A stretch of 64,000 nucleotides of DNA from a virus, in the IMG/VR virus record IMGVR_UViG_3300046787_000345, positions 1-64,000 of that record, one strand, 5' to 3'. Shown in pieces: positions 1 to 64,000 of the stretch. The notes under the pieces were generated by a model. That model was given only the letters and a program-made list of their open reading frames with translations. It did not search any database and had not been told where the DNA came from. How positions within the stretch are numbered: position 1 is the first letter of the stretch; the number at the start of each line of letters is the position of its first letter. The position numbers were made by a program, and so were the translations under genes.

Positions 1-443
1 AATAATGCTTTTATTTCAGGCGTATCTTCAAAGTACCCATTTGCTATACCATGCATTACTGCGTTTTCAGTTTCAGATTCATCAAAATTGTAATTACAAA
101 TAACATAATCATCCAATTCGTTGAAAAAGTATTCTTTTCTACCTAACCCACTAAATTCAAATATAAATAATGAATCATCTACATTACCATATTTACTTTC
201 TATTACATCTAATGTCTTACGATAAATACGTTCATTTCCATAACCAGATTTAGCTAAATTATGTACTTTGATTTTATCGGTAATTAAAGTTTGAAGTAAT
301 CCAGGCCATGAAAAGTTATTCTGAATTAACTCTATTCCTAAATTTTTGTAAAGAGATACTAATTTAGAATCTTTATGAAATTCGAATCCGCCACCTGCAG
401 TATATGATGTACCAAAACAATATATGTTTTTAATTTTTGTCAT
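1..443 (-). CDS. SGNH/GDSL-type hydrolase, 3' end beyond the window
   Basis: The gene starts at 443 and runs off the left edge, leaving about 147 residues. Residues 11-17 read GTSYTAG, a variant of the GDS(L) block I with Ser13 as the expected nucleophile. AKSGYGN at 64-70 fits block III, where an Asn helps form the oxyanion hole. The family hydrolyses esters, often on acylated glycans. The catalytic Asp/His block would lie outside the window. The start overlaps the end of the DUF2061 gene by 14 bases, so the two are co-transcribed. Its place behind the sulfate-activation-type genes suggests a role in glycan decoration, which is inference. Confidence 0.6.
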   Translation of the reverse strand, partial: MTKIKNIYCFGTSYTAGGGFEFHKDSKLVSLYKNLGIELIQNNFSWPGLLQTLITDKIKVHNLAKSGYGNERIYRKTLDVIESKYGNVDDSLFIFEFSGLGRKEYFFNELDDYVICNYNFDESETENAVMHGIANGYFEDTPEIKAL

Positions 444-648
444 CTTTTAACCCAAATTTAATCCATTTATACCATACTCTTTCATGAATATAATATTGAA
501 TGGGTTTGTACACTAATTCTGCAATACCAAACGCAGTTCCAATTTTAATTGAACCACTTATCCACCACATCAAAATAAACCCTACAAGCGTACTTAAAAT
601 ACGATATGAGATGGTTTTAGCAATATGACGCTTAGGTTGTACTATCAT
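430..648 (-). CDS. DUF2061 family small membrane protein
   Basis: This 72-residue protein has a basic N-terminus (KRHIAKTISYR), one or two hydrophobic helices around residues 14-45 and a C-terminal segment with YKPIQYYIHERVW. That is the DUF2061 pattern. In bacteria DUF2061 proteins often sit beside sulfate adenylyltransferase and APS kinase genes. Here it directly follows an APS-kinase-like gene and a nucleotidyltransferase, with a TAATG stop/start overlap at 648. Family membership is clear by eye, but the biochemical role is unknown. Confidence 0.75.
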   Translation of the reverse strand: MIVQPKRHIAKTISYRILSTLVGFILMWWISGSIKIGTAFGIAELVYKPIQYYIHERVWYKWIKFGLKDDKN

Positions 649-1025
649 TATCCTTTATTTGTATCATAAGTCATAGTTCCGTCTGGTTTCATATGACCAG
701 TACGGATTGCAGTACCACTAATTGTAGCAATTTCAGTTGGTGGTTCGTGATAGATTACATCATATCCTACACCCCTACCATAGTTCACCGATTCAATATC
801 AGGTATTACTGAAATAAATAATTTACCACTTTGTAGTAAATCACTTAGTTCTACTTTTAATTCATCAAATACTTGTTGTGCAGTTTTTGGATTATTGTCA
901 TCCACCTCAACATTTCTGATTGCCAACCAAACATTTTTACCTTGATTCAATTGTTGGTCTATTAACCATTGGTGGCCTTTATGCCAATTCTGCCATCTTC
1001 CAATATACAATGCGTATTTTTTCAT
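648..1025 (-). CDS. Nucleotidyltransferase of the cytidylyltransferase/NMNAT superfamily
   Basis: The 125-residue protein has the two signature motifs of the superfamily: GRWQNWHKGH at residues 9-18, giving the HxGH nucleotide-binding motif, and ISGTAIR at 102-108, equivalent to the C-terminal ISxTxxR motif. Such enzymes transfer a nucleotide from NTP to a phosphate or nucleotide acceptor. It lies between APS kinase and DUF2061 with one-base overlaps (TAATG) on both sides, so all three are translationally coupled. The acceptor cannot be read from sequence. NMN, a sugar phosphate, or sulfate chemistry linked to the neighbouring kinase are all possible. Confidence 0.7.
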   Translation of the reverse strand: MKKYALYIGRWQNWHKGHQWLIDQQLNQGKNVWLAIRNVEVDDNNPKTAQQVFDELKVELSDLLQSGKLFISVIPDIESVNYGRGVGYDVIYHEPPTEIATISGTAIRTGHMKPDGTMTYDTNKG

Positions 1026-1495
1026 TATAACTTATTTATTTTGTTTAGATTATTAATCAATTTTGAGAATGATGTATCTGGTGAATCTTTTGTAGTATCA
1101 ATATCGATAAAATTTACTTGTGGTTGTTCGTAGTTAGAAACGTGAAAATGGTCTCTTTCTCTTACTTCGGTAGTATGTACAAATATTTCAGTTATATCTT
1201 TACCAATTTTATCTTTAAATTCTTCACGTAAATCTAAATAAGGTGATACTAATGATACCACCACATCACATTCACATATGTGAAGATATTCTACTAATGC
1301 TTGTGCGTTTTTGATGTTTGTTCGTCTACCTTGTTCCGAATAATCTTTGTTTTGGTAGATTTCGCGTAAATGGTCTCCATCGACATGGAATACTGATTTT
1401 CTCCAATTACGTTTTTCAGTTTGTAAAAATTTGTGTAGTTTATTACCTAATACGGTCTTACCTGCACCTGGTTGTCCTGTGAACCAATATATCAT
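1025..1495 (-). CDS. cysC: Adenylylsulfate (APS) kinase-like protein
   Basis: The 156-residue P-loop enzyme has Walker A GQPGAGKT at 7-14, DGDHLR at 39-44 and the GRRTNI segment at 56-61 that match the CysC core. APS kinase phosphorylates adenylylsulfate to PAPS, the sulfate donor for sulfotransferases. It is shorter than typical bacterial CysC (about 200 residues) and loses similarity near the C-terminus. The start follows an AGAGGG ribosome-binding-like stretch. It heads an operon with a nucleotidyltransferase, DUF2061 and an SGNH hydrolase. A related but different nucleotide substrate remains possible. Confidence 0.72.
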   Translation of the reverse strand: MIYWFTGQPGAGKTVLGNKLHKFLQTEKRNWRKSVFHVDGDHLREIYQNKDYSEQGRRTNIKNAQALVEYLHICECDVVVSLVSPYLDLREEFKDKIGKDITEIFVHTTEVRERDHFHVSNYEQPQVNFIDIDTTKDSPDTSFSKLINNLNKINKL

Positions 1496-1550
1496 AACTT
1501 TTTTCCCTCTTTATTATAATAGTATATATATCAAATCAAAAAAATCATAA

Positions 1551-1577
1551 AAAAAGGGAAACTTTCGCTTCCCTTTT
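1551..1577 (-). terminator. Intrinsic terminator after the endolysin gene
   Basis: On the minus strand AAAAGGGAA pairs with TTCCCTTTT around an 8-base loop and runs into a T tract. It sits just after the endolysin stop codon at 1581 and before the APS kinase operon. Confidence 0.85.
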
Positions 1578-1580
1578 ATA

Positions 1581-2429
1581 TTATGCTAATAAATGATAAT
1601 ATTCTTTAAAATGTTTTATTCTATCGGCCAAACCGATTGTTCCACCATTTACTCTTTTAGTAATTTTCGTTACAACCGCATCACTTGCTCCTTCATCTGC
1701 AATTCTATGTAATCCATTTTTAGAGAAAAACCATGCTGCAGATGCCAATGCATACTTTGATGCCACTGAATCCGGATTTGATGGGATATCTACACCTATT
1801 GATTTACCAAATGCTGTATAGTTTTCTTTTCCTGTTAATTGAATATATCCACGGCCTCTGAATTTGAATCCTTCACCACTACTTTCAGGTCCATTACCCA
1901 TTCTATTACCATACACTTTGTTTGCAATCTTTTGTGGGTTTCTAGCATAAGGTGCTGCTGATGCTTCAGTTGGAAAGTATTTTCTAAAAATACCATTCAA
2001 ACCTTTTGCTGAATAGTTTAAGTTTTCTTGTGTTAATCTAAATCCACCACTCTCATGTCCACATTGTGCTAAAAAGTGTGCAACTCTTAATGGAGTGTTG
2101 ATTCCAAATTTAGAAGCAACTTCTGGAATTGAATCTATTACAACTTGAGGAACGTGTCCTTTAAGTTTATCTAATTTTAATCCTGCTACTTGAGGTGCAG
2201 GAGTTGATACTGCCGGTTGTGGAGTTGGAGTTGGTGTAGTCGAACCTATGTTCATAATCTTTGCCCAAGTCCCTGGTCCTACTATACCATCTGGAGTTAA
2301 TCCATTTTTTAATTGAAAAGCTTTTACAGCTTCTTCAGTTTTAGGACCAAAGTTACCAATTGGTTCTATACCTAATTTAGTTTGTAATAATTTAACGTTA
2401 TCGTTATTATCACCTTTTTTCAATAACAT
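1581..2429 (-). CDS. Endolysin: peptidoglycan-binding domain plus GH19-type muramidase/chitinase-like domain
   Basis: Residues 1-60 form a PG_binding_1 domain (GDNNDNVKLLQ, then TPDGIVGPGTW). A Pro/Thr-rich linker spans 64-80. Residues 90-282 are a GH19-like lytic domain with AHFLAQCGHESGG at 117-129, where Glu126 is the likely catalytic acid, and RGRGYIQLTGKENY at 191-204. The enzyme would cut host peptidoglycan at lysis. It has no signal peptide, so it needs a holin for release; holin-like genes lie at 12.7-13.7 kb. An AGGAG ribosome-binding site precedes the ATG and a strong terminator follows. Confidence 0.92.
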   Translation of the reverse strand: MLLKKGDNNDNVKLLQTKLGIEPIGNFGPKTEEAVKAFQLKNGLTPDGIVGPGTWAKIMNIGSTTPTPTPQPAVSTPAPQVAGLKLDKLKGHVPQVVIDSIPEVASKFGINTPLRVAHFLAQCGHESGGFRLTQENLNYSAKGLNGIFRKYFPTEASAAPYARNPQKIANKVYGNRMGNGPESSGEGFKFRGRGYIQLTGKENYTAFGKSIGVDIPSNPDSVASKYALASAAWFFSKNGLHRIADEGASDAVVTKITKRVNGGTIGLADRIKHFKEYYHLLA

Positions 2430-2445
2430 ACATATCTCCTATTCT

Positions 2446-2931
2446 TTAATCTAAGTTTGTTTTTAATTTACTACTAATTTTTGATAATTCTGCTTTATCA
2501 ACTCCTAAACTATCAATTACCATAGCAAGTAATTTAATCTTTTGATTGTAGCTTAGTTCTTTACCTTGTGTTAATTCTAATGCTCTTTCAAATCTAACTT
2601 TTAATGCTGCTGGAATTATAGATGAATTTATTTCTTCTGCATCTATATTTTCGTTTACACCTTCCAAATCATCTAATGATTGTGCAGGTGCTGCAGGTTT
2701 TAGATGATGATTAGGTAACATGAATCCGTACTCTTTTTTCAAACGATTAAGAATTTCTTTCTTAACATGAGTAGGTAATCCTTTATGTGATGTTGATGCG
2801 AAATCCTTAGCATCAGATTTATCCATATCCTTTGCTACTTTCGCAACTTTAGGACTTGCAGGAGTTTCACCCTTTTGTGCAGCGTGAACCATACCCATAA
2901 ATCTTTGTTGTGCTTTAGATTGTGCAGGCAT
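2446..2931 (-). CDS. DUF3008-domain phage protein
   Basis: The first ~58 residues (MPAQSKAQQRFMGMVHAAQ, then KDFASTSHKGLP) match DUF3008, a small domain common in phages and of unknown function. A linker at 70-100 contains LEGVNEN, which resembles the prohead-protease-type motif repeated in neighbouring virion genes. Residues 105-161 are helical (ERALELTQGKELS). It is the last of a group of small genes between 7.6 and 2.4 kb. A packaged virion protein is plausible but not shown. Confidence 0.6.
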   Translation of the reverse strand: MPAQSKAQQRFMGMVHAAQKGETPASPKVAKVAKDMDKSDAKDFASTSHKGLPTHVKKEILNRLKKEYGFMLPNHHLKPAAPAQSLDDLEGVNENIDAEEINSSIIPAALKVRFERALELTQGKELSYNQKIKLLAMVIDSLGVDKAELSKISSKLKTNLD

Positions 2932-2932
2932 C

Positions 2933-3124
2933 TTAATCTTCCTCTTCTACTGAATATAAAATATACTTAACTGAATCAGTTGCAGGTTTTTCTGGGTCTT
3001 CTGCAGAATAATATACTTGATTATCAGCCAACCAAGCTTCACATAATTCGTATGTGTTCAAATGCTCAGTTCCTTCTACTGCATCAGTAGAACCTGGAAA
3101 TGTAATTTTGTAAGTTGTTGCCAT
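2933..3124 (-). CDS. Small acidic hypothetical protein
   Basis: A 63-residue acidic protein of the pattern TYKITFPG...TYELCEAWLADN...KYILYSVEEED, suggesting a compact beta-alpha-beta fold. An AAGGA ribosome-binding site lies a few bases before the ATG. It ends 2 bases before the DUF3008 gene, so the two are likely co-expressed. I do not recognise the family. Confidence 0.6.
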   Translation of the reverse strand: MATTYKITFPGSTDAVEGTEHLNTYELCEAWLADNQVYYSAEDPEKPATDSVKYILYSVEEED

Positions 3125-3154
3125 TTTGTATTTTCCTTTGTTTTATGTTAGTTA

Positions 3155-3406
3155 TTATCTACCAAAATATGAATGGTCATCGTGTTCTAAACCATATTTC
3201 ATAATTGTTTCGTCATCTAATAATCGAGCATTAATAGTTCCTAATCTTTTACCTTTGTAATAAACTGACCAGTTACCTTGTGGAGATGCATCGACAGTGA
3301 TGTTTTTTAAATCTTTGATACTTCTATCGTGTAGTTGAACTGCATCCAAAAACTTAGCAGCTTTTGGAGTTAAACTCACCTCATTTAATATTGTTGTTAA
3401 TTTCAT
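3155..3406 (-). CDS. Small protein with T4-like capsid-targeting N-terminus
   Basis: I chose the start at 3406 (MKLTTILNEVS, 83 residues) over an in-frame ATG at 3454. The longer form would overlap the upstream gene, and 3406 lies just after that gene's stop. The first nine residues end in I-L-N-E. This fits the [LI]-x-E site cut by T4-type prohead proteases and resembles the capsid-targeting peptides of T4 internal proteins. The remainder (TVDASPQGNWSVYYKGKRLG) looks like a small beta-rich domain. I infer a packaged internal head protein; the family is unknown. Confidence 0.55.
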   Translation of the reverse strand: MKLTTILNEVSLTPKAAKFLDAVQLHDRSIKDLKNITVDASPQGNWSVYYKGKRLGTINARLLDDETIMKYGLEHDDHSYFGR

Positions 3407-3407
3407 A

Positions 3408-3626
3408 TTATTTCTTATACCAAAAACTTTTCGGATTAGTTGAGTAATTACCATCTATTCTAATAGCTATTTCGTTTGATACTTTACTAGCAACATCATC
3501 GTTACCACTAAAATGTAAAACTATAAAAAATAACTGCATAGAAAGTGCTATTACACACCAACCTGCTGTAAAATAGACTAATCCTTGAATAAAATATTCT
3601 TCGATTTTTTTCTGTAAACTTTTCAT
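3408..3626 (-). CDS. Small single-pass membrane protein
   Basis: 72 residues with an amphipathic basic start (MKSLQKKIEEY), one hydrophobic helix around residues 14-38 and a short polar tail. AAGGAG precedes the start and a TATATTTATA late-type promoter lies 21 bases upstream, so this gene opens a late transcription unit that continues toward the endolysin. The function is unknown; a lysis-related or superinfection role is possible but unsupported. Confidence 0.55.
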   Translation of the reverse strand: MKSLQKKIEEYFIQGLVYFTAGWCVIALSMQLFFIVLHFSGNDDVASKVSNEIAIRIDGNYSTNPKSFWYKK

Positions 3627-3646
3627 TGAAACTCCTTATTTCTCAA

Positions 3647-3656
3647 TATAAATATA
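3647..3656 (-). promoter_or_regulatory. Late-type promoter box TATATTTATA
   Basis: An exact TATATTTATA on the minus strand, 21 bases upstream of the start at 3626 and followed by an AAGGAG ribosome-binding site. The same 10-mer occurs at five other gene starts in the window. It resembles the T4 late box TATAAATA in length, composition and position. Confidence 0.6.
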
Positions 3657-3682
3657 AAGTTTTTAAGGATTCATAAAAAGTA

Positions 3683-4210
3683 TTAGTGTTTGATGTGCTG
3701 AACTCTCCATTTTACGTTCTTAGTACGCAACATTTGTTTTGTTGCATCTACGTTTTTTTGGGAGTCATCTGCGAAGTAGATATCATCGTAACCTTTATTA
3801 TCAATCATATCTTCAATCCAATCTGCTTTATCTTTTGGATTGTTTGATGCTAATGCGATTACGTTGATTTTATTGGAATTGATACCAATATCTCTTAGGT
3901 ATCTTCTAATTGGGTCTGCTGCCGAACGAGCAGTTAGGATATATACTGGTTCTTTTGAAGTTTGAACCACTTTTCTTAGTACGTTAGTAATTCGCTTGAT
4001 TTCTTCCGGTTGTTTTACTTGTTCGAAATCAGAAAAATCAAATACATCTCCTGGTTTCTCATTATATATTGCATATTGAGCTGGAGATAGTTTACTTTTT
4101 TTACCACCTTTATGGGTAATGTATATAAATGAGGTAGTTTTGACTAGGGTATCATCAAAATCAAATATTCTTAAATTCTTACTTTCAGTAAATAAACTTC
4201 TACTTATCAT
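3683..4210 (-). CDS. HAD-superfamily phosphatase
   Basis: The 175-residue protein has all four HAD motifs: I, DFDDTLV beginning at Asp17; II, ILTARS near residue 95; III, the Lys of DKADWIE; and IV, YFADDS. It probably removes phosphate from a nucleotide, a sugar or a nucleic-acid 3' end, like the phosphatase half of T4 polynucleotide kinase. Its N-terminus (MISRSLFTES) resembles the short leader seen on nearby candidate internal head proteins. A TTTGG/TATATTAG promoter lies just upstream, unusual in this otherwise late-type region. Confidence 0.8.
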   Translation of the reverse strand: MISRSLFTESKNLRIFDFDDTLVKTTSFIYITHKGGKKSKLSPAQYAIYNEKPGDVFDFSDFEQVKQPEEIKRITNVLRKVVQTSKEPVYILTARSAADPIRRYLRDIGINSNKINVIALASNNPKDKADWIEDMIDNKGYDDIYFADDSQKNVDATKQMLRTKNVKWRVQHIKH

Positions 4211-4227
4211 ACGTTACTTTTATACAG

Positions 4228-4260
4228 CTAATATACGATAAATTATCGATATTACCAAAT
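4228..4260 (-). promoter_or_regulatory. Bacteroidota-type promoter before the HAD phosphatase gene
   Basis: TTTG (4256-4259) and TATATTAG (4228-4235) on the minus strand are 20 bases apart, the same spacing as ten other copies. The -7 box differs from TAnnTTTG in one of the final bases. Confidence 0.6.
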
Positions 4261-4263
4261 ATT

Positions 4264-4581
4264 TTACCCGTTAATTTGTTGTTTTTTTGCCTTCGGTAAA
4301 GCTTTTTCTAACTTATCGTTTTCTTTTGTAAGATATTCTACTTTAACACTCAATGCAGCTACTTCTTTTGTAAGAGATAACACCATATTACGAAGGTCAT
4401 CTTTTTCCTTAGATGATTGTTCTAATAAGGCTTCTAATTTAGAAATTCTATCTTTACAATCATGTCTGATAAAATCATCATCTTTTTCTTTTTTCTGAGC
4501 TCTTTTTTCATAGAAACGAAATGCAGATGCTCCACCTAACATAGTGATTGCCGTTATTAAAACTGAATAAATATTTTCCAT
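4264..4581 (-). CDS. Membrane-anchored coiled-coil protein, i-spanin-like
   Basis: The start at 4581 (MENIYSVLITAITML) gives 105 residues and a TAATG overlap with the upstream gene; an alternative ATG at 4605 lies inside that gene. Residues 4-24 form a transmembrane helix. From about residue 40 to 95 a heptad-rich coiled coil follows (KDRISKLEALLEQSSKEKDD onward). The N-in, coiled-coil-out layout resembles Rz-type inner-membrane spanins, but no partner lipoprotein is adjacent. A structural scaffold is an alternative. Confidence 0.6.
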   Translation of the reverse strand: MENIYSVLITAITMLGGASAFRFYEKRAQKKEKDDDFIRHDCKDRISKLEALLEQSSKEKDDLRNMVLSLTKEVAALSVKVEYLTKENDKLEKALPKAKKQQING

Positions 4582-5141
4582 TATCGTTTCCCCATTACAT
4601 CCCAAGCAAAATCTATCATCTTTTTCATGCCGGAATTTATATATTTAGATTTATTTGTAGATGATAGTGCATCGTATAATTTTAAAACAGCATTAGCAGA
4701 TTGAACATCTACCATCATTACCTTACCTGTCTTTTGGTCTTTTACTTTCAATGCAGAATGATTTTTTACTATATCATTAAGAACTTTGAGAACTTGAACA
4801 TCTCCTCTTGGAGCTTCTACTTCTGCTTCGTTTACTGATTCACTTTTGTATTCGTGATAATTGGATGATGCTTGAGATATAAAATTCTCAGAATTAGTGA
4901 TATGGTCTTGAATCCAAGCAGGAATATCTTTTTCAGTTTCTCCCATTTTAGCTTTTAATTCGGTTGCCATCTTAATAATAGTATCCAATGAATTTTGGGC
5001 CATTGAAACTTCGTGGTCTTCGCCTTCAGCCTCTTTAAGAGATTTGAAAGAGTTTGCATATGGGTTGGAGTAAACTTTACCAAGTTCAACTTGTTTACCA
5101 TTCCAATCCATAGTTTTCATCATTCCTTTTAAACTTATCAT
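4581..5141 (-). CDS. Phage virion/head-associated hypothetical protein
   Basis: 186 residues. An N-terminal MISLKGMMK segment and SLKEAE (34-39) come first. A central helical module around 43-98 (EVSMAQNSLDTIIKMA, then DIPAWIQDHITNSENFISQA) is one I recognise as recurrent in marine T4-like phages. The linker ESVNEAEV at 101-108 and a C-terminal helical domain follow. LKE and VNE fit [LIV]-x-E prohead protease sites. The start overlaps the upstream stop as ATGA. Function is unknown; an internal head protein is my inference. Confidence 0.55.
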   Translation of the reverse strand: MISLKGMMKTMDWNGKQVELGKVYSNPYANSFKSLKEAEGEDHEVSMAQNSLDTIIKMATELKAKMGETEKDIPAWIQDHITNSENFISQASSNYHEYKSESVNEAEVEAPRGDVQVLKVLNDIVKNHSALKVKDQKTGKVMMVDVQSANAVLKLYDALSSTNKSKYINSGMKKMIDFAWDVMGKR

Positions 5142-5542
5142 ACTGATGCCTTTTTTATACTTTGTTGTTTTTTATAATTCAAAAGAGTTTGTGTAACTGC
5201 TTTTAACTTTCCCTGTTGTAATTTGAACGTATCTGATGTTTTATCTTCCATACTATTCATTTTATCTTTAATGTTCTTAATTCGTTCCATATACCCTTTG
5301 ATTCGTTCATTAGGTGTATGTTTACGATATTCATCTACATTGTTGTTACAACCGATTGCTTTATAAAACTTAGAATAATCAAAAACGATATTTTCATCTT
5401 TGAATTGTTGAACCATTTTATCTGCAATCTCTTTACGATTACCCATATCTTTGACTTGAATAAGTATATCAATTATACCATCAACCATCTGATATTCGTT
5501 ATTATCTAACTTTTCTTTTAATATGGGAATTATCTTCATCAT
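5138..5542 (-). CDS. Hypothetical helical protein with LKE leader
   Basis: 134 residues, mostly helical and charged. The N-terminus MMKIIPILKEKLD carries I-L-K-E, which fits the capsid-targeting/cleavage pattern of its neighbours. The C-terminal half (ERIKGYMERIKNIKDKM and on) is probably coiled coil. It lies 2 bases after the stop of the zinc-ribbon gene's frame and overlaps the next gene by 4 bases (ATGA). No family recognised. Confidence 0.5.
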   Translation of the reverse strand: MMKIIPILKEKLDNNEYQMVDGIIDILIQVKDMGNRKEIADKMVQQFKDENIVFDYSKFYKAIGCNNNVDEYRKHTPNERIKGYMERIKNIKDKMNSMEDKTSDTFKLQQGKLKAVTQTLLNYKKQQSIKKASV

Positions 5543-5544
5543 TT

Positions 5545-6168
5545 TTAGTCTTTACATGTCTTCCAACCACCACCTTTACCTTTGTAGTTTTTTGCTGCCC
5601 AACCATTTGCATATGCAGATGGATAAACATCAAACTTTTTCTTTGCTGCTGCTTTCGATGCAGACCACTTAGCAGGGTCAGTTGGACAATTTCTTTCTAA
5701 AAATAATTCCATCTTTTGTTCTACTGTCAATTTCATATTTTCATTTTTACCAGCACCAGTCTTTACAAATGTAGGTTTCTGACCTTTCTTTTGTTCTCCA
5801 CCTTTTTTACTATCACCTGCATCAGATTGTGCTGCTCTTTTTCTTTTTACAAATGATGCTCTACCATCTTTACCCAATTTACTTGCTTTTGCATTAGAAA
5901 GACATGCAGCATAGGCAGAACCTTCTTTACTGTCCCCACACTTACCAACCTTCTCACCTTTTGAATTATATCTATCCCATCCACCAGTAGGACCTTTACC
6001 AAACCATTTACGAAGGTCTTCACTAATTGGTGTATTATCATTTCCACATTTGTGGCAAGTATATGGGTGTTTACCACCATCAGATATATTCCATGACCAA
6101 CCACAAGAATCACAAATTACTTTGTTATCCGTTACCTCTTCGTTTAATATATCTTTTAAACTTATCAT
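5545..6168 (-). CDS. Zinc-ribbon protein with DUF5872-like C-terminus and capsid-targeting-like leader
   Basis: The leader MISLKDILNE (1-10) ends in L-N-E. A zinc ribbon follows with Cys19, Cys22, Cys38 and Cys41. Residues ~50-110 hold a Gly/Trp/Cys-rich segment (RKWFGKGPTGGWDRY...). A basic Lys/Gly linker spans ~108-140. The last ~50 residues (CPTDPAKWSASKAAAKKKF, then YPSAYANGWAAKNYKGKGGG) match a small DUF5872-type module common in environmental phages. The basic, zinc-binding make-up suggests nucleic-acid contact, perhaps as a packaged internal protein. Confidence 0.6.
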   Translation of the reverse strand: MISLKDILNEEVTDNKVICDSCGWSWNISDGGKHPYTCHKCGNDNTPISEDLRKWFGKGPTGGWDRYNSKGEKVGKCGDSKEGSAYAACLSNAKASKLGKDGRASFVKRKRAAQSDAGDSKKGGEQKKGQKPTFVKTGAGKNENMKLTVEQKMELFLERNCPTDPAKWSASKAAAKKKFDVYPSAYANGWAAKNYKGKGGGWKTCKD

Positions 6169-7565
6169 TATCCTATATACGCATTTAATTCATAAGAATT
6201 TTTCATACCATATACTTGAATATGAAGCATTTTCTTTTGAGGTTTAAAATCTTTTCTTAAACTAAGATGAAATTTATTTGTTTTACCTTCCGATGGTTTA
6301 CGAGGACCCATTCCGATTTCTCTTGCTGCTTCTTCCTCATCGTAATCATATCCACTTTTCTTAGCCCAATCTAATCCTGCTTGAATTGCTGATGTATATG
6401 TTTTGTGATATGTATCGTATTTTGCTTCGTTGATAGTAGATTCTAATACTACTACTGCAAGTTCTTTTTTATCAGATGGGTGGATACTTGCAGGAGTTTG
6501 TTTACCAAATATAGTTACATTAACCCCATCAGTTCCAATACTATGAACTTTATTTAAATATCTTTTTGCATTTTGGTGTAATTCATCATTACTAATCATG
6601 TCATTCATTGAACTCTTCTTATTATATTTAAGAATTGTATCACCGATTTTTGCATGTTTTTCGTAATCTGCGAAAGTATTGTATTGTTTTTTAATTTTGA
6701 AATTTCCGTTTGATAATGTTTTTAATTCATTAACGGATTCAGTTTGTCCCTTTCTTATATTTGAAAGAGATTGTAAAGCGTTTTTTAACGTATTTTGGAA
6801 TTTGGTTTTTTGTTCTGGAGATTTAGTTGCAGATATCTTATCTCTTAATACCTTAATTCTATTGTTAAGATTTTGAATTCTATCACCTTCTACTGATTCT
6901 TTAATTCCTAATTCATCTTGTACATCGGTAATTTCTTTATAATCCATATCCAACATAGCATCAATAATATCTTTTCTTGATGCTTTTGGATTTTTACGAA
7001 CTACTGCTGCTACTTTTTTTTTAGTGAAAGAACCGCCATGGTCATACATTCTAAGAATTTCTTTAAAATGAACATCATTTACACTCATCTCATTTACCGA
7101 TTCTTCGAATTCACCTTTCATATCTTTATGTGCTTGTCTTGCTGCAGCACCACCAACCATTCTTGACGCAGGGTCAGCGTTTTTCAATGATTTTATAACA
7201 GATATTTGCTTTTCAATTAAGTCTTTATATAATTTAATATACTCATCCTTAGTAACTAATGAATTCTTTAATAAGAATAATATAAGTGCAGGTTGTTTAC
7301 CTCTTGTTTTAGCATCTAATTGAGTAGTACCATTTAATTTAGCCAAATCATTAGCCACATTAACCATATTTCCAAGTTTACCACTAAGCATTTTATTAGC
7401 AGGAGTATTTGCATACGCCATAGCTAAATCTAAAATTTCAACTGGTGTCATCTTTTTATCGGTATATTGTTTTTTACCTAAATCGTATGATGCTTCTGAT
7501 AATGATTGTCTGAATTCTTCTCTGACAATTTCTCTTACTATTTGTTTTACTTGTACTTCGTTCAT
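6168..7565 (-). CDS. Multi-domain head polyprotein candidate with repeated SVNE/TINE linkers
   Basis: The 465-residue protein contains repeated short linkers: SLSE (21-24), ESVNE (155-159), ESVE (223-226), TESVNE (275-280) and ESTINE (375-380). Each ends in Glu and, apart from spacing, fits the [LIV]-x-E rule of T4-type prohead proteases. They divide the chain into about five segments. The last (381-465, SAIQAGLDWAKKSGYDYDEE and on) and the second (160-223) look like complete small domains. A late-type TATATTTATA box lies 21 bases before the start. I infer a polyprotein cut inside the prohead; each domain's role is unknown. Confidence 0.55.
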   Translation of the reverse strand: MNEVQVKQIVREIVREEFRQSLSEASYDLGKKQYTDKKMTPVEILDLAMAYANTPANKMLSGKLGNMVNVANDLAKLNGTTQLDAKTRGKQPALILFLLKNSLVTKDEYIKLYKDLIEKQISVIKSLKNADPASRMVGGAAARQAHKDMKGEFEESVNEMSVNDVHFKEILRMYDHGGSFTKKKVAAVVRKNPKASRKDIIDAMLDMDYKEITDVQDELGIKESVEGDRIQNLNNRIKVLRDKISATKSPEQKTKFQNTLKNALQSLSNIRKGQTESVNELKTLSNGNFKIKKQYNTFADYEKHAKIGDTILKYNKKSSMNDMISNDELHQNAKRYLNKVHSIGTDGVNVTIFGKQTPASIHPSDKKELAVVVLESTINEAKYDTYHKTYTSAIQAGLDWAKKSGYDYDEEEAAREIGMGPRKPSEGKTNKFHLSLRKDFKPQKKMLHIQVYGMKNSYELNAYIG

Positions 7566-7585
7566 GGTATATTTTTTTGTATATC

Positions 7586-7595
7586 TATAAATATA
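7586..7595 (-). promoter_or_regulatory. Late-type promoter box TATATTTATA
   Basis: Exact copy of the late-type 10-mer, 21 bases before the start at 7565. It would drive the head-protein operon from 7.5 to 4.6 kb. Confidence 0.6.
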
Positions 7596-7598
7596 TTT

Positions 7599-8249
7599 TT
7601 ATTTTTTTAATCGAATTTTCCAATACACACCACCTCTAATATATGGTGTTAAATACCCATTTGTTCCATCAGTTGTTCTATTATTAACACCGATACCCAA
7701 ATTGTATATTTTATTAGATTTAGAATTCATCATCACCCCAACTCCGATAAAATTTACAAAATCAGCTTGATTAACCCCACCTTCGAATCCAGCATAAACT
7801 TTTCTTTTAAAAGGTTCGGGTATTTCAACAGTATCTACCTTTGGATTTATATTACTTGTGTATTTTCTACCTACTAATTTGTTTTGTGAAATCGTATCGA
7901 TTATTGTAATAGAACCTTGTTGTTTATCAAACTTATATGTGTTTGTAAATATATTCTTAGTATTTAGATATTGGGTTACGATAAAGTTAGTATCCACTTT
8001 TGCTTCAATTGTATCATGTACTGCATATGGTATTAGTTTTTCAACTTCATATGGTACTTCAACATCATATGGAACTTCCACTTCAATTGTATCGTGAATC
8101 GGATGTAAAGATTGACCATCAACTTTAACTATTTTTTCAATAGTTTTGGTTCTATTAGGCATTACACCAAATGGGTCAAATGATACTAATGATAATGAAA
8201 TCACTAATACCAAAATAATAATATTTTTTACTTCTAAATATTTTTTCAT
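7599..8249 (-). CDS. Membrane-anchored protein with Val/Pro/Glu stalk and beta-rich C-terminus
   Basis: 216 residues: an N-terminal hydrophobic helix at ~10-26, then a repetitive stalk (DTIEVEVPYDVEVPYEVEKL and DTIEAKV copies, ~52-90), a middle segment, and a C-terminal ~65 residues of alternating strands (KVYAGFEGGVNQADF, then YNLGIGVNNRT and TPYIRGGVYWKI). The end resembles part of a small outer-membrane barrel. An anchor, periplasm-spanning stalk and outer-membrane end would suit envelope disruption at lysis. The start overlaps the preceding stop by one base (TAATG). No named family recognised. Confidence 0.5.
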   Translation of the reverse strand: MKKYLEVKNIIILVLVISLSLVSFDPFGVMPNRTKTIEKIVKVDGQSLHPIHDTIEVEVPYDVEVPYEVEKLIPYAVHDTIEAKVDTNFIVTQYLNTKNIFTNTYKFDKQQGSITIIDTISQNKLVGRKYTSNINPKVDTVEIPEPFKRKVYAGFEGGVNQADFVNFIGVGVMMNSKSNKIYNLGIGVNNRTTDGTNGYLTPYIRGGVYWKIRLKK

Positions 8250-8659
8250 TACTTAACCAAAAATAATATAGTCATTATTAAAGCAATACCAGAACCAGCT
8301 TTATAAAAAGCAGTTTTAACTTTCTGAACTTTAAGTTCTTTTAATAGACTATTTGCCTTTTCTCTTTCCAAAGAAAATTGTTGGTCTTTCTTATCTATAA
8401 TAACATTTAGGTTAGTGATTTTTTCATTCTTCAAACTATCCTTTTGTTTATATAGGTCAATTTGTAGATTCTTTTCATCTAACACTTTATACACTTGTTT
8501 CAACTCTGCTTTAGCACCATCACCACTAAGGATATCCTTAATGACCAATTTTGCTATCGGTACTTTTAGAGGTACTATCGAGTCCGTTTTCATATCGGTT
8601 TGTGAAAAACCAGATAAGGTCGTGAGCAGTGTAATCATTAACAGCATTAACTTTTTCAT
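8249..8659 (-). CDS. Exported coiled-coil protein with C-terminal membrane helix, overlapping a spanin-like gene
   Basis: 136 residues: a signal peptide (LLTTLSGFSQ, cleavage near residue 20), the conserved segment KVPIAKLVIKDILSGDGAKA, a coiled coil (~60-110) and a C-terminal hydrophobic helix (GIALIMTILFLVK). The first 122 bases overlap the end of the upstream gene in another frame. This nested layout recalls Rz/Rz1 spanin pairs, but there is no lipobox Cys, so a classic o-spanin is unlikely. I recognise the segment as common in Bacteroidota phages without a function. Confidence 0.55.
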   Translation of the reverse strand: MKKLMLLMITLLTTLSGFSQTDMKTDSIVPLKVPIAKLVIKDILSGDGAKAELKQVYKVLDEKNLQIDLYKQKDSLKNEKITNLNVIIDKKDQQFSLEREKANSLLKELKVQKVKTAFYKAGSGIALIMTILFLVK

Positions 8660-8927
8660 TTGTTTGGGTTTTTAGTATGTTTATATTTTTGTTTATTGTA
8701 GTTACTCTTTCATCTACTTCATTGATTTCAGTATCCACTTTATCTATATGAGTGTCAATTGCTTTATTTGCAGTTTCAACTGAATCTATTTCGTTTTGTA
8801 AAGAATCGATTTTTCGGTTATATGCTTCAACATCAGTACGGATACTATTGTTAGTAAAGATATTATATCCAACTAAAACAATAAGAATGACCAGTATGAT
8901 ATTTTTAAAACTTAACAAATTTTTCAT
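8538..8927 (-). CDS. Rz-like inner-membrane spanin candidate
   Basis: 129 residues: an N-terminal membrane helix (FKNIILVILIVLVGYNIF, ~6-24), a long periplasmic coiled coil (~30-95) and the C-terminal motif NDYTAHDLIWFFTNRYE. That last segment is typical of Rz-like proteins in Bacteroidota phages. i-Spanins join inner and outer membrane during lysis of Gram-negative hosts. The 3' end overlaps the next gene by 122 bases in a different frame. A TATTAATATA box near 8946 may be a divergent late promoter. Confidence 0.6.
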   Translation of the reverse strand: MKNLLSFKNIILVILIVLVGYNIFTNNSIRTDVEAYNRKIDSLQNEIDSVETANKAIDTHIDKVDTEINEVDERVTTINKNINILKTQTNEKVNAVNDYTAHDLIWFFTNRYENGLDSTSKSTDSKIGH

Positions 8928-8960
8928 AAATAATTTTTCTTTTTATATTAATATAAGTAT

Positions 8961-10391
8961 TTAAAACGAAACTTTTGAACCAATTTGGAAGTTATTTAAC
9001 AATGTAAATTCTGGTTCGAACATCATGTTTGCTCTATACGCAATATTAAATCCAAATCGTTTACTAATTTTATAATCAAAAGATGCACCTAACATACTAC
9101 CAGGAATTCGTGTCACCAACGTTGCACCTGTTACTGAATTATAGTTAATTGGTGAATTCATTAAGAATACTTGTGGTGAAATTGCTAGTTTTTTAGATAC
9201 ATTATATGGTTTCATCCAAAACAATACCAATGAGGTTGAAAACGATGATTGTAAGGTTTGCTTAGCATCTGGCATTAATAGTGTAATAAGCCCCACGTTT
9301 GCCCCATACGTTCCCAATTTAGGATGTGGTTTAATAAATGTATACCCAACCATACCCATATAAGTTCCTTTCAAATATGCAGTGGTTAATGAGTAACTAT
9401 GTAGAGAGTGTAATTTACCATTTTCTAACTTCATTTGAGTCATACCACCTGATATTGCAAATTGGTCCATTGTACTCCAAATCAAAGCTGTTGCTGAATA
9501 TGATTTATCCCCCATTAAAGATGATTTAGATATACCCATTGACATCATAGCAGAATACCTACCATCCACATCTTCAGTTCCAGCTAAATCTGCTGCTACT
9601 AACATTGGATTTGTGTTTGCTGCTTTTTTCTTTTCCTTCTTTTCTTCCTTTTTCTCCTCTTCTTTCTTCTCCTCCTTTTTCTCTTCTTTCTTTTCTTCCT
9701 TTTTAGATTCAGATTTAGTTTCTTCTTTTTTTTCTTCACTCTTACTTTCAGATTTTGATTCTGATTTTGATTCTGACTTAGTTTCAGTTTTGGTTTCAGT
9801 TTTGGTTTCTGATGAAGATGAACTTGAAGATGAACTTGAAGATGAACTATTAGATGACGATGATGAACTACCCCCACTTGTTGTAGATGAACTATTAGAT
9901 GTTGGTGGTGGAGTAGATGTTGTTGCGGAAGATGATGCTGCCGATGAAGCAGATGAACTTGCTGCCGATGAAGCAGAAGATGATGCTGCCGAACTTGCTG
10001 CAGATGATGCTGCGGTTGATGCGGCTGAACTTGCTGCGGTTGATGCTGCTTGAGTTGCTGCAGAGGTGGCTGCTTGAGATGCTGCTTGTGTAACTGCCTG
10101 TTGGACAGTTTGTTGAACTACTATATTAGTAGGACATCCCATTGTTGAATATGCTAAATAAACGGAATTTAACCAAAGTTTAACTGCTCCACCTTGAACT
10201 TCTAATGGTGTAAATACTTTTACTTGGTCATAGAATGATACCACTGCATTACCATTTACCATAGTAGTTGTTGCAGTTTTTATTTGACCACTACATTTAT
10301 CTACAAAAGTTTGTGTGTAAGTTTGTCCGTTCACATTTTCAGCAAATAAACAACACAATATTACCATTCCTATTACTAAAATTTTTTTCAT
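8961..10391 (-). CDS. Secreted outer-membrane barrel with extreme Ala/Ser and Lys/Glu/Ser low-complexity middle
   Basis: 476 residues. A signal peptide ends near residue 22 (ENVNGQ). A small domain (23-95) includes DKCSGQIK and GCPTN, whose cysteines may pair. Then come an Ala/Ser tract (~103-155), a near-pure Ser tract (~165-193) and an ETK/ESK/EKK tract (~194-257). The C-terminal ~210 residues have alternating strands ending in FQIGSKVSF, a typical barrel terminus. The repeats could act as a flexible stalk across the envelope or outside the cell. It is co-transcribed with the next barrel gene (overlap at 10391). Function unknown. Confidence 0.6.
   Translation of the reverse strand: MKKILVIGMVILCCLFAENVNGQTYTQTFVDKCSGQIKTATTTMVNGNAVVSFYDQVKVFTPLEVQGGAVKLWLNSVYLAYSTMGCPTNIVVQQTVQQAVTQAASQAATSAATQAASTAASSAASTAASSAASSAASSSASSAASSSASSAASSSATTSTPPPTSNSSSTTSGGSSSSSSNSSSSSSSSSSSSSETKTETKTETKSESKSESKSESKSEEKKEETKSESKKEEKKEEKKEEKKEEEKKEEKKEKKKAANTNPMLVAADLAGTEDVDGRYSAMMSMGISKSSLMGDKSYSATALIWSTMDQFAISGGMTQMKLENGKLHSLHSYSLTTAYLKGTYMGMVGYTFIKPHPKLGTYGANVGLITLLMPDAKQTLQSSFSTSLVLFWMKPYNVSKKLAISPQVFLMNSPINYNSVTGATLVTRIPGSMLGASFDYKISKRFGFNIAYRANMMFEPEFTLLNNFQIGSKVSF
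9620..10065 (-). repeat. Low-complexity coding repeats (AAS, S, ETK/ESK, EKK)
   Basis: Short tandem codon repeats run through the middle of the secreted barrel gene. In order of translation: GCA/GCT-TCT-type Ala/Ser units, a Ser run, ACTGAAACC-type units, TCAGAATCA-type units, then GAAGAAAAG-type units. They remain in frame throughout, so selection appears to hold them as protein. Such tracts change length easily by slippage. Confidence 0.75.
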
Positions 10392-11203
10392 TACTTATTA
10401 TTCAATCCGATACCAATTTGTGAATAACCTCTTATTGGGTCGGTATCGAATTTCAAAGTAAACAATTTGAAATCTCTTATTATACCAACTTTAAATGTTG
10501 TAAAATTTGTATTTGATTTTGGAAAAGAAATACCGCCTAACACATCTCTACCTTGATATCTTAGAATTTCGTTACCGAATCCAATCATTCCATGTACTCC
10601 TAATTTACCAAATCGTTTACCACCCCCTAAATATAATGTGTGTTCTTTTCTAAAATCTTCTTTACTAATTGGAAAATCTGCTGTGGCTATGTTACCATTT
10701 GGAAAATACTGATTTCTATCTATATCATACGTCATCACATAATCTATAATAAAGTATCCCTTAGTTCCTCCAATAGTTCCCCAAAATGAAGCTTGTTCAT
10801 TATTAGTTCTACCAATACCTGCTGTGAATGATATGGGTTTTACTACAATTGTATCTCTTTTACCATTTTCATATACACGAACTACACTTTGATGCCTCCA
10901 TCCAAAATCGTCATACCAAATGTATGGAAATGGTTGATACCAACCCCAAGTTCCCCACATTAATCCATATGGGTTTACCATATTACCTCGCCATCTTCTA
11001 GTCAAAGGTTGATTTGGTATTGGTTGACCTGGTCTAATTGGTTCAGTTTGAGTTCTCCATCTGCTAACATCATTTCTTTGTGGAATTGATTGTTGTACTC
11101 TAGGAGTTTGTACTCTTTGTTGTGGTGAATTGTTTCTCCAACTACTAACTTGTGAAAATACTAATGTTGGTATAACCGCCAATAAAAATAATAATTTTTT
11201 CAT
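10391..11203 (-). CDS. Secreted protein with Arg/Pro/Gln-rich region and outer-membrane barrel-like C-terminus
   Basis: 270 residues. The signal peptide is MKKLLFLLAVIPTLVFSQ. Residues ~20-70 are rich in R, P, Q and W, with repeated (S/T)RRWR or SSWRN-type units (SSWRNN, VSRWRT, TRRWRG). An aromatic segment (PYGLMWGTWGWYQPFPYIWY, ~77-97) follows. The last ~145 residues look beta-rich with alternating hydrophobics, ending GYSQIGIGLNNK. It is probably outer-membrane associated. A TATATTTATA box lies 21 bases upstream. I do not recognise a family. Confidence 0.55.
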   Translation of the reverse strand: MKKLLFLLAVIPTLVFSQVSSWRNNSPQQRVQTPRVQQSIPQRNDVSRWRTQTEPIRPGQPIPNQPLTRRWRGNMVNPYGLMWGTWGWYQPFPYIWYDDFGWRHQSVVRVYENGKRDTIVVKPISFTAGIGRTNNEQASFWGTIGGTKGYFIIDYVMTYDIDRNQYFPNGNIATADFPISKEDFRKEHTLYLGGGKRFGKLGVHGMIGFGNEILRYQGRDVLGGISFPKSNTNFTTFKVGIIRDFKLFTLKFDTDPIRGYSQIGIGLNNK

Positions 11204-11223
11204 AGGTATAATGTTTAATTACC

Positions 11224-11233
11224 TATAAATATA
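11224..11233 (-). promoter_or_regulatory. Late-type promoter box TATATTTATA
   Basis: Exact 10-mer 21 bases before the start at 11203. It touches the T tract of the terminator just upstream, so one unit ends and the next begins within about 35 bases. Confidence 0.6.
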
Positions 11234-11256
11234 AAAAAAGGGAGTATTAACTCCCT
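11233..11256 (-). terminator. Intrinsic terminator after the PAP2 phosphatase gene
   Basis: On the minus strand AGGGAG-TTAATA-CTCCCT forms a hairpin followed by seven T residues. It lies about 40 bases after the stop codon at 11297. Confidence 0.85.
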
Positions 11257-11296
11257 ATCTTTGATATAAAATTGTATTACCAATACCGATACTATG

Positions 11297-11953
11297 TTAT
11301 ACTAATTTATTTTTAACTAATTGTTGAAACAAATATTCTGAAATTTTTGTATCTGATGGGTAATGTACTCCACTTATTTCTCTGACTGTTCTTATATCTT
11401 TATATAAGTTATCCAACAAATTTGTTGCTTCTGGTTTTAGTTTTTTTAAGTGAAAAATAATATTTAAAAAATCCAAAGTATGACCAGATGGATATGCTGC
11501 TGAGTTTGCATCAGTTGCTATGATTGGATATAATTCTGTACCATATTCTTTGGCCAATTGATATGGTCTTGGTCTATTGAACACATCTTTTAAATAAAAT
11601 AATACAGGGTCTAAATTACCCACCCAATCTAATATTTGTTCCTTAGAAACATCCAACCCTAATTTTTTAGCAACCACAACAAAAAAATCGTAATGATGAT
11701 GTTCCATAAGTTCACATAACTTTAAATCATCTTCATCTGCTTGGGTTGTTATTTTAGTAAGATACTCTAATTCTTTTTTTGTTTCATCAGATGAATTTGC
11801 TGGGAATGGGTGGTTTTCTAATATATCTTTTATAATGCCTAATTGAATTGCACGTTTTAAAACACCACCTTTATCTTTTTTTATTTTTTCGATTTGGTCT
11901 TTTCTACTATTTCCATATCGAATATCATCTAATATTTCGGAAAGTCTAATCAT
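11297..11953 (-). CDS. PAP2-family phosphatase with capsid-targeting-like leader
   Basis: 218 residues with the three PAP2 motifs: KDVFNRPRP (KxxxxxxRP), YPSGHT (PSGH) and REISGVHYPSD (SRxxxxxHxxxD, with RE in place of SR). These enzymes remove phosphate from lipid phosphates or undecaprenyl diphosphate; soluble ones act as acid phosphatases. No transmembrane helices or signal peptide are evident, which is unusual for a lipid phosphatase. The N-terminus MIRLSEILDD resembles the MISLKDILNE leader of candidate packaged proteins, so it might be injected or be a virion enzyme. It follows the CsgG-like gene with a TAATG overlap. Confidence 0.8.
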   Translation of the reverse strand: MIRLSEILDDIRYGNSRKDQIEKIKKDKGGVLKRAIQLGIIKDILENHPFPANSSDETKKELEYLTKITTQADEDDLKLCELMEHHHYDFFVVVAKKLGLDVSKEQILDWVGNLDPVLFYLKDVFNRPRPYQLAKEYGTELYPIIATDANSAAYPSGHTLDFLNIIFHLKKLKPEATNLLDNLYKDIRTVREISGVHYPSDTKISEYLFQQLVKNKLV

Positions 11954-12672
11954 TATTTTTCAAATACACCTTTTTTAACCATTCTTAATAAAATTCTAGA
12001 ACATGCTATATCTAACGCTTTCTTAGTAGATGTACCAATTGTTGATTGATTAAATTTAACTTCATCTACTGTTGCATCTGAAAGGAATGATAATTCTCTC
12101 GTAGTTTTTGCTTCACCTAATCCAGATGCTGCAATAATTTCACCGGTCTCTGCGTTTGTAAATCTTACTTGTAAACCTAAACGGGTTACTACCATATTCT
12201 TAACACCATCTTTTAAATTTACCGTCTCATCTTCTGAAACAGAAAAATCGTATACTTCGATTTCAACAAAGTAATGTGCTAAACGAATTTTACCTCTACC
12301 ATCTAATTTATCTTGTGATATACCTGATTGAGAAGCCTGAAATTGCTTTACCATTCGGTTTTTAATTTCAGTTTTATCTTCCGTAAATGTAAATCTATTA
12401 AGATTCTCCAAATATTCCATCGTGATGTTAGCCACACCCAAACCCACTTTCTTTTCTTTGAGTTCTGGATATTGCTCATAAACTTCATCACCAATACCAC
12501 ATTTAAGGATTTGAATCGGAATTTGCTTTCCCTCATAATCTAAAAATTGACTAATGTCTACTTTTGTTTCGAATGATGCTTTATAATTTTCTGTCTTTGT
12601 TGTTCCCACAGTTTGGGCAATGGCAACATTGCTTAGTAAAACACCAAGCAAGAATACTAATAATTTTTTCAT
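11953..12672 (-). CDS. csgG: CsgG-like secretion pore protein
   Basis: 239 residues. The signal peptide MKKLLVFLLGVLLSNVAIAQ is followed by a domain with the CsgG C-terminal pattern: GLQVRFTNAETGEIIAASG, then ARELSF-type (TTRELSF) and FNQSTIGTSTKKALDIACSRI. CsgG forms a nonameric outer-membrane pore that exports curli subunits in E. coli. CsgG homologues are also known in marine T4-like phages. No lipobox Cys is visible at the cleavage site, unlike bacterial CsgG lipoproteins. A late-type box lies 26 bases upstream. It could export the nearby adhesins or serve lysis. Confidence 0.68.
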   Translation of the reverse strand: MKKLLVFLLGVLLSNVAIAQTVGTTKTENYKASFETKVDISQFLDYEGKQIPIQILKCGIGDEVYEQYPELKEKKVGLGVANITMEYLENLNRFTFTEDKTEIKNRMVKQFQASQSGISQDKLDGRGKIRLAHYFVEIEVYDFSVSEDETVNLKDGVKNMVVTRLGLQVRFTNAETGEIIAASGLGEAKTTRELSFLSDATVDEVKFNQSTIGTSTKKALDIACSRILLRMVKKGVFEK

Positions 12673-12697
12673 ATACGTTTTTCATATTTTGTTCGTA

Positions 12698-12707
12698 TAT
12701 AAATATA
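12698..12707 (-). promoter_or_regulatory. Late-type promoter box TATATTTATA
   Basis: Exact 10-mer 26 bases before the CsgG-like start at 12672, directly after the terminator of the upstream unit. Confidence 0.6.
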
Positions 12708-12709
12708 AA

Positions 12710-12735
12710 AAAAGGGAAACTTTCGTCTCCCTTTT
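12710..12735 (-). terminator. Intrinsic terminator after the holin-like gene
   Basis: Minus-strand AAAAGGGA pairs with TCCCTTTT around a 10-base loop, followed by a T tract. It is nearly identical in stem sequence to the terminator at 1551-1577. Confidence 0.85.
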
Positions 12736-12739
12736 CAAA

Positions 12740-12994
12740 TTATCCTAATTCTTCATCTTTTGGTTCTTCTTTTTTGTTGAATATCTTTCCAACTTCAGCT
12801 ATACCAAAAGCTCCTAATGTTATATACATAAATGAATTATAAATAAATTCATTCACTAACAACTCATTTCCCATATATCCTGTTACCAAATCGGTAACTG
12901 CGAATGCTGTCATTACTATAAATGATGCAAACCCTACGATTGTTTTCTCATTCAAATCATTTGAATCTTTGAAAATATCAGTAAATTTAGCCAT
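12740..12994 (-). CDS. Holin-like small membrane protein
   Basis: 84 residues: a charged start, two hydrophobic helices (TIVGFASFIVMTAFAVTDLV, ~18-37, and FIYNSFMYITLGAFGIAEVG, ~50-69) and a charged tail (KKEEPKDEELG). This resembles holin-like proteins in flavobacterial phages. Holins permeabilise the inner membrane so that the endolysin can reach peptidoglycan. AAAGGA precedes the start and a terminator follows. Assignment rests on topology and resemblance, since holins are very diverse. Confidence 0.55.
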   Translation of the reverse strand: MAKFTDIFKDSNDLNEKTIVGFASFIVMTAFAVTDLVTGYMGNELLVNEFIYNSFMYITLGAFGIAEVGKIFNKKEEPKDEELG

Positions 12995-13040
12995 AGTCTT
13001 TTTTCCTTTTTTTAATTATTAAACTATGTAACCTTTATTA

Positions 13041-13649
13041 TTATCCTACTTGTTCAGCATCTTCATCTTTAATTTTTCCACATTTCAAACACTCTTCTTC
13101 ACCATCTCCATCTAAATCTCCCCAAACGTGTTCACATTGTCTATGTGCGAAGTATTCATCGATTTTACCATCACCATCGAAATCTAAACCATCCATTACA
13201 CCATCTCCATCTTCATCGATTTCAGTTCCCTTTTTTTCTTCTTTTGGTGCATCAACGACTTGGTCGGTAACTTGGTCAGTAACTTGGTCGGTTGTTGGTA
13301 ACACTAATGGTGTTACACTCATTGGAACTATTGGAGTATTTGGTATATCGGCTGTATTTGATAATGATGTACCATCTTCCTCATCCATCTTTTGTACTAA
13401 CATCTTATCCTTATCGGTATCACTAAACCAATAATCGATAATCTTACCATAAGAACCAATAAAAGCTCCTAATAACAACAATAGAAGTTCTTTCCATTCT
13501 CCTGCTATTTCGTTTTTATTAATAATAGCAGCAAACATACCACCAATTATTAACATAAATCCACCCAATACCAACGCAGTGATATACCATCTACGTTTCA
13601 TCATATTACTCAATAGGTCTTTGAAACCACTCGGTGCTTGTTCTGCCAT
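13041..13649 (-). CDS. Two-helix membrane protein with calcium-binding-like and zinc-ribbon-like tail
   Basis: 202 residues. Two hydrophobic helices at ~20-45 and ~50-70 precede WFSDTDKDKM. A linker includes three TDQV repeats (~119-131). The tail has DxDGDG-type loops (DEDGDGVMDGLDFDGDGKID, then DLDGDGEEE) typical of EF-hand/thrombospondin-3-like calcium sites. Four Cys/His positions (CEHVW...CLKC) could bind a metal. The membrane part resembles a holin. A calcium-sensing tail on a lysis protein would be unusual. AAAGGAG precedes the start. Confidence 0.55.
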   Translation of the reverse strand: MAEQAPSGFKDLLSNMMKRRWYITALVLGGFMLIIGGMFAAIINKNEIAGEWKELLLLLLGAFIGSYGKIIDYWFSDTDKDKMLVQKMDEEDGTSLSNTADIPNTPIVPMSVTPLVLPTTDQVTDQVTDQVVDAPKEEKKGTEIDEDGDGVMDGLDFDGDGKIDEYFAHRQCEHVWGDLDGDGEEECLKCGKIKDEDAEQVG

Positions 13650-13672
13650 ATTATTCTCCTTTATTTTTTATA

Positions 13673-13996
13673 CTACCACTTCGGTGCTTCTTCTTTAAAC
13701 TCATCACCTTCTTTTTTCTTAGGTTTTGGTTGAGGTTGTGCCGGTTGAGCATTTCCACCTACTGCCTTTTCTTTGATGATTATAGTCTTACCACCTGCTG
13801 ATTGTTGTTGAGCCTGTTGGTTACTATTAGTGATGTTAATTACCGGTGCTGCTTGTTGTACCGGTGTTTCTTCTTTATCACCACCTGTTAATTGTGTAGT
13901 AACCCAAGTACCAACACCTAATGTGATAGTGCTCACTAATCCGATAATCATATTTTTGATTGAGCTACCTGTACTTTGTTCTTGTTCTTCTGCCAT
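13673..13996 (-). CDS. Single-pass membrane protein with Gln-rich tail
   Basis: 107 residues: one hydrophobic helix (IKNMIIGLVSTITLGVGTWV, ~13-32), then Q/N-rich (NSNQQAQQQ) and Pro/Lys-rich (QPAQPQPKPKKK) segments. A GGAG ribosome-binding site precedes the start. It sits among holin-like and lipoprotein genes, which suggests an envelope role. No family recognised. Confidence 0.5.
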   Translation of the reverse strand: MAEEQEQSTGSSIKNMIIGLVSTITLGVGTWVTTQLTGGDKEETPVQQAAPVINITNSNQQAQQQSAGGKTIIIKEKAVGGNAQPAQPQPKPKKKEGDEFKEEAPKW

Positions 13997-14014
13997 TTGT
14001 TTTTCTCCGTTTTG

Positions 14015-14386
14015 TTATTGTATTTTGTTAAAATCTGTTATTCCTAATTGTCTACCATTTGCATCATACAATCCTATTCTATATGCAGATGATGGTAATG
14101 CCGATGTATATACTTTAAGTACATTATCACCTGCAACTACATTCATAGTTTCTTTCGATACTACTTTATTTGCAATATCAAATATTCTTATTGTTACCGA
14201 ACCTGCTGTTTCAGTTTTAACATTCATAGCAACTTCCGATGTTACAAATTGTGTTTGTAATTTAATACCAGTTGAACTTGTTATTTTAAGTTCTTCGGAT
14301 ACTGATTGTGGTGTTGGTAATATATCTTCTTTTGAACATCCTACTAGTAAAATAGTAAAGAATATCAATACAAATATTTTTTTCAT
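14015..14386 (-). CDS. Lipoprotein with type IX-like beta-sandwich C-terminus
   Basis: 123 residues. The signal peptide ends in the lipobox LLVGC (Cys17). The C-terminal ~75 residues (VTIRIFDIANKVVSKE, then AGDNVLKVYTSALPSSAYRI and GLYDANGRQLG) follow the pattern of the Por/type IX secretion type A C-terminal domain, a seven-strand sandwich. The usual final basic strand is weak. A lipobox together with a CTD-like fold is unusual. AGGAG precedes the start. It is similar in layout to the next lipoprotein and probably paralogous. Confidence 0.6.
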   Translation of the reverse strand: MKKIFVLIFFTILLVGCSKEDILPTPQSVSEELKITSSTGIKLQTQFVTSEVAMNVKTETAGSVTIRIFDIANKVVSKETMNVVAGDNVLKVYTSALPSSAYRIGLYDANGRQLGITDFNKIQ

Positions 14387-14395
14387 TTTGTTCTC

Positions 14396-14737
14396 CTAAT
14401 TGATTATTATCGTTGTTTTAGCTATTTCTTTTTTAGTAACATCTTCTAATAACAAATATAAGTATTTAACCGATATCGATTTAGTGTAAATTTTCTTTAC
14501 ATTTTCACCATTTTGACCAATAAATCGTTCTCTACTGATTACTTGTCCACTTTCTTTATCAATTAAAGTTAAAGTGTATGTTCCTGCCGATGGTAAATCA
14601 AAGTATATAGATTGCCCGTTTGCTACCGAACTTTCTTTTACCTCAAATATTTTTTCAACGGGCATAGTTGGAGTTGGTAATTCAGGTTTAGTACATCCCA
14701 CCAATAAAATTAATGATATCAATATTATTTTTTTCAT
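14396..14737 (-). CDS. Lipoprotein with beta-sandwich domain, paralogue of its neighbour
   Basis: 113 residues. The lipobox is LLVGC (Cys15) and the mature start is CTKPELPTPTMPVEK, like the neighbour's CSKEDILPTPQSVSEE. The remainder (GTYTLTLIDKESGQVISRE, then GENVKKIYTKS and KTTIIIN) again resembles a type A CTD sandwich. The start overlaps the adhesin stop by one base (TAATG). I infer a surface or periplasmic lipoprotein partner for the adhesins. No enzyme motif is visible. Confidence 0.6.
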   Translation of the reverse strand: MKKIILISLILLVGCTKPELPTPTMPVEKIFEVKESSVANGQSIYFDLPSAGTYTLTLIDKESGQVISRERFIGQNGENVKKIYTKSISVKYLYLLLEDVTKKEIAKTTIIIN

Positions 14738-17040
14738 TAGTTTACCTTTACTTTTAATTGTGTTCCACTTTTATTAACAGCATCTGTATTTGAAATTGAT
14801 GTTAATCCCAATGTACCATTTAACCCTATCAATGGTAAGAATGTTATTTTATATTCAGTTGTTTTATCTAACGTAGTTGAACCATCGGTTATCAATGAAC
14901 CCAATGTTATAGATGAACCTCTATCAGTTCCAAAATTGGTAGGTGTTCCCTTTGTAGTGAATTCTACCTTTTCAAAACTTAATGCGGTATTATCATAGTT
15001 TAAATTAAATTGAGTACCAACTAACTCTTGTTGTAATGGGTCTACTGAAATTGTTACTATCAATTTACCACCAACATTTTCACTCATTAGGTATGCGTTG
15101 ATTTGATTGGAAACTGATTGAGTTGATAAACTCATAGTTCTATATGAATTAGTAGCAACACTACTTTGGGTTTGTTGTGCCGAATGTGATAGATTTACAT
15201 CTCCCACCCAAGTTACATTAACATTGTAAGTGTTATTCAACGTACCACTATTCAAATTAAAAGGAAACAAACTTCTTGTTGAGTTAAATTGGGTGTTCCA
15301 ATTAGATTTTGTTATCGCATCGTATTCGGATTTACTATAAAGTTTCATCAAATATGGTAATGCAGAATATTGTGTAAGTGGTGCAACACCTGTCAAATGT
15401 TGTAATAGTTTGTATGTATCCGTTTCATTAAATACACCATTACCATCTACATCCGCGTTCATATACTGAATACCATTTGTAAATTCTAATCCACTTTGGT
15501 TTCCAAATATACCACCATTTGATAATTCTTTAAATGCTAAATACACATCTGTTACACTCACAATACTATTGTATAAAGTGTTTAGTTCCGTTTGGTTAGT
15601 ATATGCTAATTCTATTCCATGTTGTTTAAATAATGTATTTGGTGTAAATGTATATTCGGCTCTAAATGCATACCATCCATCTTGCAATCGTATATTACTT
15701 TGAAATGAACTTGATGCCACCTTACTAGCTAAATTAATATTTCCAGGTACTAACCATTGTTTCCACCATCCATTAAAATCCAAAGGTTGAATAGGTCCAT
15801 CGTATATATCAAATAACTGTACTGATTTTATCTGATTTAAGTTTACACCCGTTCCAAAAAATTCTCTTTCATCAATTTGTAATCGATGTCCGTTTCTTGA
15901 AGTTTCATATGGATTTATAAGTGACCACTCTACTTCTCCTGGTGTTATAATAGCTCTAATTCCATCTGTTGTTTTTGTAGTATCTAAATCGTTTGTTATA
16001 TCGACTTTACCCAAGCCACTTATTGCTCTCGATGTATTATTAGTTACCCCCCATACATTGTTTACGAAAGTATTTGCTTTTGCTGAAAATTTTGTTTCAT
16101 CTATACTACTGCCAAAATCAAAATTAAATCTTGCAGTTAAAACATCTCCGTTTGTATGTGTTACTGAATTTGTATAAAACTCCGTAAATGTTGCATCATC
16201 GGGATTAGTCCAAGTTCCATATTCAATTACATAAGGATTAAAAAAGTTATTAGGTAAATCATTCCATTGAGAACCATTCCACTTTGTTACAGCATAATCT
16301 TCATTACCACTATTGTTTGGTTCACCGGGTGCCCAGTTATTATATTGCCCAACTATGTTTCCGGCAGTTTGTCCGTTTGATGTTTTTATTAGAGTTCCTG
16401 CTTCAGGTCCTGCATCGATTCTCCATTGACCTTCAACGGCTTCATCGGTTAATGCAAACCATATATTACTTTGTGGTACGTTATTAAAAATAAAAGCATC
16501 TTCATCTGCCGAAGTTATTGTTACTAAATATCCTTGCTGACCTTTGAATGTAGTGTTTAATGCAGCTGTTCTTGCACCTGTATATGAGTTTCCCGTTGAT
16601 ACCGGTCTATAAAAGTGTCCGTTTGTTCCGTTGTAAAAGAAACCCGTTGGGTTTACAGTTGCTGCTACTGATAATACGATATTACCTCTTACTGAACCTG
16701 TGTTTACTTTTAACGATTGTAAGGCAGTATTGATATTAGACATCGTTCCGGTTACCACTAAACGAGTTTTATTACCCGCTAATGTGAATCCACTTGCTGC
16801 GGTTAAACCTGTTGTTGTAGTTAGGTTAAATGTTGTACCAGATGGTGGATTTACTAGACTGATTGATGCTAATAAGGTCGCAGTAGAACCGAAACCATTT
16901 AAACTAAATCCACTAGCATCTTGTCCAGTTGTGGATGGTATAAACGATTTAGAGTCCGGAGCAGATACACTCTGTCCGAACCCTAATAATGATGTTAAAA
17001 TAAATAAAAATGTAACTATTAAATTTTTCATATTATTCAA
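14737..17040 (-). CDS. Large secreted adhesin: C-type lectin, dockerin-like and cohesin-like domains
   Basis: 767 residues (Met4 is an alternative start). The signal peptide ends near GFGQ (~23). Residues 40-130 are a beta domain rich in Thr/Ser. A C-type lectin-like domain spans ~133-275 with WAPGEPNN (236-243) and WND (259-261), the classic sugar/calcium signatures. A central beta region runs 280-490. Residues 495-556 resemble dockerin repeats, with DVDGNGVFNETD at 530-541. Residues 655-767 form a cohesin-like sandwich (QFNLNYDNTALSFEKVEF). It probably binds glycans at the cell or virion surface. Its C-terminal third is paralogous to the next gene's. Confidence 0.65.
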   Translation of the reverse strand: MNNMKNLIVTFLFILTSLLGFGQSVSAPDSKSFIPSTTGQDASGFSLNGFGSTATLLASISLVNPPSGTTFNLTTTTGLTAASGFTLAGNKTRLVVTGTMSNINTALQSLKVNTGSVRGNIVLSVAATVNPTGFFYNGTNGHFYRPVSTGNSYTGARTAALNTTFKGQQGYLVTITSADEDAFIFNNVPQSNIWFALTDEAVEGQWRIDAGPEAGTLIKTSNGQTAGNIVGQYNNWAPGEPNNSGNEDYAVTKWNGSQWNDLPNNFFNPYVIEYGTWTNPDDATFTEFYTNSVTHTNGDVLTARFNFDFGSSIDETKFSAKANTFVNNVWGVTNNTSRAISGLGKVDITNDLDTTKTTDGIRAIITPGEVEWSLINPYETSRNGHRLQIDEREFFGTGVNLNQIKSVQLFDIYDGPIQPLDFNGWWKQWLVPGNINLASKVASSSFQSNIRLQDGWYAFRAEYTFTPNTLFKQHGIELAYTNQTELNTLYNSIVSVTDVYLAFKELSNGGIFGNQSGLEFTNGIQYMNADVDGNGVFNETDTYKLLQHLTGVAPLTQYSALPYLMKLYSKSEYDAITKSNWNTQFNSTRSLFPFNLNSGTLNNTYNVNVTWVGDVNLSHSAQQTQSSVATNSYRTMSLSTQSVSNQINAYLMSENVGGKLIVTISVDPLQQELVGTQFNLNYDNTALSFEKVEFTTKGTPTNFGTDRGSSITLGSLITDGSTTLDKTTEYKITFLPLIGLNGTLGLTSISNTDAVNKSGTQLKVKVN

Positions 17041-18685
17041 CTATTAAGTCAATTTTATTACCCTTTGAATCAACCGCATCAGAAACTACAAAGAAGAATA
17101 ATCCTGCAGTATTTGTTAGAGGTGTTTTAGGAGTAAATATTAATTTATATGGAGTTCCAACTTTAATTCTAGCAGTTTTCAATTGGTCAATAGAACCAAA
17201 TGTTAATCTACCATCTTTATGAGTTGAAAAGTTAGTTATAGTACTTCCTGCATCAAATATCACATTATCCAAAGTTAATTTAGATTCATCATAATTCATA
17301 ATAACTTGTAAACCTGCCAATTCTGCTTTTGTTAAAGTAGTAGTCAATACAACTTTACCACCTTCTAATGTAGATGTAATACCCAATTTCGCTTGTTCTA
17401 CTGATAAAGTTCTATAACTCATCGAAACATTACTCATAGAACTAATTGAGTTTGTAGTTTTATTGTTTACTGCATTTGTAAATTGTCCTGCTGTTATTCT
17501 ACTAGCAATTACCGCTGGGTCTGATGAATGTGACCAGTTCAAATCACCACCCCATGCAAATACTGCGTATACTTCTTTTATAGGGGTATCAATCAATACT
17601 CTATTTTTTACAACTCCATCTAACCAACTTTGATTTAATAAACCACTATACCATCTTACTGATGTTGAAGTTGGTGTTGGAATCATTGCGTTTGAATCCA
17701 TATTCTGTCCCATTACATGTGCAAATAATGCGTATGAATCTCCTTCACCAAATGGATTTTGATTATTAGTTACTTTACCAACTCTTCTTTCTAACGCAGG
17801 TAATGTAAAGAAGTTTGCAGTTCCACTAATATCAGTTTGTGAGTGTCCTAAGAATGCTTTATAAGCATCGGATACTGTTACAATATTGTTCATCCAAGTC
17901 TTTTGCATTGCAGGACCAACGAATACACCAACTGAATCACCAACTTTTACTTGTGTTGTGAAAAGTGCTTCACCGCTACCGTCTAATGGTAACTGTGCTA
18001 TTGGCTGTCTACTCCAATCTATATCACCACTACCATCAGTTTTAAGATGCATTAATTGAACATTGTGGTCGGTTATAGTGTATCCTTGTGGGAATAGAAC
18101 TTTTACTTTAAATTGAGATGTATTACCCACAACACCATTTAATGATGACCAACCACCACCATATATAGTTCCAACATTCGCACCTGTCGTATCAGTACCA
18201 GTTGCTAAATCTATTTTGAATATATTATTGTAAGTATTTTTATCTTTTAGAATATATTTTTGAGTAGCAATTAAACCACTAATAGATGCATCTGCTCTTT
18301 GGACAGTTAATTGACCAACATTCCAATCGGAATTTACAGCATATCCCCACGGACTTAATCCATATTGAACATCTAAATCGTTATCACTCGCACCACCATT
18401 TGGTGTGAACTTATAATTTGTCCAACCTGTATAGAATGTTTGGGCAGATGAACCTTGATTAAACGTAGTAGATACATAAGTTAGTGCCTTATTATTAAAT
18501 TGGTATCTAAACCAAAGGTAACGAGCATTTTTAATCACTTGTCCTTTTGTTAGATTATATCTTACAGTAATTGTGTCACCTACTTTTAAACCAGTAGCAG
18601 GTGTTAAAGATTGACTGATTGTCAATTGTCCGAATGATGATAGTGATATTAAGAATATCCCCAAAAATACGATTAGTTTTTTCAT
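17033..18685 (-). CDS. Large secreted protein with cohesin-like C-terminus, paralogue of the lectin adhesin
   Basis: 550 residues. The signal peptide ends SLSSFGQ (~19). The first ~200 residues are cohesin-like or Ig-like strands (ITVRYNLTKGQVIKNARYLW). TVSDAYKAFLG (~270) matches the dockerin-like VTDVYLAFK of the next gene. WGGDLNWSHSS and the last ~110 residues (LQVIMNYDESKLTLDNVIF, then YKLIFTPKT) match the same regions of that gene. The two start/stop regions overlap by 8 bases. I infer a pair of surface proteins that associate through cohesin/dockerin-like contacts. Confidence 0.6.
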   Translation of the reverse strand: MKKLIVFLGIFLISLSSFGQLTISQSLTPATGLKVGDTITVRYNLTKGQVIKNARYLWFRYQFNNKALTYVSTTFNQGSSAQTFYTGWTNYKFTPNGGASDNDLDVQYGLSPWGYAVNSDWNVGQLTVQRADASISGLIATQKYILKDKNTYNNIFKIDLATGTDTTGANVGTIYGGGWSSLNGVVGNTSQFKVKVLFPQGYTITDHNVQLMHLKTDGSGDIDWSRQPIAQLPLDGSGEALFTTQVKVGDSVGVFVGPAMQKTWMNNIVTVSDAYKAFLGHSQTDISGTANFFTLPALERRVGKVTNNQNPFGEGDSYALFAHVMGQNMDSNAMIPTPTSTSVRWYSGLLNQSWLDGVVKNRVLIDTPIKEVYAVFAWGGDLNWSHSSDPAVIASRITAGQFTNAVNNKTTNSISSMSNVSMSYRTLSVEQAKLGITSTLEGGKVVLTTTLTKAELAGLQVIMNYDESKLTLDNVIFDAGSTITNFSTHKDGRLTFGSIDQLKTARIKVGTPYKLIFTPKTPLTNTAGLFFFVVSDAVDSKGNKIDLIVE

Positions 18686-19185
18686 TTTGTTAAGTCCTTT
18701 ATGATATTTTCACAAACTTTTTTTAATGCATTACTTGTTGATTGTTGATTAAATTTACCATCAGTTCCTACAATTAAAGTTGAAGTTGATATTTCTTCAC
18801 TTTCACCTTTTTGTACGGTCTTCTTAATACGTTTATCACCATCCCACAATTCTGCAGATGCAATAATTTGAGTTGTAGCAACACCTTTATGGAACACACT
18901 AATATTTGTTCCAACGTTTGCTACATCAAAAAACAATAACCTAACTTTAATTTTTAATTTCGAGTCTTTTACTAATGGATATCCTAAATCCATTAAACTT
19001 TCTTCTATGATGTTTTTCACACCAAATGCAAGATTTTTATTTCCTGCTAAATTTCCTAATTTAATATCATTCACAACCTCACCTACACTAATTTGTGGTA
19101 GTTCGGTTTGTGCTTTTAATGATGTTGTTGTAAGTGCAAAAAATGCCACTAATAAAATTGTAGTGAATTTTAAACCAATTTTCAT
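18682..19185 (-). CDS. Secreted protein with a CsgG-like C-terminal motif
   Basis: 167 residues. The signal peptide ends TTSLKAQ (~26). The mature domain (IISVGEV-type start, LKIKVRLLFFDVANVG, IIASAELWDGDKRIKKTV) ends in GKFNQQSTSNALKKVCENII. This parallels FNQSTIGTSTKKALDIACSRI of the CsgG-like protein. It may be a divergent CsgG/CsgF-type periplasmic partner. It has the strongest ribosome-binding site in the region (AGGAGGT) and opens the 19.2-12.7 kb unit. It overlaps the next gene by 4 bases. Confidence 0.5.
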   Translation of the reverse strand: MKIGLKFTTILLVAFFALTTTSLKAQTELPQISVGEVVNDIKLGNLAGNKNLAFGVKNIIEESLMDLGYPLVKDSKLKIKVRLLFFDVANVGTNISVFHKGVATTQIIASAELWDGDKRIKKTVQKGESEEISTSTLIVGTDGKFNQQSTSNALKKVCENIIKDLTK

Positions 19186-19289
19186 GTTACCTCCTAAGTA
19201 AGTTTAGGCGTAACCTTCATTAAAATAACGTGATTTACGAAACGAATTTGTGACGAGTGTCAGTAATAAGTATCAAATAGACATAAAAA

Positions 19290-19311
19290 AACCCCACTAT
19301 TAAGTGAGGTT
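19290..19311 (-). terminator. Intrinsic terminator whose loop contains a stop codon
   Basis: Minus-strand AACCTCAC-TTAATA-GTGGGGTT (with one G-U pair) is followed by a T tract. The TAA stop of the preceding glycosyltransferase gene (19300-19302) lies inside the loop, so translation ends within the hairpin. It closes the glycan unit. Confidence 0.85.
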
Positions 19312-20193
19312 TCCCAATTCTTCATTAAAATTTTCTTCTGCTATTTTCTTAAATTCCTCTCGTCTATCTAATATACTTATATTACTGATGTAATGAGTGT
19401 TGTTTCTATACCTATAATTCTCGCAAACTACTAAGTTTTTAATCTTATATTGTTGAATGGTTATATCAGTTGTTTTCATTAATTTCTCAGCACCCCACAT
19501 TACAAACGTATCCTCATATCCGTAGTGACTGAAAGAATTTGGTATTCCTACTCTTCGTAGTAAATCTCCACTTAAACAAGTGAACCAACCTCCAGCGAAT
19601 TTAAATCGTGGTTGGTTTGGAAATGAGTTACTAACTGGTTCTAAACCAATTTCACCTTTGATACCCGAATCTAAATATGGGTCATTAGTTTTATGATAAT
19701 TTAACGATTTGGTAATATAATTTTCATTTACTAAGCAATCCCAAGTTGAATCCCATATTCTAACAATTTCAGGAGTTAAAATTGAATAGTTTGTTTTTTC
19801 TGAAACTATCGGTAATATATTTTCGAAATATACCAATGTTCTTTCATCAAATATAATATCAGTATCTAGCCAAATATAAAAATCAGCAGTATCTTGATGT
19901 ATTAAAGTATGTTTTCGTTGAGATACACATCCTTTGATATTATCATCTATTTGAAAATATTTAGCACACCAATCAACTCCATTTGATAATTTTAACATTT
20001 TATCTATGAAAAATTGTTTTGGTAATGATGATTGTTTCCAATCTACCATATCATCTGCTAAACACATTGTTACATCCAATACCCATTCATTAGTTTTATT
20101 AAGATAATACGATGCTTTACGAAGTTGGGTTAGTGTATTTTCCAACTCATCGATTTCGTGCGGTAATGCAAATATTGATATTACTATTCTCAT
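19300..20193 (-). CDS. GT-A fold glycosyltransferase
   Basis: 297 residues. An N-terminal Rossmann-like segment (MRIVISIFALPHEIDELEN) is followed by YIWLDTDIIFDERT (~108-120), which supplies a DxD metal/nucleotide-sugar motif. GGWFTCLSGDLL and HYGYEDTFVMWGAE are acceptor-side patterns common in GT2-like enzymes. It would transfer a sugar to a glycan or protein in the cytoplasm. It is last in the glycan unit and overlaps the upstream gene by 4 bases. Confidence 0.7.
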   Translation of the reverse strand: MRIVISIFALPHEIDELENTLTQLRKASYYLNKTNEWVLDVTMCLADDMVDWKQSSLPKQFFIDKMLKLSNGVDWCAKYFQIDDNIKGCVSQRKHTLIHQDTADFYIWLDTDIIFDERTLVYFENILPIVSEKTNYSILTPEIVRIWDSTWDCLVNENYITKSLNYHKTNDPYLDSGIKGEIGLEPVSNSFPNQPRFKFAGGWFTCLSGDLLRRVGIPNSFSHYGYEDTFVMWGAEKLMKTTDITIQQYKIKNLVVCENYRYRNNTHYISNISILDRREEFKKIAEENFNEELGNLT

Positions 20194-20987
20194 TTATATA
20201 ACTCTATTATTTCTTGTTTGATTTTAGGGTCTCTATCGTACTGATGAACTATTACAAATTCATCACCATTTTGATTGTAGAACTTACCATCTCTATAAAT
20301 AGGAGTTGGTTCTAAAATTGGTAATTCATCTTTTTTACACCAAACTGTTCCTAATTGTGTTACAAATCCTTTTTCTTGATTAACAAGTTGTGTAGATGTT
20401 CTAAATTGTTCTAAATTTATAAGAACATTGAATGCTGCCTGGTCAGATAGTTGGTCTGGATTAGCAGTTGTCTTACTCCATCTATAAATTTGAATAAATA
20501 AATCTCTAATAGATTCCAAATCACCTACAATTGTTCCAGCACAATAACTAATTTTTTCACTCAATCCTAACTGCCATTCCATAGGAAATGATGAACCAGT
20601 ATTTACTACAGCCCACGGGTCATCTTTAAGTTTAACACATTCTGAAAAAGCAAATAATTTAGTAAATGAACTATTATCTTCAATCCAACCAATTGGATTT
20701 TTTTGAAATATAACATCTTTTACATCGGTCCAAATAATCCAATCAGTTTTATACTGATTAAGAATTACATACATATCTCTAAATCGTTGTAAAATTATAT
20801 GTTCTTGTAATTCAGATTGGAATAATATCCAACCTTTCTTTGTTAGATATTCAATAACATCGGTAGATACATCGTAAATCAACATTACCTTATCACCATT
20901 GAACCCACTTTTCTCAACCGATTCTATATATGGTCTGATATCATCTACTCCGTATTTGGTTATACAACCTACTATTGTGTATTTCAT
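20190..20987 (-). CDS. Glycosyltransferase-like protein
   Basis: 265 residues. It begins KYTIVGCITKYGVDDIRPYI and carries DWIIWTDVKDVIFQKNP (~82-98), whose TDVKD sits where DxD occurs in GT8/DUF616-like enzymes, then YCAGTIVGDLESI and DQAAFNVL as in GT8-type galactosyltransferases. The donor sugar cannot be predicted. It lies within an operon of glycosyltransferases and methyltransferases. Confidence 0.62.
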   Translation of the reverse strand: MKYTIVGCITKYGVDDIRPYIESVEKSGFNGDKVMLIYDVSTDVIEYLTKKGWILFQSELQEHIILQRFRDMYVILNQYKTDWIIWTDVKDVIFQKNPIGWIEDNSSFTKLFAFSECVKLKDDPWAVVNTGSSFPMEWQLGLSEKISYCAGTIVGDLESIRDLFIQIYRWSKTTANPDQLSDQAAFNVLINLEQFRTSTQLVNQEKGFVTQLGTVWCKKDELPILEPTPIYRDGKFYNQNGDEFVIVHQYDRDPKIKQEIIELYK

Positions 20988-20993
20988 TATAAC

Positions 20994-21677
20994 TTATTTT
21001 CTTGCATATAACATACCAGTTGTACCGGCACCATCAAAGTCAATTTTAACCTCAAATCCTGCTGATTGTATTTTTGATACCAATCCCACAACTTTTAAAT
21101 CAGTTGGTGGGTTATGAAATTCTATTGCAATTTTATCTATTTTAGTACTCAATGTATCAATATCAATTGCTTCAAATATTTCGTATTCAGCACCTTCACA
21201 ATCTACTTTAAAATAATTTATTTTGTCATGCGGTTTTAAAACATCATTTATATTATAAACTTGAACTTCATATGATGATTTAATTGTATTAGGACTCATT
21301 TCAGAATGTAATGAGGACCTACCAGGAAAATTGTTTTCGTAAAAGGTAACGATACCATTCTTATTCGATACTGCCGCCTGATTTAGTTCAACATTCGGTA
21401 TATTTAATTTTTTAAAAAACCCAATTAATTTTGGGTTAGGTTCATAACCAACTATTTTAGATGGATTGTATTGTAATGCATCTAAACTAAATAATCCAAA
21501 ATTTACTCCAATATCAATTACAACATCACCTTCTTCGATTGATACGAAATCATTGTTGTAGACATTTAAATTTATAATTTCATTTAATATGTAATTAATA
21601 TCCATTTTATCGGTATCCGATAATTCAGATTGAATCGTTTCTAAGTATTTATCGAAATGTTCTCTATTATTTTTCAT
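20994..21677 (-). CDS. FkbM-family SAM-dependent methyltransferase
   Basis: 227 residues. DVVIDIGVNFGLFSL is the SAM-binding motif I (GxNxG) typical of FkbM enzymes, KIVGYEPNPK is the motif II acid and YFKVDCEGAEYEIFE the FkbM signature. These enzymes methylate sugar hydroxyls or related small molecules. It overlaps the adjacent methyltransferase gene by 11 bases. In this setting it probably O-methylates a phage-made glycan. Confidence 0.82.
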   Translation of the reverse strand: MKNNREHFDKYLETIQSELSDTDKMDINYILNEIINLNVYNNDFVSIEEGDVVIDIGVNFGLFSLDALQYNPSKIVGYEPNPKLIGFFKKLNIPNVELNQAAVSNKNGIVTFYENNFPGRSSLHSEMSPNTIKSSYEVQVYNINDVLKPHDKINYFKVDCEGAEYEIFEAIDIDTLSTKIDKIAIEFHNPPTDLKVVGLVSKIQSAGFEVKIDFDGAGTTGMLYARK

Positions 21678-22287
21678 AGTACCAGCATTGGTTATTTGTA
21701 ATTACATTTAAATTATTTTTATCAGCATATGTTTTAACGGCACGTTCAACATCACCATTTGGCCAAAGATAATCATCACCACATAAAACAGCGTTTGGCC
21801 AGTATTTTCCAGCGGTTTCGATATCATATAATACATGCTCATAATCATGATGTGCATCTATATAAATCAAATCAAATGGTATATCTAATTTACTAAGTAA
21901 ATCCAATCCTTCATTTGTTTTTTTTCTAATAGGAGTTAAACGATTGCGATATTCCCAATTATTTACCAAAAAAATTTCCCATAAATTAGATATTTCATCA
22001 TACAATTCCATTGCAGCTTCTCTATCAAATGAACTTTGTATATGGTCTTCTATATCAGTACTCCAATGGTCTACACAAACTAAATGGGCATTGGGTGAGT
22101 TTTTTAAAATAAAATTAGTAGAACCAATTCCAGTCCAACTACCCATTTCTAAAATAAAAGATGGGTTTATTTTTTTAATTAATTTTCGTAATACCTCAGC
22201 GTTTTGTTCACAAAACCAATTGTGTGAACTTGGTATTATTGTCGGTTTTTCAGTTGGCCACTGAAATAAGTTATTAATTTTATCCAT
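21667..22287 (-). CDS. Class I SAM methyltransferase (Methyltransf_24/CmcI-like)
   Basis: 206 residues with FILEMGSWTGIGSTNF (motif I), HLVCVDHWSTD (motif II), IPFDLIYIDAHHDYEHVLYD and WPNAVLCGDDY (motif IV/metal region). This matches class I methyltransferases of the Methyltransf_24/CmcI group that modify glycans. It overlaps genes on both sides, so it belongs to the glycan operon. Confidence 0.78.
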   Translation of the reverse strand: MDKINNLFQWPTEKPTIIPSSHNWFCEQNAEVLRKLIKKINPSFILEMGSWTGIGSTNFILKNSPNAHLVCVDHWSTDIEDHIQSSFDREAAMELYDEISNLWEIFLVNNWEYRNRLTPIRKKTNEGLDLLSKLDIPFDLIYIDAHHDYEHVLYDIETAGKYWPNAVLCGDDYLWPNGDVERAVKTYADKNNLNVITNNQCWYYEK

Positions 22288-23012
22288 TATAATTTATTTT
22301 TGTAATCTAAATATTTTTTATAATCAGTTTGGTTATAAAATTCTTTCCATTGGTGGTCGAATACTGCGTTTGACCTAAATATTCCACTTGCAGTTTCAGA
22401 TAACCCATCCCATTCTGAATAACTATATCCATTTAAATGTAATAATGCTGAAATTAGAACATCCCCATGTCTTGTTATTCGTCTATCCAAACTATTTAAG
22501 TAATCCGTAGTATATTCATCTTTAATTATAGATTCAATTGATTTAACCATAGCATCCATTTTAACAATACTACCACCGCACATATTGTATTTAATATCAT
22601 GTGGATTTACATTTGGATATTTGTGTAATATCAATAAACAAAAGTTGTCATGAAATTGATGACCTACTACACCACCAGAATCTTTTTTTGGAAATACTAT
22701 GTTATTGTGTAATGTATTTACATCTTCTTCTAAAAACAATAACCATTCATTTGGAAATGTTTTACAAGTTAATAATATTCGTTCTAAATAATTATACCAA
22801 TTATCATCACCCAATCCTTTCGGTGATATATTAATATCCCAATGTGTATATTTTAGGTTGAACTTATTTTGAAATTCAGCAAAATTATAACCGTTATCTC
22901 CATGTAAATATATAGGTGTATTTGGAAAATTTAAACGAAATCTTCGGATACATTCCTCTACTGCTATTTGATTATTATGAACCTGAAGATGCGTGGTTAT
23001 ATTATTTACCAT
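22287..23012 (-). CDS. Glycosyltransferase-like protein
   Basis: I place the start at 23012 (MVNNITTHLQVHNNQ, 241 residues). An ATG at 23051 is possible but lies deep in the upstream gene. WLLFLEEDVNTLHNN provides an ExD/EDV acidic motif like DxD. IKYNMCGGSIVKMDAM and RHGDVLISALLHLNGY resemble acceptor-side loops of GT-A enzymes. The start codon overlaps the upstream stop by 11 bases. The donor and acceptor are unknown. Confidence 0.58.
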   Translation of the reverse strand: MVNNITTHLQVHNNQIAVEECIRRFRLNFPNTPIYLHGDNGYNFAEFQNKFNLKYTHWDINISPKGLGDDNWYNYLERILLTCKTFPNEWLLFLEEDVNTLHNNIVFPKKDSGGVVGHQFHDNFCLLILHKYPNVNPHDIKYNMCGGSIVKMDAMVKSIESIIKDEYTTDYLNSLDRRITRHGDVLISALLHLNGYSYSEWDGLSETASGIFRSNAVFDHQWKEFYNQTDYKKYLDYKNKL

Positions 23013-23757
23013 ATTTTTGCCAGTCGTTGTGTTTGAATAACCCCTCACCATGTGCTACACCAAAGTTTTGTCTTGGCCACCAGTAAGCAATCTTTCTTTC
23101 TAAATCGATACCCTCACCCATAAATGGTTCTATTACATTTAAGTAAAATTCTTTTTTGTATAAACAAGGATTATTAGTCCAATTACCATATCTTGAACTT
23201 GTTAAAAAGTATTCACCAAATTGACCTATTTGTTCAGGAAATTCTTTTTTAGGGTCACACCAATGTACTGAATCTAAAAGATGCGGTGATTGTATTTCAT
23301 GCCAATCATCATAGTAAGTAAGTTCCTTACCTTTATATTGAAATGAGAAATGTGGGTGACCGGGTTCGTTTCTGTGTCTATATCTTACTACATCAACACT
23401 TCCACCTAATAACTCTAATCCAGATAATAATCTATCATAAGTAGTTGCTCTATCTTCGATTAGATTCCAATCATGCTCTAAAATTAAAACGTGCTCTGAT
23501 TGTGCTGTTTCGGTTAAACGTTTAAATGCTTTTCCAATACCAATATTTTTCTGTAATCCAATACAATCAATTCCAAAATGAGATGCAATCTGATAATCTT
23601 GTTCGGTTACTTCTTGAAAAAGAATAGTAACATCGTTTACCATATCCAACAACCCATTTTGGTAATAAGTTGTCAACGTGTCTACCAGTACTTGACCGGA
23701 ATGCCATGCAAGTATTCCAATTGAAATTGGTAGTTTATTTGTAGTATTGTTTGACAT
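23002..23757 (-). CDS. Family 2-like glycosyltransferase
   Basis: 251 residues. It begins LPISIGILAWHSGQVLVDTL. KNIGIGKAFKRLTETA is followed by HVLILEHDWNLIED, where EHD takes the position of DxD. WTNNPCLYKKEFY matches the acceptor-binding region of GT2 enzymes. It overlaps the upstream glycosyltransferase gene by 23 bases. It probably acts in the same glycan pathway as its neighbours. Confidence 0.65.
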   Translation of the reverse strand: MSNNTTNKLPISIGILAWHSGQVLVDTLTTYYQNGLLDMVNDVTILFQEVTEQDYQIASHFGIDCIGLQKNIGIGKAFKRLTETAQSEHVLILEHDWNLIEDRATTYDRLLSGLELLGGSVDVVRYRHRNEPGHPHFSFQYKGKELTYYDDWHEIQSPHLLDSVHWCDPKKEFPEQIGQFGEYFLTSSRYGNWTNNPCLYKKEFYLNVIEPFMGEGIDLERKIAYWWPRQNFGVAHGEGLFKHNDWQKYGK

Positions 23758-24487
23758 GATTCCAAATTTGTTTTATGATATTTTTTTTATTCGTATGACC
23801 ACCCATTTTACTACCAGTAAAATGCCAGATGTATGAATCATTTATAAATTCACCATCATCGTATTTACTCATCACCATATTGTTCCACTCCCACCCTAAG
23901 AATTTTATATCTTTTGGTAGATACCCATCGTCATCTACATACAAATCATACATAATAATGTTTACAGGTGTTTGTTCACATGCATTAGGACCAGTTGGAC
24001 CTACTTTATAGAATGATGACCAATACTCATGATATTTTGGTATTTCGTTTCTAATTGCTAAATACTTTTCTTTTGATAAAAATACAAAACCAGTATTACA
24101 ATAGTTGACTGGTGGAGTTTTTATATTTGGGTTTAAATCTACCCATTGGTTTAAATGATATTTACCGACTTGTGGACCTCCGGCATCTCTAATCATACAC
24201 ATCGTATAATCCTTAGCAACTTCAAAGATGTTAGGTGCATCCCAACGAATCATAGTATCGGAATCAATTAGAATAACTTTATCGTAATCTAATTCAACTA
24301 ATCTTTCATCATACCACGGCTCAAAACATCCATTACCCCACGGCTCAAATTCATATTCTTTTTCTTCGTTTGCTATGATTAATTGAATATCCCATTTATT
24401 ACAATAATATTTCCAACTTTCAATACCTTCAGGCCATTCTTTATCAAATCCATTATATGCAGGAATGAATATTATATTTTTACTCAT
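23735..24487 (-). CDS. GT8-like glycosyltransferase
   Basis: 250 residues with YDKVILIDSDTMIRWDAPN (~87-105), a clear DSD motif, NTGFVFLSKEKY as in GT8 acceptor loops and YIWHFTGSKMGG near the C-terminus, equivalent to the HxxGxxKP-type motif. GT8 enzymes are retaining glucosyl/galactosyl transferases. It overlaps the epimerase gene by 4 bases. Confidence 0.72.
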   Translation of the reverse strand: MSKNIIFIPAYNGFDKEWPEGIESWKYYCNKWDIQLIIANEEKEYEFEPWGNGCFEPWYDERLVELDYDKVILIDSDTMIRWDAPNIFEVAKDYTMCMIRDAGGPQVGKYHLNQWVDLNPNIKTPPVNYCNTGFVFLSKEKYLAIRNEIPKYHEYWSSFYKVGPTGPNACEQTPVNIIMYDLYVDDDGYLPKDIKFLGWEWNNMVMSKYDDGEFINDSYIWHFTGSKMGGHTNKKNIIKQIWNHVKQYYK

Positions 24488-25332
24488 AAACTTTGTATAT
24501 ATTCTTTTAATCTATCTTTGGGTTTCCAATTTAATCTGATTAGAGTATCATCATTTTCCCTAAGTGTTTTACGATAATTTCCATGTTGGTCTGGAATATG
24601 TACTTTATCTACTCCAAATTTATTTTTAAACAATTCATATACTTCATTTATAGAATAGTTTGTTCCAGTTCCCAATTCCCAAGCATCTTCATGTGATTCA
24701 GAACTCATTCCTATTTTATATAAACCATCTACTATATCTTCAACGTGAGTAAAATCTCTACGTTGTTCACCATCACCCACAATTGTAATTGGTTCATTAT
24801 CACGTGTTTGTCTTCTCCATATTCCAATCACTGCTGCCCAATCACCATCTACAATTTCATTTGGTCCATATACATTATAAAATCTTGCAATCTCTGCATT
24901 TAGTCCATATACTTTTTTATACATTTTAAGAATTTCTTCTCCAATGTGTTTATAACATGCGTAAGGTGATTGATATGGATTGTGCCAACGAGATGATGAA
25001 CCTGCGTAAATTAATTTTACATTATTATGTCTTGCAAATTCACAAACTGCTTCAGTTCCCCTACTATTTACTCTAAAAGTTTCAACCGGATTTTCAAACG
25101 ATGGTTGGATTCTACTTAATGCTGCTAAGTGGTAAACTATATCAAAGGAATCCCCTTCCCAATATTCAAGTTGTTCTATGTCTCCACTTATGTAATTACA
25201 TCCTTCTATATGATTTTCTCTTAAACCACTATCGTAATTATCTAATGAATGAACTGAATGACCTTCAGTTAGTAATCGTTTTATAAGATTTGTACCTACA
25301 AACCCTGCACCACCTGTAACTAATATTTTCAT
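24484..25332 (-). CDS. NAD-dependent nucleotide-sugar epimerase/dehydratase (extended SDR)
   Basis: 282 residues. The N-terminal Rossmann motif GGAGFVGTNL lies at 7-16. Further in are DIVYHLAALSRI, AGSSSRW with the catalytic Ser region, YACYK (Tyr/Lys pair) and ARFYNVYGPNE. This is the GalE/WbpP-type group that interconverts UDP- or GDP-sugars, so the phage makes its own sugar donor. It is co-operonic with glycosyltransferases on both sides. Confidence 0.9.
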   Translation of the reverse strand: MKILVTGGAGFVGTNLIKRLLTEGHSVHSLDNYDSGLRENHIEGCNYISGDIEQLEYWEGDSFDIVYHLAALSRIQPSFENPVETFRVNSRGTEAVCEFARHNNVKLIYAGSSSRWHNPYQSPYACYKHIGEEILKMYKKVYGLNAEIARFYNVYGPNEIVDGDWAAVIGIWRRQTRDNEPITIVGDGEQRRDFTHVEDIVDGLYKIGMSSESHEDAWELGTGTNYSINEVYELFKNKFGVDKVHIPDQHGNYRKTLRENDDTLIRLNWKPKDRLKEYIQSL

Positions 25333-25333
25333 A

Positions 25334-25966
25334 CTATTTTTGTAATTCAGAATAATAATTATTTTGTTTCTCCTGTCTTACTATATCTTTATGGTGATAT
25401 AATGAGAATTGTTCTTCTGCAGGGAAATTTGAGAATGTGTTATAACCAGTAATTTGTTCGTGAACTTTATTCATCCAAACTACATCATCGGTATTCTTAT
25501 AAATTCTTGTTTGATAATCTGGATAATTTACCCATCCTTTTTCGTTCACCTTCCATCCCCATTTTTGAATATGGGAATCAGTTAAACCATTGACTGTATT
25601 TACGCGTGGTACAAATACAATATCTACACTATTGGTATCTAATACTTCACCTAAAATTTCAATTAGGTACTCATGTGGAATTTCATCTGCATCGATTTGA
25701 AAGATATAATCTTTACTACAATGTGATTTTAAATTATTCTTAAATGATGCGAAATCATTATCTAATGAAAATGATATAACTTTATATTCATTATGTAATA
25801 GATTCATTACATTTAGATATTCTTTTACTTCTTGAGTTGCAGAAGATGAATCATATTGAATTACGATTTCATCTTCTTCTCTAATATGTAATTGTAAAAA
25901 GTTTAATAATGTAGTTATTTCTTCTAACTCATTACAAACTGTAATTGCGTAACTGATACTAGCCAT
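25334..25966 (-). CDS. Family 2 glycosyltransferase (WaaE/KdtX-like)
   Basis: 210 residues. ISYAITVCNELEEI is the typical GT2 start. DYIFQIDADEIPHEYL carries DADE (DxD), and a long DIVFVPRVNTVNGL strand follows. The order resembles small WaaE-like glucosyltransferases that act on LPS core. It ends 2 bases from the epimerase start. Confidence 0.75.
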   Translation of the reverse strand: MASISYAITVCNELEEITTLLNFLQLHIREEDEIVIQYDSSSATQEVKEYLNVMNLLHNEYKVISFSLDNDFASFKNNLKSHCSKDYIFQIDADEIPHEYLIEILGEVLDTNSVDIVFVPRVNTVNGLTDSHIQKWGWKVNEKGWVNYPDYQTRIYKNTDDVVWMNKVHEQITGYNTFSNFPAEEQFSLYHHKDIVRQEKQNNYYSELQK

Positions 25967-26480
25967 CGTTTTCGTTTATTTCTTTTTTAATAACTTCTCT
26001 TCTATTGGAAGGAGTAGTTCCTTCCTTAAATATATCTTGTAAAAACCCATCTTCAAATCTAATTTCCCATGCGTTTTGTATTTTATCGATAAAATATGTT
26101 CTATAATTATCTAACATAGGTGAATAAATTTTTGGATTATTTTTTACATATCCCTCAAATAATTGTCTACCATCTCTTGGGAATAATTTTAGTATTTCAC
26201 TAAGTGGTTGAGTTTTTTCAATAGGTTTAGCTTTGTTTCGTAACTTATTTAAAAAAGTTATAAAATTATCAGGAAGTATCTGATTTAATAATAGACAATG
26301 TATCTTATTATTGAGTTTACCAATAACAAAAACATAACGAGATTCTAATCCCACTTTAGTTGGAGGAACGCCATCTTTGTATGTTGAAATACGATAAATG
26401 TTACAAGGTAAAATTTGATTCTTACCAACTCTAATTTCAGGAGTTAAAATTTGTTTGTATTGTTGGGTAAATAATCTCAT
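25959..26480 (-). CDS. Conserved phage protein of unknown function
   Basis: 173 residues. The pattern MRLFTQQYKQILTPEIRVGK, NQILPCNIYRIS and YVFVIGKLNNKIHCL, then NYRTYFIDKI, is one I recognise as recurrent in environmental T4-like phages, usually without annotation. No catalytic motif is visible. It is embedded in the glycan operon with an 8-base overlap downstream, yet the family is not limited to glycan clusters, so a general phage role is as likely. Confidence 0.55.
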   Translation of the reverse strand: MRLFTQQYKQILTPEIRVGKNQILPCNIYRISTYKDGVPPTKVGLESRYVFVIGKLNNKIHCLLLNQILPDNFITFLNKLRNKAKPIEKTQPLSEILKLFPRDGRQLFEGYVKNNPKIYSPMLDNYRTYFIDKIQNAWEIRFEDGFLQDIFKEGTTPSNRREVIKKEINENDG

Positions 26481-27745
26481 TACAATTTCTTAATTTCAGG
26501 TAATTTAAGAGCAATATGTTCAGTTGTCTTTACATATTTACCAAAAATTTTACCCATTTCTTCAGTCATTTTATTTAATGAAAAGTTATTCTTTATATTA
26601 GAACTCAATCCTTTGGATGATTCTAAGTGTTTTGAATAATTTTTAAATACGTCTAATAGTTTTTGTGCTGCATTTGAATAATTGACAGTGAACCATTTTG
26701 ATTCTTTTAATAAAAACTGATTTGATGCAGATGCATGTACGGGTGTAAGTTCACCATCTAATAAAATTGTATTCTCTTTAGGTAAAAAATCAACATGACC
26801 ACTCCAATTACTAACTAAAATAGGTTTACCAGTACAAGCAAATTCTGCAAGTGGTCTACCATATCCTTCACCTTTGGTAAATGAAATCATAGTTTTTACT
26901 TTTGGATGATGATATAATGATGATAATTCTTCAGCTGTCATATCTCCAAATAATAAATATATTGGTGGACACTGATTACCATATTCAGTTGTTAATTCTT
27001 TAATTTTATTTGCTATAGATTCTCTATCCATTACACTAAATCCTGCAGTTGATGTTTTTAAAATCAAACCAGGTTGTTTATCTTTTGGAGTATTTTTGAA
27101 AATAGTACAAAATGTTTTGATTAACATCCCCACATCTTTTCTATCTTGTCCTAAATCACCTGATAACCAGTGTCCTACGAATAAAAAGTTAAATTCACTT
27201 TCAATATTTTCTAATACATCTTTTGATGTTTGGTGAGATTTAGTGAATACATCAATATCAACACCTTCGAAAAGAACTTCAATAGGTTTAACAATTGAAA
27301 TATCTCTAATTTTTTGATTAGTTCTTTTATCTACCTCTGAAAATGTTGTTGATTTTAATACTTCTTTTGTGAAATTGGATGGTACTAAAACTAAATCCAT
27401 TCGATTACACCCATCGATAAAATCTTTCGGTGCGATTGTAGTTTCAACTCCGGCAGTTACACCGATGTTGTACTTACCTAATGTTTGGAATTCATTTGCA
27501 ACTGTTACTTGAACATATACATCTGGTTGTCTATCCAAATGAGTTACAACATTATCCAATATTCGTTGTCCGAATTCAGTTGTGATATCCAATTGGTTTT
27601 GTGGGGTAGTTCCCCAACGTGTTGGTATAATTTTCACATCGTACTTATCCAATTGAAAAATACTATGTAACAAATCTCTAGCGTGGTCGCCATATCCAGA
27701 ACGTGTTGCTACAGGTCCTTGAAATACTAATAATGGTTTACTCAT
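26480..27745 (-). CDS. GT4-type (GT-B fold) glycosyltransferase
   Basis: The start at 27745 (MSKPLLVFQGPVATRSGYG, 421 residues) is preferred; a longer frame to 27859 would lie across the neighbouring gene. The N-terminal GT-B domain has GYGDHARDLL. The C-terminal domain begins FNFLFVGHWLSGD and ends with the donor-binding E-x7-E region GEGYGRPLAEFACTGKPILV. It would be a retaining transferase that uses a nucleotide sugar. It overlaps the upstream small gene by 8 bases. Confidence 0.8.
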   Translation of the reverse strand: MSKPLLVFQGPVATRSGYGDHARDLLHSIFQLDKYDVKIIPTRWGTTPQNQLDITTEFGQRILDNVVTHLDRQPDVYVQVTVANEFQTLGKYNIGVTAGVETTIAPKDFIDGCNRMDLVLVPSNFTKEVLKSTTFSEVDKRTNQKIRDISIVKPIEVLFEGVDIDVFTKSHQTSKDVLENIESEFNFLFVGHWLSGDLGQDRKDVGMLIKTFCTIFKNTPKDKQPGLILKTSTAGFSVMDRESIANKIKELTTEYGNQCPPIYLLFGDMTAEELSSLYHHPKVKTMISFTKGEGYGRPLAEFACTGKPILVSNWSGHVDFLPKENTILLDGELTPVHASASNQFLLKESKWFTVNYSNAAQKLLDVFKNYSKHLESSKGLSSNIKNNFSLNKMTEEMGKIFGKYVKTTEHIALKLPEIKKL

Positions 27746-28010
27746 TGCGTAATCTTTTTCGTTGTTCTTCTTGCTTGATACATCTTTCGATTGACATCTC
27801 AACCAATTTTGTAATATTTTGTAATGTGGTTGGTTGGTGTGGTGAATTAAACATTTCAAACTTTACGTTTTCAACTTCACTATCACCCAACACAAATATA
27901 TAATAATCATCTGCTAGACCAGGAGTTTTATATATACTCTCTCTAGCTCTTTCTATTCTTTCTTGTTCCCACATACCGGGAAGTCTTATTATGAATATAG
28001 GTTTACTCAT
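27738..28010 (-). CDS. Small conserved phage protein
   Basis: The start at 28010 (MSKPIFIIRLPGMWEQE, 90 residues) is preferred because the longer frame to 28067 reads into the dUTPase gene. The protein has one beta-alpha unit, then DDYYIFVLGDSEVENVKFE and a basic helical tail (EEQRKRLRNE). Function is unknown. The stop of dUTPase lies 2 bases upstream, so expression is coupled. Confidence 0.55.
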   Translation of the reverse strand: MSKPIFIIRLPGMWEQERIERARESIYKTPGLADDYYIFVLGDSEVENVKFEMFNSPHQPTTLQNITKLVEMSIERCIKQEEQRKRLRNE

Positions 28011-28011
28011 A

Positions 28012-28437
28012 TTATTTACCTGTTGAACCAAATCCACCAGTTCCTCTTTCAGTAGTTGATAACTCATCTACTTCAGTCAATTCTATAATAGGATGTGGAA
28101 TAATCATAATCTGACAAACTCGTTCTCCTACTTTGTAAGATATAGAATCCAATCCATTTGATTTATTAAAAGTTGCTTGCAATTCTCCTCGATAACCCGA
28201 ATCAATTACTCCTACCGAATTACTTAATGTAAGTTCCGTATTTCTGATTGATGAACGAGGGAATACTAATCCAACAAATCCTTCAGGTATTTCCAATGCA
28301 ATACCCAATCCATATGTTATTTGAAAAGTAGTATTTGAAATGATTGATGTTGCCACCAAATCCAATCCTGCATCACTTTCCTTTGCGTACGCTGGGATTA
28401 TTGCGTTAGGATGTACTCTTTTTATTTTTACTTTCAT
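28012..28437 (-). CDS. dut: dUTP pyrophosphatase (dUTPase)
   Basis: 141 residues with the trimeric dUTPase motifs in order: 1, AGLDLVA; 2, FPRSSI; 3, GVIDSGYRGEL; 4, RVCQIMI; 5, RGTGGFGSTGK at the C-terminus. It hydrolyses dUTP to dUMP, limiting uracil in DNA and feeding thymidylate-type synthesis. It is placed inside the glycan operon, away from other nucleotide genes, and so is under a late-type promoter. Confidence 0.96.
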   Translation of the reverse strand: MKVKIKRVHPNAIIPAYAKESDAGLDLVATSIISNTTFQITYGLGIALEIPEGFVGLVFPRSSIRNTELTLSNSVGVIDSGYRGELQATFNKSNGLDSISYKVGERVCQIMIIPHPIIELTEVDELSTTERGTGGFGSTGK

Positions 28438-28438
28438 T

Positions 28439-29833
28439 TTATGCTATTTTATATAGATTATATCTATCTTTTGGTTTCCAATTTTGTAATGCAGTTTCCA
28501 TACCATCAATCAATGTTTTACACATATATTTGGTATTTAAACCATCTTCTTTAATCATCCAATTTCTACCTACCAATCCTCTTTGTTTACGTTCTTCTTT
28601 CGGAATATCATACCAATATCGAAGAACTTCTGCAACTTCATAGATATCTACTTTGTCATCGATAATATATGGAGTTGGGACTGAACCCACTAATGTTTGA
28701 ACTTTACTAAATACTGGTTTAACCCATTCACCATGTTTAAGTTTATCACCCCACTCTCTAACATCATGCAATGAACCAATCTTTACATAATCTTCAGCAG
28801 TTAATTCTTTACCATCTAATGTAAATCCACACTGGTCTTGCAATCCACCCGTTACGTTTACAATGATTGGAGTTCCGGCCATAACTGATTCTGCAGTTAC
28901 TAAACCAAATCCTTCATTACCTGCAATGTTAATTGTGATATCAGATAAATTGTATAGATAATTTAATTCTTGTTGTGAAATACGTGATTGTGAAAATCTA
29001 ACATCGTAATCTGGACAAATGGTTTCTTTTACTGCGAATAAATCAGTTCCGTTTTGGTCAATTGGTGCTGTATGCATCAATAGTAAAACTTTACTCCTAT
29101 CTTCTTCAGGTAACCCATCAACAAAACGTTTGTATGCCCAAATTACATCAGATGGTTGTTTACGTCTGATATTACGATTCATCCAAAATAAAACGAATTT
29201 GTAATCCTTATCACCTAAAATTGCTTTACGGAATTCTGCAGGTACTTCAGTTGGTTTGTATTTTTGAGGGTCAATACCATGCGGTACATAACTTACTTGC
29301 CAATCTTCTAATGGTTTAAACGTAACCTTATCATCGCGTTGACCTACTCTTTTTACAATACCATAGGTTTGTTTAGAAATACATCCTAACCAATCACATG
29401 ATTCATAATAATCTCTATTATATTGTGGGTCTGGTAAATCATCCCAAATATGGTAAAAGAAAATAGGAACATTTTGTCTAACTTCTGCTTCCATTTCGTA
29501 TAACCATCTCCAATAACGAGGGTCAGTAAAATGTAGAATTGCATCAGGTTGATGTCTCATAATTAATTCACGTAAAATATTTGCATCACCATATCCACTA
29601 TATGGAATGATTTTTACTGATGCATCTTCAATACCTGATATTTTTCTAGCATCTTCACCCAAATCGATTTCTTTACCACTTTCTGGATGTTCTACTGCTG
29701 CACCTAATTGTACCCAATCGTATTTGTCTAACGTACCAAAAATAAGGTCTTTGGATACTGTTGCTATACCAGATGACATTCTAAAATCATCTGATAGTAA
29801 AAGAATTTTCTTTTTCTTTCTTTGTTCTGCCAT
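28439..29833 (-). CDS. GT4-type (GT-B fold) glycosyltransferase
   Basis: 464 residues. KKKILLLSDDFRMSSGIATV starts the first domain. YVPHGIDPQKYKP is the linker typical of GT4, FVLFWMNRNIRRKQP starts the donor domain and GNEGFGLVTAESVMAGTPIIV contains the E-x7-E donor motif. A soluble enzyme is expected. It follows the RHH gene by 10 bases and is the first enzyme of the glycan unit. Confidence 0.85.
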   Translation of the reverse strand: MAEQRKKKKILLLSDDFRMSSGIATVSKDLIFGTLDKYDWVQLGAAVEHPESGKEIDLGEDARKISGIEDASVKIIPYSGYGDANILRELIMRHQPDAILHFTDPRYWRWLYEMEAEVRQNVPIFFYHIWDDLPDPQYNRDYYESCDWLGCISKQTYGIVKRVGQRDDKVTFKPLEDWQVSYVPHGIDPQKYKPTEVPAEFRKAILGDKDYKFVLFWMNRNIRRKQPSDVIWAYKRFVDGLPEEDRSKVLLLMHTAPIDQNGTDLFAVKETICPDYDVRFSQSRISQQELNYLYNLSDITINIAGNEGFGLVTAESVMAGTPIIVNVTGGLQDQCGFTLDGKELTAEDYVKIGSLHDVREWGDKLKHGEWVKPVFSKVQTLVGSVPTPYIIDDKVDIYEVAEVLRYWYDIPKEERKQRGLVGRNWMIKEDGLNTKYMCKTLIDGMETALQNWKPKDRYNLYKIA

Positions 29834-29843
29834 TTAAATAAAA

Positions 29844-30038
29844 TTAAAATTGTGAACCACTAGTGTGTAGTTCGGAATATTCGTTGATTTCAGTTCTAAA
29901 AGTTTCGTCCTCTATGTATTTGTTGATTGAACGATTTACTAACTTTTGTAGTGTGATATTAGAATCAAACGAAAGTTGTTTGAATTTTGAGTAAACATCT
30001 TTTACGATTTTTACTGTTGTTAATTTTGTGTTTGTCAT
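29844..30038 (-). CDS. Ribbon-helix-helix DNA-binding protein
   Basis: 64 residues. TTVKIVKDVYSKFKQLS (beta strand then helix 1) and ITLQKLVNRSINKYIED (helix 2) fit the MetJ/Arc fold, which binds DNA as a dimer through the N-terminal strand. A strong AGGAGAG ribosome-binding site and a TATATTTATA box precede it. As first gene of the glycan unit it may autoregulate that unit or act as an expression switch. Confidence 0.65.
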   Translation of the reverse strand: MTNTKLTTVKIVKDVYSKFKQLSFDSNITLQKLVNRSINKYIEDETFRTEINEYSELHTSGSQF

Positions 30039-30061
30039 AACTCTCTCCTTTTTATGTTATG

Positions 30062-30071
30062 TATAAATATA
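30062..30071 (-). promoter_or_regulatory. Late-type promoter box TATATTTATA for the glycan unit
   Basis: Exact 10-mer 24 bases before the RHH start at 30038. No other strong promoter or terminator is visible before 19.3 kb, so this box could drive about 10.7 kb. Confidence 0.6.
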
Positions 30072-30096
30072 TACAAATATATAAAAAAGAAAAAAA

Positions 30097-30954
30097 TTAC
30101 TGCCAAATAGGACATATTTTTCGAGTCTTAAACTCACACCAATCACATGATTTACCTTTATTGGTAGGAAATTCAACATCTTTTACCTTACCCTCTTCAT
30201 CGTAAACCGCATCTACGAATTCAGTAAATCCTTTCCATGCTGCGTTTACCGATGGTTTACCATTGGGTGGTACAAATTTTGAAATACGTGGGATTGCATA
30301 TTCAGTATTTTCACTAATCTTACGTTTTAAGATTTGATATTCTACTTTGATTTTATCCAAAGGTACATTGTACTTTTCAGAATAGAATTTCTTATACAAT
30401 AACATTTGTGATGTTTTAACCTTATCTGTTTTTTGGTAACTACTCCAACCACGTGTTGAAGTTTTAAGGTCAATAATAATGATATCACCAGATGAAACAT
30501 CCTTTAATACGATATCGATAAATCCAACAAAATTAACGCCAGGTCTGACCTCTGCATTCAAAGGTAATTCGATTGATACTAATTCAAATCCACTTTTAGT
30601 ATAAAGTTTATCTAATTTGGATTTAAAATATTGTAAAATTAATCTACCATCTCCAAAGAATTCTTCCAATTCTTCTTTTTCACATGGTGCACCTTCTGTC
30701 ATCTTAGCCTTTTCAGCAGTAAAATGTTCCACCAACTTATCTTTTAACATAAGTTCGAGGTCTAACTCTAATGCTTGTTTTTTAGTTACACCATACATCA
30801 CACTTAAAAAGTGTTGGATTGTTTCGTGCATTGCAGAACCAAAAATTGTATGTATATTTGCTGAAGATTCTCCTAACTTATCAATATAACTTAGTTTGAA
30901 TTGTTGTGGACAACTAGTCCACATTCCGTATTGACTATAACTTACTCTTGCCAT
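30097..30954 (-). CDS. PD-(D/E)XK nuclease, RecB/Cas4-like
   Basis: 285 residues. YSQYGMWTSCPQQFKLSYID is the RecB-family start with its Cys, HETIQHFLS supplies the motif I His, and FVGFIDIVLKDV followed by IIIIDLKTSTRG gives the D...DLK active site. QMLLYKKFY is the QhxxY motif. CDWCEFKTRKICPIW completes four Cys that could hold an iron-sulfur cluster, as in Cas4 and AddB. It likely processes phage or host DNA ends. It has its own TTTGG/TATATTTG promoter. Confidence 0.85.
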   Translation of the reverse strand: MARVSYSQYGMWTSCPQQFKLSYIDKLGESSANIHTIFGSAMHETIQHFLSVMYGVTKKQALELDLELMLKDKLVEHFTAEKAKMTEGAPCEKEELEEFFGDGRLILQYFKSKLDKLYTKSGFELVSIELPLNAEVRPGVNFVGFIDIVLKDVSSGDIIIIDLKTSTRGWSSYQKTDKVKTSQMLLYKKFYSEKYNVPLDKIKVEYQILKRKISENTEYAIPRISKFVPPNGKPSVNAAWKGFTEFVDAVYDEEGKVKDVEFPTNKGKSCDWCEFKTRKICPIWQ

Positions 30955-30973
30955 TATCTATCTTTTTATATAA

Positions 30974-31005
30974 CAAATATACGAAAAATATATGAAAAAA
31001 CCAAA
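30974..31005 (-). promoter_or_regulatory. Bacteroidota-type promoter before the PD-(D/E)XK nuclease gene
   Basis: TTTG (31002-31005) and TATATTTG (30974-30981) on the minus strand, 20 bases apart, within 20 bases of the start at 30954. Confidence 0.8.
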
Positions 31006-31455
31006 TTAAATTTTAAGTTTTAATTTGGTTATTTCTTTTGTTTCGATTCCGTATTTTTCACAAATGTATTTTATATGTTCTCTACCTTCTTTTGTAGCAT
31101 ATAAAATTTCTAAATATTCTTCTGCCTGTTTTGTGGAACATTGGTAATCCTTTACTACCAATTCCACTAACCATTTTTCGTATGAATCTTCCTTTTTACC
31201 TTTAACGTAACGTAGGTAATATTTTCCTTTGGGAATAATACCGATTAATGCAAGGTAAAGTTGTTTAGGTTCTAATATTTCAGTATATGGTTGCAATTCT
31301 GATATAAATTGTATCCAATCAGGATTCATAGATAAAAATCTATGTACCATATAATTAGACCAGGTCTTTTTATCGGCATCATCTAACTTATCCCAATACT
31401 TTGGGTCTTGGTCAGTTGTAATTGCTTTAATATGTTCGAAAAGCGATTTAGCCAT
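31006..31455 (-). CDS. 62: Clamp-loader small subunit (T4 gp62-like)
   Basis: 149 residues. SLFEHIKAITTDQDPKYWD and TWSNYMVHRFLSMNPDWIQ are typical of gp62-like proteins in T4-like phages, with EEYLEILYATKEGREHIKYI near the end. It acts with the gp44-like AAA+ subunit (1.4 kb upstream) to load the sliding clamp on primed DNA. Overlap of 8 bases with the zinc-ribbon gene indicates coupling. Confidence 0.75.
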   Translation of the reverse strand: MAKSLFEHIKAITTDQDPKYWDKLDDADKKTWSNYMVHRFLSMNPDWIQFISELQPYTEILEPKQLYLALIGIIPKGKYYLRYVKGKKEDSYEKWLVELVVKDYQCSTKQAEEYLEILYATKEGREHIKYICEKYGIETKEITKLKLKI

Positions 31456-31723
31456 TTTGTTCTTTACTTAATTTATCTTTGTGTTCTAATGCTTGTAATT
31501 CTAATGCAGACATCTCATGATTTACCTCTCCACATTCACCACAAACTAACACTTCAAATGGAATAACCATATCTTGTTCACCACCGAATGCTAGTTTAGA
31601 TAGTTTTCTAAACTTTGTACCACTAATGAATACATCGTATCCACAATGAGGACATAACATTGGAACTGAATTGGATATATCTACTTTTTGTTTTGGTGGT
31701 TGTTGACCTAATATATTTGCCAT
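31448..31723 (-). CDS. Zinc-ribbon protein
   Basis: 91 residues. MLCPHCGYDVF and VLVCGECGEVNHE give a CxxC...CxxC zinc ribbon separated by ~35 residues. The ends are basic or charged. Position between GroES and the clamp-loader small subunit suggests a role in replication or transcription, but nothing in the sequence identifies it. Confidence 0.6.
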   Translation of the reverse strand: MANILGQQPPKQKVDISNSVPMLCPHCGYDVFISGTKFRKLSKLAFGGEQDMVIPFEVLVCGECGEVNHEMSALELQALEHKDKLSKEQNG

Positions 31724-31727
31724 AATT

Positions 31728-32033
31728 TTATTTTATAATCATTTCTAAATCCATCTCTCTACATAGATAGTATTCTTTATCACCTAAGTTAATCTTACGC
31801 AAACTCATTCCACCTGCAGGTAACATTACTTTATCACCAACTTCCACTTCCATTGGGATTCTAGTACCATTTTGGGTATAAATACCATTTCCAACTGAAA
31901 CTACTACTCCAATTTGGTTTTCAGTATCTTTGACACTATCGGGTATGATAATACCACCCACGGTCTTTTCTTTTGTTTCTACTTCGATTAGGACTCTATC
32001 TCCTAATGGTTTTGCTAATTGTTCGTTTGACAT
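31728..32033 (-). CDS. groES: GroES-like co-chaperonin
   Basis: 101 residues. PLGDRVLIEVETKEKTVGG is the canonical GroES start, GGIIIPDSVKDTENQIG covers the mobile loop and roof region, and VEVGDKVMLPAGG and YLCREMDLEMII complete the barrel. Together with the GroEL gene at 33.8 kb the phage carries a full chaperonin pair. Such pairs usually help fold capsid or polymerase proteins. The two genes are separated by five others. Confidence 0.93.
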   Translation of the reverse strand: MSNEQLAKPLGDRVLIEVETKEKTVGGIIIPDSVKDTENQIGVVVSVGNGIYTQNGTRIPMEVEVGDKVMLPAGGMSLRKINLGDKEYYLCREMDLEMIIK

Positions 32034-32046
32034 ATGTTTATTTTAA

Positions 32047-32256
32047 TTAATCGAACCATTGGGTTCTATTTGTTTTTACATTTTTTACACCACTTTTTTT
32101 AAGGATTTCGTGTCCTTTCTTTTTCCATTGACTTACAACCTTTTTATCCTTACGTTTATATAAAGATAATTGGTCTAAATAAGAGATGAAATCTTCCTCT
32201 GATAATTTAGTTAAATCATCATCGGTTAGTGGATTGTTAGGGTCGAATGTTATCAT
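32047..32256 (-). CDS. Small hypothetical protein
   Basis: 69 residues, charged. The N-terminal half is acidic and helical (DDDLTKLSEEDFISYLDQL), the C-terminal half basic (KKKGHEILKKSGVKNVKTN). It directly precedes groES in the same unit with its own TTTGG/TATATTTG promoter. I see no known domain. Confidence 0.5.
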   Translation of the reverse strand: MITFDPNNPLTDDDLTKLSEEDFISYLDQLSLYKRKDKKVVSQWKKKGHEILKKSGVKNVKTNRTQWFD

Positions 32257-32273
32257 ATCTTTTTATTTATACT

Positions 32274-32305
32274 CAAATATACGAATAATATTCCATATTA
32301 CCAAA
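32274..32305 (-). promoter_or_regulatory. Bacteroidota-type promoter before the groES unit
   Basis: TTTG (32302-32305) and TATATTTG (32274-32281) on the minus strand, spaced 20 bases, just upstream of the start at 32256. Confidence 0.8.
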
Positions 32306-32313
32306 TTTATTTA

Positions 32314-32856
32314 CTATATATTCAATAATTTTAATATATCTTCAACTGTCTTATCCCCCACATCCACAATATCATACGAAATGTTGTATTTTATTAGTGA
32401 ATTTTCAATCTCAGCATCCAATATCTTAGATTCTTCTAATGATTGATATCGTTCCTTCTCATTATACCCACCTTCCGTTCGATTTAACACTATATTTAGG
32501 GAATCATACTGATTATGGATATCTAATACCATTCTATCAAAAGACTCTCCATATAAGGTTGCTGGGTACTCTAATCCTTTATATACTGAACGATATACTA
32601 AGGATAGTAGGATTGGTGAATCTAATATTATATAATCTACCTTACCAAAACTTTTAACAATCCCTCTATGTTGATTTGCTAACACATATAATTGGTCTTT
32701 AATAGCCGAGTGGTTTTCATCCCATGCAAGTTGTTTTGGAAACTCATATGGATTGTCACACGTTATATGTTTCTTTTTAAGTTTATAGGTAAGACCGGAG
32801 GCAATTGAGGATTTACCTATACCCGGTCCACCAAATAGATTTATTATTTTACTCAT
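32314..32856 (-). CDS. P-loop nucleotide kinase-like ATPase (AAA_28-type)
   Basis: The start at 32856 (MSKIINLFGGPGIGKSS) is chosen because it overlaps the clamp-loader stop as TAATG; 180 residues. Walker A GGPGIGKS at 9-16 and DYIILDSPILLSL (Walker B-like) mark a small kinase, and NIVLNRTEGGYNEKERYQS resembles a lid. Related phage proteins are often called thymidylate or nucleotide kinase-like. P-loop kinases also take part in some phage base-hypermodification routes, so it might serve the 40-50 kb gene set. Confidence 0.65.
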   Translation of the reverse strand: MSKIINLFGGPGIGKSSIASGLTYKLKKKHITCDNPYEFPKQLAWDENHSAIKDQLYVLANQHRGIVKSFGKVDYIILDSPILLSLVYRSVYKGLEYPATLYGESFDRMVLDIHNQYDSLNIVLNRTEGGYNEKERYQSLEESKILDAEIENSLIKYNISYDIVDVGDKTVEDILKLLNI

Positions 32857-33803
32857 TATAGGATTCCGTTGATACCAATTAAAGTTGCCATAAAACAAAT
32901 TTCTTTATCTACCACCAAAGCATCTCTATGTTGCCCTTGTGATAATTCTAAGATAACTGCGGATGTATTACCTGCTGCATATTCATCTACTTTTTCATAA
33001 AGATATGTGTATAATTCCGTAAAATCTTGTACACGAGAATCTGCAACAGCTTGTCTTAAATTTACATAACGATTTCGTTTATCGTCTTTTGATTTAAGAA
33101 TATCTACAATCTTAACTTTAACATCAGAATCTAATATAGAACCAGTATCAACTTTTAATACACCCTTAGATGAATTTAATTGACAAGTATTGATAATTTT
33201 ACGAATATCAGGATACGATGCATCTACAATAGGAACTATTTCTTTTGGTTCAAATTGTACTTTTTCAGCATTCAATATTTTACTGATTTGAATTGCAACA
33301 TCTCGTTTTGTAGGTGGTACTATTTGAAATGTTTGACAACGTGATTGAATTGGGTCAATTACTTTCTCAACATAATTACAAGTCAAAATAAAACGACAAT
33401 GTTTTGAAAAAGTTTCCATTAAGTTACGCAAGATTGCCTGTGCATTTGGAGTCATATAATCAAACTCATCCAAAATGATAATCTTAGTATCTTTAAATCC
33501 AATAGTAGAAGCAAAAGATTTCACCTTATTACGGACAGTATCTACGTTATTTTCATCAGATGCATTGATAATCATAAAATCACAATTAATTGAATTTACA
33601 ATCAACTTTGCTAATGTAGTTTTACCAGTACCTGCTTTACCGAATAGTAATAGATGGGGTACATCTCCGGTACTGATATAATCACCAATCTTTTGTTTTA
33701 AATGGTCATTACCAACATAATCTTCCAATTTTTTTGGTCGATACTTTTCAACCCATAATGTATTATTGGTTTCTTCTCGTGTTACTTCTTCAAAAAACGC
33801 CAT
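32856..33803 (-). CDS. 44: Clamp-loader large subunit (T4 gp44-like AAA+ ATPase)
   Basis: 315 residues. WVEKYRPKKLEDYVGNDHL is the RFC/gp44 signature, LLLFGKAGTGKTTLAK the Walker A (55-62) and IIILDEFDYMTPNAQAIL the Walker B with arginine-finger region. SRCQTF follows. It uses ATP to open the sliding clamp and place it at primer ends. Its stop overlaps the P-loop kinase start. Confidence 0.93.
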   Translation of the reverse strand: MAFFEEVTREETNNTLWVEKYRPKKLEDYVGNDHLKQKIGDYISTGDVPHLLLFGKAGTGKTTLAKLIVNSINCDFMIINASDENNVDTVRNKVKSFASTIGFKDTKIIILDEFDYMTPNAQAILRNLMETFSKHCRFILTCNYVEKVIDPIQSRCQTFQIVPPTKRDVAIQISKILNAEKVQFEPKEIVPIVDASYPDIRKIINTCQLNSSKGVLKVDTGSILDSDVKVKIVDILKSKDDKRNRYVNLRQAVADSRVQDFTELYTYLYEKVDEYAAGNTSAVILELSQGQHRDALVVDKEICFMATLIGINGIL

Positions 33804-33828
33804 ATTATATATTTTAAACTTTTATAAA

Positions 33829-35451
<1,623 letters not shown>

Positions 35452-35474
35452 TTATTTTTTTAATTATTATTTTA

Positions 35475-35506
35475 CAAAGATACAAAATATTTTTGAAATT
35501 ACCAAA
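35475..35506 (-). promoter_or_regulatory. Bacteroidota-type promoter before groEL
   Basis: TTTG (35503-35506) and TATCTTTG (35475-35482) on the minus strand, 20 bases apart. Confidence 0.8.
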
Positions 35507-35510
35507 CAAA

Positions 35511-35533
35511 AATGGGAGAATTTTTCTCCCATT
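35511..35533 (-). terminator. Intrinsic terminator after the TonB receptor gene
   Basis: AATGGGAGAA and TTCTCCCATT form a 10-bp stem with a 3-base loop. On the minus strand it is followed by TTTTTG. It lies 22 bases after the receptor's stop codon and overlaps the upstream edge of the groEL promoter. Confidence 0.85.
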
Positions 35534-35554
35534 AATGTTTAGTTTAAAATGATA

Positions 35555-38500
35555 TTATCTACCAAATGTATATCTAATACCTAATTGTGCACTCCATACA
35601 TCAAATACTGATGAGTTGTACTGATAGGTATCTCTAGCTAAGATAGTAGAACCATCAGTTAATCTTTGAGTTGCTAATCTATATGATGGAACATTGTTTG
35701 CATCTCTACTTACAAAGTTCAACAATTGAGGAGCAGTTGCTCTTTGAGAAACACCGAATTGGTTATCAACTAAGTTACCAAAGTTTAAGATATCTGCTCT
35801 GATTTGGAATGAATTTCTCTTTCCACCAATCTTAACAAAGATATCTTGTGCTACTGATAAATCAAATCTATGTAAGTAAGGTAACAAACCACCATTTCTT
35901 TCAGCGTATTGACCTCTACGAGTTTTTAAGTAATCATCTTGGTCAATGAACTTATCAAATGCTGCTTGTTGTTCAGCTTCGGTATAAGTTCTTCCACCTG
36001 CAGTTAATGGTACGAATCTAATATCTGAACCTTTATTTGGAACGAAGATTAAATCGTTATTGTTTACTCTATCACCATTTAAATCACCTGCTGCAATATA
36101 AGAGAATGGATTACCTTGTTGTCCTACATATCCTAATGTAAATGTAGTTGCTCCACCATAGTTTCCGCCATATTCAATTCTATAACCTAATAAACCTACG
36201 AATCTATTCTTAACAAACGCATCTGCAAATGATAATCCTAAATCGTTATTACCATTAACTGATAATGCTGATTGCCAACTACCACTAGCGATTGAACCTG
36301 CACTCATATAATCTTTTGAGTTAGCAGTTGTCCAAGCGATTGAACCCCAAAATCCTTTTTGAACTGGTTTTTCTAATTTTAATGTCAATGATTCGTGGAA
36401 TGCACCATCTCTATTCGTAAGAACTGCTGCTCTACTTACATTGTTATTTACTCTTACAGTTGCATCACTTCCACCGAAACGAGGTCTATTATCTACACCA
36501 CCCAAAGTTCCAACAGGATTTCTTAGGTTAGCTTCGTAGTAATGAACTGCGTTAAGTGTTTGATTGTAAAGATATTCAGCACTTGCTATCAATCCGAAGA
36601 ATGGTAACTTTTGGTCTACTGCCAAATTAGTTTTCCATACCTGTGGGAATTTATAGTTAGGGTCTGTCAATGCTAAATCAAATGTAGATGGTAAAGTTGG
36701 AGTTGATGGGATAAAGTATTTGTTAGGGTCAGCAGTAAATCCATATTGTGCTGCTGCTGCACCACTTACATCAATAAATCCTGTCAACACCCCATTGTTA
36801 CCAATTTGGTTAGATAAGAATACATAAGGAGGTCTACCCGTGAATACACCAGTACCACCTCTAAATTGTGTTTTGCTTTCACCTTTTAAATTATAGTTGA
36901 AACCAACACGTGGTTCAAATAAAACTTGTGTTTTTGGCATTAAACCAGTATTCCATTTTTCTCCATTTGCAAATGTCATTGCAGATACTGCTTTGTTTTC
37001 TAACGCAGTATTATCAAATCCAATAATGTTTGCTCTAACACCAAACGTTAATTTCAAATCTTCAGTTGCATCATACTCATCTTGTAAGTATAAATCTAAT
37101 CTATTTGACCTTAAAGTTTGTAATGGTTCAATTGCTCCTGGTAATGCCGAATAACGGAATTGGAAACGAGCAGGTGCGAATGTAGACGGTCTACCACCAT
37201 TTGCTAATGATTGATTAGCTGCAGTATAAAAATCATTCAAACTATTGAAGATATAAACACCATTTGATGCAGGGAAGAATAAGTTATTAGATTCATAACT
37301 TTGAAAATTGAAACCACCTACTAATGTATGTTTGTTCAAATATTTTGTTAAGTTATTTGTTACGTTAAATGTAGAATAATCTAACTTATTTCCCGGAGTG
37401 AATGGGTCAAATCCTACTGATGTTAATGTAGTAGAACCTTGTAAGATATCAATCGTTGGAAACATTTGAGACATATAACCTCTATTTTCAATTTGTTTAT
37501 CATAAGAAACGATTAAGTTATTATGTAATGTATTTGAAAACTTTGAGTTTAATTCCAATACTGCTGAACGAGTATTATCCTGAATAGTATAGCCACTATT
37601 TTGGAAACTCATTGCATTGATGTTTTGTGTTCTATTACCGAAACCTGCAGATTGTGAATTTGATATACCGATTTGTGCCTCAGAATCATGATAAACGTAA
37701 CGTGCAGTTAATTTATTGTTTGCATTGATATTCCAGTCAACACGAACTAAAAATTTGTTAGATGTGTTTGTGTTAGAATATCCTTCAAATGGACCGGTTT
37801 CGTAGTTGAACTTATCTTTCATAAATTTAGAAAGGTCAGTCAATTGTTGGAAAGTTGGTCTACTCACTTGTGAACCCGTTAAAGGAGAACCTGATGAAAT
37901 CCAAGTTGTACCTGGTTCAGTTCTTTCGATGCCTTCGTAGTTACCAAAAATGAATAATTTGTTCTTAATGATTGGTGCACCTAAACGGAAACCTTGCACT
38001 CTTTCATCAAATTTAGATGGAGTAATAGTTGTTCCTCTTGCGTTATTACCAATGTAAGTAGAACTATTATTTCGTTGTGTTGTATATACCGAACCTTCAA
38101 CTTCGTTTGTACCACTTCTCGTTACTGCGTTGATACCTGCTCCGGTGAAACCAGATTGACGAATATCAAAAGGTGCAATATTAACTTGTAATTGGTCAAT
38201 CGCATCTAATGAAATAGCACTTGCTCCAGTTCTACCACCCGCTTGTGCAGATGAACCTAAACCGAAGTTGTTATTAAATTGAGAACCATCGATTGTGAAG
38301 TTATTCAAACGAGAATCTTGTGCTCCAAATGAGTTACCATTACCGAATGGATTGTATTTTGTAATACCATCGATAGTTCTAGCACCCACAATTGGGATAG
38401 TTTGTAATTCTCTACGAGAAAATTGTTGAGATGCACCGGTTCTTTCTCTTGAAATAATATTATTTCTTCCGGCTGTTACAACTACCTCTGATAATGTAGT

Positions 38501-38830
38501 TGTTCCATCAACTAAAATGAAATTAACGTTTGTAGTAATACCCAATTGAGTATTTACATCTTTAATTTCATCTTTTTTGTACCCTACATAAGTAGCGTGT
38601 AATACATATGGTCCACCTACTCTTGTTGCAGGTAGTACATAAGTACCATTTTTGTTGGTTACAGTGTTGTACTGCGTACCTGTCGGTGTATGTACTGCGT
38701 GAATCGTAGCACCTACCAACACTTCATTTTTCTCGTTCTTCACAACACCAGAAATTGAGGAAGTAGTAATCTGACTAAATCCAAAAAACGTGGTCATTGC
38801 AAAAACTAACGATAAAATCAGTTTTTTCAT
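35555..38830 (-). CDS. TonB-dependent outer-membrane receptor (Oar-like)
   Basis: 1091 residues, complete. Signal peptide 1-20 (FFGFSQ). A CarboxypepD_reg-like domain spans ~23-108 (SISGVVKNEKNEVLVGATI). A TonB-box-like TTLSEVVVTAG lies at 111-121. The plug spans ~125-250 (NNFTIDGSQFNN, then AGINAVTRSG). A ~22-strand barrel runs to LGIRYTFGR. In Bacteroidota such proteins import glycans or other ligands through TonB-ExbB-ExbD. Here it is flanked by phage replication genes and has its own terminator. Roles could be receptor masking, superinfection exclusion or nutrient uptake. Base composition looks like its neighbours. Confidence 0.93.
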   Translation of the reverse strand: MKKLILSLVFAMTTFFGFSQITTSSISGVVKNEKNEVLVGATIHAVHTPTGTQYNTVTNKNGTYVLPATRVGGPYVLHATYVGYKKDEIKDVNTQLGITTNVNFILVDGTTTLSEVVVTAGRNNIISRERTGASQQFSRRELQTIPIVGARTIDGITKYNPFGNGNSFGAQDSRLNNFTIDGSQFNNNFGLGSSAQAGGRTGASAISLDAIDQLQVNIAPFDIRQSGFTGAGINAVTRSGTNEVEGSVYTTQRNNSSTYIGNNARGTTITPSKFDERVQGFRLGAPIIKNKLFIFGNYEGIERTEPGTTWISSGSPLTGSQVSRPTFQQLTDLSKFMKDKFNYETGPFEGYSNTNTSNKFLVRVDWNINANNKLTARYVYHDSEAQIGISNSQSAGFGNRTQNINAMSFQNSGYTIQDNTRSAVLELNSKFSNTLHNNLIVSYDKQIENRGYMSQMFPTIDILQGSTTLTSVGFDPFTPGNKLDYSTFNVTNNLTKYLNKHTLVGGFNFQSYESNNLFFPASNGVYIFNSLNDFYTAANQSLANGGRPSTFAPARFQFRYSALPGAIEPLQTLRSNRLDLYLQDEYDATEDLKLTFGVRANIIGFDNTALENKAVSAMTFANGEKWNTGLMPKTQVLFEPRVGFNYNLKGESKTQFRGGTGVFTGRPPYVFLSNQIGNNGVLTGFIDVSGAAAAQYGFTADPNKYFIPSTPTLPSTFDLALTDPNYKFPQVWKTNLAVDQKLPFFGLIASAEYLYNQTLNAVHYYEANLRNPVGTLGGVDNRPRFGGSDATVRVNNNVSRAAVLTNRDGAFHESLTLKLEKPVQKGFWGSIAWTTANSKDYMSAGSIASGSWQSALSVNGNNDLGLSFADAFVKNRFVGLLGYRIEYGGNYGGATTFTLGYVGQQGNPFSYIAAGDLNGDRVNNNDLIFVPNKGSDIRFVPLTAGGRTYTEAEQQAAFDKFIDQDDYLKTRRGQYAERNGGLLPYLHRFDLSVAQDIFVKIGGKRNSFQIRADILNFGNLVDNQFGVSQRATAPQLLNFVSRDANNVPSYRLATQRLTDGSTILARDTYQYNSSVFDVWSAQLGIRYTFGR

Positions 38831-38866
38831 AATTGTCCTTTTTTGTTGTTAAAAATTAAATAAACC

Positions 38867-38885
38867 ATTTGAGACCGTCTCAAAT
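38867..38885. promoter_or_regulatory. Perfect inverted repeat in the leader of the TonB receptor gene
   Basis: ATTTGAGA-CCG-TCTCAAAT forms a perfect 8-bp dyad about 37 bases before the receptor start. No T tract follows on the minus strand, so it looks less like a terminator of the upstream gene and more like an operator or a leader hairpin. Confidence 0.5.
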
Positions 38886-38906
38886 TTTATAATAAAAAGG
38901 TTTCCC

Positions 38907-39167
38907 TTATTTATTCGAAAGTAGTAATTCCTTATTAGGCACAAAATCATCATCACCTCCAGTTGTGTATGGTGGATTAGTATCATTTGTAAATTTAGGG
39001 GAATTAGTTCCATGTTCCGGTTTCCATTCACCGGTATCAACTTTGATTAGGGTATGTTTGATAAACTCCCAATCTGATGGGGATGGGTTGTTTGTCCCCA
39101 ATCCTTTTGTGTAACCTCGCAACCAACATATAAATTCGTTTGATGTCATTGTAGATAAGTATTGCAT
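38907..39167 (-). CDS. Small conserved phage protein
   Basis: 86 residues, or 80 from Met7 at 39149. The conserved part is MTSNEFICWLRGYTKGL then SPSDWEFIKHTLIKV, a helical pattern seen in many T4-like phages. The C-terminal half is polar and disordered. A TTTGGTAATAT -33-like box lies upstream, but the matching -7 box is poor. Function unknown. Confidence 0.55.
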   Translation of the reverse strand: MQYLSTMTSNEFICWLRGYTKGLGTNNPSPSDWEFIKHTLIKVDTGEWKPEHGTNSPKFTNDTNPPYTTGGDDDFVPNKELLLSNK

Positions 39168-39204
39168 ACATTAGGTTTTTTATATTACCAAATTGTTAAG
39201 AAAT

Positions 39205-40551
39205 TTATTTAAGAATGAACTTTCTAAAATAGTCCAATTCATTATAAATCCAATCTAATATTATTTTTTTGTTTTCTTTAATTTTAGGTAAGTTTTCCAA
39301 ATAGATTCGTTTAGCATCTTCTAATGAAATCTTTTCTAATGCTTCAATTACATAATCCATTTGTTTAATTGGGTCTTCTGTTTCTAAGAATATAGGATTT
39401 ATACCCAACTCTTTGATAAATGTATGACCACCTAATTTTTCAAACTCTCTATAAAATTTATTGGCACCTACTGAAATAAACAACTTTTCAAAAAATACCC
39501 CGTGATATGTTTTTTCAGACCAGAAATCATATAATTTATTAAATAGTATATGAGTTTCACCTACAACTTCAATATAACTTTTATTATAATCTTTGTTTAC
39601 AATATTTTCAGTCGAATATTCAAATCGTTTATGTTCACCTAATGGGTCGTGAATTTGATTATAGTGAGATATTGGTTTATAAAATTCTTTATTCCAATAT
39701 TCAAATACTTCTTGTTTAATTAGATTAGTACCATCGGTGTTTGGATTATTGTTTCTTACTTGCATTGAATATTCATCAAAGAAGAATTTGTTCATAGTTA
39801 CATATCCGTTATCAACTAAACCATTTTCTATGATTTTGTTAATGAAATATAATCTATGATAACGAGGTTTACCTCCTAACATTCCAAATACTTTTTCTCT
39901 ATCTTCAATTGGTTCTACTAACCCATCTAACCAATTATAGAAAGTTTCTTCGCCATTTAAAATTTGATGCCAATTATTTGGAGATACTTCAAACGCAAGA
40001 ATATCATAAATGTAATTCCAAAGAGAATTAAACGTATTTACTTTTGTATTTTTCAATCCTTCAAATAATGGATAATCGGCCATTTTGATGTACTCAAACT
40101 CATAATCATTTATACATCCAACATAGTGGTCTGCTTCATAATCTAATGGTTCGAAATATGATAATCCAAACGCAATTCTACAATTACGTTCTTTGTAAAC
40201 TTTTTCAAGTTGTTTTACAAATCCGATGCCAAATACTCTAAATAATTTAACCCACACTCCTACAAACTGCCATCTATCTAAAATGAAAGTTGTATTTTGA
40301 GGTGGGTTAATAAAAATAGAGTGTTGATTAGTATCGAAGAAATTATAGTTAGTAAGTTCATGTCCTTCTTTGTTACGAGTAGTCCATATAATATTATTTT
40401 CATCAAACTCACTATATAATTTAATCTGATACTCATTGTTATCATGAGTAAGATTCAAAACTTTATATTCCTTAGTAACTTCAGTTTGTTTAAACTTAGA
40501 TTTACCAAATAGGGAAAATAATTGAGGTTCTCTTGATACTATATTAATCAT
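39205..40551 (-). CDS. Hypothetical protein with a glycosyltransferase-like C-terminal motif
   Basis: 448 residues. The C-terminal portion (WSEKTYHGVFFEKLFISVGA, then FEKLGGHTFIKELGI and EDPIKQMDYVIEALEKI) resembles the donor-binding part of GT-B/fucosyltransferase-like proteins common in marine phages. The N-terminal half (PPQNTTFILDRWQFVGVWVK, YFEPLDYEADHYVG) is unfamiliar. It is 2 bases from the methyltransferase gene upstream. If a glycosyltransferase, it might sugar-modify DNA or a virion protein. Confidence 0.4.
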   Translation of the reverse strand: MINIVSREPQLFSLFGKSKFKQTEVTKEYKVLNLTHDNNEYQIKLYSEFDENNIIWTTRNKEGHELTNYNFFDTNQHSIFINPPQNTTFILDRWQFVGVWVKLFRVFGIGFVKQLEKVYKERNCRIAFGLSYFEPLDYEADHYVGCINDYEFEYIKMADYPLFEGLKNTKVNTFNSLWNYIYDILAFEVSPNNWHQILNGEETFYNWLDGLVEPIEDREKVFGMLGGKPRYHRLYFINKIIENGLVDNGYVTMNKFFFDEYSMQVRNNNPNTDGTNLIKQEVFEYWNKEFYKPISHYNQIHDPLGEHKRFEYSTENIVNKDYNKSYIEVVGETHILFNKLYDFWSEKTYHGVFFEKLFISVGANKFYREFEKLGGHTFIKELGINPIFLETEDPIKQMDYVIEALEKISLEDAKRIYLENLPKIKENKKIILDWIYNELDYFRKFILK

Positions 40552-40553
40552 AA

Positions 40554-42191
40554 TTATGGTTTATAGAAAACAAATATTGGTTCAAACTTATAAGCTTTAC
40601 CATCATGTTTTACTGCGTTTTTAATACCAGTTTTAGTTGGGTCTAATCCAACCATTCGAGTCATTAACATCTTTAATTTACCTTTGTATTGACATCCTAA
40701 TTCATTAAGAATATCAATGGAATCTTTTTCTAAAGCATAATAGGTATCTTTACCAATTTTAATATCTGCAATGTTCCATAGAATGTACCTATCATTCTTA
40801 GTATACTCATAGATAGTAGTTAAAGTAGGACGTAGGAAATTATCTCTCCAATCATCGTACTCACCATATGCTCTGAATGATTGATTCTCATCTTGTGAAT
40901 ATTGTTCTCTATTAAAGTATGGAGGTGATGTAAATGATAAATCCAACTTACCTTTGTATTTTTGGAACTTAGGATTATGTTGAATTAATTCAGAACCATC
41001 TTGAAACAATTCGTATGTATTACCTTGCTTTTCTACATCAAAGAATTTAGTAAATGTTTCAGAGAAATCATCCACACAATTATCATTGTAGAATTTAGCT
41101 GCATATTCATAACGAGATATCCCTAATTCTTCAATAAAGTTATCAGGATTTGGGTCAGTACCAATGTAATGGGTTTTCTTACGAGATGCCATTGCACCTA
41201 AAATTCTACCACCCCATCCACTTGATGAATCATAAATATGAAGAGGTTCATCTTGTTCAATATGTGATGTAAAATGTTCGTAAATCCACTTTGCAGTTAA
41301 TGCAGGAAAGTTTACTGCAGGTTGTCCACAACTTAAACGGAATACTTGTAGGATTTTTGGAAATATACCAACTGTCTTATCGTACCAACGAATCAAATAA
41401 TAAAACTTTTTAGTTGTTTTACCATCTGCAAGTGTCATACTATCTTCAATTACCTTAACATTTGATAATTGAGTTGGATTTAACCAACCATTATCTACAC
41501 ATCCTTGTAATTGTTCAGCAGTTAAATATAAGTTACCAAACCCAATATATTGTTCATTGATAGTTCCGTAATTATCAATAGTATCTTCTTTTACTTTTGC
41601 AATTACGATATCCAAATCAGAATGTTTACCTACAAAGATTTTACCTTCATGTACTTTCTGAATAAACTCTACACCAGTTTCACCATCCCAAAACTCATTC
41701 TCATCTTTTTTATTTACGATGGAACGTGACCACGAATACATAGAATCTCTTTTAACTGCTCTACGCATAATTTTCACAAACAATTCTTCTAAGTTAGGGT
41801 CAGAGAAATGGTCATAAATCGATAATCCACCATCAGCAGTTTTTCCGATTGAAATTTTAGTTTTCAACATTGTAGGGAAGAACTGATTAATAGCAGATGC
41901 ATCTTTGTTAAAATTCTGAATAATACCTAATGATTCGTCATCTCCTGTTAAATCTTTTTGTAGGAAATCACAATCGTTTCCCTTTAATTTTTTAAATGAT
42001 TCTATGATACCATCCTTATCTTTACCGATAACAGGAGGTACACCATCTTCATCCCATTGCTTTGTAACTTCTTTACGAAGTAACTTAGCCCAATTGATGA
42101 ACTCATCATCAGTCATTTGTAGTAACTGATGATAAGTTCTATTGGATTGGAATTCAGAAAATTTTGAACGTTCGTAGTAGTATTTACTCAT
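40554..42191 (-). CDS. SPPY-type DNA methyltransferase-like protein
   Basis: 545 residues. The C-terminal half has IYDSSSGWGGRILGAMA (SAM-binding motif I, split), HYIGTDPNPDNF and LDLSFTSPPYFNREQYS (catalytic motif IV SPPY), followed by RYILWNIADIK. SPPY with this order is typical of amino-methylating (N4-cytosine or N6-adenine) enzymes. The first ~290 residues are an extra domain with no motif I can name. A second protein of the same kind lies at 48.6 kb. It is probably part of a DNA-modification set. Confidence 0.7.
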   Translation of the reverse strand: MSKYYYERSKFSEFQSNRTYHQLLQMTDDEFINWAKLLRKEVTKQWDEDGVPPVIGKDKDGIIESFKKLKGNDCDFLQKDLTGDDESLGIIQNFNKDASAINQFFPTMLKTKISIGKTADGGLSIYDHFSDPNLEELFVKIMRRAVKRDSMYSWSRSIVNKKDENEFWDGETGVEFIQKVHEGKIFVGKHSDLDIVIAKVKEDTIDNYGTINEQYIGFGNLYLTAEQLQGCVDNGWLNPTQLSNVKVIEDSMTLADGKTTKKFYYLIRWYDKTVGIFPKILQVFRLSCGQPAVNFPALTAKWIYEHFTSHIEQDEPLHIYDSSSGWGGRILGAMASRKKTHYIGTDPNPDNFIEELGISRYEYAAKFYNDNCVDDFSETFTKFFDVEKQGNTYELFQDGSELIQHNPKFQKYKGKLDLSFTSPPYFNREQYSQDENQSFRAYGEYDDWRDNFLRPTLTTIYEYTKNDRYILWNIADIKIGKDTYYALEKDSIDILNELGCQYKGKLKMLMTRMVGLDPTKTGIKNAVKHDGKAYKFEPIFVFYKP

Positions 42192-42194
42192 ATA

Positions 42195-42908
42195 TTAACT
42201 AGCGATTTCTACTAAGTAGTAATCAGATGTATATTCACCCGCTTCAAAATGGATGTGTGATAAACCTTGTGATGAAATGTTTAAAGTAGCATCTTTTGCT
42301 TCTTTGTTAGCAACTAAAATTTCTTTTAAGTATGTTGCTGAGAATGAGATTGGTTCTACATCACCATCAATTTCACCATCTACATCAATAGAAATTCGGT
42401 TAGTATTGATATTAGAATGTCCTAATACGATTTGTGCCTTACCATTCTTTACAACGAATGTAAAGTTGTTTTCATCCGTTAATGCACTCTTAGCACGAAT
42501 GAATTTAGTAATAAAGTTTTCATCCAATTTGATTTTGATATTGAAATCTGGTAATTTCTTCAAATCAGGTACGTTAGGAATAACCGAAAGGTCTGCTAAC
42601 ATATAGTTTACTGAAGTTGAACCATCTTTGAATTTCAAAGAAACTGCTTTACCATCTACATCAGAAATTTCAAAATCAACTGATTCACCTAATACACCTA
42701 ACATCTTTGTTAGTTTGGATGTATCATATACACCGAATGTTGTATCGTTAAAATTGAACTCAGTCATTGTTACTTTACCCAATACCGATTTATCATCAGA
42801 AATGAATGAAGTTGTTAATGAATTGTCTTTTGTTTCCCATTTTACTGATTCTACCAAACCAGCAAGGTTGTACTTTTGTACGAAACGATTTAATTTACCT
42901 TTTTCCAT
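42195..42908 (-). CDS. 45: Sliding clamp (T4 gp45-like)
   Basis: 237 residues. The repeated beta-beta-alpha layout and segments such as TFGVYDTSKLTKMLGVLG, KFKDGSTSVNYMLADLS and SDYYLVEIAS fit gp45/PCNA-like clamps, which form trimers around DNA. Synteny with the polymerase gene 73 bases upstream and the clamp loader supports this. A TTTGG/TATCTTTG promoter lies within 70 bases. Confidence 0.85.
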   Translation of the reverse strand: MEKGKLNRFVQKYNLAGLVESVKWETKDNSLTTSFISDDKSVLGKVTMTEFNFNDTTFGVYDTSKLTKMLGVLGESVDFEISDVDGKAVSLKFKDGSTSVNYMLADLSVIPNVPDLKKLPDFNIKIKLDENFITKFIRAKSALTDENNFTFVVKNGKAQIVLGHSNINTNRISIDVDGEIDGDVEPISFSATYLKEILVANKEAKDATLNISSQGLSHIHFEAGEYTSDYYLVEIAS

Positions 42909-42942
42909 TTGTTTGTTTTTTATTATTTAATTTATTGTTACA

Positions 42943-42974
42943 CAAAGATACGAATAATTTTTGAATTATCCAAA
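42943..42974 (-). promoter_or_regulatory. Bacteroidota-type promoter before the sliding-clamp gene
   Basis: TTTG (42971-42974) and TATCTTTG (42943-42950) on the minus strand, 20 bases apart, just before the polymerase gene ends. Confidence 0.8.
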
Positions 42975-42980
42975 TTTATT

Positions 42981-45488
42981 TTAAAATGAGAAGAATTTCT
43001 CTGCTGTTTTTTGTTCACTCATCACTTCACCCCAATCTAAGGCGTTATAAAAATCTTGTAATTTACCCTTTAATTCGGCTTCGAAGATTCTATTATGGTC
43101 TATGTAGGTTGAAATGAATTTTGTTATTTCTTCGGGGTCATCATAACCTGTAAACCCTAACCCATCGATTCCTAATGGATTGTTTTTAAGATATACCCAT
43201 TTAATTTTATCACCATCTTTCATAGGTGAATATTTGAATGGTGCATTGAAATGTTTCAAACAATCATTATATAGAATTGCTGCTTTAACGTGAGCAGGAA
43301 CACCTTTCTCCATTTGGAAAAGTTGTCTTTTCTTTGGTAGATATTTTGATAAGTTTTTTACTGCAGAGTTTTTAGCAATTTCAGTAATTGGTCTATCTAC
43401 CATACTCTTTTTAAATGCGAGAACAAATGCTGTAATTTCTTCTTCTGGTTTACTTCGTAGGATATCAATTAAGACAGTTCCCATACACTCCTGAAATGCT
43501 TTTGGAAATGATGAACGTTTAACGTCTAATCCCTTAACATCTAATTTATCTACCGCAATACCATTGTTTGATATAATCCATTGAGCATAACGTTTCTTTG
43601 CAATCCAAATACCTGCTCTAGCAACGTATTCCTTTTTAATTTCCAATCGGTGTTTTTGAACGTTAAATAGTTTATCAGAAAGTATATCATAGAATTTATT
43701 CAGATAATCTTGCATTTCACCTGCAATACCATCCACCAATTGAGCAACTTCACTATCTGGCATTTCTTTCCAATTTGGATGACGAAAATCTAAAAGTGGA
43801 ACTGCTGAAAAGAATACTGAATCCGTATCGATATAAATGTTTGAATCTACATCGGTTGTACCTAACTCTTTATTGTATTTGATGTTCCCCATATTCGCCG
43901 AGTTTTTAATAACCGTCTGACCAGTAGTCGTAACCGCCTCAGCATTATCAACATCATAAAACCGAAAGGCAGGAAGACCAAGCACACCATAAAGAGAGTT
44001 AAGTAAGATTTTTTGAACCAACTGTCTTTTTCCGTAAAAGGCATATTTTTCTTTATCACCCTCCTGACCGTACTTCTTTTCCAATTTTCTAAATTCAACC
44101 CTTTCATTGAACCATATGTCTAATATTTCTGGAATACATCCTATTTTATCTTTACGATATAACACACCATTTGATGATATAGTTAAATCTGCTTCTTTAA
44201 TATATTTTTCTAAGTTATCACGTGAAATTCTATCATCACCCATTTGGTAATAATCAACTTCTTTTTTCATAAATGTTTGAACATCCCAATCCGAAATCTT
44301 AGCAACCTTAGTTTCTGGACTAATGTTCAAAGTCATAATGATTGATGGATATAGTGATGTTAAATCCAAATCATATACCCAGTCATATTTACCCACAATT
44401 GGGTCTTTTACATATGCACCGATAAACTTCTCCTCACCTGCTTCAGCCATAGCTGCGAGTTTCTCTTTTCTATCTGCAGGTTTATTTGGTGCAACCAATC
44501 CTTTACGTTTAAGGAAACATAGTAATGCACCCTCCAAATATTTCGATGAATAAACGAAATCTTCATATGGAACGTGACCTGCATGACAGATACCTCTACA
44601 TAAATCAATGAATTGTAATTTCTTATCTAATTCTACAACAATCTCAACGTCCACTAAGTTATACTCAATGAACTTTTCAATATCTTCGTTAAATAAATCA
44701 TCCAATGAACCTTGATACTCAATCTTACCTTTACCCAATTCAATTGTACCAATGGTATCCAAACGATAGTTAGGTAATTCGTTGTAGTTAAATTTCTTAT
44801 AAAGAGAAAGGTAATCTAAACAACTTACTCCAGCCAAAAACCATCTTTGACGATATGGTGAATAGAATGCTTGACCGATAGGTGATAATCTTTTTGCTTG
44901 GGATTCGCCTAAGATTCGTTTCATTCTATTGAATAGATAGGGAATATCGAAATTATCAATGTTCCAACCTGTTAAAATATCTGGTGCAATTCCTTCGTAT
45001 AACTCTAAGAACTTCATACACATATCTCTCTCATCTCTGAAAGGGATTACGATTGCCTTATCGGTTTTACGTTCAACCATTTGACCTTTCTTATCCATCA
45101 CCAATACCCAATATTGATTGGTTACACTATCTTGTAAACCAATCGCAGTAAGTTCGTTCTCTGCCTTTTCAGTATCAGGTAATCCACTCTCCATCTCCAC
45201 CTCAATATCGAAAGTCATTGTTACAATACCTTCGGATGGGATATCAGAATCGACATAAGTATCCACTAACACACGAGTTGTTTCTGGTACATCTGATTCG
45301 AATAAATTCGGGTCATCATTTTTGAATTTGTAAATTTTGGTTAATCGGTCACCATAGATGGAACGTGCTTCACCTCTCTCTGCCCTTTCATACGCATAAC
45401 GTGTGTATGGGAATGTTCTATAACCTAAATGGGAATCCCATAAATGTATTAGGTTTCTTTCTCTCTGATAGTATATATTCTTGTAAAT
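42981..45488 (-). CDS. 43: Family B DNA polymerase (T4 gp43-like), ATT start
   Basis: About 835 residues. The exonuclease has FDIEVE and NIDNFDIPYLF. Polymerase motif A is DLTSLYPSI, B KILLNSLYG and C YIDTDSVFF. Polymerase-like sequence continues upstream of the first GTG (45272): YKNIYYQRERNLIHLWD and SIYGDRLTKIYKFKNDDPN belong to the N-terminal domain. In this frame the first upstream stop is TAA at 45507-45509, and no ATG, GTG or TTG lies between it and the conserved region. The best start is ATT at 45486-45488, preceded by AAGG. A promoter lies at 45516-45547. Confidence 0.9.
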   Translation of the reverse strand: MYKNIYYQRERNLIHLWDSHLGYRTFPYTRYAYERAERGEARSIYGDRLTKIYKFKNDDPNLFESDVPETTRVLVDTYVDSDIPSEGIVTMTFDIEVEMESGLPDTEKAENELTAIGLQDSVTNQYWVLVMDKKGQMVERKTDKAIVIPFRDERDMCMKFLELYEGIAPDILTGWNIDNFDIPYLFNRMKRILGESQAKRLSPIGQAFYSPYRQRWFLAGVSCLDYLSLYKKFNYNELPNYRLDTIGTIELGKGKIEYQGSLDDLFNEDIEKFIEYNLVDVEIVVELDKKLQFIDLCRGICHAGHVPYEDFVYSSKYLEGALLCFLKRKGLVAPNKPADRKEKLAAMAEAGEEKFIGAYVKDPIVGKYDWVYDLDLTSLYPSIIMTLNISPETKVAKISDWDVQTFMKKEVDYYQMGDDRISRDNLEKYIKEADLTISSNGVLYRKDKIGCIPEILDIWFNERVEFRKLEKKYGQEGDKEKYAFYGKRQLVQKILLNSLYGVLGLPAFRFYDVDNAEAVTTTGQTVIKNSANMGNIKYNKELGTTDVDSNIYIDTDSVFFSAVPLLDFRHPNWKEMPDSEVAQLVDGIAGEMQDYLNKFYDILSDKLFNVQKHRLEIKKEYVARAGIWIAKKRYAQWIISNNGIAVDKLDVKGLDVKRSSFPKAFQECMGTVLIDILRSKPEEEITAFVLAFKKSMVDRPITEIAKNSAVKNLSKYLPKKRQLFQMEKGVPAHVKAAILYNDCLKHFNAPFKYSPMKDGDKIKWVYLKNNPLGIDGLGFTGYDDPEEITKFISTYIDHNRIFEAELKGKLQDFYNALDWGEVMSEQKTAEKFFSF

Positions 45489-45515
45489 AACCTTAAAATT
45501 TAATTGTTAGTAATA

Positions 45516-45547
45516 CAAATATACGAAATAATTTCCGTATTTCCAAA
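45516..45547 (-). promoter_or_regulatory. Bacteroidota-type promoter before the DNA polymerase gene
   Basis: TTTG (45544-45547) and TATATTTG (45516-45523) on the minus strand, 20 bases apart. The transcript would begin about 20 bases before the proposed ATT start. Confidence 0.85.
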
Positions 45548-45555
45548 AGTTTTTC

Positions 45556-46395
45556 TTAAAACTTATAAATTCCACCAATATTCCAGAACAAAATAGTTCC
45601 TTCAATTTGGTCTATATTCTCTTCTAACCATTTCCATTGTTTTATATCCCAAAATTGGTTACAAGGGAATGGTGCTTCATATCCATCCAAACGATTTTCG
45701 AATAGATACTCTGATTTTCGTATGTTTAACGGAATTGGTATTCCACTCTTTTTTAGAGTTTTTTTGATTGAACTTTCAGATGATACACATGTTGTCCAAA
45801 TCTTTCTACTAACCGATGGGAAAAACTCTTTAAGTTCTTCTCTATAATATCCTCTAGCCAAACCAGATAAAGTTACTCCACTACCTGATGATACTACTAA
45901 ATTATCAAAATGTACGAATGGTTGAATTCTTTCTGCAAGATAATCTTTATAAAAATCGTGGTCAAAAGCGTAAGGTAACATTTGCCAACCATTTTCTCTT
46001 GCCTGACCTCTAAGTGAGTTGTACATAATCTGCATCATATTAGGTCTGATTGGATTCAAATGTACTTTTGGATACATTTCCTTAATCATTCCTAAATACT
46101 CTTGTGATATCTTTTTAGAATCAGGATGTGAAACATAAAATTCTATATCCAATTCTTCACATATTGCTGCAAGTGCCCAACCTGTCCAACTTCCATCTAC
46201 TGAAAGGTGGGTTAATGGTTTAGATTTATCAATATATTTTTTAACCAATTCATATAATGCTGCTACTTTTCCCCACGGCGGTAAAAGTGTACCATCACCC
46301 ATAAGGTCATCTCTTTTTACCCAAACTTCTCTACCTTTAATATGATAAAGTTCTAATGGAGTATCTTCATTTAAACCTTTTAATTTTAAATCCAT
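45556..46395 (-). CDS. PLP-dependent enzyme-like protein (tryptophan synthase beta/ACC deaminase fold)
   Basis: 279 residues. REVWVKRDDLMGDGTLLPPW followed by GKVAALYEL puts Lys43 where ACC deaminase and D-cysteine desulfhydrase carry their PLP lysine. GSWTGWALAAICEELD replaces the SNHTRQTA substrate loop, and LVVSSGSGVTLSGLARGYY is the Gly-rich phosphate-binding loop. It is shorter than the bacterial enzymes (~330) and the substrate loop differs, so the reaction may be new. It overlaps the asparagine-synthase-like gene by 10 bases. I infer amino-acid transfer in base modification. Confidence 0.65.
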   Translation of the reverse strand: MDLKLKGLNEDTPLELYHIKGREVWVKRDDLMGDGTLLPPWGKVAALYELVKKYIDKSKPLTHLSVDGSWTGWALAAICEELDIEFYVSHPDSKKISQEYLGMIKEMYPKVHLNPIRPNMMQIMYNSLRGQARENGWQMLPYAFDHDFYKDYLAERIQPFVHFDNLVVSSGSGVTLSGLARGYYREELKEFFPSVSRKIWTTCVSSESSIKKTLKKSGIPIPLNIRKSEYLFENRLDGYEAPFPCNQFWDIKQWKWLEENIDQIEGTILFWNIGGIYKF

Positions 46396-47891
46396 TTATA
46401 CAACCCTCCTGCGTTTGATATCAACTCACCTTTCATACTTCTATGTGAGAATCCATAAATTTTTTCAAAATTATCCCCAATCACATTAATCATCTTCTTT
46501 CTATTTTTGAAATTGATGATAGGGTCATTTAAAATAATATCTTCAATATATTGTTTAAAGTTTGTACCTTTTTGAAATGCTCTTTTCTCTTGGTCTAATA
46601 TTTCATCAGGTAACTTACCTCTAAATGCATTTGCTAATGGTAGTTTCCATTGGTTTCCTTTTGCCAAGTATTCATCAGTAAGATTTGTGGTATAGTTTAA
46701 AAATTCTCTATCAAAGAATGGACATCTTAATTCGATTGTACCATAATTCATAAAGATATTGTTACCTCTTAATAAATTACCATAGTATTGTTTTTCAAAT
46801 AATTTTTTACGAACATCACTCCAATCTGGTTTCTTACTGAACATACGGAAAGTTCCATATGAACCATATGATTCATCACTACCCTCACCACTAAATGCTA
46901 CTTTGATACCATCCTTTGCCATTTCTTCGGCAATAAAGGATTGTAAAATACCCACTTCCATTTGAACAGTTGATGGGTATTCGATTACTTTAATTGAATC
47001 TATAAATCTTTGTTTAATTATTTCCTCATCACGAGGTACGAATACTTCTATCAATTCTACACCTAAATATTTGGCACATACTCTTGCTTTTTGTAAATCC
47101 TTAGATTCTTGGTCAAATGCAATTGTATACGCTTTTAGATTGGGAATTCTTTGTGATAGTAAATATGTAATAACTGCCGAATCAATCCCTCCACTTAATG
47201 ATGTGGCAATTGGAACATCTGAAAGTAGACGTTTGTCAACTGCACTTTCTAATAACTTAAAAGTAGTTTCAGCAACTTCATCATGTGAATTAACTTCAGT
47301 AGGTTCGGATGCAAACTGAAAATAGTAATTTTCGTTTACTACAATTGTATCAGTATCCAAATCAATCTCAACTAATGAGTTTTTTGGTACAAATTTTATA
47401 TCAGATGTTTTATGTTGGGTAACAATTGATTTTATTTCACTTGCAATAATATATTTGTTTGTGTTGTAAATATACAATGGCAACTTACCCACCCAATCGC
47501 GTGATACTAATAATTTGTTATTATCAAAAATAACAAACGAAAACATACCCTCAAGTCGTTTCAGTTCATTTTCTTTATATAAGAATAGGATAATTTCTGA
47601 ATCGGAGTTCGATTTAAATGTATACCCTCGTTCTTCATATTCTTTACGAAGTTGTGGGTAATTCCATATCTCACCATTTACTACTAATTCTACACCATCA
47701 TATTCCATAGGTTGATTACCCAAAGGAGATGTATCGTTAATAGATAAACGATTATGTCCTAAAATGATATGCTTATCTCCATACTTAAATTCTTTGATAC
47801 CGCGGTTATCTCTACCACGATGTTCAATTGCTTCAAGCATATCGTTCACATCTTCTTTATTATACCCTATGGTTGCTACGATTCCACACAT
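46386..47891 (-). CDS. asnB: Asparagine-synthase-like glutamine amidotransferase
   Basis: 501 residues. Cys2 (MCGIV) is the class II glutaminase nucleophile, and HRGRD, LGHNRLSI and NGEIWNY complete that domain. The C-terminal domain has SLSGGIDSAV (PP-loop ATP pyrophosphatase) and FSGEGSDESYGSY. Asparagine synthetases amidate a carboxylate through an adenylate. The C-terminus is shorter than that of E. coli AsnB (~554). Placement with a TS-fold enzyme, a PLP-fold enzyme and methyltransferases suggests amidation of a nucleotide substituent rather than of free aspartate. Confidence 0.85.
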   Translation of the reverse strand: MCGIVATIGYNKEDVNDMLEAIEHRGRDNRGIKEFKYGDKHIILGHNRLSINDTSPLGNQPMEYDGVELVVNGEIWNYPQLRKEYEERGYTFKSNSDSEIILFLYKENELKRLEGMFSFVIFDNNKLLVSRDWVGKLPLYIYNTNKYIIASEIKSIVTQHKTSDIKFVPKNSLVEIDLDTDTIVVNENYYFQFASEPTEVNSHDEVAETTFKLLESAVDKRLLSDVPIATSLSGGIDSAVITYLLSQRIPNLKAYTIAFDQESKDLQKARVCAKYLGVELIEVFVPRDEEIIKQRFIDSIKVIEYPSTVQMEVGILQSFIAEEMAKDGIKVAFSGEGSDESYGSYGTFRMFSKKPDWSDVRKKLFEKQYYGNLLRGNNIFMNYGTIELRCPFFDREFLNYTTNLTDEYLAKGNQWKLPLANAFRGKLPDEILDQEKRAFQKGTNFKQYIEDIILNDPIINFKNRKKMINVIGDNFEKIYGFSHRSMKGELISNAGGLYKWI

Positions 47892-47892
47892 A

Positions 47893-48591
47893 TTATTTAT
47901 TTAATACTTCTAATAACTTATGAGTTTTTTTTGTTTCATCATTCATTTTACCGATATGACAAGAACATGCTAGAACTGATACTTTTTCTAATTCCATATC
48001 ACTTTCTTTAGCTAAGAATTTACCCATCTCAACTAATGCAGTATAATCTGCATAACCTGATTTAGATACTCTATTTGAACGAATAATTGATGTCAGATAA
48101 ATTTTACCATTACGAGGTTTGATATCAATTGCTAACATACAAGGTTGTGAATATGGATTTCTTGCATCTCTGCTTGGGTCAAAGATAATTAATTCACATC
48201 TCTTAACTGCTTTACCAGTCTTTAAGATTTTAATTACATTTTCTACCTGATTGAATGTTCCTTGCCATGCAACCATTCTACCCCAATATGAATCACTCCA
48301 TTTATCTTTAATAAATTTATATTCCAATCCTTCTTCTGCTGCAAAGAATGGACTATCTGAAACGTGTGGTTGTGGTTCTAAAAATGTTACTGTCTTTGCA
48401 TAATCAATTCTATCATCACCCATAATTTCTCTAAAATGTGGGTCAAACCAATCATCAGATTCAAACTTTGTGATTTCAGTCATCACATTTAGTTCTTCGG
48501 TTAAATCACCTACTTTTACTCCATTTGCAATAAGGTGTTTAGATACCTTTACCCATGCATCGCCGGGGGATGTTGCTTCTATTACTGTCAT
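47893..48591 (-). CDS. Thymidylate synthase-fold enzyme (dNMP methylase/hydroxymethylase-like)
   Basis: 232 residues. YWGRMVAWQGTFNQVENVI, then KRCELIIFDPSRDARNPYSQ and PCMLAIDIKPRNGKIYLTS, follow the thymidylate synthase order of Arg, Trp/Asp-Pro and catalytic Cys (Cys151 in QPCML), then IIRSNRVSKSGYADYTALVE for the substrate phosphate region. The family adds a one-carbon unit at C5 of dUMP or dCMP. The usual Q-R-S-D and GxPFN signatures are altered, so substrate or product may differ, for example hydroxymethylation. It lies between asnB and a methyltransferase gene. Confidence 0.68.
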   Translation of the reverse strand: MTVIEATSPGDAWVKVSKHLIANGVKVGDLTEELNVMTEITKFESDDWFDPHFREIMGDDRIDYAKTVTFLEPQPHVSDSPFFAAEEGLEYKFIKDKWSDSYWGRMVAWQGTFNQVENVIKILKTGKAVKRCELIIFDPSRDARNPYSQPCMLAIDIKPRNGKIYLTSIIRSNRVSKSGYADYTALVEMGKFLAKESDMELEKVSVLACSCHIGKMNDETKKTHKLLEVLNK

Positions 48592-48602
48592 ATGTGTTTA
48601 TT

Positions 48603-49835
48603 TTATAATTTACGCCAGACCCATACAGGTTCACCAAACGTTTTATCTTTTGCTTCTTCGTTCTTTTTCAATTCCTCTTCGGAATATCTTTCTTCATCAC
48701 CATCTATAATCATCCCTGCCCCTGCAGAACCCGGTCTTTTAGCCATTTCCATACCCAAACACCCCTCGTAGTGTGCACCGTCTAGAGTGGAAATAAAATC
48801 GTTCATAGGATTAGTGATTTCTTGTTGACCTTTACCATCACCTTTCGATGATGCATACACATCGGCAATGTTTATAGCCAAATATCCACCTTTAGCGATA
48901 GTAGGCCAAACATTAGCGATTGTCTTATGTAAAAAGTTTTTATTCCAATCATCAATTGTTTTATATCTAATCCAACTTTGAGTGTCATCATATGAATAAC
49001 GTTCTACGTTAAAATAAGGTGGTGAACTGAATACAATATCGAAGTATTCTTTATATTCACTCAAATCCAAATCTTCTGCTGGAGATTCATAGAATGTTGA
49101 TTTCTTTTCCGTTTCGAAGAACCCATTGTTCTTCTCATAGAAATCTGCTTGTTGTCTATAAATTGGATGATTTTCTTTACGAGGGTCAATACCTACATAA
49201 TGCTCACCATGCTCGGATGCATAAAATCCACATAATCTATCACCCCATCCTGCTGAAATATCTAATACGTTTTTTGCTTCTACAAAATCGTATAATACTT
49301 TAGCAACGTTTGGTTTAAATTGTGAACAAATGTATTTTCGTAGGGATAGACACGTTCGTAAAGTATTCTTACTAACCTCATCGAATTTTAATGTATACAT
49401 TCCACCCATAAGGGAGAACATAAAATCTGGATTATTCCAAGTACGATAAGGACCAGGTGAAACTGTGCCATCAACACTCCATCTATTTGCTTGTTGGAAA
49501 TAGTTTGATGCTGGATTACCTGTATTTATTCTACGAACAAATTGTTGTTTTCCTTGAAATGTTAGTGGGTATTTGGATTCGGTTGCTTTTCGAGGCACCC
49601 ATTCTCCTTCAGTAAATAATTCATGCCAACGAAATCCTTTTAGTTTAAGGTATTCTTTTCTGGCTTCTTCTTCAGTAATATCTGCATATGGAATTTCGTA
49701 TGTTGCTGCTACTTTTGCTAAAGATTCTTTTACATCTTCTCTATCAAAAGTTCTTTTAATATACTCCCATTCTTCATTACCGATAAAGAGATATGGTGTC
49801 ATACCATAAAACTTATCAAAATATTCTAAATACAT
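48603..49835 (-). CDS. SPPY-type DNA methyltransferase-like protein
   Basis: 410 residues. NVLDISAGWGDRLCGFYASE is SAM motif I, HYVGIDPRKENHP motif II and FDIVFSSPPYFNVERYSYDD the catalytic SPPY motif, followed by GGYLAINIADVY. The core is clearly related to the protein at 40.6-42.2 kb (SAGWGDR/SSGWGGR, SPPYFN). The C-terminal tail is acidic and includes EERYSEEELKKNEEAKD. It heads the operon that holds the TS-fold, AsnB-like and PLP-fold genes, under a TTTGG/TATCTTTG promoter. Confidence 0.72.
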   Translation of the reverse strand: MYLEYFDKFYGMTPYLFIGNEEWEYIKRTFDREDVKESLAKVAATYEIPYADITEEEARKEYLKLKGFRWHELFTEGEWVPRKATESKYPLTFQGKQQFVRRINTGNPASNYFQQANRWSVDGTVSPGPYRTWNNPDFMFSLMGGMYTLKFDEVSKNTLRTCLSLRKYICSQFKPNVAKVLYDFVEAKNVLDISAGWGDRLCGFYASEHGEHYVGIDPRKENHPIYRQQADFYEKNNGFFETEKKSTFYESPAEDLDLSEYKEYFDIVFSSPPYFNVERYSYDDTQSWIRYKTIDDWNKNFLHKTIANVWPTIAKGGYLAINIADVYASSKGDGKGQQEITNPMNDFISTLDGAHYEGCLGMEMAKRPGSAGAGMIIDGDEERYSEEELKKNEEAKDKTFGEPVWVWRKL

Positions 49836-49859
49836 AACCTTTTATTCTTTTATATTTTA

Positions 49860-49891
49860 CAAAGATACGAAAAATATTTCGTATTTCCAAA
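49860..49891 (-). promoter_or_regulatory. Bacteroidota-type promoter for the base-modification operon
   Basis: TTTG (49888-49891) and TATCTTTG (49860-49867) on the minus strand, 20 bases apart, 25 bases before the start at 49835. It overlaps the last bases of the HTH gene. Confidence 0.8.
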
Positions 49892-50077
49892 TTAAATGTG
49901 TGTCCAAGTGTGACGTTTTACGATTTCCTCAACATTCCATTTACTAACTTTAAAGTTTCTAGCGATAACGTTAGTAGAGAACCCTTGTTTAAAGAGTTCT
50001 CTAATTATCCTAACTTGTTCGTTTGTAAGTTTTGCTTTCGGATGATTTTCACCACACCTTTTATTTGATACACTCAT
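49892..50077 (-). CDS. Small helix-turn-helix protein
   Basis: 61 residues. KLTNEQVRIIRELFKQGFST followed by NVIARNFKVSKWNVEEIV is a resolvase/sigma-like HTH, and the end RHTWTHI resembles tails of HNH-associated HTH modules in phages (HPKAKLT start, then a HxxW end). It may be a regulator or the DNA-binding remnant of a homing endonuclease. It overlaps the thioredoxin gene by 17 bases. Confidence 0.6.
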   Translation of the reverse strand: MSVSNKRCGENHPKAKLTNEQVRIIRELFKQGFSTNVIARNFKVSKWNVEEIVKRHTWTHI

Positions 50078-50324
50078 TTAATGCGTTTACATAAGTCATT
50101 TTAGAACTCATTCCAGTGAATCGTTCTATTTCCTTACCATCTTGTTCAATGATAACAGTTGGTACGGAACGTATTCCATATTTAGTTGCTTCATCATACG
50201 CAACATCAACATCATAATCCTCAAATGTTACATTTGGGAATTGTCCTTTTACTTCGTTTATTACTGGTGCCAATGCTTTACATGGACCACACCATGCTGC
50301 TGAGAATTTTTTTAATGTTATCAT
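50061..50324 (-). CDS. trxA: Thioredoxin
   Basis: 87 residues. SAAWCGPCKALAPV carries the WCGPC active site, SVPTVIIEQDGKE the cis-Pro and FTGMSS follows. It is shorter than bacterial Trx (~105), lacking the first strand and helix, as in phage thioredoxin/glutaredoxin-like proteins. Located right after nrdA, it probably reduces the phage ribonucleotide reductase. Confidence 0.93.
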   Translation of the reverse strand: MITLKKFSAAWCGPCKALAPVINEVKGQFPNVTFEDYDVDVAYDEATKYGIRSVPTVIIEQDGKEIERFTGMSSKMTYVNALNECIK

Positions 50325-50342
50325 CTTTTGTTTTCTTTTATT

Positions 50343-52124
50343 TTATCCATCACAACTTAAACATTCAGGGTCCATTGCTTTTGTTGCAATGTCACCTCTC
50401 AATACGGATTCAGTTCTCATATAGTATAATGTTTTTACACCTTGTTTCCAAGCTTCTAATGTTACCTGATTAATCCATTTTGGTTCTGCAATTGCAGGAA
50501 ATGCTAAGTTTAATGAAACTGATTGGTCAATATATTGTTGTCTAATTCCTGCTTGTCTTACTAAATCTAACTGATTGATTTCTTTAAATGTTTTGAATAC
50601 ATCTTTAACATTAAATGTTTTGTGTTTATCTTCGGTTGAAATTTCCGAACATAAAACTACCTTACCATTTACGAAACACCAATTATCCAATTCAGCGATA
50701 TCTTGTATAGAACCCCCATCTGCAAGAATTTTATCCCAAGTTTCTTTTGTGTTTATACCAACTTTCTTTAATATTTTTTCTAATTCAGAATTTCTTCTAA
50801 TGAAAGTTCCTTTTGATGTTTGTTCGGTAAATACATTTGCAGCCCAAGGCTCAATACCGGAACTAACATCTCCACTCAATTTGGAATTAGAAACTGTTGG
50901 TGCGATTGCTCTTAGGTGAGTATTACGGAATCCACTATCTTTACACCATAATGGTTCACCATATTCAGATGCCATATCTCTACTTGCTTGCTCTGATTCA
51001 ATTTTCATTTGAGAGAAAATCTTACGAGTTTCAAATTGAGCAGTCATACCTTCGAATGGAATACCTCTTTGTTGTAAATAAGTGTGCCATCCTAATACAC
51101 CTAATCCCAATGCTCTACCTTTTTCTGCTGAACGAACTGAATTCTCAAATCCTTTCATATTCTTTGCTTTCTGAATGAACTCTGAAAGAACACCATCTAA
51201 GAAATACGTTGCTGTATAAATTAAATCCGTATCTTTCCATTCATCATACTTTGCTAAGTTTAATGAAGATAAACAACATACAAATGAATGTGATTCATCG
51301 GTATGTAATGTGATTTCAGAACATATATTAGTCATAAACACCTTCAATCCATTTTGTTTGTACATTGATGGATTTTGTTTGTTTACATTACCCTTAAACA
51401 TAATATAGGGTTCACCTGTTGCTTTTCTTTTTTGTAAAAGTTTAGACCACTTTCTACGAGCATCTTCATCACCATCTTGTAGTTTTCTCATAAACTTATC
51501 ACCAACCACTGCACATTGATGAAGATTTAAACATTGACGATTAACATCACCCTTCGGTTCTCTAATCTCCAACCAATCTTCAAAATCTTTATGTTCGATG
51601 TTTAAGTTTACTGATGCTGCACCTCTTCGTACTGAACCTTGATTTGTTGCAAGGATTGTAGAATCGTATATCTTTGCAAATGGTACGATTCCATCTGATG
51701 TACCATTACCGGTAATCATTGAACCTGCTGGTCTGATTTGGTTTATTCCAATACCAACACCACCACCATGTTTTGCCAATAACATTAACTCTAAGTTTTT
51801 GTTACCAATATCAAAGATTGAATCTGCAACATCAATACCAAAACAAGATATAGGTAAACCTCTATCAGTGCCGGTATTTGATAATACAGGAGTTGCTAAA
51901 CATAACCAACCACGCCAGATGTAATCGAAGAATTTCGAAGCAAGTTGTGGTTTGTTCAAACGTTGTGCAACCTTTGTAGAAACTCTCCAATATGCATCTT
52001 TTGGTGTTTCACCGGGTAGTAAGTAACCTTTGGATATAGTTTTTATATATACCTCCGTATTACCCCACTCTGGAAAATCGACACCTAATTCCCAACCCAA
52101 ATCTTCTGCGTTATTTTTTGCCAT
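50343..52124 (-). CDS. nrdA: Ribonucleotide reductase class I large subunit
   Basis: 593 residues. ATPVLSNTGT, LPISCFGIDVAD (first redox Cys), NLHQCAV-type NLxxxC region, SFVCCLSSLNLAKYDEWK (redox pair and NxCxE equivalent), GLGVLGWHTYLQQRG and the C-terminal CLSCDG redox pair are present. The N-terminal ATP-cone of E. coli NrdA is absent and the protein is ~170 residues shorter, so dATP feedback inhibition is probably lost. It reduces ribonucleotides for phage DNA synthesis with NrdB. Confidence 0.93.
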   Translation of the reverse strand: MAKNNAEDLGWELGVDFPEWGNTEVYIKTISKGYLLPGETPKDAYWRVSTKVAQRLNKPQLASKFFDYIWRGWLCLATPVLSNTGTDRGLPISCFGIDVADSIFDIGNKNLELMLLAKHGGGVGIGINQIRPAGSMITGNGTSDGIVPFAKIYDSTILATNQGSVRRGAASVNLNIEHKDFEDWLEIREPKGDVNRQCLNLHQCAVVGDKFMRKLQDGDEDARRKWSKLLQKRKATGEPYIMFKGNVNKQNPSMYKQNGLKVFMTNICSEITLHTDESHSFVCCLSSLNLAKYDEWKDTDLIYTATYFLDGVLSEFIQKAKNMKGFENSVRSAEKGRALGLGVLGWHTYLQQRGIPFEGMTAQFETRKIFSQMKIESEQASRDMASEYGEPLWCKDSGFRNTHLRAIAPTVSNSKLSGDVSSGIEPWAANVFTEQTSKGTFIRRNSELEKILKKVGINTKETWDKILADGGSIQDIAELDNWCFVNGKVVLCSEISTEDKHKTFNVKDVFKTFKEINQLDLVRQAGIRQQYIDQSVSLNLAFPAIAEPKWINQVTLEAWKQGVKTLYYMRTESVLRGDIATKAMDPECLSCDG

Positions 52125-52140
52125 AATTTACTTTCTATTT

Positions 52141-53154
52141 TTAAAATATATCTCCCCAATCTTCACCTTCTCCTGCTTTTGAATAATCAGTTGGTCTGAT
52201 TGCAAAGAAATCGGTGTGAGTTAAACCACCTGTCAAATGGTAGAACCAATCTAATTCGGATGCAGAATCTACATCGAATGGGAAATAATCATCCCCACCG
52301 GGGATTGGATTGTATCCTAACTCTGCTAATTTTTCATTAACACGTTTTACGATAAAGTTTTTTAAATCTTCTTTTCTAAGATTTTCTAAATCACCTCTTT
52401 CAAACATTTTATCAATAAATTTATGTTCTAAATCAATGATAAGTTTTCCTGCTTCGTAAATTGATGATTTAGCTTCTTCTAATAGTTCTGGGAATTCTTC
52501 ACACATATGTCTGAATAATTGACAACCCATTCTACTATGAAGTGATTCATCTCTTACACTCCATTTCATTTGTTGACCAATTCCTTTTAACTTATTTCTC
52601 ATTTGAAATGAGTAAAGAACTGCAAATGATGAATATAGAGATACTCCTTCCGAAAATGCTGAGAATATTGCCAAACTTCTGGCAACTTCCCTTCTTGCAA
52701 TAGGATTGGTATCCAAATCTTTTGGTGTCCAATCTGCAGTGGTTTCGGTTAGCAAAGTAAACTTCTCTGCAATAGCAGGTTCGTGCAAGAATGCAGAGAA
52801 GTCATCTAAGCCTAATGTTTCATTCAGATATGAATATGCAGTAGCATGAATAGTTTCTTGCGAACCAAACATCATTGCCATTTGTCTTATTTCATGTTTT
52901 GGAAACCACTTGGTAACCATACCAGTCCAATAATCACTCACAGCACATTCCGTTTGGGCAAACCCTAAAAGAATATTACCAACTAAATGTTTTTCAGATT
53001 CAGTAAGATTTTCATTCCAATCTTTGATATCACCTTGCATTGGAATTTCAGTATGTAACCAAAAAGCTTGTGCTTGTTTCAACCAACCCTCCGTATAATA
53101 GTCAGGAAATTCGAATGGTTTGAAAGGTACTCTTTCAGTAAATAGTTTGCTCAT
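52141..53154 (-). CDS. nrdB: Ribonucleotide reductase class I small subunit
   Basis: 337 residues. FAQTECAVSDYW and QETIHATAYSYLNE supply the E...ExxH iron ligands, and VRDESLHSRMGCQLF the second ExxH. The radical Tyr region is near EAIHATAY-like HATAYSYL. It houses the di-metal site and tyrosyl radical for NrdA. NrdA starts 17 bases downstream. No SD or strong promoter is seen, so it is read from upstream units. Confidence 0.95.
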   Translation of the reverse strand: MSKLFTERVPFKPFEFPDYYTEGWLKQAQAFWLHTEIPMQGDIKDWNENLTESEKHLVGNILLGFAQTECAVSDYWTGMVTKWFPKHEIRQMAMMFGSQETIHATAYSYLNETLGLDDFSAFLHEPAIAEKFTLLTETTADWTPKDLDTNPIARREVARSLAIFSAFSEGVSLYSSFAVLYSFQMRNKLKGIGQQMKWSVRDESLHSRMGCQLFRHMCEEFPELLEEAKSSIYEAGKLIIDLEHKFIDKMFERGDLENLRKEDLKNFIVKRVNEKLAELGYNPIPGGDDYFPFDVDSASELDWFYHLTGGLTHTDFFAIRPTDYSKAGEGEDWGDIF

Positions 53155-53163
53155 CGTTATAAT

Positions 53164-53334
53164 TTATTTTGCTTCTTCTACTGATTGTTTTCTATATTCT
53201 GTAATAAGTTTTTTTAGTTCACCAATTGCTTTTCTTGCTCTTGACTTTGCTGCTTTTGTTGTTCCGTTGTGTTCGGTTTCAAATTGAACGAATAAATCCT
53301 TCATTTGTTCAAATAATTCTTGTGAATTTGCCAT
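53164..53334 (-). CDS. Histone H1-like (Hc1-type) small basic protein
   Basis: 56 residues. FEQMKDLFVQFETEHNGTTK followed by AAKSRARKAIGELKKLITEY matches the conserved core of the short Hc1-like proteins found in Bacteroidota, in which KAA(G/S)xRxRKxxxxLKxL recurs. It is expected to bind and compact DNA or to tune nucleoid access. It lies directly before nrdB in the replication region, 9 bases from it. The leader carries a GC-rich hairpin. Its small size makes domain scoring weak, but the pattern is clear. Confidence 0.7.
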   Translation of the reverse strand: MANSQELFEQMKDLFVQFETEHNGTTKAAKSRARKAIGELKKLITEYRKQSVEEAK

Positions 53335-53362
53335 AAATTTTTATTTTTTAAATTAAACATAC

Positions 53363-53382
53363 CCAACCCAGAATGGAGTTGG
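53363..53382 (-). promoter_or_regulatory. GC-rich leader hairpin before the histone-like gene
   Basis: CCAAC and GTTGG pair, with an inner CCA/TGG pair and one bulged A around a GAA loop. No T tract follows on the minus strand, so it seems to be a leader structure or a weak terminator for the helicase gene. It stands out in very AT-rich surroundings. Confidence 0.4.
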
Positions 53383-53492
53383 TGAGTATAACTATTGTAT
53401 ATATTGAAAAACGAAATAGAATTTTTAATAATTTTTTTTATCTTTTTTATTATCCCATATTAACCCAATAGAATCTCTTTATTATAATATAG

Positions 53493-54851
53493 TTACCCCA
53501 TATTTTCTACATACTTCTTATGAAGTAATTGTTTTTGAACTAATTGTCCATTGGCAGATTCTTTCGTAGCCATAATACCATCTGATGATGAAGCATCATA
53601 AACTTCGATAAATCCGGTATTAGTATCCATCTTACATGGGAACGTAATTCCATCTGGCCCGAATCTATTTTTCATAACGTGAGCTCTTGCAGTATTGTTC
53701 AATTTATCTTTTGATTTTCTACTCCAACTCATAATGAAATCTGCGTTCATAACCTTTGCATATGAATCTGCAATCTTATCTGCCTCAATTACATCGGAAT
53801 CAATCGCAGAACGATTGGTTTGTGATGCAGTCCAGACAGGGATTCTTAGTTCACCACCCATTCCTCTAAGGTCAATATATACACCTCCTTGTTCAGCATA
53901 AGTGGAATCAGTTTTGTTCGAATGTGATAGTAATAAATCAGCATAATCTACAATGATTAAATCAGGTTTATTTCCTGCAGCAATCATCTTTTCAATATGT
54001 AGTTGTAATTTCTTAACCGATACACCTTTTGGTGGGTAGTATTTGATAAGTAACTTACCTTTTAATCCACCTATTTTATGTCTAACCTCGTCTCTCTTAT
54101 CTTTTAAGTCAGCAGAAGGAATGTGAGTAAAAACAGTATCATATCTAGCACCTACATAGTGTTCGGATAATTCCATTGTGTAGTGAACTACACTTAAACC
54201 AGCTCTAACAGCAGATGCACCTAATGCAGTTAGAATCCAAGTCTTACCAACACCTGATGGTGCAACTACTACTCCCAATTCACCTGGTCCTAAACCACCA
54301 TCCATTAAATCCGTAATTGGTTTCCAATCGGTTGGGACAGTATCTCGTTTAACATCAGTTGCACGGTCTTCGTAATCCAAAATGTAATCGTGACCTAAAT
54401 CATTTTCTACACCAACTTTCATTGCTTTATCAACCAAATCTTTGATTTTATCAAAGTTACCTGCTTTCAATAAATCTACTGATTGTAGAATTACCTGTTT
54501 TAGATTTTGGTTTTTACAAAACGATGAAAATTCGTTTTTGATATAATCGGAATCAACATTACCTACTTGAGTATAGACGTGACGTAATTGTTCTATTATA
54601 GTAGTTTCTAATCCCTTATTCTCTAATTTTGATATCCGTACCTTAAAAACATCCAATGATGGTGTTTTTTTGTACTCATTATGGTATGATAATATCTCAC
54701 CTACTATCCATTTATTAGCATCCGATTCAAAGAATTTAGGAGTAACAATTTCAGATATTTGGTCTAAGAATTTTTCATCAGTTAGTAACGCAGATACAAC
54801 TTTTGATTGAAAGGATTGCCCATACTTCGCTAAGTTGTCTATCTCTTGCAT
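53493..54851 (-). CDS. 41: Replicative DNA helicase (T4 gp41/DnaB-like)
   Basis: 452 residues. N-terminal primase-interacting helical domain (~1-150, with GEILSYHNEYKKTPSLDVF), then RecA-fold motor: GGLGPGELGVVVAPSGVGKT with Walker A at 197-204, PDLIIVDYADLLLS as Walker B, WTASQTNRSAIDS as the sensor. It unwinds the fork with the phage primase, which is not in this window. Start overlaps the previous stop by one base. Confidence 0.92.
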   Translation of the reverse strand: MQEIDNLAKYGQSFQSKVVSALLTDEKFLDQISEIVTPKFFESDANKWIVGEILSYHNEYKKTPSLDVFKVRISKLENKGLETTIIEQLRHVYTQVGNVDSDYIKNEFSSFCKNQNLKQVILQSVDLLKAGNFDKIKDLVDKAMKVGVENDLGHDYILDYEDRATDVKRDTVPTDWKPITDLMDGGLGPGELGVVVAPSGVGKTWILTALGASAVRAGLSVVHYTMELSEHYVGARYDTVFTHIPSADLKDKRDEVRHKIGGLKGKLLIKYYPPKGVSVKKLQLHIEKMIAAGNKPDLIIVDYADLLLSHSNKTDSTYAEQGGVYIDLRGMGGELRIPVWTASQTNRSAIDSDVIEADKIADSYAKVMNADFIMSWSRKSKDKLNNTARAHVMKNRFGPDGITFPCKMDTNTGFIEVYDASSSDGIMATKESANGQLVQKQLLHKKYVENMG

Positions 54852-55024
54852 TATTTATCCTCGTTTACTACTTTTTGAACTCTTGTTGCTGATTTCCATT
54901 CTGATTTAGGACAGAATCCCCATACACCAGTACTCACTTTTGAATCAGCTTCATTATTACCTACTCTACGAATAGTTCCTAATTTATTGTCTTTTGTTTC
55001 TTTGATTACTTTAATACACTTCAT
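54851..55024 (-). CDS. Small conserved phage protein
   Basis: 57 residues: CIKVIKETKDNKLGTIRRV followed by VSTGVWGFCPKSEWKSATR. I recognise the KCIKVIKETK...K(V)xxGxWxFxPKSEWK pattern from T4-like marine phages, where it is unannotated. GGAG precedes the ATG. It sits between the exonuclease and helicase genes and overlaps the helicase start (TAATG), suggesting a replication role. Confidence 0.6.
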   Translation of the reverse strand: MKCIKVIKETKDNKLGTIRRVGNNEADSKVSTGVWGFCPKSEWKSATRVQKVVNEDK

Positions 55025-55047
55025 AGTTTTTCTCCATGTTTAAATTG

Positions 55048-56091
55048 TTAGTTAATTATAATATTTCCAAACGTTCCTTTTAACCAATCGTTTAAATCAC
55101 CAAAGCTATTTGTAACTTTGTACTTTAAACACACTTTCATAAAATCTAATTTATTGAGAGGGTTTAGTGGTTCGTTGAATTTATCCAAAATTTGCATCTT
55201 AATGATTCCACTAATGTCAGGGTCTTTTAACTGCATCAATTCGTGGTTCATTAGGATTTGTTCTTTTGATTCTAAGATATCATTGTATAGTTTGATTTTA
55301 CCCTTCTTTTCTTCACATAAACGTAGTAAATCATCAACAGATAATTCTACCTCCTCAGTCAGTTCAGGAAACCTCTTTACAAGGGTTTTAATACCACATC
55401 CATTAACTCCTGGTATATTATCTGATTTATCACCATCTAAAATACGATAAAGTAATAGGTTTTTGGATTCTAACCCAAATTCATCTTTAATTGCTTTCTT
55501 ATTGTAAATTTTCTTCTTAGTAGGAGACCAAACGATGGTCTTGTCATTTACCAATTGTAGGAAATCCTTATCGGTAGACATTACCACCGCTTGTTCATCC
55601 TCTTTAAGAAGTTGGGTGGCGATATACGCCATAACATCATCTGCTTCAACACCATCATAAATCATAGTAGTTACAGGTAGGTGATGTAACATTTCTGCTA
55701 ACCAAACGAATTGTCTCTTCATTGATTCACGTTCATCTTCAACGTTCATCATTTCAGCATATTGACGATTCACTCTTAATTTGTTAGGGTCTCTGTCTGC
55801 TTTATATCCACTAAATCGTTTTTTACGATTAGCAGAACCACCCTTACCATCGAAAACTACAATAACACGAGTAGGTTGAGTTTGACGGATTGCGTAACCT
55901 ATTGATTTTAATACACCCGTTACACCAGCAACGTGGTCGCCATCTTCATTCATTGTGGGAATGGATGACCAGCAACGGATGAATGTGTTTAATCCATCAA
56001 TTATAAGAACTCTCGAGTTTTTCGTTTTGGTAGAATTACTCGTATATTCTTTCTCTACCGATTCTAAAATGTTTTTGTATATTGCTTTCAA
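55048..56091 (-). CDS. 5'-3' exonuclease/RNase H (FEN1-like, T4 Rnh-type)
   Basis: 347 residues. RVLIIDGLNTFIR (first acidic motif), VIVVFDGKGGSANRKKRFSG, YDGVEADDVMAYIA and VVMSTDKDFLQLVND (metal sites), then RILDGDKSDNIPGVNGCGIK with the H3TH DNA-binding motif. It removes RNA primers and flaps on the lagging strand. The N-terminal ~25 residues precede the family core. It lies 11 bases after the uvsX stop. Confidence 0.92.
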   Translation of the reverse strand: MKAIYKNILESVEKEYTSNSTKTKNSRVLIIDGLNTFIRCWSSIPTMNEDGDHVAGVTGVLKSIGYAIRQTQPTRVIVVFDGKGGSANRKKRFSGYKADRDPNKLRVNRQYAEMMNVEDERESMKRQFVWLAEMLHHLPVTTMIYDGVEADDVMAYIATQLLKEDEQAVVMSTDKDFLQLVNDKTIVWSPTKKKIYNKKAIKDEFGLESKNLLLYRILDGDKSDNIPGVNGCGIKTLVKRFPELTEEVELSVDDLLRLCEEKKGKIKLYNDILESKEQILMNHELMQLKDPDISGIIKMQILDKFNEPLNPLNKLDFMKVCLKYKVTNSFGDLNDWLKGTFGNIIIN

Positions 56092-56102
56092 TGCCTTTCT
56101 TT

Positions 56103-57227
56103 TTAGTCATCCATACCAGGACCTGAAACATCTATTTCTAAATCTTCCATGTCAATACCATCGGATTTGTATTGTAAAATTGTAGATTCACAAATCTTTT
56201 TATAAATTTGTTCTCTAACCTCTTCTCTTTCCGTCATCAAAGGAATGAAATCCTTAGATTGGAATTTGATGATTTCACCAGTATCAGTATCAGTATATTC
56301 ATACCATGCACCGGCTTGTTTTACGATTTTATTGTCTTTCATTACGGACAACCACGAACCATAGTTATCAATACCTCTATCAAAGAAGATATCAAAATCT
56401 GCTGCTCTCAATGGTGGACCCATTCGGTTTTTCACAACTTGTGCTCTAACCTTCATTCCAACAATTCTATCGTTACCACCAACTTTAGATTTAATCTGTC
56501 CCATTCCTTTCAAACGTAATCTTACGGATGCGTGGAATGCCAATGCCTTACCACCCGAAGTTGTCCAAGGGTCACCGAATGGCATTGCGTTCATCTTCTG
56601 TCTTAATTGGTTAGTATATACTAATAAGATTTTTTGTCTACCAATCATATTAGTAATCTTTCGCATCGCCTTAGAAATGATGATTGCTTTATCGGTTGCA
56701 TAACCATCTTTACCATAATCAGCTGCCAACTCCGTTTTTGTTGATGCGGCTGCAACTGAATCGGTTACAATTGTTACCAAACGATTTTTATCAGTTTGTC
56801 TAACTTTTTCAATAATGGTTTCAGTAAAATCAAAGATTTGTTCAACTGAATCCGCAGATACATAAAGTAATTTTTTCACATCCACACCGATTGCTTCTAA
56901 AAATTCTCTACTTACTGCTGTTTCAGTATCAATCAATACTGCAACTCCACCTTGTTTCTGCGTTTCCGCAAGTAAGTGGGCTGATAGTAATGATTTACCA
57001 CTTTGTTCTAACCCCGTTACCTCAACAATTCTACCAACTGGCAAACCACCATAAGGACGATTTGAAATCGCTACATCTAGCATTGCACATCCGGTTGATA
57101 CCCATCCCTCAACGTTTGTAGGGGTCGAATCATCATCCAAAAAGAATGCTACCTTTTGGTCTTTTGATTGTTTATTTAGCTCACCCGCTAGGATATCGGC
57201 TAAATCCAATTCTTCTTTTTTTGCCAT
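56103..57227 (-). CDS. uvsX: RecA/UvsX recombinase
   Basis: 374 residues. GLPVGRIVEVTGLEQSGKS holds Walker A at 72-79, VAVLIDTETAVSREFLEAIG follows and VTIVTDSVAAASTKTEL contains Walker B. LLVYTNQLRQKMNAMPFGDP and TTSGGKALAFHASVRLRL are the L1/L2 DNA-binding loops. The C-terminus is acidic (EDLEIDVSGPGMDD), as in RecA proteins. It catalyses strand exchange for recombination-dependent replication. It begins 14 bases after the SSB stop. Confidence 0.95.
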   Translation of the reverse strand: MAKKEELDLADILAGELNKQSKDQKVAFFLDDDSTPTNVEGWVSTGCAMLDVAISNRPYGGLPVGRIVEVTGLEQSGKSLLSAHLLAETQKQGGVAVLIDTETAVSREFLEAIGVDVKKLLYVSADSVEQIFDFTETIIEKVRQTDKNRLVTIVTDSVAAASTKTELAADYGKDGYATDKAIIISKAMRKITNMIGRQKILLVYTNQLRQKMNAMPFGDPWTTSGGKALAFHASVRLRLKGMGQIKSKVGGNDRIVGMKVRAQVVKNRMGPPLRAADFDIFFDRGIDNYGSWLSVMKDNKIVKQAGAWYEYTDTDTGEIIKFQSKDFIPLMTEREEVREQIYKKICESTILQYKSDGIDMEDLEIDVSGPGMDD

Positions 57228-57240
57228 AAAATGGGTTTAA

Positions 57241-58077
57241 TTAGTTGTTGAATAAATCATCAAATGCTGCTGCTACATCATCAGTTTTCTTAGAAACTGC
57301 TGGTGCTGATTGTACAGGTGTTTCTACTGAACCACCTAAATCATGAGATACGGATGGTGTAGGTTTTGCTGATGATAAAGTTTCTGCTGCTACTGAACTT
57401 TCGGTTTCATCTTCATCAGATGTTGCTGATGGATTTAACCAACCTTCCAGTACATTTTTTAATTCTGCGTAAGATAACTCCTGATACAATTCAGTAATTT
57501 CAGTTTGATTCTCTAAGAATTTAGCAATATCCCCACCTTCTGCTAATGGTGTTTGATTTGGTTTTACTCTAAGAGTAGTTGTTGGATATGAAGTTCCAGC
57601 ATCTTCTGCTGAAATATATTCAACTGTCAAATCTCTACCTGCGTTCGGGTCAGTAATATCACCATAATCGGGGTCAGCAATGTACCCTAAGATTTCTTGA
57701 TAAACTGTCTTACCAAATCCCCAAAATTTAACACCTTCGTTTTCTTGACCACGAACGATTACCGGAACAAAGGTTCTCAACTTAGGCTCCATTGCCTTTG
57801 CTGCTTTCCAATCTTCCTTATCGCCCATTCTTTTAAGTTTGTCTGCAAACTCAACAATTGGGTCAGGTCTACCGAATGATGCCGGAGATAGATAAGTTTT
57901 GTTATTTACGTTGTAGTGAAAATACAATTCAATGAACGGATTGTCTTTATTGAATTTGTAAGGTACGATACGGACTTGTGATTTACCAGGGGTTGGTTTC
58001 CATAATGCATCCGTTTTCTTTTGTGTGTTTTGTAGTTTGTTTAGTCTACCTCTAATTGCGTTAATGTCTAATGCCAT
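57241..58077 (-). CDS. 32: Single-stranded DNA-binding protein (T4 gp32-like)
   Basis: 278 residues. The N-terminal basic segment (NAIRGRLNKLQNTQKK) is the cooperativity domain. The OB-fold core includes KSQVRIVPYKFNKDNPFIEL and VPVIVRGQENEGVKFWGFGK. A Ser/Thr/Asp-rich linker leads to the acidic tail DDVAAAFDDLFNN, which binds partner proteins. No zinc-binding Cys cluster is evident, unlike T4 gp32. A long A/T-rich leader with a hairpin precedes it, as in the autoregulated T4 gene 32. Confidence 0.85.
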   Translation of the reverse strand: MALDINAIRGRLNKLQNTQKKTDALWKPTPGKSQVRIVPYKFNKDNPFIELYFHYNVNNKTYLSPASFGRPDPIVEFADKLKRMGDKEDWKAAKAMEPKLRTFVPVIVRGQENEGVKFWGFGKTVYQEILGYIADPDYGDITDPNAGRDLTVEYISAEDAGTSYPTTTLRVKPNQTPLAEGGDIAKFLENQTEITELYQELSYAELKNVLEGWLNPSATSDEDETESSVAAETLSSAKPTPSVSHDLGGSVETPVQSAPAVSKKTDDVAAAFDDLFNN

Positions 58078-58127
58078 TGTTTTTGCCTTTTAAGTTTAAT
58101 AATTAATTTGTTTTATGGTTTTATTTA

Positions 58128-58144
58128 CGAGTCTTTCCTACTCG
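58128..58144 (-). promoter_or_regulatory. Leader hairpin of the SSB gene
   Basis: CGAGT and ACTCG pair around a 7-base purine-rich loop, followed by about 50 bases of A/T-rich, structure-poor leader to the SSB start. T4 gene 32 is translationally repressed by gp32 bound to such an unstructured leader, nucleated by an upstream folded element. Confidence 0.45.
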
Positions 58145-58155
58145 CGGTGTGTAAG

Positions 58156-58165
58156 TATAAATATA
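58156..58165 (-). promoter_or_regulatory. TATATTTATA box upstream of the SSB gene
   Basis: Exact copy of the late-type 10-mer, but 79 bases before the start at 58077 rather than 20-25. It may give the SSB, UvsX and exonuclease unit a long leader. Confidence 0.5.
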
Positions 58166-58218
58166 CGATTTACCGATTTTCGTATATAATTATTCAAAGA
58201 ATTTGTATAATTATTTTG

Positions 58219-59910
58219 TTATTTTGAAAGTTCAAGCGAATAAAAATTATCCACATTACCATTAATTAAATCATCAAATGAAACTACATAAACATCCTTT
58301 AAATTATAAATTTGATATTTTTTTTGTAAAACATTTTTTAAAGATTTTATTTTCTTTTGATTGGTTGGTGTTTTTGGGTTACCATCTATTAAAAGTATTC
58401 CCAACTCAACTTCATCTGAAAACGAGTCTAACTGCCAATTAAACTGACGAGTATGTAGATAGTCTAAATTTGTATTTAACGCTTCAATTAAAATACTTTT
58501 AGTTCCATTTTTTCCAATATACCAATCTAATTCACCTTGTTCAGTTACTTCGGTTAATTGATGACTTTCTGCATTCATAACATCTCTAATAGTTAGAGAT
58601 GTGATTCCACACATACCAATCATATAATTAATAGAATTGGTTATTTGTTGTTTGGTTGATTTATTATCTTTAATACCAACTTGGATATTATAAATTTCCT
58701 CTACTTTGGCGTTTTCAATTTTTCCAAGACCAGTATGTTGAGCAGATATGTTTTCATCTAAATACTTTTGATGAAAATCTGCAGCATCTTGTCTAAACTC
58801 TTTTCCTGCACCATCGGTTTTTACAACATTGTATGGAAGTTCACCTTCTTCTAATACAAATATCATATTTGAATAGTTGTATTTTACAGCAGTCAATCCT
58901 AAATTATAATGATTATCGGAAAATATCCACTTACCAGTGTGGTCAAAAAAATGACCAAATGTTGTGGATGGTTTTGTTTTATATGGAGCAAATATATTAC
59001 CATCTGCTACTTTATTAAAGTTTTTTCCACCAATCATATCCAAATCTTCGGTTAGATGTTTGTATTGATATGCCTTAAATTTTGAGGTTTTAACAATATT
59101 TCCATTTCTATCTTTTGCATGATATACGAAATATACATATTTACCCTTTTCGTCTAAAATTGGAGTCAAATCGCTAATAGTAGTTGCATATTTACCTTTA
59201 TCGTTAGGTAATGTTGGAAAATATAATTGTGAACCGCTACCTACATTTGGTTTTGATTTAGTAGTATCGATTAAATCGAAATTAAAATTCGGTTTATCAA
59301 TGAATGTCATATTAAGTATATGATTTAATTTGGACCATTGTGGTTTAATCGGATGGGATTGGTAATCATATCGTTTTATTTTAAAGGCTACATTTGGTGT
59401 AAATGGTATGTATTTTCTAATTTCAGAAAATTCTTCATTATACTCATCTAGAGTTAGTGTAGATTTCATAACACTAACATCCTCACCTTTACCATTAAGT
59501 AAGTTCCAATCATTGTCATGTAATGAATTTAATGGAAAATAGCTTGGATACTTTAAATGATATCGTCTAAAATCATTTGGTGATGATGTATATAATTCTA
59601 CCAACGCACCCAGTCTAGCAACAGTTAATTTAGTACTTCCAGACCCAAACATTGATGTATATTTTGTTGAAAATCCACCTTTTTTATATCCGAAAATTTT
59701 ATTAATTACATCATCTTCTAAAATAACATCTCCATTATTTATGAACCATATGTATTCATCAGTAAAAATTACTACAAACTTTTTTCCGTTGTAATCTTGA
59801 GCACCATGTGCAAATTCTACTGCGAACGTATCTCCATCAATTTGGCTCAAAGATGAGTTTTGAAAAAATGGTGTAAAATAATCTTTAGAAAATTTCATTA
59901 ATTCCGTCAT
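58219..59910 (-). CDS. Putative GHKL-type (MORC/Hsp90-like) ATPase
   Basis: 563 residues. FAVEFAHGAQDYNG (~29-42, Glu32) fits the N-box, IWFINNGDVILEDD (~54-67) fits the DxG-containing G1 box with NNG, and MFGSGSTKLTVARLGALVEL (87-106) fits the GxGxK/S G2 box of MORC-like ATPases. The C-terminal ~150 residues (GELDWYIGKNGTKSILIEAL) may be a separate, possibly nuclease-like, domain. Such ATPases act as DNA clamps or in conflict systems. It has its own promoter. I am fairly sure of the fold, but not the role. Confidence 0.5.
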   Translation of the reverse strand: MTELMKFSKDYFTPFFQNSSLSQIDGDTFAVEFAHGAQDYNGKKFVVIFTDEYIWFINNGDVILEDDVINKIFGYKKGGFSTKYTSMFGSGSTKLTVARLGALVELYTSSPNDFRRYHLKYPSYFPLNSLHDNDWNLLNGKGEDVSVMKSTLTLDEYNEEFSEIRKYIPFTPNVAFKIKRYDYQSHPIKPQWSKLNHILNMTFIDKPNFNFDLIDTTKSKPNVGSGSQLYFPTLPNDKGKYATTISDLTPILDEKGKYVYFVYHAKDRNGNIVKTSKFKAYQYKHLTEDLDMIGGKNFNKVADGNIFAPYKTKPSTTFGHFFDHTGKWIFSDNHYNLGLTAVKYNYSNMIFVLEEGELPYNVVKTDGAGKEFRQDAADFHQKYLDENISAQHTGLGKIENAKVEEIYNIQVGIKDNKSTKQQITNSINYMIGMCGITSLTIRDVMNAESHQLTEVTEQGELDWYIGKNGTKSILIEALNTNLDYLHTRQFNWQLDSFSDEVELGILLIDGNPKTPTNQKKIKSLKNVLQKKYQIYNLKDVYVVSFDDLINGNVDNFYSLELSK

Positions 59911-59949
59911 AATTTTTTGTTTTAAGTTTTATATTTTAATCCTATAATG

Positions 59950-59981
59950 CTAATATACGAAAAATAGTTGATACTACCAAC
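59950..59981 (-). promoter_or_regulatory. Bacteroidota-type promoter before the GHKL-like gene
   Basis: GTTG (59978-59981, variant of TTTG) and TATATTAG (59950-59957) on the minus strand, 20 bases apart. Both boxes carry a mismatch, so it may be weaker than the other copies. Confidence 0.6.
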
Positions 59982-59992
59982 TATTTTATCAT

Positions 59993-60454
59993 TTATTTTG
60001 CCCATTTTCCATTGGAAACGATTTGGGCTATAATTCCATATACTGAAAGGTCTTGAAATGTATCTTCTAAGGATTCACCAACTAAATCTTCTTTGTTTAA
60101 AACTACTAATTGTTTCAAACGTTGGATTTTATCGTTTACTCTGAACCAAAGACCTGTTAGTGATAATTTCTTATCATCTTCAGTTTCTAAGGATGTACCC
60201 ACTGCAATGTTTCCTGGTCCATAATTGGATTGTTTCATGCAGAATAATTCATATTGAGTAAACATAATACGTTTAAACTCATCAGTCATTTCTGGATATT
60301 GTTTTTCGATTTCTTCTACGAGTTTGGGATTATCGTATTTGATGAACGCAACCTCATCATCGTTTTGTTCGATTTTAGGTGCGATATTAAGTTCTAACTT
60401 ATTCTTGCTCTCCTGTTTAATGATACGAGGAGTTTGTGTTGTGCTCTTTGACAT
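59993..60454 (-). CDS. DUF1599 / Nmad1-like protein
   Basis: 153 residues. YELFCMKQSNYGPGNIAVGT, then LTGLWFRVNDKIQRLKQLV, and ESLEDTFQDLSVYGIIAQIV match the DUF1599 family (nucleotide modification associated domain 1). It is found in phages near base-modification genes, with HisE/MazG-like helical features. The first ~50 residues are extra and polar. This agrees with the modification-type set at 40-50 kb, but the activity is unknown. Confidence 0.72.
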   Translation of the reverse strand: MSKSTTQTPRIIKQESKNKLELNIAPKIEQNDDEVAFIKYDNPKLVEEIEKQYPEMTDEFKRIMFTQYELFCMKQSNYGPGNIAVGTSLETEDDKKLSLTGLWFRVNDKIQRLKQLVVLNKEDLVGESLEDTFQDLSVYGIIAQIVSNGKWAK

Positions 60455-60478
60455 ATAACCTTTATTAATTTATTTATA

Positions 60479-60510
60479 CAAATATACGAAATATATCTGA
60501 TACTACCAAA
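60479..60510 (-). promoter_or_regulatory. Bacteroidota-type promoter before the DUF1599-like gene
   Basis: TTTG (60507-60510) and TATATTTG (60479-60486) on the minus strand, 20 bases apart. Confidence 0.85.
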
Positions 60511-60516
60511 TATAAA

Positions 60517-60540
60517 AGGGTGATAATTTCTTATCACCCT
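60517..60540 (-). terminator. Intrinsic terminator after the small lipoprotein gene
   Basis: AGGGTGATAA and TTATCACCCT form a 10-bp stem with a 4-base loop, followed by TTTT on the minus strand. It lies 7 bases after the lipoprotein stop and 6 bases before the next promoter. Confidence 0.85.
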
Positions 60541-60547
60541 CTATAAT

Positions 60548-60712
60548 TTACTTTACTTCTGCAGAATCTACTTTTACTGCTGCTGAATCAGTTGCAACTA
60601 CTGCTGTGTCTACTACCACTGCTGTTGAATCTGAAGCTGTTTCTGATTGTGATTTTGAACCACAAGATGTAATCATCAAAGCGATTACTGCTACTGCGAA
60701 TAATTGTTTCAT
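60548..60712 (-). CDS. Small lipoprotein
   Basis: 54 residues. MKQLFAVAVIALMITSC is a lipoprotein signal with lipobox ITSC (Cys17). The mature part is Ser/Thr/Ala/Val/Asp-rich (TASDSTAVVVDTAVVATDSA) with repeated VDS/TDS units. It has its own strong promoter and terminator, so it is a single-gene unit among replication-period genes. The size and dedicated unit suggest a superinfection-exclusion or membrane-altering role, as in other phage lipoproteins. That is inference. Confidence 0.75.
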   Translation of the reverse strand: MKQLFAVAVIALMITSCGSKSQSETASDSTAVVVDTAVVATDSAAVKVDSAEVK

Positions 60713-60748
60713 TTTGTTTGTTTTTTTTGTTTATTAATTAATTGAATA

Positions 60749-60780
60749 CAAATATACGAAAAAAAACTGAAACTTCCAAA
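60749..60780 (-). promoter_or_regulatory. Bacteroidota-type promoter before the small lipoprotein gene
   Basis: TTTG (60777-60780) and TATATTTG (60749-60756) on the minus strand, 20 bases apart. Confidence 0.85.
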
Positions 60781-60781
60781 T

Positions 60782-61183
60782 TTATTTTTGAGAATATTCA
60801 ATTACTTCAAAAATTCTTGTACTAATTTTCTTCGTTCCTTCGGTATTTGTAACGATGATTGTATTTTTGAACTTATCCCAATCTACCACAAAATCTTTAT
60901 CTGCTTTACCACCATTCTCTTCCTTAACTAATTCATTTAAGGCATTAATAGTATATAATGTATTAGATTGTTTTTTTCTATGAACCAATATTGTATCCTT
61001 TAATGGATTTGTTGGTTTATATTGGGTATCTATATTATATGTTATATATAGTTCTTCTAAATTAGCCTTATTTTGTAAGACGTAAATATAGTTGTAAACT
61101 ATATAATAAGTTTGTTTTATATGTTCTAATGTATTTTGTAACTCATCCTTTGATGTAAAGGTACACAATAGTTGTGTCTGCAT
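60782..61183 (-). CDS. Conserved phage protein of unknown function
   Basis: 133 residues. TFTSKDELQNTLEHIKQTY, YVLQNKANLEELYITYNID and HRKKQSNTLYTINALNELVK form a pattern I recognise in marine T4-like phages as an unannotated core protein. An AGGAG ribosome-binding site and a TATACTTATTATA box 25 bases upstream point to late-type expression. No catalytic motif is seen. Confidence 0.6.
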   Translation of the reverse strand: MQTQLLCTFTSKDELQNTLEHIKQTYYIVYNYIYVLQNKANLEELYITYNIDTQYKPTNPLKDTILVHRKKQSNTLYTINALNELVKEENGGKADKDFVVDWDKFKNTIIVTNTEGTKKISTRIFEVIEYSQK

Positions 61184-61207
61184 TCTTTCTCCTAATTTTA
61201 TACTCTC

Positions 61208-61220
61208 TATAATAAGTATA
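61208..61220 (-). promoter_or_regulatory. Variant late-type promoter TATACTTATTATA
   Basis: Lies 25 bases before the start at 61183, in the same position as the TATATTTATA boxes. Similar ATACTTAT sequences occur near 8946 and 19270. Confidence 0.4.
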
Positions 61221-61244
61221 AAAAACGAAATCGAAAGACTTTTT

Positions 61245-63458
61245 TTACGATTCTAATGGTAATATTTCACCATTAGGTCTTTCACCATCGCCAGTGAATG
61301 ACATTTGGATTCCACCACCATTTCTACCAGCAGTTCTTTCGTTACGAATAGTTAAAGAATAATCATCTGGAATATCAGTACCTTTATCAGTTTTGGATAC
61401 CGGTGATTTGTTTTCATCATAGTATTGTTTATTATGTGAAAGACCGTATCCACCACCACTTCTAATATTTTCCGTTAATAACACACCTGCTAAGAATACA
61501 TCCGGTGTCATTCTAGTTTTAAAGTTAGGTACGTTATTTTTACCAACAATTTTTTCTAATTTTTCAGGTGTTACTATTTTTTGAATTTGTTGTGCATATT
61601 CTTTTTTGAATTTAGCCAATTCTTTTTGATACTCACCCCAAAAAGTATCTGCACCAACATTTCCTAATTCAGTTTCTAATTTAGTTCTAAGTTGATTTAG
61701 TTTGTAGTAGTATTCTGAACATATAGTAGAAACTTCAGTTAAATCACTCGTATCAAATACATCTGAAAGGTTTTGGTTCATTAATGATTTTTTTAGTAAA
61801 TCATTAGTTTTCTTAGTAGTTTCTTCTTTGGTTTCACCTACGATTAAATCATCTTTAATCATCATAGTGTAACCTTTTTCACCTACATATTGACCAAACA
61901 AATCTCTTTTAGATTCATCTGGATGTAATTGAGTTACTGCTTTCATATTCGCAGGACATCCGTATATTCTACCTTCTTTACCGAACTTACAACTTACTAA
62001 GGATACAGTTTCAACATCACCATCAGTTCCACCAACTCTAATCATATCACCACCAGGAAACGAACCATTTGATGGTAAATAAACTTCTTCACCTCTTGCA
62101 AGTGCTTCTTCGTATAATCTATTTTCGGCTAGTTGTTTCATTACTGCCGATGCTGCTTCAGAATCTGCATTGTTCAAATCAACCATTAAATCATTATATG
62201 AATCTGCAATAGCAACTGCAGCCTCTTCACTTGGAACTTCATATACACCTAAGATACCAGCTAATCTATTTTGATGTTGTTTTAGTGCATCTACATATTC
62301 TTTTGAAATTTGTCCTTTATCTGCGTATTCAGATGCTAAATTAATTGTATTAACCAATGCAGGATTTTCAAATGATTGTTTTAGGTATGCACGAGAATGT
62401 TTGTTAGATGGGAATATTACATCACCATTTTCATCTTTTGGAGCAAATACACCATGTACACTTTCTCTAATTCTACTCAATACCGGTGAGGAATTGAATA
62501 ATTGTTTTACTCTATCATCATCTTTTGGTTTAACTTCATTAGTTTTACCTAAATCAGGTTTAGCTGCAGTTGTTAAATTCTTTTTTAACCCAGAAAAATC
62601 AACTTGGTCTAATTGTGTATATTTTTTAAGTTGAGAAACTAATTTTTCAGTTGATGTTGTACCATCACCGAATATTTTTCTTTTACCCCCCAATACATTT
62701 ATATAATATTTACTACCACTTGCGTTCGTAGTAATTTTATATTTATCCCTTAATTCAGTTGCAATATTAACTTTTTCATCATCTGAAATTGTTTCATCGA
62801 ATAACTTTTCTGTCAATTCATAACAATCATTAGCTATTTTCTTTTGTTCATCGCTAAGTGTTACTGAATTTTTATTAATCTGTTCTTTAACTCGTTTAAG
62901 AGTAACACCATCTTCTTTACTAATTTGAGATTGTCCCTTTTCAGATGTTGGTTCATTAGATTTTGTTGCTGCTTCTGCTTCTTTTTTATATCTTGCTTGG
63001 GTTTCCGGTGATTGTAAAGAAGTTCCTTTTGGTGGTTCTTGTTTAGGCTGTTCACCACCACCTTGTTGTCCATCTTGTGGAGTATTTTGGTTAGGTTCTG
63101 CGTTTGGGTTGTTAGTTGGACCACCCTCTTCACCTGCTTTAGCTTTTTGTTTTTCGTATTCGTCTTGTGATACTACATTATACTTACCATTATCATCTTT
63201 GGTAAACTTTTGAGCATCTTCTTTATCTTCTTGTCCTTTTACAACATAATATCCCTGGCCAACGTGGGTATACTTTTCATCATCAGGCCCTTCAGTTAAA
63301 TTTTTTATTAATTCAGTTTGAAGTTCACCTAATCCCCATTCGGTAAGAATATCTGAAATTATTTCGATATGTTCTTTCTTAGATAAAATAGGATATCCCT
63401 CTTTACTTCTATATGAAAGTTCTCTTAATAATTTTTGTATAAAGTTTTTCTTTTGCAT
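61245..63458 (-). CDS. Large virion-type protein with N-terminal LxE leader
   Basis: 737 residues. The N-terminus (MQKKNFIQKLLRELSYRSKE, then HIEIISDILTEWGLGEL) resembles the start of large virion proteins in environmental myoviruses and includes LRE and LTE cleavage-like sites. Residues ~100-170 are disordered, rich in Q, E, P and G. The rest (~300-700) includes VETVSLVSCKFGKEGRIYGC and RNERTAGRNGGGIQMSFTGD near the end. No enzyme motif is certain. It uses a TTTGG/TATATTTG promoter, unusual for a structural gene. Confidence 0.5.
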   Translation of the reverse strand: MQKKNFIQKLLRELSYRSKEGYPILSKKEHIEIISDILTEWGLGELQTELIKNLTEGPDDEKYTHVGQGYYVVKGQEDKEDAQKFTKDDNGKYNVVSQDEYEKQKAKAGEEGGPTNNPNAEPNQNTPQDGQQGGGEQPKQEPPKGTSLQSPETQARYKKEAEAATKSNEPTSEKGQSQISKEDGVTLKRVKEQINKNSVTLSDEQKKIANDCYELTEKLFDETISDDEKVNIATELRDKYKITTNASGSKYYINVLGGKRKIFGDGTTSTEKLVSQLKKYTQLDQVDFSGLKKNLTTAAKPDLGKTNEVKPKDDDRVKQLFNSSPVLSRIRESVHGVFAPKDENGDVIFPSNKHSRAYLKQSFENPALVNTINLASEYADKGQISKEYVDALKQHQNRLAGILGVYEVPSEEAAVAIADSYNDLMVDLNNADSEAASAVMKQLAENRLYEEALARGEEVYLPSNGSFPGGDMIRVGGTDGDVETVSLVSCKFGKEGRIYGCPANMKAVTQLHPDESKRDLFGQYVGEKGYTMMIKDDLIVGETKEETTKKTNDLLKKSLMNQNLSDVFDTSDLTEVSTICSEYYYKLNQLRTKLETELGNVGADTFWGEYQKELAKFKKEYAQQIQKIVTPEKLEKIVGKNNVPNFKTRMTPDVFLAGVLLTENIRSGGGYGLSHNKQYYDENKSPVSKTDKGTDIPDDYSLTIRNERTAGRNGGGIQMSFTGDGERPNGEILPLES

Positions 63459-63478
63459 TTCTTTACTAATTTATTTTA

Positions 63479-63510
63479 CAAATATACGAAATATATTTGA
63501 ATTATCCAAA
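63479..63510 (-). promoter_or_regulatory. Bacteroidota-type promoter before the large virion-type gene
   Basis: TTTG (63507-63510) and TATATTTG (63479-63486) on the minus strand, 20 bases apart. Confidence 0.85.
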
Positions 63511-63531
63511 TTTCAACGAAACTATTTCTAA

Positions 63532-64000
63532 TTAGTGACCGTGATTTTGAGTTCTTTGAATGAAGAATATTACATTTGCTATACTGACCGTATTTCCAAA
63601 TGCTTGAACATTCCATCGGTTTCCGTTTGTTACAAAATCAGAATCTCCATAATATTGAAATACTTCATGAAATTCGTGCCAAGTATCGTTTCCTTTTCCA
63701 AAAAATAAATCCTTACCAACTCTTTCATATGGAGTTCCGATTGTATTATCCAATTGAACTCTTATAGATGTTCCATTTGCATTTGAAGTTTTTGCTTTAA
63801 ATACAATTGTACACATATAAACATCACCATCATTTTCTACTTGTATTTTACCAGAACCACTATTATAAAACGATATCGAAGAATGTAAATGAGTTTCTAT
63901 TGTATTGCCTGCGTTATTAGGTAAAGGTTGCTCTCCTGCTGCAACTGTCAATGTAAATACTGATGATGTCGTGTATTGTGTACCATCGTATCTTGCCCAA
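63532..64000 (-). CDS. Tail-fibre-like protein, C-terminal part (5' end beyond the window)
   Basis: The frame is open to the right edge; at least 155 residues are visible, and the sequence upstream of the TTG at 63951 (WARYDGTQYTTSSVFTLTVA) is coding. The region is beta-rich with Gly, Asn and Thr (ETHLHSSISFYNSGSGKIQV, then DVYMCTIVFKAKTSNANGTS), like C-terminal receptor-binding or bundle domains of phage fibres. It ends IQRTQNHGH. Assignment is by composition and general resemblance. Confidence 0.5.
   Translation of the reverse strand, partial: WARYDGTQYTTSSVFTLTVAAGEQPLPNNAGNTIETHLHSSISFYNSGSGKIQVENDGDVYMCTIVFKAKTSNANGTSIRVQLDNTIGTPYERVGKDLFFGKGNDTWHEFHEVFQYYGDSDFVTNGNRWNVQAFGNTVSIANVIFFIQRTQNHGH

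Follow-up and report, generated by a model that had tools for sequence, protein, structure and literature searches.

Gene organization of the locus

The locus lies in a 64,000-nucleotide stretch of a virus record from IMG/VR (IMGVR_UViG_3300046787_000345, positions 1 to 64,000; hereafter the window), in which the original prediction had recognized five genes of a probable base-modification set. The five reading frames are all open, lie on the minus strand and contain the expected motifs. Four of them follow one another closely: MT1, coding for an SPPY amino-methyltransferase-like protein (48603..49835, 410 aa), then the genes for a TS-fold enzyme (47893..48591, 232 aa), an AsnB-like protein (46386..47891, 501 aa) and a PLP enzyme of fold-type II (45556..46395, 279 aa). 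MT1 and TS are separated by 11 bp and TS and AsnB by 1 bp, and AsnB and PLP overlap by 10 bp. An exact copy of the Bacteroidota-type promoter motif TTTGG-N15-TTCGTATMTTTG precedes MT1 (49860..49891, minus strand); in the window this motif has 11 matches with at most two mismatches, all on the minus strand, for 0.07 expected from shuffling. The single promoter predicted for the four genes is borne out as sequence, and by this reading MT1-TS-AsnB-PLP form a compact operon with a promoter of Bacteroidota type. A scan for sigma-70-type promoters gave fewer sites than the shuffles and was discarded as addressing the wrong promoter class, and the Rfam and tRNA scans were both empty.

The fifth gene, MT2 (40554..42191, minus strand, 545 aa), encoding an SPPY methyltransferase-like protein, is not part of this operon and belongs to a separate transcription unit with a probable sliding clamp gene (42195..42908, minus strand; weak matches to PF02768 and phrog_947/12062). 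The clamp-MT2-39205 gene unit has its own copy of the promoter motif (42943..42974, minus strand), and a third copy (45516..45547, minus strand) precedes the gene of a family B DNA polymerase (42981..45488, minus strand, 835 aa; phrog_262, 1e-187), whose ATT start was chosen by comparison with relatives. The position of the clamp gene after that of the polymerase is conserved in relatives, and the surroundings of the cassette are replication genes (DNA polymerase, clamp, Nrd and helicase).

Predicted activities of the cassette enzymes

The TS-fold protein matches PF00303 (E-value 4e-4) and TIGR03283 (E-value 2e-18), but the latter lies under the family cut-off. Its Cys151 aligns with Cys146 of ThyA, in agreement with the catalytic role assigned to it in the original prediction, and Asp182 occupies the position of ThyA Asn177, where all aligned operon TS sequences have Asp. 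The folate-site residues are not retained: Arg174 stands in place of the folate Asp169 (Arg/Ala across the alignment), the Glu58 region is absent and Gly173 is changed to Ser. The AF2 model (pLDDT 90.7) belongs to the TS superfamily, and its best Foldseek matches are a phage dCMP hydroxylase (9iqu/9iqc) and MilA. In a profile search against the PDB, MilA (1e-7) and 9iqc/9iqu (9e-7) come before ordinary TS (1.6e-3 or worse); beyond the catalytic core, the TS alignment is at only ~15–20% identity. The catalytic Cys, the Asp at 177 and the TS fold are those of TS-superfamily cytosine 5-hydroxymethylases and hydroxylases. Asp177 is known to mark cytosine modification (PMC8670742), and 5-hodCMP synthase belongs to the TS superfamily (PMC13390438). 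Moreover, a separate intact ThyA is encoded in four large relatives (G001–G004). The Asp at 177, MilA and AfhB (9iqu/9iqc) as nearest relatives, the lost folate residues and the separate ThyA argue for a cytosine and not a thymidine pathway, so that the thymidine/dU route implied at the outset is not supported, given a cytosine-selective Asp, the grouping with cytosine-nucleotide enzymes and the missing folate Asp. We thus predict from sequence and model that the TS-fold enzyme functionalizes C5 of a cytosine nucleotide, either dCMP or cytosine in DNA. For the same reasons, the one-carbon addition first suggested for this step is kept as just one option beside hydroxylation; the lost folate residues could indicate a hydroxylase that depends on flavin, or a donor of a new kind.

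The AsnB-like protein matches TIGR01536 above its cut-off (E-value 1.6e-87) and has the asparagine synthetase B motifs, namely an MCGI start with Cys2, SGGIDSA and SGEGSDE, which its relatives keep. This upholds its assignment as an amidotransferase/asparagine-synthase-like enzyme, and it is probably a glutamine-dependent amide ligase.

The PLP protein matches PF00291 (E-value 9e-5) and PHROG 7093 (E-value 4.7e-24). The Lys43 proposed for it is indeed present, invariant in 41 sequences and aligned with the lysine of phage M6 gp52, a protein that finds its homolog in the window by phmmer (E-value 5e-20) and has the same C-terminal signature. The PLP enzyme is therefore a member of the M6-type gp52/PHROG 7093 family, and gp52 is reportedly a PLP decarboxylase. 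Its AF2 model (pLDDT 94.8) has the fold of D-cysteine desulfhydrase/ACC deaminase. A profile scan of genome contigs with the PLP alignment gave three M6-type contigs only.

MT1 and MT2 are related, as had been supposed, with 32% identity over ~200 aa (E-value 1e-24) and PHROG 12517 common to both. MT1 has the AdoMet motif I DISAGWGDR followed by SSPPYF, consistent with SPPY amino-methyltransferases (N4C/N6A), and SPPYF is found in 260 of the 270 ORFs of the family. Methyltransferases acting on exocyclic amines carry the motif SPPY. Neither protein has a Pfam match over cut-off; relatives match PF01555 (N6_N4_Mtase) at 1.9e-5, which is below the cut-off, and at 5e-13. The comparison of the MT sequences with solved structures gave no usable match.

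Co-inheritance and exchange of parts

We collected, after deduplication, 50 cassettes from uncultured phages that are mutually unrelated, differ in backbone and are mostly large; their records are metagenomic and mostly incomplete. The cassettes combine a PLP and/or a TS-fold gene with an amide ligase gene, in most cases joined by an SPPY methyltransferase gene, and in varying orders. The families of the original prediction travel as a co-inherited set in these cassettes, which speaks against AsnB and PLP proteins being plain metabolic enzymes that do not co-occur with the TS-fold and SPPY genes. AsnB adjoins TS in nearly all close relatives, an MT1-type gene adjoins TS or PLP in unrelated phages, and an SPPY methyltransferase lies within 6.5 kb in 41 of the 50 clusters; SPPY methyltransferases are not confined to the module, also occurring in phages devoid of the other cassette genes. 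No record among 50,697 from named phages was matched by both the TS-fold and the PLP queries, and the radical-SAM and stand-alone-ligase searches retrieved nothing from these records; the complete locus, used as a nucleotide query against named phages, gave no match either.

Three kinds of replacement occur in place: AsnB for a ligase with no glutaminase, TS for a 2-hydroxyacid dehydrogenase, and PLP for a radical-SAM enzyme. The stand-alone PP-loop ligase takes the place of AsnB in L031, L039, L042, L043, L045, L048 and L151–L155. The dehydrogenase replaces the TS-fold gene in about one third of the clusters, the two never being found together in one cassette, and G007 has no PF00303 match whatever; the TS step is thus not obligatory. 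Radical-SAM enzymes are either inserted in the cassette or in the place of PLP, and one forms a fusion with an SPPY methyltransferase. The PLP tree implies eight or more changes of ligase type (six forced by supported branches) and five of TS/dehydrogenase, and a TS-AsnB pair is swapped for AsnB'-dehydrogenase with PLP and MT kept. A single reading frame joining TS and AsnB (L047/L198) was not used as evidence of fusion, because its AsnB part no longer has Cys2 and further genes on that contig are split.

Known pathways and the proposed route

T4 gp42, MilA and AfhB (phage dCMP hydroxylase/5-hodCMP synthase) share with the TS-fold enzyme the catalytic Cys, the Asp at 177 and the fold, and AfhB likewise has no folate Asp. 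The enzyme described here differs from them by an identity of ~15–20%, an invariant KSGYAD loop and the loss of the Glu58 region and of Tyr209, and its gene is not followed by a glycosyltransferase. A T4-type dCTPase (PF08761) or dNMP kinase (PF21448) was found in none of eight possibly incomplete records (G000–G007), and T4 gp56 and gp1 gave no phmmer match, leaving T4-style pool replacement, and with it T4-like hmC replacement, unsupported. In the CmoA-CmoX-CmoY system of Synechococcus phage S-B43, an AsnB-like enzyme, CmoY, attaches glycine to the carboxymethylcytosine of DNA, and some CmoY relatives retain the glutaminase domain (PMC12783734). Both systems have an ATP-dependent AsnB-related amide ligase beside a methyltransferase-like base enzyme; however, the description of CmoX/Y has no TS-fold or PLP partners, and the methyltransferases of the module, among which SPPC was sought, have SPPY(F) instead. 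The CmoX/Y pathway was rejected, as CmoA (TIGR00740) had no match in the eight records, the E. coli control being positive. The 5hmC carbamoyltransferase found by MetaGPA, also in uncultured phages, is a decorating enzyme whose gene likewise accompanies one of the TS superfamily, but it is of the TobZ type (PMC8670742), whereas here AsnB plus PLP take this part.

Phage M6 DNA contains 5-NedU, a hypermodified thymidine (PMC6449724). Its cluster, with the PLP enzyme gp52, a TS-superfamily enzyme, the radical-SAM-type gp53 and genes near DNA polymerase, resembles ours and agrees with the premise that TS and PLP-type homologs serve thymidine hypermodification elsewhere. However, no AsnB or SPPY gene is annotated in the M6 stretch, and the radical-SAM families are unlike by phmmer. 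M6 gp51, gp53, gp54 and gp55, to which a kinase activity, the transfer of glycine and a radical-SAM reaction are ascribed, were unmatched by phmmer in the window, G001, G003 and G007, while all were found in the control MAG contigs L269–L271. With these genes, CmoA and the T4-type enzymes not found in the records searched, we take the pathway not to be that of M6, CmoX/Y or T4. No described pathway has this gene set in the literature searched (a scope leaving out Lee 2018/2022 and Iyer 2013), in line with the original prediction.

Based on the gene set, co-inheritance, part exchange, homologies and active-site residues, we consider that the cassette is probably a phage pathway hypermodifying a pyrimidine of viral DNA, most likely cytosine; we infer the substrates, step order, product and DNA target. 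Cys151 of the TS-fold enzyme would attack C6 of the cytosine, either in dCMP or in DNA, placing a hydroxymethyl or hydroxyl on C5. The AsnB-like or stand-alone PP-loop ligase would then activate a carboxylate with ATP to form an amide, for which glutamine would supply the ammonia if the ligase has a glutaminase domain. The gp52-like PLP enzyme could remodel the attached amino-acid group, for instance by decarboxylation, with a radical-SAM enzyme alongside or replacing it in some phages, and the SPPY methyltransferase may finally alkylate the product or an exocyclic amine. The decoration on cytosine would most likely be amino-acid-derived and, judging from the genes, made by a route undescribed in the literature searched.

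We counted for this pathway the co-occurrence and part exchange in the 50 clusters, the radical-SAM enzymes, the M6 gp52 homology, the Asp at 177, the separate ThyA, the CmoY precedent and the replication-gene location, and against it the dCTPase and dNMP kinase not found in the eight records, the dehydrogenase replacing TS, the SPPY genes outside the module, an AsnB above the asparagine-synthase cut-off, the incompleteness of most records and the low identity of the TS alignment beyond its core.

In a rival reading, the trio would make a dedicated donor of alkyl or amide groups, either SAM in modified form or a small molecule, whose group the SPPY methyltransferases would transfer to the exocyclic amine of C or A, by analogy with CmoA supplying carboxy-SAM to CmoX, or yielding a Mom-like carbamoylmethyl group. 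The exchange of TS-AsnB for AsnB'-dehydrogenase with constant PLP and MT fits the shared downstream transfer step of this reading. The proximity of SPPY genes, their typical exocyclic-amine chemistry and the radical-SAM/SPPY fusion agree with it, yet no CmoA was found and the Cys and cytosine-type Asp of the TS fold favor direct C5 chemistry, making this reading unlikely. That MilA is among the nearest relatives and that dCTPase and T4-type dNMP kinase were not found would fit genes that make or alter nucleotides in free form or a small molecule akin to nucleoside antibiotics such as mildiomycin, or that modify RNA, rather than DNA modification; the PLP homolog in the M6 base-modification cluster, the SPPY DNA-methyltransferase-like partners and the replication-gene neighborhood render this rather improbable. 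Ordinary metabolism, with AsnB making asparagine, PLP acting as D-cysteine desulfhydrase or threonine dehydratase, TS making dTMP and plain DNA methylases, would explain the TIGR01536 score and the PLP fold, but the separate canonical ThyA, the changed TS-fold residues, the association and part exchange in 50 clusters and the swap of AsnB for a glutaminase-free ligase make it very unlikely. Hypermodification of thymidine/dU, known from M6 and ViI, has in its favor the gp52 homology and hardly any remaining likelihood, since Asp replaces the Asn177 kept by the M6 TS (gp58) and required of a dUMP-specific TS; this, together with gp51, gp53, gp54 and gp55 unmatched in the window, G001, G003 and G007, led us to reject the M6 pathway itself.

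Returning to cytosine hypermodification, we tentatively propose, at somewhat less than even chances, a modular system in which a TS-fold enzyme devoid of a folate site acts on cytosine, the ligase, with or without glutaminase, and the M6-type PLP or radical-SAM enzymes build an amide or amine group on C5 and SPPY enzymes alkylate it, TS and 2-hydroxyacid dehydrogenase being alternative front ends to a shared PLP step and the product an unknown base. If true, this would be a cytosine hypermodification joining a TS-type handle, AsnB-type amide ligation and M6-type PLP remodeling, logics known only apart, and a testable case of the TS fold reused without folate. It would provide new DNA-tailoring enzymes, with altered restriction and CRISPR sensitivity predicted, and such a cassette, exchangeable among uncultured phages that are mostly large, would represent a new way for them to disguise their genomes.

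Organization of the locus and its surroundings

The original prediction had joined five genes in one base-modification pathway, and its coordinates, motifs and promoter were confirmed by gene order, gaps and an exact promoter match. The cassette lies on the minus strand in the order MT1 (SPPY methyltransferase-like protein, 48603-49835), TS (TS-fold enzyme, 47893-48591, 11 bp from MT1), AsnB (AsnB-like ligase, 46386-47891, 1 bp from TS) and PLP (PLP enzyme, 45556-46395, gap to AsnB of -10 bp), and is preceded by an exactly matching Bacteroidota-type promoter (49891-49860, minus strand). This motif, TTTGG-N15-TTCGTATMTTTG, has 11 copies in the window against 0.07 expected, all of them on the minus strand, and points to Bacteroidota as the putative host. 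The family B DNA polymerase (PolB) has its own copy, and another precedes a unit apart from the cassette, composed of the probable sliding clamp, the second SPPY methyltransferase-like protein (MT2) and the 39205 gene. The record containing the window measures 72,756 bases; phages of this group are mostly large, with relatives of the locus on contigs that reach 288 kb in the close clade and 375 kb among more distant ones.

Other features were observed nearby. A small HTH-like ORF (49892-50077; 61-73 aa), kept in most of the window clade, lies directly upstream of the cassette. PolB apparently starts with an ATT codon (45488), and the same place holds ATG, TTG, ATC or ATT in relatives (L008-L010, L047, L062), a rare initiation codon being recurrent for this replicative polymerase. 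Positions 35555-38830 encode a 1091-aa, TonB-receptor-like protein, an outer-membrane beta-barrel carrying a carboxypeptidase-regulatory-like domain (PF25183, E 5e-47), which close relatives conserve at 79-92% and which has no match in records G001, G003 and G007. A phage-encoded GroEL-type chaperonin (33829-35448; PF00118, E 2e-77) varies in position among relatives.

Co-occurrence and exchange of parts

Viral contigs supplied relatives of both the TS-fold protein and the PLP protein, and the neighbours of these were labelled by protein comparison. Deduplication gave 52 clusters, two of which are bacterial MAG contigs of the type of M6, a phage with thymidine hypermodification, leaving 50. 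Of the 50, 46 have an amide ligase together with TS or PLP, and several of the remainder are truncated at a contig end. An SPPY methyltransferase is located no more than 6.5 kb away in 41 and is part of a fusion in one more. The expected co-occurrence of these families across phages was recovered. The cassette is surrounded by NrdAB, thioredoxin, PolB and clamp in the window clade and by unrelated genes in a marine clade (MT-TS-AsnB-PLP; L142-L150, L228-L232); since these surroundings differ, simple common descent of one neighbourhood is an unlikely cause.

Parts of the module are exchanged. In L031, L039, L042, L043, L045, L048 and L151-L155, the AsnB between TS and PLP is replaced by a PP-loop ligase of about 300 aa without glutaminase, L151-L155 showing MT-TS-ligase-PLP-MT on 149-375 kb contigs. 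Another set lacks TS and combines AsnB' (31-36% identity) with a D-2-hydroxyacid dehydrogenase (DH; PF02826, E 3e-14), sometimes ordered MT-PLP-DH-MT-AsnB'; no deduplicated cluster has both TS and DH in its cassette. A quick PLP tree with some long branches shows at least eight changes of ligase type, six of which well supported branches make unavoidable, and five changes of TS/DH. Cassettes L030 and L149 contain an inserted member of a radical-SAM family (PF04055, E 1e-12 to 2e-16). The family also occurs without PLP in L157, L176, L193 and L194, fused in L193 to an N6_N4_Mtase domain. In-place swapping would be expected of enzymes acting sequentially on one product. MT1 and MT2 have a 200-aa core with SPPYF in common, and because similar proteins occur in phages without the TS-fold, AsnB-like and PLP trio, SPPY methyltransferases are frequent partners of the trio and not its hallmark. 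The module is real and co-inherited, and we consider it highly probable that it forms one pathway.

Two further arrangements were seen. An aspartyl/asparaginyl beta-hydroxylase-like protein (PF05118; L248:6872-8047) adjoins PLP in a cassette without TS and is a possible further alternative handle enzyme. A single 710-aa frame spans TS and AsnB, with AsnB Cys2 missing, in L047:10001-12133 and L198:8001-10133; it may be an error, since the contig's other genes are split.

Enzymes and candidate chemistry

The TS-fold enzyme retains Cys151, Tyr102, Arg171, Ser172 and His212, equivalent to ThyA Cys146, Tyr94, Arg166, Ser167 and His207. The ThyA Asn177 position holds Asp, as in T4 dCMP hydroxymethylase, invariantly in 27 sequences; Asp177 was linked to cytosine modification by the MetaGPA paper (PMC8670742). 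Its AlphaFold2 model (pLDDT 90.7) is closest to the phage HY126 dCMP hydroxylase AfhB and to MilA, cytosine enzymes that are also the first matches of the family profile. Among folate positions, Asp169 is replaced by Arg or Ala and Gly173 by Ser, and the Glu58 region is absent; AfhB likewise lacks the folate Asp, and the title of PDB entry 9iqc names a riboflavin-dependent monooxygenase with dCMP and FAD. The reaction may be either hydroxymethylation or hydroxylation. In four large relatives a second ThyA, canonical throughout, is also present, so dTMP supply does not have to depend on the operon enzyme.

The PLP enzyme matches M6 gp52 (E 5e-20), sharing with it the lysine and a C-terminal PFPCN...WKWL...FWNIG block. 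M6 DNA contains 5-(2-aminoethyl)deoxyuridine (PMC6449724). The M6 genes run gp51, gp52, gp53, a cluster recurring intact on MAG contigs L269-L271. Such modifications are reportedly, according to Lee in 2022, completed by PLP decarboxylases; the predicted model of our enzyme shows a D-cysteine desulfhydrase/ACC deaminase fold. By motifs and cut-off, AsnB is a complete glutamine-dependent synthetase, and among ligases of this kind that work on DNA the closest precedent is CmoY, the enzyme that joins glycine to 5-carboxymethylcytosine (PMC12783734).

Comparison with known systems

Among 50,697 named phage records, TS matches came from Gordonia, Enterococcus, Lactobacillus and Glutamicibacter phages and PLP matches from Pseudomonas, Bordetella, Sphaerotilus and Stenotrophomonas phages; no record matched both, and the radical-SAM enzyme and stand-alone ligase had no match. 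Searches of the window, G001, G003 and G007 returned no M6 gp51, gp53, gp54 or gp55; CmoA, T4-type dCTPase and dNMP kinase were also searched for in eight records and none was found. The missing pool enzymes weigh against T4-style complete dC replacement at the nucleotide level; modification may instead be post-replicative or partial, or the target may be something other than DNA.

Taken together, the module is best read as a likely DNA base hypermodification system, with cytosine moderately favoured as the base; the order of pathway steps is a guess. Read as DNA base hypermodification, the module is a new form of this process in phages, with parts like those of three known systems.
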